From positions 1 to 26,077 of the IMG/VR virus record IMGVR_UViG_3300005265_000062: a DNA stretch of 26,077 bases. One strand, given 5' to 3'. The position numbers were made by a program, and so were the translations under genes. Every line of letters begins with the position of its first letter. The first letter of the stretch is position 1. The DNA is from a virus. Below the pieces are notes generated by a model that searched no databases, was not told the origin of the DNA, and was given only the letters and a program-made list of their open reading frames with translations. This document shows positions 1 through 26,077 of the stretch, one piece after another.

Positions 1-104
1 GTGGCATTGTCTGGTCTGTGATAATAAGATCGAAGTCAGCCGGTCTGGCCCGGAATAGTTCCAGGGCATCTATAGGGCTGGTCCTTGTTGTTACCCTGTA
101 TCCG
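1..104 (-). pseudogene. Host response-regulator receiver domain, partial, interrupted by the phage
   Basis: The minus-strand frame starting at 103 reads without stops to the window edge. It gives GYRVTTRTSPIDALELF and then, further on, DLIITDQTMP. This is the middle of a CheY-like receiver domain, and the Asp in IITDQTMP is the usual phosphoacceptor. Upstream in the same frame a TGA appears at 109-107, only one codon before the conserved Gly-Tyr, so the receiver homology ends abruptly at about 104. The gene continues beyond base 1, and its 5' part should lie on the far side of the phage. The style resembles C-terminal receivers of hybrid histidine kinases in Desulfobacterota. Domain identity is fairly secure; the host inference is weak. 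Confidence 0.7.
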
Positions 105-108
105 TGTC

Positions 109-152
109 AGATGAAACTCATTCTGCGACACAGTGCAACGAATTCTGCGACA
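109..152. repeat. Two adjacent 22-bp terminal repeats, candidate transposase binding sites (R1/R2-like)
   Basis: Bases 109-130 and 131-152 form two head-to-tail 22-bp units with 16 of 22 positions identical. Both end in the exact core ATTCTGCGACA (120-130 and 142-152). Mu MuA binding sites are 22 bp, and R1 and R2 at the Mu right end are adjacent. Here the units lie directly inside the point where the host receiver gene is broken, and the presumed terminus at 105 begins TG. The repeats are seen directly; their role is inferred from Mu. Confidence 0.65.
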
Positions 153-180
153 AAAATCCCGGGGGCTGGAGTAAGGGCGC

Positions 181-217
181 AAAAAACCTGTTCGCTCTCG
201 ATGCTTCGAGCGACAGG
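181..217 (-). terminator. Rho-independent terminator of the late/DGR transcription unit
   Basis: On the minus strand the arms CCTGTCGCTC (217-208) and GAGCGAACAGG (197-187) form a stem with one bulged base and a 10-nt loop, followed immediately by six T residues (186-181). It starts 21 bases past the stop codon of the reverse transcriptase and lies just inside the phage end, so it would stop late transcripts before they enter host DNA. Confidence 0.8.
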
Positions 218-238
218 TCATTTCACCCCTTATAAATC

Positions 239-1306
239 CTAGCAAATTGTGCTTTTTCTTGAAGCGACCTCCCTCCTCAACACAACCTCACCCAGAAGCT
301 TCTTCTTTAAGCGATATGAATTACAATGTCTCGCATGGCCAAGCCAGCTCTGAATGCTAGCGTTCACCCGGTCTAGGGAAATCTCACCCTCGCCATATAG
401 CCTTGCGTATTTTCTCAACTTCCGCCTCATATGTTTTTTGGATCTCACACGCAGGAGACGGTGTGTGGGCCAGATGCGGTATCCAAGAAAATCTATACCT
501 CGGCTTTTTACCGGGAATACCTGGGTTTTGCCATTAGGCTGTAGAAATAAACGGTCTGCCAGGAAGTCGACTATTTGCTTACGCAAATAATGTAAATACG
601 CCTTATTGGCCCCTAAAATTATAAAATCGTCCATATACCGCACATAAAACCGCTCACGCAGATCATATTTAATAAACTCATCAAGTTCATGAAGGTAGAT
701 ATTAGCAAAAAGCTGCGAAGTAAGGTTTCCGATAGGAATGCCCTTAGGTTGGCTATTGTTTACTCGCTTGGCCGAGTCAATTATTTCATCACAAAGCCAA
801 AGAGTATCCTGACAGGCAATGCGTTTGCGTAAAAGGGCCTTTAATGTGGCATGGTCTATACTCGGAAAATATTTTGCAATATCCCCCTTCAAACAATAAA
901 CTCGACCCCATCGCCTTTGTGCTCGACGCAAGAATGCCTGCGTGCGATCCGCCCCAGCATGAGTTCCCTTCCCAACGCGACACGCATACGAATCATGAAT
1001 AAATCGACACTCCCATACGGGCTCAATTACAGATACCAAAGCATGATGTATCACCCGGTCGCGGAAGGGTAGCGCTGCCACCAGCCGGGCCTTCGGTTCA
1101 TACACATAAAATGTGCGATACTCCCCCGTGCGGTAAATTTTCCAGATCAGCTCATTTTGAAGTTGTATCAGATTCTCCTCCAAGCGTTGCCGAAACCGCA
1201 GTATTTCACCTCGGTATCGTTTGCACCGCCGGGCTTTGAGATATCCTTGGTATAAAGTCTCAAAATCATATATCTTGGGAAAGAGATTGTTATATGTTTT
1301 AGCCAT
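239..1306 (-). CDS. DGR reverse transcriptase
   Basis: This 355-aa reverse transcriptase copies the TR RNA with errors at adenines and feeds the cDNA into the VR of the target gene. Visible motifs in order are GDIAKYFPSID (first catalytic Asp, about residue 142), the PIGNLTSQLFANIYL block (about 191-205) and the catalytic YMDD box (224-227), then FLGYRI in the thumb region. The IGNLTSQ form of motif 4, in place of the QGxxxSP of group II intron and retroviral enzymes, is typical of DGR reverse transcriptases. The length fits the family. The frame is open up to 1354, but the ATG at 1306 (MAKTYNNLF) fits the family N-terminus better; there is no strong ribosome binding site. It is the last gene before the terminator and phage end, and the TR lies immediately upstream. 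The identification is very secure. Confidence 0.96.
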   Translation of the reverse strand: MAKTYNNLFPKIYDFETLYQGYLKARRCKRYRGEILRFRQRLEENLIQLQNELIWKIYRTGEYRTFYVYEPKARLVAALPFRDRVIHHALVSVIEPVWECRFIHDSYACRVGKGTHAGADRTQAFLRRAQRRWGRVYCLKGDIAKYFPSIDHATLKALLRKRIACQDTLWLCDEIIDSAKRVNNSQPKGIPIGNLTSQLFANIYLHELDEFIKYDLRERFYVRYMDDFIILGANKAYLHYLRKQIVDFLADRLFLQPNGKTQVFPVKSRGIDFLGYRIWPTHRLLRVRSKKHMRRKLRKYARLYGEGEISLDRVNASIQSWLGHARHCNSYRLKKKLLGEVVLRREVASRKSTIC

Positions 1307-1455
1307 ATTAAAAATGCGGCGGGATGGAGGTTCGATGCCTACTACTCCATCCATGCCTGTTTAATTATTTCGGCGCTTGGCCGTGGATCTGGGGCCCTTT
1401 GTTTGTTGCACTGGACGATGCCCCGTGGGCGCACCGCCTTCTGGCTGTCATACAG

Positions 1456-1570
1456 AGCGGGGCGGAAGCCGATGTTCGTGTTCGTGTTCGAGCGCAGATT
1501 GTTGAGATTGAGAGCAAAAACGCCCGCCTGCACGCCATTGTTCCAATTCCCGCCACGGAGGGCCAACCGC
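1456..1570 (-). repeat. DGR template repeat (TR)
   Basis: This 115-nt non-coding copy of the target gene's 3' end lies in the 287-nt interval between avd and the reverse transcriptase (1307-1593). I see no credible protein gene in that interval. Read in the VR frame it would encode nine AAY (Asn) codons, the usual adenine-rich design that makes codons mutable without producing stops. It has 22 adenines on the minus strand, and 11 of them are substituted in the VR at 2004-2118; no other base differs. The TR RNA probably extends into flanking avd and RT sequence, as in Bordetella phage BPP-1, but its ends cannot be read here. Confidence 0.95.
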
Positions 1571-1593
1571 CACTTGCGCCTCAGACCCGAGCT

Positions 1594-1929
1594 TTATTTC
1601 CTTAAAGACTTAAACCATCCGCCTATCATTCTGCCTATTTCATCAATATGCCGACTCCAAATCTCGTACTTTTTGAAAGGAAGGAAGCCAAGCTCTTTAG
1701 ACAAGCGGACTTGTGACCTCAATAGGTCTAAATCTGCATCCGTATCCTGCATTGTCGTCTTTTTAAAATAACGCCTATTACATATGATGATATGGCGTAA
1801 AAGCCGCCACATAGTGTTTTTTATTTCAGCAGCCAGCGTAAATTTCTCAGATTTTGGGAATTGTTTTAGCGCTATGTAACCATAAGCGATCATATCTTCA
1901 CATTTCTGCCGGATTTTGAGGTCATCCAT
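1594..1929 (-). CDS. avd: DGR accessory variability determinant (Avd)
   Basis: This is a 111-aa, basic, all-helical protein. Avd forms a pentameric barrel of four-helix bundles that binds the reverse transcriptase and TR RNA and is needed for mutagenic cDNA synthesis. The sequence starts MDDLKIRQKCEDMIAYGY and carries the family's pattern of a KFTLAAEIK segment, an RLLRHIIICNRRY segment, and LGFLPFKKYEIWSRHIDEIGRM near the end. Length matches known Avd proteins (about 110-130 aa). The frame is open up to 2094 through the VR, but that extension is VR sequence in another frame, so the ATG at 1929 is chosen. It sits between VR and TR, the standard DGR position. Confidence 0.9.
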   Translation of the reverse strand: MDDLKIRQKCEDMIAYGYIALKQFPKSEKFTLAAEIKNTMWRLLRHIIICNRRYFKKTTMQDTDADLDLLRSQVRLSKELGFLPFKKYEIWSRHIDEIGRMIGGWFKSLRK

Positions 1930-1946
1930 CTCTTGTCTAATATTTA

Positions 1947-1968
1947 AGTGCCTGCTATCGCAGGCACT
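1947..1968 (-). promoter_or_regulatory. DGR target-recognition hairpin/cruciform downstream of VR
   Basis: A perfect 9-bp inverted repeat AGTGCCTGC / GCAGGCACT (1947-1955 and 1960-1968) encloses a 4-nt loop that reads GATA on the coding strand. Phage DGRs carry a DNA hairpin of this size just 3' of VR, with a GRNA tetraloop, which stimulates retrohoming. GATA fits that consensus. It lies 35 bases beyond the end of the VR homology, between the target stop codon and the avd start. Confidence 0.8.
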
Positions 1969-1991
1969 CCAGATTACCAGGAAATCAGATT

Positions 1992-3008
1992 TCAGAAAAC
2001 ATAAGCGGGGCGGAAGCCGATGCTCGTGTCCGGGCTCGAGCGCAGACTGCCGAGACTGAGAGCAAAAACGCCCGCCCGCACGCCATAGTGCCAATTCCCG
2101 CCACGGAGGGCCAACCGCTCATCAGCCGCGTTAAACCAGTAGCCATCGTACCCATATGTCCCGGTGCCTGTCGCATCTGACGACGCCGGTATCCCAAGTC
2201 CGGTCCAGTTATCGCCAGTGCGCAGAGTAAGAATCCGATGTCCCGACGTCATGCCACTCGTAATATTAGTTGCGGTGTCGATCCAGCTCGCCTCTGCGGT
2301 GCCGAAGTCATTGCCGGGGGCAGCCCCATCCTTGTCTGGCATAATTTTTGCGACACCGTCTACAATCTTGAGCCCATCGACCCACTCCCACACATTGCCA
2401 TTTAAATCAGCAATTCCATACGGTCCGTGGTCGTGATTCCAAGTATCCGGGCCACTGCCTGTGTATGTGCGGGCAGTTCCAGATACGCCTTTCACAATGC
2501 CCGTTTGCGTCGGTACACCACATTCGCGTGGCTCATCAACGTCTTCAAGGTAATGGTTATTTCCTCGCGGCATAGTGCCGTTTTCGCGGCACCACTCCGC
2601 GATTGCTGCCCACTCAGCATTGGTCATGAGGTGCCAGCCTGTCCCTTTATTCGTGCATCGGGTTTTCGAATTATCAAAATTGATTGAAGTCTTTGGGTCT
2701 TTGTAGGGAAGCGAATATGCCCGCGTGCCGTACTCAAAAGCCTGATACTTTCCAATATAGATACATGTTGCCAACCCTGATTCGCCAAATGCCTCGTCGC
2801 ACCGAAATGCAGGCATGGCCTCCCCATACTCGCCGGCAGGCGCACCAGCTGGCTTAGAGAGCCCCACATCCGTGAAATTGAATCGTGGAATGCGCACCAT
2901 CACGCTCGGCAAGTCAACATCATCAAAAATGACCGTATTGCGCCCGCCGCTCAATGCTTCGATGATATTCTTGTAATTATCCCAAAAGCTGTAATCTAGC
3001 AATCCCAT
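1992..3008 (-). CDS. DGR target protein, FGE/C-type-lectin-like tail tip ligand
   Basis: This 338-aa protein has a C-terminal part (from about residue 140) carrying formylglycine-generating-enzyme/C-type lectin hallmarks: GWHLMTNAEWAAIAEWC, then DLNGNVWEWVDG, then ALRGGNW and a GFRPA end. This is the fold used by most DGR targets to display variable residues. The last 39 residues are the VR. Ten positions differ from the TR-encoded version (307, 308, 311, 318, 320, 321, 325, 326, 327, 329). The N-terminal 100 or so residues are unrelated and probably anchor it to the tail. A strong AGGAGG precedes the ATG. It follows the tail hub and zinc-ribbon genes, so it is probably the receptor-binding protein. 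Target status is certain; the receptor role is inferred. Confidence 0.93.
   Translation of the reverse strand: MGLLDYSFWDNYKNIIEALSGGRNTVIFDDVDLPSVMVRIPRFNFTDVGLSKPAGAPAGEYGEAMPAFRCDEAFGESGLATCIYIGKYQAFEYGTRAYSLPYKDPKTSINFDNSKTRCTNKGTGWHLMTNAEWAAIAEWCRENGTMPRGNNHYLEDVDEPRECGVPTQTGIVKGVSGTARTYTGSGPDTWNHDHGPYGIADLNGNVWEWVDGLKIVDGVAKIMPDKDGAAPGNDFGTAEASWIDTATNITSGMTSGHRILTLRTGDNWTGLGIPASSDATGTGTYGYDGYWFNAADERLALRGGNWHYGVRAGVFALSLGSLRSSPDTSIGFRPAYVF
2004..2118 (-). repeat. DGR variable repeat (VR)
   Basis: This 115-nt gapless counterpart of the TR forms the 3' end of the target gene. It differs at 11 positions, all TR adenines: eight A-to-G, two A-to-C and one A-to-T on the coding strand. All changes alter amino acids. 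The final 19 bases on the coding strand (2022-2004, ending CGCCCCGCT) are identical to TR and GC-rich, matching the role of the IMH element where cDNA synthesis or integration initiates. Homology stops sharply at both ends. Confidence 0.95.
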
Positions 3009-3017
3009 AACACCCTC

Positions 3018-3257
3018 CTATATTTTGCCTATTTCGCTTCGTAGGTATTGAGATATTTCTCGTTTCTCTATTTTGCTCGTGCCACGCGGAACCCCATATT
3101 TATCCATAATGGGGGCAAAACTCAGCATTGCCCGATATCCACAAAAGGCGCACGAGAGATAATCCCGTTCGGGCAGGTCGCTATGAATTTGCACACTGTT
3201 TACGTGCCCGCAGCGGGGGCAACGGAGTTTTTCTATGCCGAGGAATATTCGCCCCAT
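3018..3257 (-). CDS. Small zinc-ribbon protein, unknown role
   Basis: This 79-aa protein has two CxxC knuckles, CPRCGH and CAFCGY, spaced like a rubredoxin-type zinc ribbon, followed by a charged helical tail. The start ATG overlaps the stop of the upstream tail gene by one base (TGATG), indicating translational coupling, and the DGR target starts 9 bases past its stop. Its position between the tail hub and the diversified ligand suggests an assembly or chaperone role for the tail tip, but nothing in the sequence proves that. A DNA or RNA-binding role is the alternative. Confidence 0.75.
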   Translation of the reverse strand: MGRIFLGIEKLRCPRCGHVNSVQIHSDLPERDYLSCAFCGYRAMLSFAPIMDKYGVPRGTSKIEKREISQYLRSEIGKI

Positions 3258-5899
3258 CAGTTTTCCACCGCAATTATCGTTAGGCAGTCGATTAACTTTT
3301 TTCGTCCAGACCCCAGTTGGTGTGATATCTTGAGCACCTCACAGACAAATCCTTTCATCGAATCGAGCGGATGTGTAATATCAATGATATCACCCGGCTC
3401 AATCTCCAGATTATCAAGAAATACCTGGAACCGTGGGCATCTGCGCACGACAGAATGATAGGACAACAAAAAATCACCCACATGCTGGGCCATTGCATCA
3501 AGCACGATTGCATCAAAAAAAAAGATGTCAGCCCTTCCTTTCCATTCTTTCTGGCCGTACTTCGAGATAGATGTGGCATCCGAGAAGTTCTTCACTGCCC
3601 TGTAATTCTTCGCCATGTTGCTATCTACGCTATGGTCTTTATCATAATAAATGTTGAAATTGTTAACCAACTCAGTCACCGGGCTTCTAGTGACTGAGAG
3701 GGAATCACGCTTAATCTCTTCTTTTAACAATGAATGCCCGCTGCTCTGCCCTATCTGTCGAACCATTAGCTTCGCTATTCCGTACGGTGTTACGAGAAAT
3801 CGGCTCCGGCACTGCAAGGCCAGCCTCATTAGCAAGTCCGCCGCGAGAATCGGCTTGTCGATGACTAGGGAAAATGCGTAAGAATATGTGGAGTAAAAAA
3901 GCCCCGCCGCATCAAAGGTTGTGAGGTCGATATCTCCGCTCGGTGCACCCAGGATTTCGCACCATAAATGCCTCAGTACGCAATCCGGCCGCTCAATCAG
4001 TGCGCCTGGCGTGCCAGTATATGAACCGCTTGCATCATCTTGATACCCGTCAATGTCTGCGGTAATTAGGTTTGTGATGTCCCCCCCTGCCAGTTGTGTA
4101 TTGTACTGAAAGTCATCGGTATAGCATGATTGCACTGCTCTCGAGATCACAAAGGCCTCCCCCCGCCCAAATTCATTGAGGCGCGAGGGGGTTTTCCTAA
4201 TGCTTGTCTGCCAGGAATTTTTGAGAAGTGTAAACGTGCTCGGCATGAGTGCTTGGGTATTCCCCGATGCATCTACCCATAGAACATTGATCCCGTCAAT
4301 CGCCATATAATGGGGCTTGCCTCCTATGATCGGATCCCCCCACTGTTGAAACTCCCAAGTAATCGTAATCGCAATATCAGAGAGCGTCCCTGATGGCGGA
4401 GAGGGAAAGATGACCGACCCGCTTGTATCGGCTACCGTCTGCGAAGAAATCTGGCCGCAGGGAACATTTATAGCCGCATAAGAAACCAGGGCGCCTCGCT
4501 GCACATAATCATCCACACTAGACTTGCAACGTACGGTCGCAGAAAGCACCGTGAATATGATTCCCTCCATGTTCCCGTTTCGCCAGCTAATGCTTTTCTG
4601 GGCACTGGTAGGCCAGGAGGTCTTTTTCACTACTAACGGAGAGCGGACAAACTGCGTCAGCGTGCCTTCGTCGTAGGTAGCGATCAACACTCCATCGAGA
4701 AAAAAATTCCTCTTTCCGGCAGGTATTCCAAATTGTCTAAATTCAAAGTTGTAGGTAACAGAGATATCCGTGAGGCTCCCATCCGGGGCAGATGGAAAGG
4801 TGATAGTCTGGGCATCATCATAATCTAAAATGTACCCATTGTGGTCTAGGGATTTCGCCCTTCCTATCGGTACATTTTCCGCCTCACGCGAGATAGTATA
4901 TTCTGTCTCCGCTAATGCTGCCCTCCTGAAATATGGCCGCTCGGGAAACGAGATGACCGCTCTCCCCCCATAGGCAGGATGCTGGTCACCTGTCTGACCT
5001 GTGTAAGCAGTGTATGCCGAGGGCTCCTGCTTTACTCCCGCGGCATATACGGCATTGATTGCTTTGACTGGATGCGCCATTGCGTATATATATTCACTAA
5101 CCACTTCCACTACTGCAGCGCCCTTGACGTGTAGTGTGGCTATGGAAGAATCCGCTCCCCTAATGCAGCCGGTTAACGTGTCGCCCGTCTTTCCTGTGTA
5201 GACAATTTTTTCTGTATCAATATATATCTTGCCTTCGGCTGGCAAGACCGATGCATCTGAGACTTTGATTGTCTGCGTTGCAGAATCGATGTCTGTACAC
5301 AGCGATGTAATTCCCGCCACCTCGATTGCTCGAAATGGCATCTTTTTGATGTGCCCATACCCGATGGGAAGCATTTTGCCGATATCGGCCGGTGCAGCCT
5401 TCGGGTAATTCTCGGCACAAATAACAAGGTTCTCGCCTATTAGGTGGTTGTACTTCGCGAAAATGCCCACGATGGTCAGGCTGCAGCTATATTCGTTATA
5501 TCTCGGTTGCCCCTGAATGATGCCCTTATATATTATCTCTGCTTCGGTGTAGCTGAGGCCTTCAAACCACTGATACACCTCTACCGTTACATTTTCCGGG
5601 GGGTCTTCATTCGTGAAATTATCGCTGAACCGGGGCTCTGTTGTGTTAATAAGCGTGAGCTGGAGGTCGGGTATTTCAAGCTCGCCGAGCACCCCTTTGC
5701 CGGGCGTCTGGCTTACCGCGCTATCGATATAGCTCCAATCCTGAAGCAACCCCGCATGGAAAGGGCCCCCTGGTGGGGTGACATCTCGATCCGAGATATA
5801 TCGCGGCGTGGAAAAGCCGAAGGTCACGAGATTGATTGGTTTCGGGCCATTGGCCCGGTTACTTCTTTCAGCATTGAAATTAGCGTTAAACGATCTCAT
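3257..5899 (-). CDS. Large tail tip/hub-like structural protein
   Basis: This 880-aa protein is encoded downstream of the tape measure and two small tail genes, where siphoviruses place the tail hub or tip attachment protein. The first 150 residues (NLVTFGFSTPRYISD, then a LQLTLINTTEPRFSD segment and FEGLSYTEAEIIYKGII) look like the N-terminal beta-rich part of phage hub proteins. The centre has two related segments, around residues 360-440 and 480-590, with the wording FPSAPDGSLTDISVTYNFEF and FPSPPSGTLSDIAITITWEF. This indicates an internal duplicated beta domain. The C-terminus (ILAADLLMRLALQCRSR, EIEPGDIIDITHP) resembles baseplate hub domains. It probably bridges the tail tube and the diversified ligand. 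The exact family is not assigned. Confidence 0.7.
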   Translation of the reverse strand: MRSFNANFNAERSNRANGPKPINLVTFGFSTPRYISDRDVTPPGGPFHAGLLQDWSYIDSAVSQTPGKGVLGELEIPDLQLTLINTTEPRFSDNFTNEDPPENVTVEVYQWFEGLSYTEAEIIYKGIIQGQPRYNEYSCSLTIVGIFAKYNHLIGENLVICAENYPKAAPADIGKMLPIGYGHIKKMPFRAIEVAGITSLCTDIDSATQTIKVSDASVLPAEGKIYIDTEKIVYTGKTGDTLTGCIRGADSSIATLHVKGAAVVEVVSEYIYAMAHPVKAINAVYAAGVKQEPSAYTAYTGQTGDQHPAYGGRAVISFPERPYFRRAALAETEYTISREAENVPIGRAKSLDHNGYILDYDDAQTITFPSAPDGSLTDISVTYNFEFRQFGIPAGKRNFFLDGVLIATYDEGTLTQFVRSPLVVKKTSWPTSAQKSISWRNGNMEGIIFTVLSATVRCKSSVDDYVQRGALVSYAAINVPCGQISSQTVADTSGSVIFPSPPSGTLSDIAITITWEFQQWGDPIIGGKPHYMAIDGINVLWVDASGNTQALMPSTFTLLKNSWQTSIRKTPSRLNEFGRGEAFVISRAVQSCYTDDFQYNTQLAGGDITNLITADIDGYQDDASGSYTGTPGALIERPDCVLRHLWCEILGAPSGDIDLTTFDAAGLFYSTYSYAFSLVIDKPILAADLLMRLALQCRSRFLVTPYGIAKLMVRQIGQSSGHSLLKEEIKRDSLSVTRSPVTELVNNFNIYYDKDHSVDSNMAKNYRAVKNFSDATSISKYGQKEWKGRADIFFFDAIVLDAMAQHVGDFLLSYHSVVRRCPRFQVFLDNLEIEPGDIIDITHPLDSMKGFVCEVLKISHQLGSGRKKLIDCLTIIAVEN

Positions 5900-5912
5900 C
5901 TCTTATGTGTTG

Positions 5913-6359
5913 TTATCCTACTGTGCCTACTGCTCGCATGACGCATTTATACGAATCGCCGCCAATGGCAGATACTTGCCATACGGCATCAGGATCTGTC
6001 CCGATAAGCCGAAGCTCAACGGGCATAGAGATAGACGCTACTATAATACCTGTTGCAGTGGCGTTTACATTATGGCTGCCACCCATTGAGGATTGGCCAG
6101 AAACTAGGTCGGTCCATGCCCCCCCTTTTGGCTTGTACTGCCAAGTCCAGGTTATCGAGGCGCTGATTGAGTCTGAGTACCACTGCCAGTAGAAATAGTA
6201 ATCTAACCATTCAGCGGTCCCTTCGTGACCGGGGTTAAATAGTGCTTGGTAAAATACGTCATTATTCGGATTTGTTATGGCTCGGGAGGAGTAGGCCCCA
6301 CCGGTGACAAGATTGTATGCGTTTTGAACCTTATCATAATAATCGAACAATACAGACAT
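5913..6359 (-). CDS. Hypothetical tail protein, aromatic-rich
   Basis: This 148-aa protein begins MSVLFDYYDKVQNAYNLV. It has no signal peptide or membrane segment. The middle is rich in Trp and Tyr (EWLDYYFYWQWYSDS, ITWTWQYKPKGGAW), followed by a beta-strand-rich C-terminus, as in small fibre or distal-tail accessory domains. It lies 13 bases upstream of the hub gene and 2 bases after the preceding tail gene, so it is part of the tail module. I do not recognise the family. Confidence 0.65.
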   Translation of the reverse strand: MSVLFDYYDKVQNAYNLVTGGAYSSRAITNPNNDVFYQALFNPGHEGTAEWLDYYFYWQWYSDSISASITWTWQYKPKGGAWTDLVSGQSSMGGSHNVNATATGIIVASISMPVELRLIGTDPDAVWQVSAIGGDSYKCVMRAVGTVG

Positions 6360-6361
6360 GC

Positions 6362-6736
6362 TTAGATTTCCTCGCGTAAACGTATAGTTCCGCTGTATAA
6401 TTGATGCGCCACTTCCGTAAGCGGGTTTTTCGTATTTAAGAGACGGACCGTATGGTCTACACCCTCCTCATCGGTATATATGAAGGTGAATTTGGGGCCA
6501 ACGACAACGTTTTTTAGCCAATTCTCAAAGTTATCGAAATCTGCCTGAGGTAGGCGATCAAAGCGAAGATTGTAGAATTGCTCTACGATGCCTTTATCGT
6601 ATGCATATAGCTGTCCGCCTTCGGAATACTCTGTAGAGACAGCCACTTGTACTGGGTCATCTACAGGAAAGCTCCTACCTTTAGAGAAGGTGAACGTCTC
6701 AGCTCCTTTGGTGAACCTTATATTAGGCATTGCCAT
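6362..6736 (-). CDS. Small tail protein after the tape measure (distal-tail/minor-tail-like)
   Basis: This 124-aa protein starts MAMPNIRFTKGAETFTF. Its beta-rich makeup with a conserved-looking FYNLRFDRLPQADFDNFENWL segment is like small proteins encoded immediately after the tape measure in siphoviruses, for example lambda M-like minor tail proteins. Its 5' end overlaps the tape-measure stop by 14 bases, indicating coupling. A role in joining the tail tube to the tip is inferred from position. Confidence 0.65.
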   Translation of the reverse strand: MAMPNIRFTKGAETFTFSKGRSFPVDDPVQVAVSTEYSEGGQLYAYDKGIVEQFYNLRFDRLPQADFDNFENWLKNVVVGPKFTFIYTDEEGVDHTVRLLNTKNPLTEVAHQLYSGTIRLREEI

Positions 6737-9008
6737 TGGCTTTCTCGATTTCGGGGAGAATGTATTCCCGCGTGATTAGACGCCAATCCTCGGGCTCTGC
6801 CGGGCCGGCAGCGCCATCCGGCAGATATACGTGCACGGCAATCTGGTTGTTTACGGTGCGCTGCGTCCTGTTCGGGGGGAGTACCTGCTCGCCGCGGTGT
6901 AATTCATACACGCCAGTACGCGGCACAAAACCGGTGCCAAGCTGATAATTGCCCATGCCGGCCAGCGGGATGTTTTCCATCCGCCAGATCATTTGGCGAT
7001 AATCCTGCGTTGTCCGCCATATCTCGCGCCGCCAAACATCAGCAGCCTTACTGGCCTCGAAGTATCCGGCTGTCCGCATCAGGCTTTGCACGTTTTTCTG
7101 CATCCCTAACATCATGTTTGCGAGGACCTCTTCCGCCTCGGCGCGTAATCTTTTCAGGGCATTCAGCGCTGGCGAGATATCTATATCAAGTTCGGGTTCC
7201 AGGGCATTAATGTCACTCGCGAGCTCTTCTGTTTGGTTTTTCACCTTATTGCAGGCGCAACTCATTGACATTCTCTGGGGGGTCTTGGCAACAAATTCCG
7301 TGATCACAGATGGATGTGTGCTGCTTGCTCCCCGGGAAAATGCCGCTAACGCATGCTCCATCTCGTTGATTTTTTCAGTCAATGGGCGCCGGGTAGACCC
7401 CTCGCCAACAAATTTTGTGACTAGTTTGATCGGCGCTGCGGTCAGTTCTCGGATTGTCTCAATCGCCCTTCTGACCTTAGCAACGGCCTTTTCAGCAAAA
7501 AGCCAGATCTTGGCCGCCGTCTCCCCGATTGCTTTGCCGACTCTCTCAAATATTGTCCATACCCCTTTGGCAACCGTAATTAATGTACGCATGATAGGAG
7601 TCAAAAACTGAATGTTCTCTGACAGTGACTTGATCCACTCGCTCAGTTTGGTTTGTATCAAGTCGCGATTTTTTTTATACCACTCGCCGGCTTGTTTTGC
7701 CACGGCTGCAATCTCGGGCCATAGCTTTTTGGTCGCGCCGGCAATGCTCTCAATCCATGCTCCCACTTCAGCCGTAATCAAGTCTCTATTTGCCTCAAGC
7801 CACTTGGTCGTTGTCTCCACGACTTTTTTGATAGTTGGAGCCAACTTTTCGCCGATAAGGATAAGCTGCTTGCCGATTGTATTCTTGCATGTCTCCCAGA
7901 GGGCGCTGAGCGTGGCCTTATACTTCTCCCAAGCTCCCGAGGCAGCCCCAGTCTTATGCTTCATGGCTTCCACTTTGGCATTCAGCAGGCTGAAATCGTT
8001 TGCGGCCAGGGCCGAAACGCCTTTCACCGCTTCGACGCGCCCAAACAACTCGTTCATCTTTTCGGCGGAACCACCCGTATAATTTATGAGGCGCCTCATT
8101 GTCTCGGCCAAGCCGAGCTGTTGTATGGCGGCCTGGGCGCTCTCAAAGCCCATGCCGCTGAGGGCTTCAGACATTTCTTTGGTGGGTTTCATCAGGCCCA
8201 TCAGCACGGCCTGGTATTGTGTGGCTGCCTCGGCAGTGGAGCCTGCCGTTTGCGTAATCAATGCCAGTGAGGCCCCCATTTCGTTTTGATTCACGCCAAG
8301 ATCGTGCGAGATCTTAGCCAACCCCCCGATCACGGGGATCAGCTCGGCGACACTCGTCTGGCCTTCCTTTTCGATTGTGAATAATATATCTGCGGCATCA
8401 GAGACCCGCTTGATCTCACCCTCATAGCCTGCCATCAGCTTTGTCAGCCCCTTGATTACCTCGCTTTGATCCACGTGGGCAGCCTTGGCAGCTTTCGCCG
8501 CGGCTATCAGAGTCTCCATTGCTGCCTTAGGTTCGGTTACGCCGGCAGAAATGACCTGGTAATATCCCCGTACCAGCTCAGTTGCGCTGCCAAGCGCTGA
8601 AGGCAGGGCCATGACCTTCTGTTTGATTGACTCGAAGCTCTCTTTGGTTACTTTCCCCATGTCCGTGAGTGCGGATTCAAAGACGGCAAATCCCTGTATC
8701 GCTTTTTTTAGGACGAAAGAGCCCGCCAATGCAGTTGCAGAGGCCGAAACCGCAGCTATTTTTAAACCCAGAGCGCCGAGCTTCAATCCCAGAGCAGCAA
8801 CTTTTTTGCCCAGGTCTCCAATCTTTTTTGCCAGCTTCCCGGCAACGCCTGCCACTTTGGAAAAGTGCCGTTGCATGCCCAAAAGAGAACGGCTGGAGCG
8901 TTCGGACATGGACTTGACTTTGTTTATCGTCTCACTGGAGAACTTCGAGACGACCACAGAACCTTTGTCGTCAACCTCCAGCGTCAGTGATATGCGATCT
9001 TTTCTCAT
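6723..9008 (-). CDS. Tail tape measure protein (TP901 family)
   Basis: This 761-aa protein sets tail length and occupies the tube lumen until DNA ejection. The N-terminal third contains the TP901-type core: ALGSATELVRGYYQVISAG, then AAMETLIAAAKAAKAAH, GLTKLMAGYEGE, LIPVIGGLAKI and SLALITQTAGSTAEAATQY. A short hydrophobic stretch (about residues 70-105, LGKKVAALGLKLGALGLKI) precedes it. Long Ala/Lys-rich helical and coiled-coil regions follow, with a repeated KKxWLEANRDLI/EWYKKNRDLI motif near 390-450. At the C-terminus, FVPRTGVYELHRGEQVLPP matches the tail end common to tape measures. At about 1.5 angstrom per residue it would specify a tail near 110 nm. Confidence 0.93.
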   Translation of the reverse strand: MRKDRISLTLEVDDKGSVVVSKFSSETINKVKSMSERSSRSLLGMQRHFSKVAGVAGKLAKKIGDLGKKVAALGLKLGALGLKIAAVSASATALAGSFVLKKAIQGFAVFESALTDMGKVTKESFESIKQKVMALPSALGSATELVRGYYQVISAGVTEPKAAMETLIAAAKAAKAAHVDQSEVIKGLTKLMAGYEGEIKRVSDAADILFTIEKEGQTSVAELIPVIGGLAKISHDLGVNQNEMGASLALITQTAGSTAEAATQYQAVLMGLMKPTKEMSEALSGMGFESAQAAIQQLGLAETMRRLINYTGGSAEKMNELFGRVEAVKGVSALAANDFSLLNAKVEAMKHKTGAASGAWEKYKATLSALWETCKNTIGKQLILIGEKLAPTIKKVVETTTKWLEANRDLITAEVGAWIESIAGATKKLWPEIAAVAKQAGEWYKKNRDLIQTKLSEWIKSLSENIQFLTPIMRTLITVAKGVWTIFERVGKAIGETAAKIWLFAEKAVAKVRRAIETIRELTAAPIKLVTKFVGEGSTRRPLTEKINEMEHALAAFSRGASSTHPSVITEFVAKTPQRMSMSCACNKVKNQTEELASDINALEPELDIDISPALNALKRLRAEAEEVLANMMLGMQKNVQSLMRTAGYFEASKAADVWRREIWRTTQDYRQMIWRMENIPLAGMGNYQLGTGFVPRTGVYELHRGEQVLPPNRTQRTVNNQIAVHVYLPDGAAGPAEPEDWRLITREYILPEIEKANGNA

Positions 9009-9011
9009 TTC

Positions 9012-9350
9012 CTATGGCAGTTCCCAGAGCTGGAGTTCTGCTCCCGATAAATCCAGAGGAACCGGTTCCGTTTTTATGCTTGCTCCGCCTGTATCTGCTG
9101 TGCCTGTATCGTCTTCGCGGGTCTCAATCTCTCTGTATTTCTGTTCAGGCATTTGCAATTCAGCTATCTGCCAGAAGTGCTCCCTCCGCGGATCCAAAGA
9201 ATATGAGCCATCTTTGTCCAGCCATATTCGGACGCGTTCTCCAGCGTACGGGCTAAGATCAATAGTTTTTTGGCCTACTCTACCGAGGCTCCCACACTCA
9301 AAAGCCGCGATCCGAATCTTGCTACCCTTTATGCTGATTTTTGGTTTCAT
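9012..9350 (-). CDS. Hypothetical tail-module protein
   Basis: This 112-aa protein starts MKPKISIKGSKIRIA. The central segment IDLSPYAGERVRIWLDKDGSY looks like one edge of a beta-sandwich, as in carbohydrate-binding-like modules. The rest is acidic and Thr-rich. It is encoded 3 bases upstream of the tape measure. I cannot assign a family; a minor structural protein is likely from context. Confidence 0.6.
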   Translation of the reverse strand: MKPKISIKGSKIRIAAFECGSLGRVGQKTIDLSPYAGERVRIWLDKDGSYSLDPRREHFWQIAELQMPEQKYREIETREDDTGTADTGGASIKTEPVPLDLSGAELQLWELP

Positions 9351-9397
9351 CCTTCCTCCCTTCTGCCGCTTGTTTCGCCGCCCTGTCAGCGGTTAAA

Positions 9398-9691
9398 TCA
9401 CGCATGGGGAATAATCACGTAGTCAAAGTTGCCTGTATGAGATCCGCTGTTATATACTACGACAGTATTTGCGCTTTTGCTGTACCAGACCTCGCCTAAA
9501 AATCCCCGCGGGTCTTCTACAGGGTTTATGATTACCTGGTAATCTGTGTGCCCGTAATTATGCGTGATTGTACGCCCCGCTTGGCCTGCGAAGGCCACTG
9601 GGGGAGGTGGTTTCAGGTCATCTTCCTGGGTAAGCTTGTTCAGGTTGGCTGGGTTTACTGGAGTGGCATCTTCCCACGTTAAATGTGCCAT
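9398..9691 (-). CDS. Small tail-fibre-like protein
   Basis: This 97-aa protein starts MAHLTWEDATPVNPANLNKL. The TPVNPANLNK wording is typical of the N-termini of phage tail-fibre or appendage proteins, and the remainder (HNYGHTDYQVIINP, VWYSKSANTVVVYNSG) is beta-rich like a fibre repeat. It lies between the chaperone genes and the tape measure, an unusual place for a fibre gene. A small decorating tail protein is a reasonable guess; the evidence is limited. Confidence 0.6.
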   Translation of the reverse strand: MAHLTWEDATPVNPANLNKLTQEDDLKPPPPVAFAGQAGRTITHNYGHTDYQVIINPVEDPRGFLGEVWYSKSANTVVVYNSGSHTGNFDYVIIPHA

Positions 9692-9713
9692 CTTGCTTTC
9701 TCCTTATACTGTT

Positions 9714-10067
9714 TCACTCTTTGCTCTCTGCCTGGAATTCATTGACTGTTGCTTCTATCAGCGACAATTTCCCTAACAGGTTTTCCGCCTCCAATTCGCT
9801 TAATTTGAGGTTTAGCAGTTTAAAGACCAGCTCCGGACCGAATGCCTTGATTTTATGCCAGAGCTCCAGGGCCTCCTGGTTTTCCGGCAGCAAATCAACT
9901 GCGCCGATGGGGCAGTGGCCTTTTTCCTCGCATGGGGGATCTCTGTCGTCTTCCTGGTAATTGGCCCGACATTCCTCACATGACATTTTGTGTGTGAGTT
10001 GCCACGCAAGGAATTCCCTCAGTTTTTTTCCGGCTCCTCGCTCTCTGTCCCGATATTCGCGCCGCAC
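9714..10067 (-). CDS. Tail assembly chaperone, frameshift extension (gpT-like)
   Basis: This frame (117 aa from an ATG at 10067) overlaps the preceding gene by 49 bases and lies in its -1 frame. It is probably made mainly as the C-terminal part of a fusion: a -1 slip at 10028-10022 continues with the codons for LREFLAWQL and adds 102 residues, giving a product of about 209 aa. The extension has several Cys residues (CEECRANYQ, then CEEKGHCPIG), possibly a metal site, and a Leu-rich helical end. In lambda-like tails the G/GT pair chaperones the tape measure during tube assembly. Separate initiation at 10067 cannot be excluded. Confidence 0.75.
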   Translation of the reverse strand: MRREYRDRERGAGKKLREFLAWQLTHKMSCEECRANYQEDDRDPPCEEKGHCPIGAVDLLPENQEALELWHKIKAFGPELVFKLLNLKLSELEAENLLGKLSLIEATVNEFQAESKE

Positions 10068-10342
10068 AACTCTAAGAGATCAGATAATACCTCCTCGGGT
10101 AACAACATTACCAACTCTGGACTATAAGGAACGGGCTTTCCTGCTCGTTCCACATTCTCCCATCCCAACACCACGTACTCTAAGAGCTCTTTGGTTACCG
10201 CGTTCCAGTCTGTTTTGCCGCGCTTGGTATGCTTTCGTACGATCCCCCCACGGCGCAGCGTCGAGATGCGTCGATAAAAGATTTTCGACCCCTCAGCCTC
10301 ATACACCAGTCTTTCCTCGTCTCTGACTATCTGAATTGCCAT
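10019..10342 (-). CDS. Tail assembly chaperone (gpG-like)
   Basis: This 107-aa protein is preceded by GAGGGGGAAAT and an ATG. It is an acidic-tailed helical protein (WNAVTKELLEYVVLGWENV, then LLPEEVLSDLLELCG) encoded between the tube protein and the tape measure, the invariable place for tail chaperones. It ends at TGA immediately after the slippery heptamer A-AAA-AAC, exactly as expected for the short partner of a frameshifted G/GT pair. The family call rests on position, size and the frameshift site. Confidence 0.8.
   Translation of the reverse strand: MAIQIVRDEERLVYEAEGSKIFYRRISTLRRGGIVRKHTKRGKTDWNAVTKELLEYVVLGWENVERAGKPVPYSPELVMLLPEEVLSDLLELCGANIGTESEEPEKN
10022..10028 (-). promoter_or_regulatory. 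Programmed -1 ribosomal frameshift site A-AAA-AAC
   Basis: On the minus strand the zero-frame codons read GAA AAA AAC TGA, so the heptamer A_AAA_AAC is in the correct phase and directly abuts the stop codon. After a -1 slip translation continues as CTG AGG GAA TTC in the downstream open frame. This is one of the canonical X_XXY_YYZ heptamers used by phage tail chaperone genes. I see only weak potential for a stimulatory stem just downstream. Confidence 0.8.
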
Positions 10343-10358
10343 ATTTCCCCCTCTTTAC

Positions 10359-11480
10359 TTATTTCAGCGGATTCGTGCCCAGCCCGTTTTGAACTTGAAT
10401 GACCATCTCTTTTGTGGCCTGGTATGGAAACCCTGCAGGGCATCCGGCCGGGATCTCGCATGTAAATGTATGTGAGACAGGTAGCAAGCCCGGGCCATCG
10501 ATCAGGGCCTCAACCTTGTCAAATTTTAGCGTAGGCAGCCAGATCCAGAAGGTGTGATGATGGCCGGGTGCAATTTCGCTGCCTGTAAACTTCAGCATGG
10601 CCATCTGGGCGACCTGGGCATCCAGCCGCTCTAAGAACGTGTCGGTCTCGTATCTCGGAAATGTGAAGGACCCGGTTACTCGGCGTTTCCCTTCACGCCT
10701 GGGTTCGCTGATATATTGCCCGGAAAGGCTATCTTTTTCGGCTATGAGATTATTTTCCAGTCGAATCTCAAAGCCTGATATTCCGATAGCATCGTCGCTT
10801 GTCAGCGCAACATCGGTAGAGTAGTCACTGATCCAGAACTCTAAGTCTGGTAGCAGAATCGATTCCCAATCGCTATTGGGAATGGACCAGCCGGACGAGG
10901 AGGTATTTACAGTTGACGAGCGATTGAGATCATAAGGAATCAGCTCCAGCTCAATACTGATACCTCTTGCCTCTCCTTTGATAGTCATCGCCTGCACCAT
11001 TGTGGAAATGTATTCCCAGATGGATACACATTTGTCGATGCATAGCGTACCGCGCCGGACTTTTTTGTCGCCGGCCAGAGCGCCTGAGCCGGCCAGTATC
11101 CCGTCTCCTGCCGTCCATGCTTCCGTATGCAGGTTTTCGGCTAATTCAAATGTGTGCTTATACACCCCCGAGGCTATGATCTCCGGGGACCCGCCATGAT
11201 TTGCAAACCCCATTGCGGTGCAGATTATGGACTCAATCCCGCGATACACTGCCTCGATTGTAATAGAACCGGTGACAACTTTCCCGGTAACATCGCTATT
11301 ACCGTGGCCTGCTTTGTGCCTGACAACATTGTCGAGCTCTTTCTCGATATCTCTGGCCAGGCTTTCAGATAGCAGCGGCTGCTGATCGTTAGCGCCGCAC
11401 TCTATCGGCGTGCCATAGGCAGCCTGGTTGCCTTCTTTTTTCCACGCTGTTTTTGATGAAAAACCCGCCCCGATTGGCAT
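10359..11480 (-). CDS. Tail tube protein, second paralogue
   Basis: This 373-aa beta-rich protein has no signal peptide. It is a diverged paralogue of the product of the preceding gene. Shared landmarks are an N-terminal K-E-x3-AYGTP/VYGTA segment, a block around FPRYETDTFLERLDAQ with following LKFTG (matching VPRYEADTYLDWRDAD with LKFTS), and LKFDKVEALIDGPGLLP (matching LKIDKAEAPIPGPGLIE). It lies directly before the chaperone genes, where siphoviruses encode the major tail tube. One of the pair probably forms the tube; the other may be a minor tube or decoration variant. Which is which cannot be read from the sequence. Confidence 0.75.
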   Translation of the reverse strand: MPIGAGFSSKTAWKKEGNQAAYGTPIECGANDQQPLLSESLARDIEKELDNVVRHKAGHGNSDVTGKVVTGSITIEAVYRGIESIICTAMGFANHGGSPEIIASGVYKHTFELAENLHTEAWTAGDGILAGSGALAGDKKVRRGTLCIDKCVSIWEYISTMVQAMTIKGEARGISIELELIPYDLNRSSTVNTSSSGWSIPNSDWESILLPDLEFWISDYSTDVALTSDDAIGISGFEIRLENNLIAEKDSLSGQYISEPRREGKRRVTGSFTFPRYETDTFLERLDAQVAQMAMLKFTGSEIAPGHHHTFWIWLPTLKFDKVEALIDGPGLLPVSHTFTCEIPAGCPAGFPYQATKEMVIQVQNGLGTNPLK

Positions 11481-11510
11481 ATTTCACCCCAATCCTTTTT
11501 CAGCTTTTTC

Positions 11511-12515
11511 TTAGGCCAGCGGCGATGATGCCCGCCCATTGGTCACATCAATCTCAAATTCATCGGTCACCGTAAAACTCGCCGAGTCACTGCCCGGATC
11601 ACGGTGGCATGTGCACTCAATTGTTTGTTCGATGAGGCCCGGGCCGGGGATTGGTGCCTCTGCTTTGTCGATTTTGAGATCAGGAATATGGATATCGAAA
11701 AGATAGTTCCCGCTTGTAAATTTCAGATATGCGTGCAAGGCCGTATCGGCATCTCGCCAGTCGAGATATGTATCCGCCTCGTAGCGAGGTACCTTGAAGG
11801 AGAATTTCACCTCCCGGTGCCCGTTTCGTTGGGGCTCTAAGATCGTTTTCGCCCGGTTGTCAAAGTGGTCTAGGGCCAGGGCATTCGCTAAGCTGAGCTC
11901 AAATGAATTGATCCCCTTCTCACTCTCTCCTGCTAACGCCGACGCCTGGGGCGCAATCTTGAATTCGAGGTCGCTGAACATGATTTTACCGGCTGCGTCT
12001 TCAGTATCCAATGCTGTTAGGACACCAGCTGTATTGGTTGTAGAATCCAGGTCAAGAGCCTGGGCTGCACCGCCGAACTCAATATCGAGTGGCTTATTAG
12101 CTTCGCCGGAGATCTTGAGTGTATCGATTTTGCATCCCGCAAACTCCCATACTGAGACACCCTTGTAGATCGCCGCCGTGAACGAATACGCCAGATTTTC
12201 TGCCAGCGAGTATGTGTTATCATACAGATCCCCGTTTGCGCTCGGCGTGCCTGCAGCTCCCATCGCAATGGCGATCAACAGATCAAGATCCTCATATGTT
12301 AGTTTACAGGGCACAGTGAATGGGTACGTCTTGTTCCCAGCAATACTTGTGCCCCAGCCGGCTTTCCCCCGCAACACCTCATCCACATGCCTTTCAATCT
12401 CGTTTCCGAATGCCTCAGAAACGAACGGGATCGCCTCGGTAACCGCCACCGCGGTGCCATATACCGCCTCCTTTGCAACCCCCAGAATGCCTTTAAAACC
12501 TTGCCCGATTGTCAT
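11511..12515 (-). CDS. Tail tube protein, first paralogue
   Basis: This 334-aa protein is preceded by AGGAGGG eight bases before the ATG, one of the stronger ribosome binding sites in the tail region. It starts MTIGQGFKGILGVAKEAVYG; the leading hydrophobic stretch is short and does not look like a signal peptide. The N-terminal YGTAVAVTEAIPFVSE segment is common in phage tube proteins. It follows the tail completion gene and precedes its paralogue. The strong initiation signal makes this copy the better candidate for the abundant tube subunit, but that is inference. Confidence 0.75.
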   Translation of the reverse strand: MTIGQGFKGILGVAKEAVYGTAVAVTEAIPFVSEAFGNEIERHVDEVLRGKAGWGTSIAGNKTYPFTVPCKLTYEDLDLLIAIAMGAAGTPSANGDLYDNTYSLAENLAYSFTAAIYKGVSVWEFAGCKIDTLKISGEANKPLDIEFGGAAQALDLDSTTNTAGVLTALDTEDAAGKIMFSDLEFKIAPQASALAGESEKGINSFELSLANALALDHFDNRAKTILEPQRNGHREVKFSFKVPRYEADTYLDWRDADTALHAYLKFTSGNYLFDIHIPDLKIDKAEAPIPGPGLIEQTIECTCHRDPGSDSASFTVTDEFEIDVTNGRASSPLA

Positions 12516-12528
12516 TGGTTAACCCTCC

Positions 12529-13005
12529 TTATCTGGTCCCTGTTACCTGTGCACCTAATTTTAGGTCGCAGAAATGACAGAGCACCCCGCCGAACATACG
12601 GTTTTCAACTGCTGCAACCTGTATACCTGCGTGCCCGGCGAGCGAACCGAGTTCCGGAGCTATTGTCTCGCATGTATCATTCAGTGTGTCATTGCCTCGA
12701 AAGGCATCGCATATATCCTCAATCAGAGCCTGAAACGCCAGCTCTGTTTCTATGTCATCTTTTAGGCCATAAATTCCGTTAATCGTGAATTCATAGACAC
12801 GCAAATATTTCACATTAGTTAGCCATTTCTCTGGCGTCGCATTCCTCGTAATGATCCAGCCGTTGATCGTGCCGTTGGCGTCCCTAAAAAGGTCCAGAAA
12901 CTTTTTCCAGTCAGAAGACCAACGCTGATATTGATGTACAACATCCACGCCATTCACAGATGACAATATCTCCGTAATTTGTTCTCTAATATCTGCCAAA
13001 CTCAT
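12529..13005 (-). CDS. Tail terminator/completion-like protein
   Basis: This 158-aa protein starts MSLADIREQITEILSSVNG. The pattern of an N-terminal helix, a KYLRVYEFTINGIYGL strand and an ETELAFQALIEDICDAFR helix fits the alpha/beta fold of tail terminator (gpU-like) proteins. It overlaps the gp10-like gene by 4 bases (ATGA) and precedes the tube genes. This connector, gp10-like, terminator, tube order is standard for siphoviruses. The assignment is by position and pattern, without a diagnostic motif. Confidence 0.65.
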   Translation of the reverse strand: MSLADIREQITEILSSVNGVDVVHQYQRWSSDWKKFLDLFRDANGTINGWIITRNATPEKWLTNVKYLRVYEFTINGIYGLKDDIETELAFQALIEDICDAFRGNDTLNDTCETIAPELGSLAGHAGIQVAAVENRMFGGVLCHFCDLKLGAQVTGTR

Positions 13006-13496
13006 AGGCTGATCTCCCTGACAATCTCGCTGGGAATCTCTTCCAATATCCGGATAACTTGAGTCCTACTCGACGCAAACCCTCTCTCAAACATCTCTGC
13101 GCCTTTTGTGCCTCGCTTAGAGATGGCCCTGGCAATCAGAAACGCCACAGACGCAGCCTGAGGGCCTGTGTAACCTAACTTCTTCTCTACCCAGAACTGT
13201 AGAGGGCCTATGGGCGGGAAGTGCGGCCGGGTACCCAGCTCGACCGGCTCGCCATATTCCAGAGAGGTGCCCAGGATCCCCGCCACCTTGCTGCCCGATA
13301 CGCTCACCCTGCCATGTATGGTATCCCTGAGATGAATCGGGCCAGCCCCATACGGTGTTCTCTTCACTACCTCGCGTTCAAGTAGGTTCAGGGCCTCAGT
13401 GATCTTGACGATCCGTGCCTCCCTGGCGGCATCCGGATATTTTGTGGCCAACCTCTCCAGATCACTCAAATCGGCTTTTAGTTTTAGCTGAAACAT
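13002..13496 (-). CDS. HK97 gp10-like head-tail joining protein
   Basis: This 164-aa protein is basic. It shows the family pattern of an N-terminal helix (LEREVVKRTPYGAGP), a turn and strand region LRDTIHGRVSVSGSKVAGILGTSLEYGEPVE, then LGTRPHFPPIGPLQFWV and a C-terminal helix. The TP(Y)G...LRDTI...Y...VE.GT..HFPP series is the hallmark of HK97 gp10-like and Mu virion morphogenesis proteins. It acts at the head-tail interface. The next gene starts within its stop region. Confidence 0.8.
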   Translation of the reverse strand: MFQLKLKADLSDLERLATKYPDAAREARIVKITEALNLLEREVVKRTPYGAGPIHLRDTIHGRVSVSGSKVAGILGTSLEYGEPVELGTRPHFPPIGPLQFWVEKKLGYTGPQAASVAFLIARAISKRGTKGAEMFERGFASSRTQVIRILEEIPSEIVREISL

Positions 13497-13503
13497 TAGG
13501 ATT

Positions 13504-14196
13504 CTACCGATACTTCTTCTTATGCGTCAGCCTGTCGCTCGCCCAGGACGCATTCTTGTCCTGGTCCCTGGTCACGCTGGCGGCCGGGGTCTGCCCGTCC
13601 TTGATGCCCAGGTGATCGAAGTATATCTTCCTGTAACTCTTTGCTCTGGCCGCATATTCTCTGGATTTACTCCTGTGCTCAACGCTGTCTGCACTGATAG
13701 TGCTATCCTGGCTCTGTGCATAATACGTTGCAAGCATATCGCAGAAAAACGCAGCAACTAAAGCCTGTACTGCCTCTTCATCGAATGCCGCCACCGTACA
13801 TCCTGAGTCCGTACAGATATGTAATGATGTATAGGTCACCCGGAAATTCTCATCCGCAGCAGGCTCATCCTCGAGGAATCGTAAGAAGTTCCCCGCAGGC
13901 TTCTCGTAAAGCATCCACTCATCATCTTGCAGAATATCTGGGATCTTTTCATCATCATTCACCGGATATTCAACCTGCTTGATGATACTGAAGCCATCTG
14001 TCCAGCATTCAAGACTTGAGGTGGGATAATCGAACCCGCCGTTTCCCGCAATATCTTCCACGACCTCCCTCGGCCGGTGTCTGGAGTGCTCCTTAATCGC
14101 CATATTGATGGCCAGGATCTTATCCGCCTCGTTAAGCGGGACTTCACCCTGAACCAGTTGCCCAACCGCTATGATGTAATCCTGTCGAGTGCTCAA
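13504..14196 (-). CDS. Head-tail connector/adaptor-like protein
   Basis: This 230-aa protein starts MSTRQDYIIAVGQLVQGEV. It is acidic in the centre with a predicted helical C-terminus ending in a basic tail (DRLTHKKKYR). A run of small polar residues and helices such as EEAVQALVAAFFCDMLATYYAQ is consistent with the helical core of head completion proteins. It is located between the decoration-like gene and the gp10-like gene, where Mu-like phages encode their gp36-type connector. No catalytic motif is visible. The call depends largely on gene order. Confidence 0.55.
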   Translation of the reverse strand: MSTRQDYIIAVGQLVQGEVPLNEADKILAINMAIKEHSRHRPREVVEDIAGNGGFDYPTSSLECWTDGFSIIKQVEYPVNDDEKIPDILQDDEWMLYEKPAGNFLRFLEDEPAADENFRVTYTSLHICTDSGCTVAAFDEEAVQALVAAFFCDMLATYYAQSQDSTISADSVEHRSKSREYAARAKSYRKIYFDHLGIKDGQTPAASVTRDQDKNASWASDRLTHKKKYR

Positions 14197-14229
14197 TCTA
14201 AAGCGCCTTACGTATGTATGGGCCCTCGG

Positions 14230-15054
14230 TTAGTTGGTATGCGATGCCTTATACGTCAGCAGCACAGTGAGATCATCTATGGCTGGGGTAGTGCCTCCGA
14301 GAGTTAAAACAACTTCCATTTTGGCGTTATCAGCGATAGAGGTGTCCGAAATAGTACCTACAACCGGGGTATTGCTCGCAGAAATGGAAATTGCGTTCGA
14401 AAGGACAGAGGCTCCGGCCTCTTCAAGGTCTACAGTATAGGTCTCGTCACCACTACTGGTATCAATAGCGCGGGCGCAAACCGATACTTCCACGAGAGTA
14501 GCCGCAAACGGCATCTGGAACGTCGCGGCCGGATCTAATGTTGATGTCTCCTGGCCTTCGTGATGCAGCGCTAATGTGAAATATGAATTAGGCGCATCCA
14601 AAGTCTGGAAATCAAATAGATATTCCGTGGCGGAAATCGCAACGCCCACCTGTTGCTTATATGACGACGGCTCCGACTGCGTTACTGCCCCGGCCGTGGT
14701 AGATAGATATCCGGCAGAACCCTCAGCCAGTGAGCTCCATCCGGTGAATATCCCATGCGTAATAATCTCAACTTTGTCACCCGAGGCTCCCCCTTTGCCG
14801 ATGATGCCAACAGCCGGCCGGAATGCCGAGTTGTCTGCATCCGCCTTGTACGCTTTGCCGTCGGCATCTTTCAGCGCAACCACTTCGCCTGTGCTGAGCG
14901 ACTCTCCCGCAGTGGCGGAAAACCTCGCCCAGACTTTCTTGATATCATAGGCATTGGCCTGCGATGCCATCGGCATCAGTACCAGTAGCAGCGCCAGAAC
15001 CATAAAAACGATGCCCATCGCAGGTGCCATGAACTTTCTCAATATTTTGTCCAT
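14230..15054 (-). CDS. Capsid decoration-like protein with N-terminal signal peptide
   Basis: This protein has 274 aa from the ATG at 15054, with GGAGGG six bases upstream; a TTG at 15060 is in frame but too close to that site. Residues about 45-140 (GESLSTGEVVALKDADGKA, then AVGIIGKGG, HGIFTGWSSLAEGSAGYLS, QQVGVAISATEYLFDF) match the beta-clip pattern of DUF2190/decoration-type proteins encoded next to Mu-like capsid genes. Uniquely, the first 35 residues form a classical Sec signal: DKILRK, a hydrophobic run GIVFMVLALLLVLMPM, then SQANA before the predicted cut. The C-terminal half is a beta-sandwich-like domain. Cytoplasmic head proteins should not carry such a signal, so either it is exported or the segment is a membrane anchor. 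Confidence 0.7.
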   Translation of the reverse strand: MDKILRKFMAPAMGIVFMVLALLLVLMPMASQANAYDIKKVWARFSATAGESLSTGEVVALKDADGKAYKADADNSAFRPAVGIIGKGGASGDKVEIITHGIFTGWSSLAEGSAGYLSTTAGAVTQSEPSSYKQQVGVAISATEYLFDFQTLDAPNSYFTLALHHEGQETSTLDPAATFQMPFAATLVEVSVCARAIDTSSGDETYTVDLEEAGASVLSNAISISASNTPVVGTISDTSIADNAKMEVVLTLGGTTPAIDDLTVLLTYKASHTN

Positions 15055-15085
15055 TTTCAACCCTCCTATTTTTATGCTATATTAC

Positions 15086-16705
15086 CTATGTCACCACTGC
15101 CTTATACCCGCCACGATAATCGATCAGCGCCCCAGCATACTCGTGTCGGATCTTATGTCGCACTTTATCGGCTACAAAAACCTGCCCTGCCTGCGGAGAG
15201 TCCGCAACAAACATCTCAGGCTCCTCGCGCCCGTTTAAGTAGCCCATCTCCACGATATCCACCACATCTGCAGGCATAATCATACCCCAGTCTTTGGTAT
15301 CGACAAGAAGTGAGCACTGTTGCACCTTGACCTTGTCCTTGAGTGGATTTCGGGTCTTTGTCGTGAGATCATTAGAGGTATAATAGAACTCATCATATGC
15401 AACAGACTGAGCCGCATCGACCAGATCAATCGGGTGCAAGATCACCGGTTTCACGCTCGGGTCGTCCAGAAGTCCTATCCGCTCTCCGCTATCCTTTTCG
15501 GTTGCTTTCCCAAGTGCCTTGTATGCAGCAAGCGCAGTTGCAATTGAGAGATCCGATGAGCCTAAGTTGCCGTGCCCTGCAGTAAACCAGGCCGTTCCAT
15601 CCGAGCAGGTGGCATTGTTGATGAAGAAGTTTAGCACATACTTCGCGTGAGTCCTTCTTGCCGCTCGACCCAGCCTACTCACCAGCCTTTGGATCAGCGA
15701 GAGGTCATCGTTGATAATGGTTTTCCTTGAGATCGTGAGAATGTTGCCCTTCTGGCCGACCGTGTAGGTGCTTTCCTCATCGGTCACGGATGCAATTTCT
15801 TCATAATCTGCCGTCTCGGGATCCACGTCCGCAAGATCCGGGAAAAACCCTACCATCACGGCTTCTTGCTGCCTGAAATCCCGGACGGGCTTTTTGATGC
15901 TGAGCAGTATATTTTCTCCATAATCCACTGCCCGATATTCCCTGACGAGTCGGCGGCCCATTGTATTCCCCAGCACATATGAAAACGTGGCGCTTGTGAT
16001 ATCCATCTTTGCGCGGAGGTCCGGTGCCAGGTTTTTCCTCATAAATCTCCCCGTTACCTCATGGTCGCCCGTAAAGAATACGTACATCTCCCGGAGACTG
16101 CTGAACGCCGGAACCTGATCGTACTCGTGATAGTCCTGCACGCTGCGCATATCTTCGAAAAAGGGCCTCCGGTCGAGTCGCTCCAACCTTGCAAAAGCTT
16201 CCATATCTTCCTTGGTTAATCCGAACATCCGGTCAACCGCCATCTGGGCTCTCTCTAAGGTTCCCAGGCCCCCGCTGATGATGGAATGTGAGGGTATGCT
16301 TTCGTCATCCCTGTCCTGGGACTGCGCCATCTTGGCAATATAATCCTTTTCGTCGGCAATAGCCCTGTCCAGCTCTTCTTTCTGAAAGACCCTCCCGCTG
16401 AAGGTTGTCCTGATACGGTCTTTTGCCGCATCTGGCAAATCGCTGGCATCCAGCGCCTTGTTTAAGGCCATCTCGCAACGGAATTTCTCGAGATCCACTC
16501 TGGTTACCAGATCCTGGTTGTTTGTATCCCCGGGGGCTGCGCCATCTCCAGGGCCTTCGCCGTCCCCGCCCTGATCCCCTCCGGGCTCCATTGCCATGCG
16601 GGCGAGTGCAATCATCTCCTCATCGGTTACAGAGTCAAACTCCTTGCCTTTAAGGAGATCTGGCCTCGCCTTTGAAATCAATTCCCATAGCTGTTTCTTG
16701 TCCAT
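15086..16705 (-). CDS. Nested in-frame scaffold-capsid product from an internal start
   Basis: Inside the polyprotein an ATG at 16705 (MDKKQLWELISKARPDLL) is preceded by AAGGAGGAG with a 5-nt spacer, as good a ribosome binding site as any in the window. Initiation here would give a 539-aa scaffold-plus-capsid chain without the ChaB and protease parts, starting right at the predicted protease/scaffold border. Nested scaffold starts are known in lambda (C/Nu3) and Mu (I/Z). The site also encodes Lys-Lys-Glu-Glu, so chance similarity is possible, but its location argues for function. Expression in excess of the full-length chain would supply the many capsid subunits. Confidence 0.6.
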   Translation of the reverse strand: MDKKQLWELISKARPDLLKGKEFDSVTDEEMIALARMAMEPGGDQGGDGEGPGDGAAPGDTNNQDLVTRVDLEKFRCEMALNKALDASDLPDAAKDRIRTTFSGRVFQKEELDRAIADEKDYIAKMAQSQDRDDESIPSHSIISGGLGTLERAQMAVDRMFGLTKEDMEAFARLERLDRRPFFEDMRSVQDYHEYDQVPAFSSLREMYVFFTGDHEVTGRFMRKNLAPDLRAKMDITSATFSYVLGNTMGRRLVREYRAVDYGENILLSIKKPVRDFRQQEAVMVGFFPDLADVDPETADYEEIASVTDEESTYTVGQKGNILTISRKTIINDDLSLIQRLVSRLGRAARRTHAKYVLNFFINNATCSDGTAWFTAGHGNLGSSDLSIATALAAYKALGKATEKDSGERIGLLDDPSVKPVILHPIDLVDAAQSVAYDEFYYTSNDLTTKTRNPLKDKVKVQQCSLLVDTKDWGMIMPADVVDIVEMGYLNGREEPEMFVADSPQAGQVFVADKVRHKIRHEYAGALIDYRGGYKAVVT

Positions 16706-17665
16706 AATCTCCTCCTTTTTCTGGGCCGCTATAGCCCGGTTAAATCTTCCGCCCGCGGCGGGGCGGGTAACGATATCAACAGAATCCACCGCCAGGAACT
16801 TGACAAGCTCCATAACAGGTTTCCCGTTAATTTCAGCCTTTTTAGCGCGAACGGGTGCATCATAAGAAAGCCCATATGCCTTAGCGCCTTTGCTGATTGC
16901 ATCTTTTAGGTTTTTCCCAAGCCATTTGAATGAATCCATAAAATGAAGAACAGCTTTAAGTCCTTCACCTGCCACATAGCGCACGTTTTCCAGCCATCCC
17001 GCCTTGTTCTTGACGAGTAGGCTTTTTATGTCGAATAGAGCATCTGGCACATGCGTTGCCCCTCTTGTGGGCAATTCATAGATATTCACATCCACTCCCT
17101 CGAAAAGCCCTGCTGCCTCCCTCAGGGCATCCTCCGGCAGATACCAGCCATTCTTCGTAAACCCGGGCTCGCAAATAGTCACTTCCCATGCATTTCCCTC
17201 GGGATCCTGTGCATCCCCCAGCCGCAATCTCATTTCGATGCTGTCGTCATACTCGTTCTGCTGGCTTCTTGCTTCCACCCAGACCCTTTCCACTTCCATT
17301 GCGTCAGTACCGAATTGGACCTTACCTTCAAGAATTGAGTATGGAAGGCGGTAGTATTTCTTGGCTTTCTCGTAGATGATATACCCTCCATAGACGGAAT
17401 GCAGATCTGCCTCCGTGTCTCGCTCATCCAAGGCCTCCCAGAGCATGTCCCGAATTTCGTCCAGGCTCACGTCCGATTTGGCCCGCCAGATGCCGTCTTT
17501 GCCTTTCTCATATTTTGCCTTAATGGCCGCCCATGCCGCCTTTCGGGCCTTATCATCATCATTGCTGCCCGCCAGAACGGCATTAAACGTATCCACGCCG
17601 ATTTTAATGGCGCCTTTGGGCAAATTCTTTAGCCACTCTGGCGGCTTTTCTATTGTATACGGCAT
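15086..17665 (-). CDS. ChaB-protease-scaffold-major capsid polyprotein
   Basis: This 859-aa protein is preceded by AGGAGG. Residues 1-65 (EWLKNLPKGAIKIGVDTFNA, AAWAAIKAKYEKGKDGIW) are a ChaB-like domain. Residues about 160-310 (EGVDVNIYELPTRGATHVPD, KGAKAYGLSYDA, VDSVDIVTRPAAGG) resemble Mu gpI-type prohead proteases. Residues about 320-460 are acidic, Gly/Asp-rich and helical, as expected of scaffold. From about 470 to the end (RAQMAVDRMFGLTKEDMEAF, SRLGRAARRTHAKYVLNFF, AGHGNLG, RHKIRHEYAGALIDYRGGYKAVV) it resembles the Mu gpT-type major capsid protein. In Mu, protease/scaffold and capsid are separate genes; here they are one frame. Release of the capsid subunit presumably needs self-cleavage. 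Domain borders are approximate. Confidence 0.85.
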   Translation of the reverse strand: MPYTIEKPPEWLKNLPKGAIKIGVDTFNAVLAGSNDDDKARKAAWAAIKAKYEKGKDGIWRAKSDVSLDEIRDMLWEALDERDTEADLHSVYGGYIIYEKAKKYYRLPYSILEGKVQFGTDAMEVERVWVEARSQQNEYDDSIEMRLRLGDAQDPEGNAWEVTICEPGFTKNGWYLPEDALREAAGLFEGVDVNIYELPTRGATHVPDALFDIKSLLVKNKAGWLENVRYVAGEGLKAVLHFMDSFKWLGKNLKDAISKGAKAYGLSYDAPVRAKKAEINGKPVMELVKFLAVDSVDIVTRPAAGGRFNRAIAAQKKEEIMDKKQLWELISKARPDLLKGKEFDSVTDEEMIALARMAMEPGGDQGGDGEGPGDGAAPGDTNNQDLVTRVDLEKFRCEMALNKALDASDLPDAAKDRIRTTFSGRVFQKEELDRAIADEKDYIAKMAQSQDRDDESIPSHSIISGGLGTLERAQMAVDRMFGLTKEDMEAFARLERLDRRPFFEDMRSVQDYHEYDQVPAFSSLREMYVFFTGDHEVTGRFMRKNLAPDLRAKMDITSATFSYVLGNTMGRRLVREYRAVDYGENILLSIKKPVRDFRQQEAVMVGFFPDLADVDPETADYEEIASVTDEESTYTVGQKGNILTISRKTIINDDLSLIQRLVSRLGRAARRTHAKYVLNFFINNATCSDGTAWFTAGHGNLGSSDLSIATALAAYKALGKATEKDSGERIGLLDDPSVKPVILHPIDLVDAAQSVAYDEFYYTSNDLTTKTRNPLKDKVKVQQCSLLVDTKDWGMIMPADVVDIVEMGYLNGREEPEMFVADSPQAGQVFVADKVRHKIRHEYAGALIDYRGGYKAVVT

Positions 17666-17683
17666 GCTAACCTCCTTTAATGA

Positions 17684-18004
17684 TTAACGCTTCTTCTTAG
17701 TCCCCGTTACCGGCTTCATCTTTTTCCGCACGACCCCATCCACCTTGATTGGATCTAATCTCTCAACCCTGTCACCTTTCTTATAGCGCACCCTCGTGCC
17801 GCCCTTGGTGAGAATTGTGGCCTCTCCATTTTTCACAGAAGATGCAAACACATATTGCAGATCAATTCCATATGCCTTGCATGCCTCTTCGACCAATGCG
17901 TCATCACTCATTACCTCTTCGACCAATGCGTCATCACTCATTGCGTCATCACTCATTACCTCTTCGACCAATGCGTCATCACTCATTTTTTTCTTGCCAC
18001 CCAT
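17684..18004 (-). CDS. Small head-module protein with MSDDALVEEV tandem repeats
   Basis: This 106-aa protein has a clear GGAGGG ribosome binding site. After MGGKKK the N-terminus has three copies of the acidic decamer MSDDALVEEV (the last ends EEA) with a five-residue partial copy between them. The rest (LQYVFASSVKNGEATILT, KGGTRVRYKKGDRVERLDP) is a small beta-rich domain ending in a basic tail. It lies between the Mu F-like gene and the capsid polyprotein. The function is unknown; an acidic N-terminus plus basic C-terminus would suit a head assembly factor. Confidence 0.65.
   Translation of the reverse strand: MGGKKKMSDDALVEEVMSDDAMSDDALVEEVMSDDALVEEACKAYGIDLQYVFASSVKNGEATILTKGGTRVRYKKGDRVERLDPIKVDGVVRKKMKPVTGTKKKR
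17884..17988 (-). repeat. In-frame 30-bp tandem repeat
   Basis: Three 30-bp units lie at 17884-17913, 17914-17943 and 17959-17988, with a 15-bp partial unit at 17944-17958 between the second and third. The units are almost identical at the base level (differences at the unit ends), so the expansion is recent and all in frame with the 106-aa gene. Confidence 0.9.
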
Positions 18005-18087
18005 CTTTTTTCCCTCCTTCTTTGTGTCTATCCAAATGCTACATCCTTTACTACCTCATCCCACCTGGGATGATACGGAATGCTCGT

Positions 18088-18867
18088 TCACCCGCAGTTG
18101 ATTGTATTGCTGGCAGATCCCGCGGGGTCTCGCGGATACATCAATTCCTCCCCGCCGACATTGAAGGGCTTATCGATATCCCGGACTTGTCCGTGCGCTG
18201 CCATATGGTCCAAACGCGGCATCTTTGGAGAATGCCCGTAATACCACTGCTTTTTGAGCCCAGGGATAACCAGGGCAGCCTTCTCTTTCCTGGCCTGGCT
18301 GGCCGCTTCCAGAATCCTGCCTGCCTCGTTCCGGGTGATGGTCTCGGCACGGTGCGCGATGCTCTTGAAGATGCTCTTATCTTTCAGGTTCTTTCCAACC
18401 GCCTTCATAACCTCGTATGGTTGTTTCTGGCCTATAATCCCCAATGTGATCTCATTGTTGATTTTTTTGATTGCATCTTCTGTTAATCCTTTCACCAAGT
18501 CAGAGGAATATCCCTGCAATATTGACAGCGCCGTCGTATCAATCTCCGGTATGGCCTGTATAATGCCAACCTCCCTGATGGGCAGGTCCACCCTGTCAAT
18601 CCCTTGCTCCCAGAATGACCTCTGAGCCTCCCGGAGCTCCACGCCGTATTTGCTCCCGAATTCCTGCAGCGCTCGCTCTACAGCAGCTTTCAGTTGCCCC
18701 AGATAGTATACCTGCCATTGGGTAGATGCTACCGCCGCCGCCACCTCTTTGCGAGCATCGGCAAGCATCCGGATAACCGTCCTGACCTCCTGGTCCTCCA
18801 GCCTGTTGGCACGGCGAATCAATTCCTGAATTTTCCTTTGGAACTGCTTTTCCTTGTTTGTTGCCAT
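18088..18867 (-). CDS. Mu F-like minor head morphogenesis protein
   Basis: This 259-aa protein has a helical N-terminal half rich in Arg, Gln and Glu. The C-terminal part shows the Mu F/SPP1 gp7 family pattern: AHRAETITRNEAGRI, KKQWYYGHSPKMPRLDH, then HGQVRDIDKPF, GGEELMYPRDPAGSA and NTINCG. Family members usually end NCRC followed by a few residues; this one stops at INCG. It therefore lacks the final Cys and may be trimmed at the very end. It lies one base after the portal stop, the usual place, and is packaged in a few copies at the portal vertex in relatives. Confidence 0.88.
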   Translation of the reverse strand: MATNKEKQFQRKIQELIRRANRLEDQEVRTVIRMLADARKEVAAAVASTQWQVYYLGQLKAAVERALQEFGSKYGVELREAQRSFWEQGIDRVDLPIREVGIIQAIPEIDTTALSILQGYSSDLVKGLTEDAIKKINNEITLGIIGQKQPYEVMKAVGKNLKDKSIFKSIAHRAETITRNEAGRILEAASQARKEKAALVIPGLKKQWYYGHSPKMPRLDHMAAHGQVRDIDKPFNVGGEELMYPRDPAGSASNTINCG

Positions 18868-18868
18868 G

Positions 18869-20272
18869 CTACTTCAGATAATCCTCATACCCTTCCGATT
18901 CGGTAGCCTCCTTAGCCTTCTTTATCTCTTCCTGCACATCGATCTCCACGCCAAGCTGGGCAGTGACGATAGCGAAGACCTTGGATGCAGTCTCCTTGCT
19001 CACCCAACCCCTCTCCTCTGCGATGGAAAGTGCCGTCGCAAGCTGGGGCACACCGCTTACGAGCTTGGTCAGGTCTTCCTTGGAGATTTCCGGCATATTA
19101 ACTGTGAACCCGGCCTTTGCCTTCTCTTCAGATATCCTTCCTGCAATGACGGCCTGGTCAATCACGAATTGAATTACGTATTCCAGGATATATTTGATGT
19201 AGAGCTGCCGCTCATCCAGATCCTTGATAGGCACCTGCCCAAATAATTCAGCCTCAGTCTGGTATGCTTTTCCTCCTCCCCCAAACCACGACTCTGGCCT
19301 GCCCGCTGCCCCCATTACGAAACTTTTGCCCATATCAAAACCCGCCTTGAAGTCATGGGCTTTAATGTCCGGCGCCACTGCCCTCCACTCTACGTTCTCA
19401 TTGTGGGCCCGAAGGGATCCTGGCTCTGGTGCCCTGTTATTCTGTAACCATTCCCTGATCTGGTCCTCGTTCATGCCTTTGAGGAGCACATCCCACACGA
19501 AATTGAGCATAAACTCAGCCCGTTCCAGGTAATTGAACCCGTAGCGTTCCAGCCCGTCGATCCAGTCATAGAGTGTGAGAAAATCCGACCGGCCCCGCGG
19601 TGAATTAGGCGGGGCATTAATAGCAAAAAAGAAGCACTCGCCCACGAGCCTGCCGTATGTCTTAGACCAGAAATCCCGATCCACGCGAATGACAGAGTAG
19701 GTCTTGCCCGGCCGGCCCCCATACCCGCGCATCTCCACCTGAACGGCTTGTTTCTTATTGACCCGGCTTACATACACCTCTTTAATGTCTGCCGGGTCTT
19801 CGTATCCCAATGTTACGTGTCCATTATGCGAGTTCACCTGCACAGGCCAACACTGCTCCCCTAACAGGCTGAGCCACATCATCTGGTCGGGAAAATCCAG
19901 GTCCATGTTATTTTCCGGGTCTTTCCAGAAACGATCAATGATCTCTTGGACATCAGCATCTTCTGCGCTTATCGTGATCGGCTCGGCAAACAGAAAGCTT
20001 TTAGTCATCCGCGCTAATCGCCAAGTCATGGCCGAGGTATCCCACATGAAGTAGGTTACCTCGAACATCCGGTTCTGGTCTATGGCCTGCAAGTCTCTCG
20101 CCTGCTGCCCACCCATCAATCTGCGGTATCCCTCATTGTTCGGATCGTAGTTGGCCGTGATGGGCAGGGCCATCCGGGCCTTCTTTATCTCTTCGGTCAC
20201 CATTTCGCGGACCTGATTCTCGTCCATCAGGCTCGGTGCAAGAAATCGCGCTACCTTTTCCCTGATCCTCAT
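18869..20272 (-). CDS. Portal protein
   Basis: This 467-aa protein has the size of a portal subunit. It starts MRIREKVARFLAPSLMDE and has the helix- and strand-rich middle expected for wing and stem (MWDTSAMTWRLARMTKSFLF, VNSHNGHVTLGYEDPADIKE, RGRSDFLTLYDWIDGLERY, ERAEFMLNFVWDVLLKG). PNSPRGRSDF with the following helix is typical of the portal clip/stem region. A Gly-rich loop (ESWFGGGGKAYQTEAE) and a long C-terminal helical crown follow. Its start overlaps the TerL stop by four bases (ATGA). The dodecameric ring would dock TerL and the connector. Confidence 0.85.
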   Translation of the reverse strand: MRIREKVARFLAPSLMDENQVREMVTEEIKKARMALPITANYDPNNEGYRRLMGGQQARDLQAIDQNRMFEVTYFMWDTSAMTWRLARMTKSFLFAEPITISAEDADVQEIIDRFWKDPENNMDLDFPDQMMWLSLLGEQCWPVQVNSHNGHVTLGYEDPADIKEVYVSRVNKKQAVQVEMRGYGGRPGKTYSVIRVDRDFWSKTYGRLVGECFFFAINAPPNSPRGRSDFLTLYDWIDGLERYGFNYLERAEFMLNFVWDVLLKGMNEDQIREWLQNNRAPEPGSLRAHNENVEWRAVAPDIKAHDFKAGFDMGKSFVMGAAGRPESWFGGGGKAYQTEAELFGQVPIKDLDERQLYIKYILEYVIQFVIDQAVIAGRISEEKAKAGFTVNMPEISKEDLTKLVSGVPQLATALSIAEERGWVSKETASKVFAIVTAQLGVEIDVQEEIKKAKEATESEGYEDYLK

Positions 20273-21807
20273 GCCGCCTTCCTTCTACCTTTCGCAAACC
20301 GCCCAAACATTCCACCTGCCTTGCTCAGCAGCCCAACCGGCCCTCTGCCCGAAAGCGTATCCCTCTCCTCCGGATCCACTCCCGCACACGCCGCTACAAC
20401 ACTGCTCCCTGCCGCATGCACGGCCAGGGCCTTGGCCCAAAAGTGGTCAGCATGGCCCGTGGCGTCCGTTCGCTCAGCATCGAACCGGAAATGTTTTGTG
20501 GTAGTGGCATATTTTTTGACGCTATGAAGGGAGTTGCGGATCGTGTTATCTGCCGGTATCTGACTACCTCTATCCTCAAAGTTCTGTTTTAGCCCAAAAG
20601 CCAAGGTCTCTTTGTTTTCTGGCGTAAAAGGAATACCCTCCACTTTGGATGGGAACATATCCTGCGATCCCTCTGCGAGTTGAGCACCAATGCCTGTTTC
20701 ATCAATACATGCACGGCGAAACCTATTTTGCGATAAAATTGTGTGAAGCACTTGCTCCTGCACAAAAAATGGCTTCCGCTTCAACTCGATAACAGCGCCT
20801 GCCCGCAAAACGCCGTTAATCTTTTGGTCCACCCAGATAATTGAGAGGTCTTTTTTTCGGCCGATGTCCATGCCAACATATAAGTCGCCCAGGAATTCCA
20901 CCTTTGACAAAACCTCAAGGGGTAATCGAGGCCGGACTTTTGTTCGTTTATATTGTTGGTAGTTGGCCTCTGCCACTGCAATGAGTTTCTCCGCCCAGTC
21001 CGGCGACATATCAATTTTTATCTCCTCGACGGAGGAGATAAGGTCGTGTGTCAAAAAGGCCGAAACCTCATCAGAAGGAATACCTTCAAACTCTTCTGCC
21101 CAGGCGTCGTCATCGTTCAGAGCGAGTCGCAGGTCCTCCGGTTCAATCGGATTACCCTCTTCGTCTTTGAGTTCAAGGCCCATTTCCACAGCCTGATAAA
21201 TATTAACGAAGTGCTTGCTCCATCCGCCCCGTTCACCCGCAAACTCGAACTCGCGCCCAGTGTATTTTTGAAGAACTGGTGCACCAAAGAACAATTCGTA
21301 GAATTTGTTTGATTTACCTCTAAATGTGCTGATGATACGAATTTTGTAACCCCGTGTTACTGTTGGGAAAAGTGCTCTCCAGATCTCACGGCTATCGCGA
21401 TGGAACGCGAATTCGTCCAACAAGATGTTGGCAGTCCAACCACGTGCCGTGTCCGGGTTTGCCGGGAGCCCGACAATCCTTGAACCGTTTGGGAATACAA
21501 TTTCAAGTTGCTTGAACTTGGTATCTTTATCGATCCAGAATTCACTCTCGATTTCCTCGATCACCTTTCCGGCCGCCCTGGCATGCATGGCCGCCCTGCT
21601 CATGAGTTCCTTGCTCTGCCTTTCTCCGGCAGAAAGAAACACCCAGGTGGTTGTGTACTCGAGGCAATCGAGCACCGCCTCCAGGGCTGTTGCGAACGAC
21701 TTGCCGCCCTGCCGGGTAAACATACCTATCTTAAACCGGCTCATATCCATGACCCAGTTCTTTTGATATTCGGTCAGCCGGACGGCCGCCGATTCAGATG
21801 AGGCCAT
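20269..21807 (-). CDS. terL: Terminase large subunit
   Basis: This 512-aa packaging ATPase-nuclease has a Walker A-like loop FTRQGGKS (residues 30-37), which departs from GxxxxGKS as terminases often do. The Walker B with catalytic Glu is ILLDEFAF (D131, E132), and the coupling-motif-like ISTFRGKSNKF lies near 159-169. The C-terminal RNase H-type nuclease shows LYVGMDIGRKKDLS (D314), CIDETGIG (D369) and GHADHFWAKALA (D454), the expected acidic triad. It is closest in context to Mu gp28-type enzymes, which cut at flanking host DNA by a headful mechanism; that mode is inferred. It overlaps the small subunit upstream by 14 bases. Confidence 0.94.
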   Translation of the reverse strand: MASSESAAVRLTEYQKNWVMDMSRFKIGMFTRQGGKSFATALEAVLDCLEYTTTWVFLSAGERQSKELMSRAAMHARAAGKVIEEIESEFWIDKDTKFKQLEIVFPNGSRIVGLPANPDTARGWTANILLDEFAFHRDSREIWRALFPTVTRGYKIRIISTFRGKSNKFYELFFGAPVLQKYTGREFEFAGERGGWSKHFVNIYQAVEMGLELKDEEGNPIEPEDLRLALNDDDAWAEEFEGIPSDEVSAFLTHDLISSVEEIKIDMSPDWAEKLIAVAEANYQQYKRTKVRPRLPLEVLSKVEFLGDLYVGMDIGRKKDLSIIWVDQKINGVLRAGAVIELKRKPFFVQEQVLHTILSQNRFRRACIDETGIGAQLAEGSQDMFPSKVEGIPFTPENKETLAFGLKQNFEDRGSQIPADNTIRNSLHSVKKYATTTKHFRFDAERTDATGHADHFWAKALAVHAAGSSVVAACAGVDPEERDTLSGRGPVGLLSKAGGMFGRFAKGRRKAA

Positions 21808-22324
21808 AGATCTCTTCTCTAATGATTCGTAACGTCTCTGGATCTAACTTTTTCTTTTTGGCCATCTTTTCCGTGGCCTTCTCAATCTTCTCCAGAATTA
21901 TTGCCTTTAATTTTTCCCGGTCTACACTGCTCTTTTGCAGCCTCGCAAAGTCTCCCATTAGCCTGCCAATGTGCTTGACGTCGATCATGTCTCCGCGCAT
22001 AGCCTCCTGGAAGACTTCCATCATGACCACTGCGCCAAGCTTGGCAGTAGCCTCCTCAATTTTCAGCGGGTCCTCACCTGCAGCCTCAATTATGGTTTTG
22101 GCTTGTTCGCCTACGAATTTTACTTTCTCCAGGGCGTAGAAGTACTTTGCATACCGATCAATAGCACTCTTGCTGGTCTTGAAGCCTATCTCGTTTAGCC
22201 AGTCGGCTATCTCCTGGTAGGTGCGGCGATCCTCGCCTACGCCAACCAGCATTTGGTTGACCTGCTCCAAGATCTCTTTCGGAAGCTTCAGGAGTCGGCT
22301 TTTGCTCCGGCGAAGTCTACGCAT
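21794..22324 (-). CDS. Mu gp27-like protein (DUF3486), probable small terminase
   Basis: This 176-aa basic helical protein starts MRRLRRSKSRLLKLPKEILE. The pattern VGVGEDRRTYQEIADWLNEIGFKTSKSAIDRYAK is the helix-turn-helix region characteristic of the DUF3486/Mu gp27 family. A long helical and coiled region and a lysine-rich EKMAKKKKLDPETLR segment follow. It is encoded right before TerL with overlapping ends, so it probably recognises the phage DNA end for packaging. Confidence 0.85.
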   Translation of the reverse strand: MRRLRRSKSRLLKLPKEILEQVNQMLVGVGEDRRTYQEIADWLNEIGFKTSKSAIDRYAKYFYALEKVKFVGEQAKTIIEAAGEDPLKIEEATAKLGAVVMMEVFQEAMRGDMIDVKHIGRLMGDFARLQKSSVDREKLKAIILEKIEKATEKMAKKKKLDPETLRIIREEIYGLI

Positions 22325-22613
22325 CGAGCAATACCCCCGGATCTGGTTCTATGTTCCCCTCGAGCAGGTCCACACCTTTGGGGGTCACGTAATTGATTCG
22401 CCTGCGGATCCTGCTCTTTTCAATCTCTTCCATCCTGATATAGCCTTTCTCTTCAAGATATTTGAGATGAGCTTTGATCTCAGTCAGACTGGCGTGAAAC
22501 CCCACTTCAGCCAGAGTGGTTTCAATCACTGTAAAGCTCGCCCCGTAGGGCTGTGCTCGCTGACATATCCTTAAAATCCAACCCCTTATTTCCTGATTCT
22601 CTATTGCTGACAC
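22317..22613 (-). CDS. Mu gp26-like winged-helix protein
   Basis: This 98-aa protein has a winged helix-turn-helix pattern: EIRGWILRICQRAQPYGAS, then TLAEVGFHASLTEIKAHLKYLEEKGYIRM, and a basic wing EKSRIRRRINYVTPKGVDLL. The same kind of small wHTH protein precedes gp27 in Mu-like phages. It overlaps neighbours on both sides (13 and 8 bases). It could act in packaging or as a late regulator; the sequence does not decide. Confidence 0.75.
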   Translation of the reverse strand: MSAIENQEIRGWILRICQRAQPYGASFTVIETTLAEVGFHASLTEIKAHLKYLEEKGYIRMEEIEKSRIRRRINYVTPKGVDLLEGNIEPDPGVLLDA

Positions 22614-22885
22614 CTTTTTCCCTCCCGCTCAACAAGGCGTTTTAAGTCTTTCGCAACCTCATCGATCTTCTTGTCGATGCTGATACTCCAACGAACAAAA
22701 TCATCCCTGAAAACATACTTCTCAGGGAGCTCATTGAGCTGCCCCTGGAGCTTTTGAATCGCTTCATCCTGCCGTGCCTGGCCCTTTTCGAAGCCATCCT
22801 TAATCTCTCGCAAGTAAAAGACCGCAAAAGTCAGAAGTGCGGAAAAAATACAACCAACAATAACCAGGGCAAGTTGTGTGGTCAT
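22601..22885 (-). CDS. Membrane-anchored coiled-coil protein (DUF2730-like)
   Basis: This 94-aa protein has one N-terminal transmembrane segment (LALVIVGCIFSALLTFAVFYL) followed by a charged coiled-coil (KDGFEKGQARQDEAIQKLQGQL...) and a second helical part. Mu-like phages carry a protein of this design (DUF2730) between the lysis genes and gp26. It sits in the lysis cluster right after the holin, so an inner-membrane spanin or holin-regulating role is conceivable but unproven. Confidence 0.7.
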   Translation of the reverse strand: MTTQLALVIVGCIFSALLTFAVFYLREIKDGFEKGQARQDEAIQKLQGQLNELPEKYVFRDDFVRWSISIDKKIDEVAKDLKRLVEREGKRCQQ

Positions 22886-23464
22886 TTAAGATTCTCCACG
22901 TATCGCTCTGATAGCTCCCGCGAGGAGACCCTGATTCGTAATATCACCCGCCCTCGCGCGCTTCTCCTTACCCCGGTGGTACGTGGTCACCCCCAGGATA
23001 GAAAGCCAGCCTATCCACACCCATTCGGGCACGTTGGGGACCGTCTTTCCTGCCAAAGGAAGCACGAAATAGACAGCAATTACCGCTATCGGGAAAGCAA
23101 AGCCGTTTGCAGGCCGCCACGAGTACTGGGGCCAGTGCTCACTCTTTGATTCCGCCTGTATGGTGGCATTGACCGCTTGAATCTGTGCCGTCTCTTGCTG
23201 TGACTGCTGAATCGCGAGCTGGACGTTGAGGCGGTGCATCTCGGTCTTGGCGTTCGTTTCGATTTCCTTGAGCTTAACAGCGGCCTGGGGATCCTTTTCA
23301 ATTGCAGCCATGACCTGATCAGGCTTGGCATCAGGCTTGAGCCCAAAGGCCCCTGCCACCATTGAAGCCAGGGTCCCTACCGCGCCACCTGCTGGGCCTC
23401 CCAGGGCCGTCCCAAGCGCGGGGGCATATTTGGCTATTGCTTTACCTACGTCTTTCCAGTCCAT
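22886..23464 (-). CDS. Phage holin, 3TM type
   Basis: This 192-aa protein has an AGGAG ribosome binding site. A Gly/Ala-rich hydrophobic region spans about residues 14-40. A helical Gln-rich stretch (QQSQQETAQIQAVNATIQ) follows, then a YSWRPANGFAFPIAVIAVYFV segment and a second membrane helix (VPEWVWIGWLSILGVTTYH), ending basic. The WRP motif before the membrane helices is the signature of the 3TM holin family also found in gene transfer agents. It forms lesions in the inner membrane that time lysis. Confidence 0.85.
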   Translation of the reverse strand: MDWKDVGKAIAKYAPALGTALGGPAGGAVGTLASMVAGAFGLKPDAKPDQVMAAIEKDPQAAVKLKEIETNAKTEMHRLNVQLAIQQSQQETAQIQAVNATIQAESKSEHWPQYSWRPANGFAFPIAVIAVYFVLPLAGKTVPNVPEWVWIGWLSILGVTTYHRGKEKRARAGDITNQGLLAGAIRAIRGES

Positions 23465-23494
23465 TCGGCCTTTTCTCCTAATTCGCTTCTACCG

Positions 23495-23620
23495 TTACAT
23501 CCGGCGCCCGCAAGCATACTTTTCCCCATTGGGAAGGGTCAGGGTTGAGGTCACATTCCCCAATCCTACGCAGCCCGAAAGAGTCAGCAAAAGCAGCAAT
23601 ATTAGCGTGTTACGTATCAT
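23495..23620 (-). CDS. 41-aa lipoprotein, candidate outer-membrane spanin (Rz1-like)
   Basis: The frame starts at ATG 23620 with GAGGGG seven bases upstream. It encodes MIRNTLILLLLLTLSGCVGL, a complete signal with a lipobox (LSGC, Cys at residue 17), and then only 24 residues ending in CGRRM before TAA. It lies between the holin and the small gene after the endolysin, the standard place for Rz1-type lipoproteins. It could pair with the membrane coiled-coil protein or be a short remnant of such a system. The mature part lacks the Pro richness of Rz1. Confidence 0.65.
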   Translation of the reverse strand: MIRNTLILLLLLTLSGCVGLGNVTSTLTLPNGEKYACGRRM

Positions 23621-23647
23621 TGGTTTTACCCCTCACACCGGTATAGA

Positions 23648-23839
23648 TTATCTCTGCGAGTTCCGTGGCCCTGCTCGTAAGCCGCCCAGCTCCTTGGAGG
23701 CAAATATTGCCCGCCAGAGGCGGTCGTAAATCCGCATGATCATGGTCTGGCGGAGCGACATGGCATGCGTGAAACAGAGCACATGTAACGGGTTCGTGTA
23801 ATGGCTGATGAAGTTCCGAATAGATTCGTGTGTGCTCAT
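23648..23839 (-). CDS. Small hypothetical protein of the lysis cluster
   Basis: This 63-aa protein starts MSTHESIRNFISHYTNPLHV, with its ATG overlapping the stop of the lytic transglycosylase (ATGA). It is predicted mostly helical with an amphipathic segment LRQTMIMRIYDRLWRAIFA, and ends in a basic tail. Coupling and placement support expression. A competing 96-aa frame on the same strand has a less protein-like composition. I do not recognise the family. Confidence 0.6.
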   Translation of the reverse strand: MSTHESIRNFISHYTNPLHVLCFTHAMSLRQTMIMRIYDRLWRAIFASKELGGLRAGPRNSQR

Positions 23840-24390
23840 ATCCTTCCCGGGTTGATGGCTGCTCTATATCTCCTGTAGCGCTGCATGATCTTTTCAACAT
23901 ATCTCAGCGTTTGCGCCCAATCGGGGCGCTTCCCTCGCCAGATACACCTTTTATCTCGCAGACGCAGGCTCGTATATGCCCATGTTTGCCACAGCCCGAT
24001 GTCCTTGGAGGTTTTTCCCTCGTCTTGCCGCGCAATCCTGAGCGCCGTATTCACATATGCCCTGCCACAGTTGTATGCGGCCAGGGCGAACCTGATCTTC
24101 TCGCGGTCGAGGGGAATCTCCGGAAAATGATCATATTGCTCTTTCAGGTATTTGATCCCCAGAGCCAAGTTCACATCCGGGCACCAGATATATTCGGGAT
24201 GAACCAGCCGCTCCTCTGCTAATGCTCGCGAGATCTGCATCAGACCCATGCAACCGGCCGACGAGATGGCCTCTGTTCGGAATGCCGACTCTTGGGCAAC
24301 CTGGGCCTTAATCACCAACCAGTCGGCGGGAAAATGCTGCTCATTGCAGATATACTGGATCAGACTGTCGAAACGATCCTCAAATTTCAT
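23836..24390 (-). CDS. Lytic transglycosylase endolysin
   Basis: This 184-aa enzyme has an SLT (lysozyme-like) fold and cleaves the peptidoglycan MurNAc-GlcNAc bond with formation of a 1,6-anhydro product. The catalytic Glu is E34 in VAQESAFRTEA. The following SSAGCMGLMQIS (residues 43-54) and FALAAYNCGRAYV (101-113) are the other conserved blocks of the family, and there is a long C-terminal helical extension ending RYRRYRAAINPGRI. It has no signal peptide, so it needs the holin to reach the wall. It is the first gene after the late promoter and leader terminator. Confidence 0.9.
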   Translation of the reverse strand: MKFEDRFDSLIQYICNEQHFPADWLVIKAQVAQESAFRTEAISSAGCMGLMQISRALAEERLVHPEYIWCPDVNLALGIKYLKEQYDHFPEIPLDREKIRFALAAYNCGRAYVNTALRIARQDEGKTSKDIGLWQTWAYTSLRLRDKRCIWRGKRPDWAQTLRYVEKIMQRYRRYRAAINPGRI

Positions 24391-24425
24391 TCGCTTTGAG
24401 TCCTTATCTTGCTGATGGGCCTAAC

Positions 24426-24489
24426 AAAAAAGGCCCGGTTGCCATGAACATGACGCACAAATACAAGTTCATAACAACCGGGCCTTTTT
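24426..24489. terminator. Strong hairpin terminator in the late leader, bidirectional
   Basis: Perfect 15-bp arms AAAAAGGCCCGGTTG (24427-24441) and CAACCGGGCCTTTTT (24475-24489), plus an inner 6-bp ATGAAC/GTTCAT pair after a 2-base mismatch, enclose a 17-nt loop. A T-run follows the GC-rich stem on both strands (TTTTTT at 24431-24426 on the minus strand). It lies between the late promoter and the endolysin gene. It therefore either ends the upstream operon or acts as a leader terminator that must be overcome. Confidence 0.85.
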
Positions 24490-24527
24490 ATCGCCCGAAA
24501 ATCACACAGAAAACAGATTTAAATTCT

Positions 24528-24568
24528 ACATCTTGTGGCAGATTACAAAATCCACCACAAGATGTCAA
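24528..24568 (-). promoter_or_regulatory. Late promoter with overlapping 11-bp inverted-repeat operator
   Basis: On the minus strand there is a perfect -35 TTGACA (24568-24563), a 17-bp spacer and a -10 TAATCT (24545-24540, keeping the key A2 and T6). This predicts a start near 24533. The inverted repeat ACATCTTGTGG (24528-24538) / CCACAAGATGT (24555-24565), with a 16-bp centre, overlaps the -35 and flanks the -10, an ideal location for a dimeric repressor or activator. No other convincing promoter was seen in front of the 24-kb late region. Confidence 0.65.
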
Positions 24569-24574
24569 GGGTTT

Positions 24575-24820
24575 TTATTGCGCCTCTCTCCATATCATCG
24601 GCAATATATCCGCAAGCACCTCTACGGCGCTATCCAGGCGATCGTTGATGTCGCCGAACCAGACCTCAAAATCCGCATAAGTCCCGTCCAGGGCGTGGTC
24701 CTCACGGCCCATGAGGTAGCGAACCGCGGCAAACATGGCGCGGAGCCGGAGGAGGCTGTCAAAGACCTCGTCAATCCTGTCAAAAACCTCTGGTCTTGTC
24801 TCCATTGATCTTGTCTCCAT
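24575..24820 (-). CDS. Small acidic hypothetical protein
   Basis: This 81-aa protein is translated from an ATG that overlaps the stop of the ORF6N gene (TAATG) and has GGAGGTGA upstream. It begins with a duplicated METRS/METRP pentapeptide. It is helical and acidic (VFDRIDEVFDSLLRLRAMFAAV, DFEVWFGDINDRLDSAVEVL) with no membrane segment. Some phage dioxygenase- or antirepressor-linked small proteins look like this, but I cannot name a family. Its end abuts the late promoter. Confidence 0.7.
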   Translation of the reverse strand: METRSMETRPEVFDRIDEVFDSLLRLRAMFAAVRYLMGREDHALDGTYADFEVWFGDINDRLDSAVEVLADILPMIWREAQ

Positions 24821-25698
24821 TATGCCTCACCTCCCCGCCTGACCGTCGGGCAGGCCTTCTGCAGGGCGGCAGTCCCGCCTCCGTCGAGCAACACCTGGCC
24901 GATGCGGTCCATGATCTCCCGGTCCCTGTGGTTGGTGATGACCGGGTCAAAATGGATACCGATCTTTCGCAAGCCGCGCTCTATCTGCTGGACCTTACCC
25001 CTTGAGATGCCCAGGGCGGCCCCTGCCTCCTTCTGGGTGAGACCATGTCTCCGGAACCAGCACAGCCTGGTGAGCTGGTGCAGCGGGACCTTGGCCTGTG
25101 CCGCGATCCCGATAACCCTGAGCCCGATTGCAACCCCTTCCGTCCTTGCCTCGGCGATGGCCGCTGGGTTCGGTGTTAGGCTCTTTCGGTGCGCCTGTTC
25201 AAAATAGGCAAATGCCTTGGAGATCTGCTTTGAGCGGTAAATGGCCACCTCAGAGTGCAGGAAATGGGCCATGTGGTTGGCGCCTGCGTGGGTAAAACCC
25301 CAGGGCCGGTGGGTAAACCTTGCGTTTTGTAAGGTTCCATATTGGAACCTTAGCTTTTCCACCTCCTCCCAGGTGAGCTCAAAGGCCAGTTCATCATCAA
25401 AATACTCCCTGTTGCGCCTGAGCTGCTTCATTAGCTGTTTGGTCTGGACCTGGTAAACCGCGGCCAGGTCCCTTGCGAGCATAAATGGCGGCCTTCCTGG
25501 AAGCTCATAGACTAGGTCGCGGAAGTCATTGGCTCGGGCATAGGCCTTGATCAAGGCCTTTTCGCCCCTCTTGCCTTTGAAGGCATCTGTCCAGCTCGCA
25601 AACCCTTCCTCTGTGCCAGGGTCTTGGTCCCACAGCTCGGATTCAGGGTCAAAGATTGGGTGCATGTCCTGTGGTTGATCGTTTCTTTTCTCTTCCAT
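24820..25698 (-). CDS. ORF6N-domain regulator with C-terminal HTH
   Basis: This 292-aa protein has a strong AGGAGGTGA site. Residues about 65-165 (LPGRPPFMLARDLAAVYQV, LRRNREYFDDELAFELTWEE, RPWGFTHAGANHMAHFLHSE, IYRSKQISKAFAYFE) form an ORF6N domain, common in phage antirepressors and regulators. Residues about 218-245 (HGLTQKEAGAALGISRGKVQQIERGL) form a helix-turn-helix. The first 50 residues are acidic and disordered. It lies just upstream of the late promoter and is a candidate for controlling it. Activator, repressor and antirepressor roles all remain possible. Confidence 0.85.
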   Translation of the reverse strand: MEEKRNDQPQDMHPIFDPESELWDQDPGTEEGFASWTDAFKGKRGEKALIKAYARANDFRDLVYELPGRPPFMLARDLAAVYQVQTKQLMKQLRRNREYFDDELAFELTWEEVEKLRFQYGTLQNARFTHRPWGFTHAGANHMAHFLHSEVAIYRSKQISKAFAYFEQAHRKSLTPNPAAIAEARTEGVAIGLRVIGIAAQAKVPLHQLTRLCWFRRHGLTQKEAGAALGISRGKVQQIERGLRKIGIHFDPVITNHRDREIMDRIGQVLLDGGGTAALQKACPTVRRGGEA

Positions 25699-25751
25699 AA
25701 TTCACCTCCTGTGGGTTGGATCAATCCCGAAGCTCCCCGCCAAAATGGAAA

Positions 25752-25867
25752 ATCCCGAGACCTGATCACGCCCCACAGGAAGCGCCCCCGCCCTCGCGGT
25801 AACGGGGAGTCTCGGGATAGAGTTTGCGACAAAAAACCGCCCAGACGGGGGCGAATGCCGCCTGTGG
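25752..25867 (-). promoter_or_regulatory. Structured leader of the ORF6N gene, possible attenuator
   Basis: On the minus strand there are two sets of pairings that partly exclude each other. One set is CCACAGG (25867-25861) with CCTGTGG (25779-25773), plus CGCCCCCG (25853-25846) with CGGGGGCG (25790-25783). The other is a short hairpin CGCCC/GGGCG (25853-25849, 25842-25838) followed by T6, plus ATCCCGAGAC (25818-25809) with GTCTCGGGAT (25761-25752). The rest of the 270-bp interval 25699-25970 shows no convincing gene. Confidence 0.45.
25831..25853 (-). terminator. Weak terminator-like hairpin in the ORF6N leader
   Basis: A stem CGCCC/GGGCG with loop CCGTCT is followed by G and six T residues on the minus strand. 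The stem is only five base pairs, so its strength is doubtful. It may end the transcript of the gene at the right edge or attenuate the ORF6N gene. Confidence 0.45.
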
Positions 25868-25970
25868 AGTTTGATCGCCCACCATCCAAGCATATTTTCC
25901 TTGATTTGTCAAGCCCTGATCTCACTTAGCAAGGATAATACCTTATTTATTCCCTCCACGCCTCGACTGC

Positions 25971-26075
25971 TTACTCCCTCTTCTTGATCCGCCACCAGTA
26001 AAACCGTAGGCGGCGCAACGATAAGCTCATCAGTACGCACACAGCAAAACCCCAGGGCTCATGCCAGGCACCCAC
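25971..26075 (-). CDS. C-terminal fragment of an unidentified protein, cut by the window edge
   Basis: An open minus-strand frame enters from the right edge and ends at TAA (25973-25971) after 34 codons. It reads WHEPWGFAVCVLMSLSL and then a basic, aromatic end RRLRFYWWRIKKRE. The hydrophobic stretch followed by positive charges suggests the end of a small membrane protein. It is too short to identify; another frame could be the real one. Confidence 0.35.
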   Translation of the reverse strand: MGAWHEPWGFAVCVLMSLSLRRLRFYWWRIKKRE

Positions 26076-26077
26076 CA

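Follow-up and report, generated by a model that had tools for sequence, protein, structure and literature searches.

The window analysed here, that is, the whole stretch of 26,077 nucleotides, carries at one of its ends, entirely on the minus strand, a cassette in which the genes and features follow each other in the order target gene, avd, template repeat (TR) and reverse transcriptase (RT) gene. The remainder of the window reads as the late region of a tailed phage (terminase, portal, protease-capsid fusion and tape measure), and the target gene is the last gene, located after the tail module. The window appears to be a fragment without the early region; the Mu transposase domain, PF09299, is absent from it and was present in two of the 14 records searched. 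The major capsid gene (15086-17665) is a long fusion, which matches prohead protease/capsid fusions and has a ChaB domain near its N-terminus.

The target gene (1992-3008, minus strand) codes for a variable protein of 338 amino acids with an FGE-sulfatase/C-type-lectin fold, an assignment to which Pfam, phrog, PDB and fold prediction all contributed. Indeed, the protein matches PF03781 (FGE-sulfatase, E 3e-6), phrog_2889 (E 3e-99) and the tail family phrog_5302 (E 1e-18), and its best solved relative by sequence is TaqVP (PDB 5vf4, E 1.6e-39). When its predicted model was compared with known folds, 5vf4 came first (E 1.3e-29), followed by the BPP-1 Mtd variants (1yu4, E 7e-4); the mean pLDDT of this model is 75, with residues 252-284 poorly modelled and the C-terminal blocks from residue 301 onwards ranging from 65 to 88. 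On the basis of gene position, predicted fold and the known system, the target is probably a tail-associated, receptor-binding protein.

The two proteins expected to act on this gene are both encoded nearby. The accessory protein Avd (1594-1929, minus strand, 111 amino acids) passes the curated cut-off of PF22296 (bAvd, E 2e-33), scores 125.6 bits against NF033474 (DivGenRetAVD, cut-off 80) and belongs with phrog_3206. The mechanical ORF start of avd, at 2094, lies inside the variable repeat and was rejected in favour of 1929. The DGR reverse transcriptase (239-1306, minus strand, 355 amino acids) retains intact YMDD and IGNLTSQ motifs, which are invariant in the alignment with its relatives. 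It matches PF00078 (E 1e-18) and phrog_1423 (E 1e-147), is 42% identical to the brt product of phage BPP-1, and by far its best solved relative is the 8ub7 set (E 9e-70), which we take to be the BPP-1 bRT. The alignment with relatives suggests that its translation more likely starts at 1306 (MAKTYNNL...) than at 1354, the start of the longest ORF.

The TR (1456-1570) and the variable repeat (VR, 2004-2118), both on the minus strand, are direct repeats 90% identical to each other, spaced by 548 nucleotides. The VR occupies the C-terminal end of the target gene, nine coding bases separating it from the stop codon. The two repeats match over 115 nucleotides without gaps, and the identity breaks off immediately outside them on both flanks. 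Read on the minus strand, i.e., in the sense of the target, the 11 mismatches all fall on TR adenines (eight A to G, two A to C and one A to T), of which the TR contains 22; the hypergeometric probability of this coincidence is 9.9e-10, and our realignment thus reproduced the adenine-only differences already listed in the preliminary description of this DNA. The excess of A-to-G changes (8 out of 11) lies within what the family usually shows (P about 0.1). At the 93 positions where the TR has a base other than adenine, the two repeats are identical, which implies recent homing. To our knowledge, adenine-specific mutagenic homing is the sole process able to yield an adenine-only TR/VR pattern, and this scar strongly supports the statement of the preliminary description that the element has fired at least once.

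In the target gene, ten codons are altered by the mismatches (307, 308, 311, 318, 320, 325, 326, 327 and 329 being listed, with 320 hit twice), and all the changes are nonsynonymous. The earlier remark that ten residues change and that no substitution is silent is thus true, but it does not hold as evidence of selection, since this property is built into the TR. Indeed, the 22 TR adenines all occupy the first or second codon position in the frame of the target and are spread over 13 codons (nine AAY, two ACG, one CAG and one ATC), so that the 66 single-base changes that these adenines can undergo are all nonsynonymous, and none leads to a stop codon. Since any mutation of a TR adenine alters the protein, the lack of silent substitutions adds nothing in favour of selection. 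Overall, the 13 codons allow about 9.8e12 protein variants. A second VR was sought in the window, and none was found.

The sites that might guide homing are also recognizable. The 3' end of the VR (2004-2019, minus strand), CGGCTTCCGCCCCGCT, is adenine-free, GC-rich and shared with the 3' end of the TR. It sits where the definition of the IMH places that element (PMC4372165), and we infer that it has an IMH-like function. No IMH/IMH* difference was seen within the repeat, and the TR and VR copies part directly after it. Beyond the VR, by 35 nucleotides, lies a DNA hairpin (1947-1968, minus strand), AGTGCCTGC-GATA-GCAGGCACT, with a perfect 9-bp stem, a GRNA-type loop and a folding z of -5.6. 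This hairpin agrees with the published consensus of phage DGR hairpins, which have GC-rich stems of 7-10 bp, GRNA loops and a distance of 4 to 34 bp from the VR (PMC3240598), the present distance falling at the edge of that range. Stems of at least 7 bp were detected in the 90 bases after the VR for 47 of the 107 VRs of our set, against three of the shuffled controls, and 44 of these 47 stems carry GRNA loops.

The spacer between the TR and the RT gene (1318-1457, minus strand) resembles the RT-14 RNA, matching Rfam RF02921 over its full length with 46.3 bits (E 2e-4), a score just below the gathering value of 48.1; this value is passed at the equivalent place in 11 of 18 relatives. Folded alone, the spacer is no better than its shuffles (z -0.6), so that the support for an RNA structure comes from the covariance match only. 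We lean, with some reserve, towards the idea that the Rfam RT-14 family represents the conserved template-RNA spacer found throughout a large group of DGRs from phages, the present element being a diverged member in which the structure has been kept; if true, this reading would link an RNA family to a mechanism. Downstream of the RT gene, a stem-loop followed by TTTTTT (180-219, minus strand, -17.9 kcal/mol, z -2.9) is a probable intrinsic terminator; it was absent from the output of a simple consensus terminator scan and is therefore to be taken as a reading of the sequence.

Scans of viral contigs returned 185 related RTs and 167 related targets, the best 80 of each being kept. Loci were counted only if at least 80% of their TR/VR mismatches fell on TR adenines, and more than 100 of the viral loci fetched in this way pass this criterion. 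In 106 loci, 1246 of the 2524 TR adenines have a different base in the VR (G in 607 cases, T in 351 and C in 288), and the other mismatches amount to 82, a figure to be read as a lower bound because the loci were selected for adenine bias. With 11 of its 22 TR adenines changed, the present element is average among them. Relatives were also used to follow VR variation: in the nine pairs having identical TRs, 124 of the 138 VR differences map to TR adenines. A sibling element (L006), the target of which is 75% identical to the present one, has a TR differing at 26 sites, all among the 93 non-adenine positions, with 22 out of 22 adenines unchanged (P 0.002); thus, the template adenines are conserved. 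A scan of the viral contigs for the exact TR-like pattern gave no match and thus did not reveal any very close sibling.

All these data find their best explanation in a complete BPP-1-type diversity-generating retroelement (DGR) of a tailed prophage, a reading to which we assign a probability of about 95%. The interval 239-3008 given in the preliminary description is right, and its completeness is borne out, since RT, Avd, TR and VR with adenine-only differences, IMH-like end and hairpin were each tested and are present. Its description as active and functional appears well founded and likely. According to the mechanism that we propose, the transcript of the cassette would carry the TR together with the structured RT-14-like spacer; the RT, with Avd, would reverse-transcribe the TR RNA, misreading the adenines, and the mutated cDNA would take the place of the VR in the target gene, at its 3' end, with the IMH-like stretch and the hairpin that follows it directing the exchange. 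The outcome would be a tail-associated protein with a C-type-lectin fold, having up to 13 variable residues and no stops. If the element is active, the phage could in this way vary the probable receptor-binding tip, and possibly its adsorption, over about 1e13 protein variants.

The DGR of the Bordetella phage BPP-1 has the gene order mtd, avd, TR and brt. The present element resembles it in gene order, in the adenine-specific TR/VR differences, in Avd and RT, in the IMH-like end, in the GRNA hairpin and in the C-type-lectin target, although the latter belongs to the TaqVP/FGE-like subtype and is not Mtd-like outside the VR domain. As for TaqVP, the target of a DGR from a Thermus aquaticus prophage, it has a C-terminal VR, AAY codons in the TR and an invariant end of seven residues interpreted as the IMH (PMC6328139); the two proteins are homologous over most of their length and share this plan, but their identity is about 30%, and hosts and inserts differ. 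The Hankyphage of Bacteroides, with a Mu-like transposase, harbors a DGR with repeats of 117 bp and adenine mismatches (PMC6199706), i.e., repeats close in size to the 115 nucleotides found here and the same kind of mismatch, whereas its host is different and its target has no similarity to characterised proteins. Hence, the element is of a known, common and well-described kind and, as one more member of it, causes little surprise; a large survey has reported more than 30,000 DGRs, three lineages of which occur mainly in phages and act on attachment proteins (PMC8144416). To this large set our analysis adds one well-preserved phage DGR, which is a clean example in that every part is present, stops are impossible and the template adenines are kept while other TR sites drift.

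A close parallel for the carrier as a whole is BalMu-1, a Mu-like phage of Bacillus with a transposase. Close to its right end, this phage has target, Avd, TR and RT arranged as they are here, and the order of the late genes in the window also resembles that of BalMu-1. The targets of the two are 45% identical and the RTs 44%, and 10 of the 11 TR/VR mismatches of BalMu-1 itself are at adenines. BalMu-1 copies 1 and 2 are identical across the stretch compared and are thus uninformative on activity. The two differ in that BalMu-1 encodes a holin and an endolysin beyond its RT gene and possesses a contractile (sheath) tail, whereas in the present element the RT gene is directly followed by the probable end of the phage. 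The carrier looks like a transposable-phage-like prophage with a DGR at one end, and positions 1-152 look like the right end of such a prophage inserted in a host gene, with the phage-host junction probably at about 105. A minus-strand frame covering positions 1-104 resembles, by reading, part of a response regulator, GYRVTTRTSPIDALELFRARPADFDLIITDQTMP. Adjoining it, within the region 1-152, the sequence TGTCGCAGAAT occurs twice, 22 bases apart.

A first alternative is that the DGR is dormant, i.e., that it was once active and its parts look intact, but homing has been lost, for instance because the prophage is a defective remnant. The window, which terminates in host-like sequence (1-104) and contains no early phage region, may indeed be a fragment or a remnant. 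Moreover, a close relative (L083, 7098-8756) has kept target and VR, but its avd is cut to 53 codons, and no TR and no RT were found in the sequence examined; it might represent either a DGR target left without the machinery or the outcome of a recombination that removed the end of the phage, and loss of the machinery thus does occur within the group. In the present element, however, none of the open frames or cis sites is damaged, and outside the adenines the TR and VR have stayed the same, as expected from recent homing, which makes dormancy rather unlikely. According to a second alternative, the similarity between the two repeats would be due to chance or to an ordinary duplication, the TR being a degenerate copy of the target gene's 3' end. 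Direct repeats of 90% identity might suggest this, but the confinement of all 11 differences to the adenines of one copy (P 1e-9) and the occurrence of the same bias, next to RT and Avd, in more than 100 relatives refute it, leaving it a probability close to nil. Similarly, an origin of the RT from a group II intron or a retron has next to no chance of being correct, given that its match to TIGR04416 (group II RT/maturase, E 7e-38) reaches 130.6 bits, far below the cut-off of 300, and that it has the IGNLTSQ motif, the 8ub7 set as best solved relative, and Avd and TR/VR at its side.

Some relatives of the element show peculiarities of their own. In L083, an unrelated gene, like that of a bacterial oxidoreductase, follows the shortened avd. 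The closest relative of the target (84%; L082, 5700-6016) has no avd within 300 bases after the VR, where a different reading frame seems to start. A further locus (L126, 6981-8260) contains two sets of adenine-biased repeats and possibly has more than one VR or TR. Finally, in L014, a group II intron domain (Rfam RF00029, 7060-7130) lies just past the DGR RT gene, on the opposite strand.
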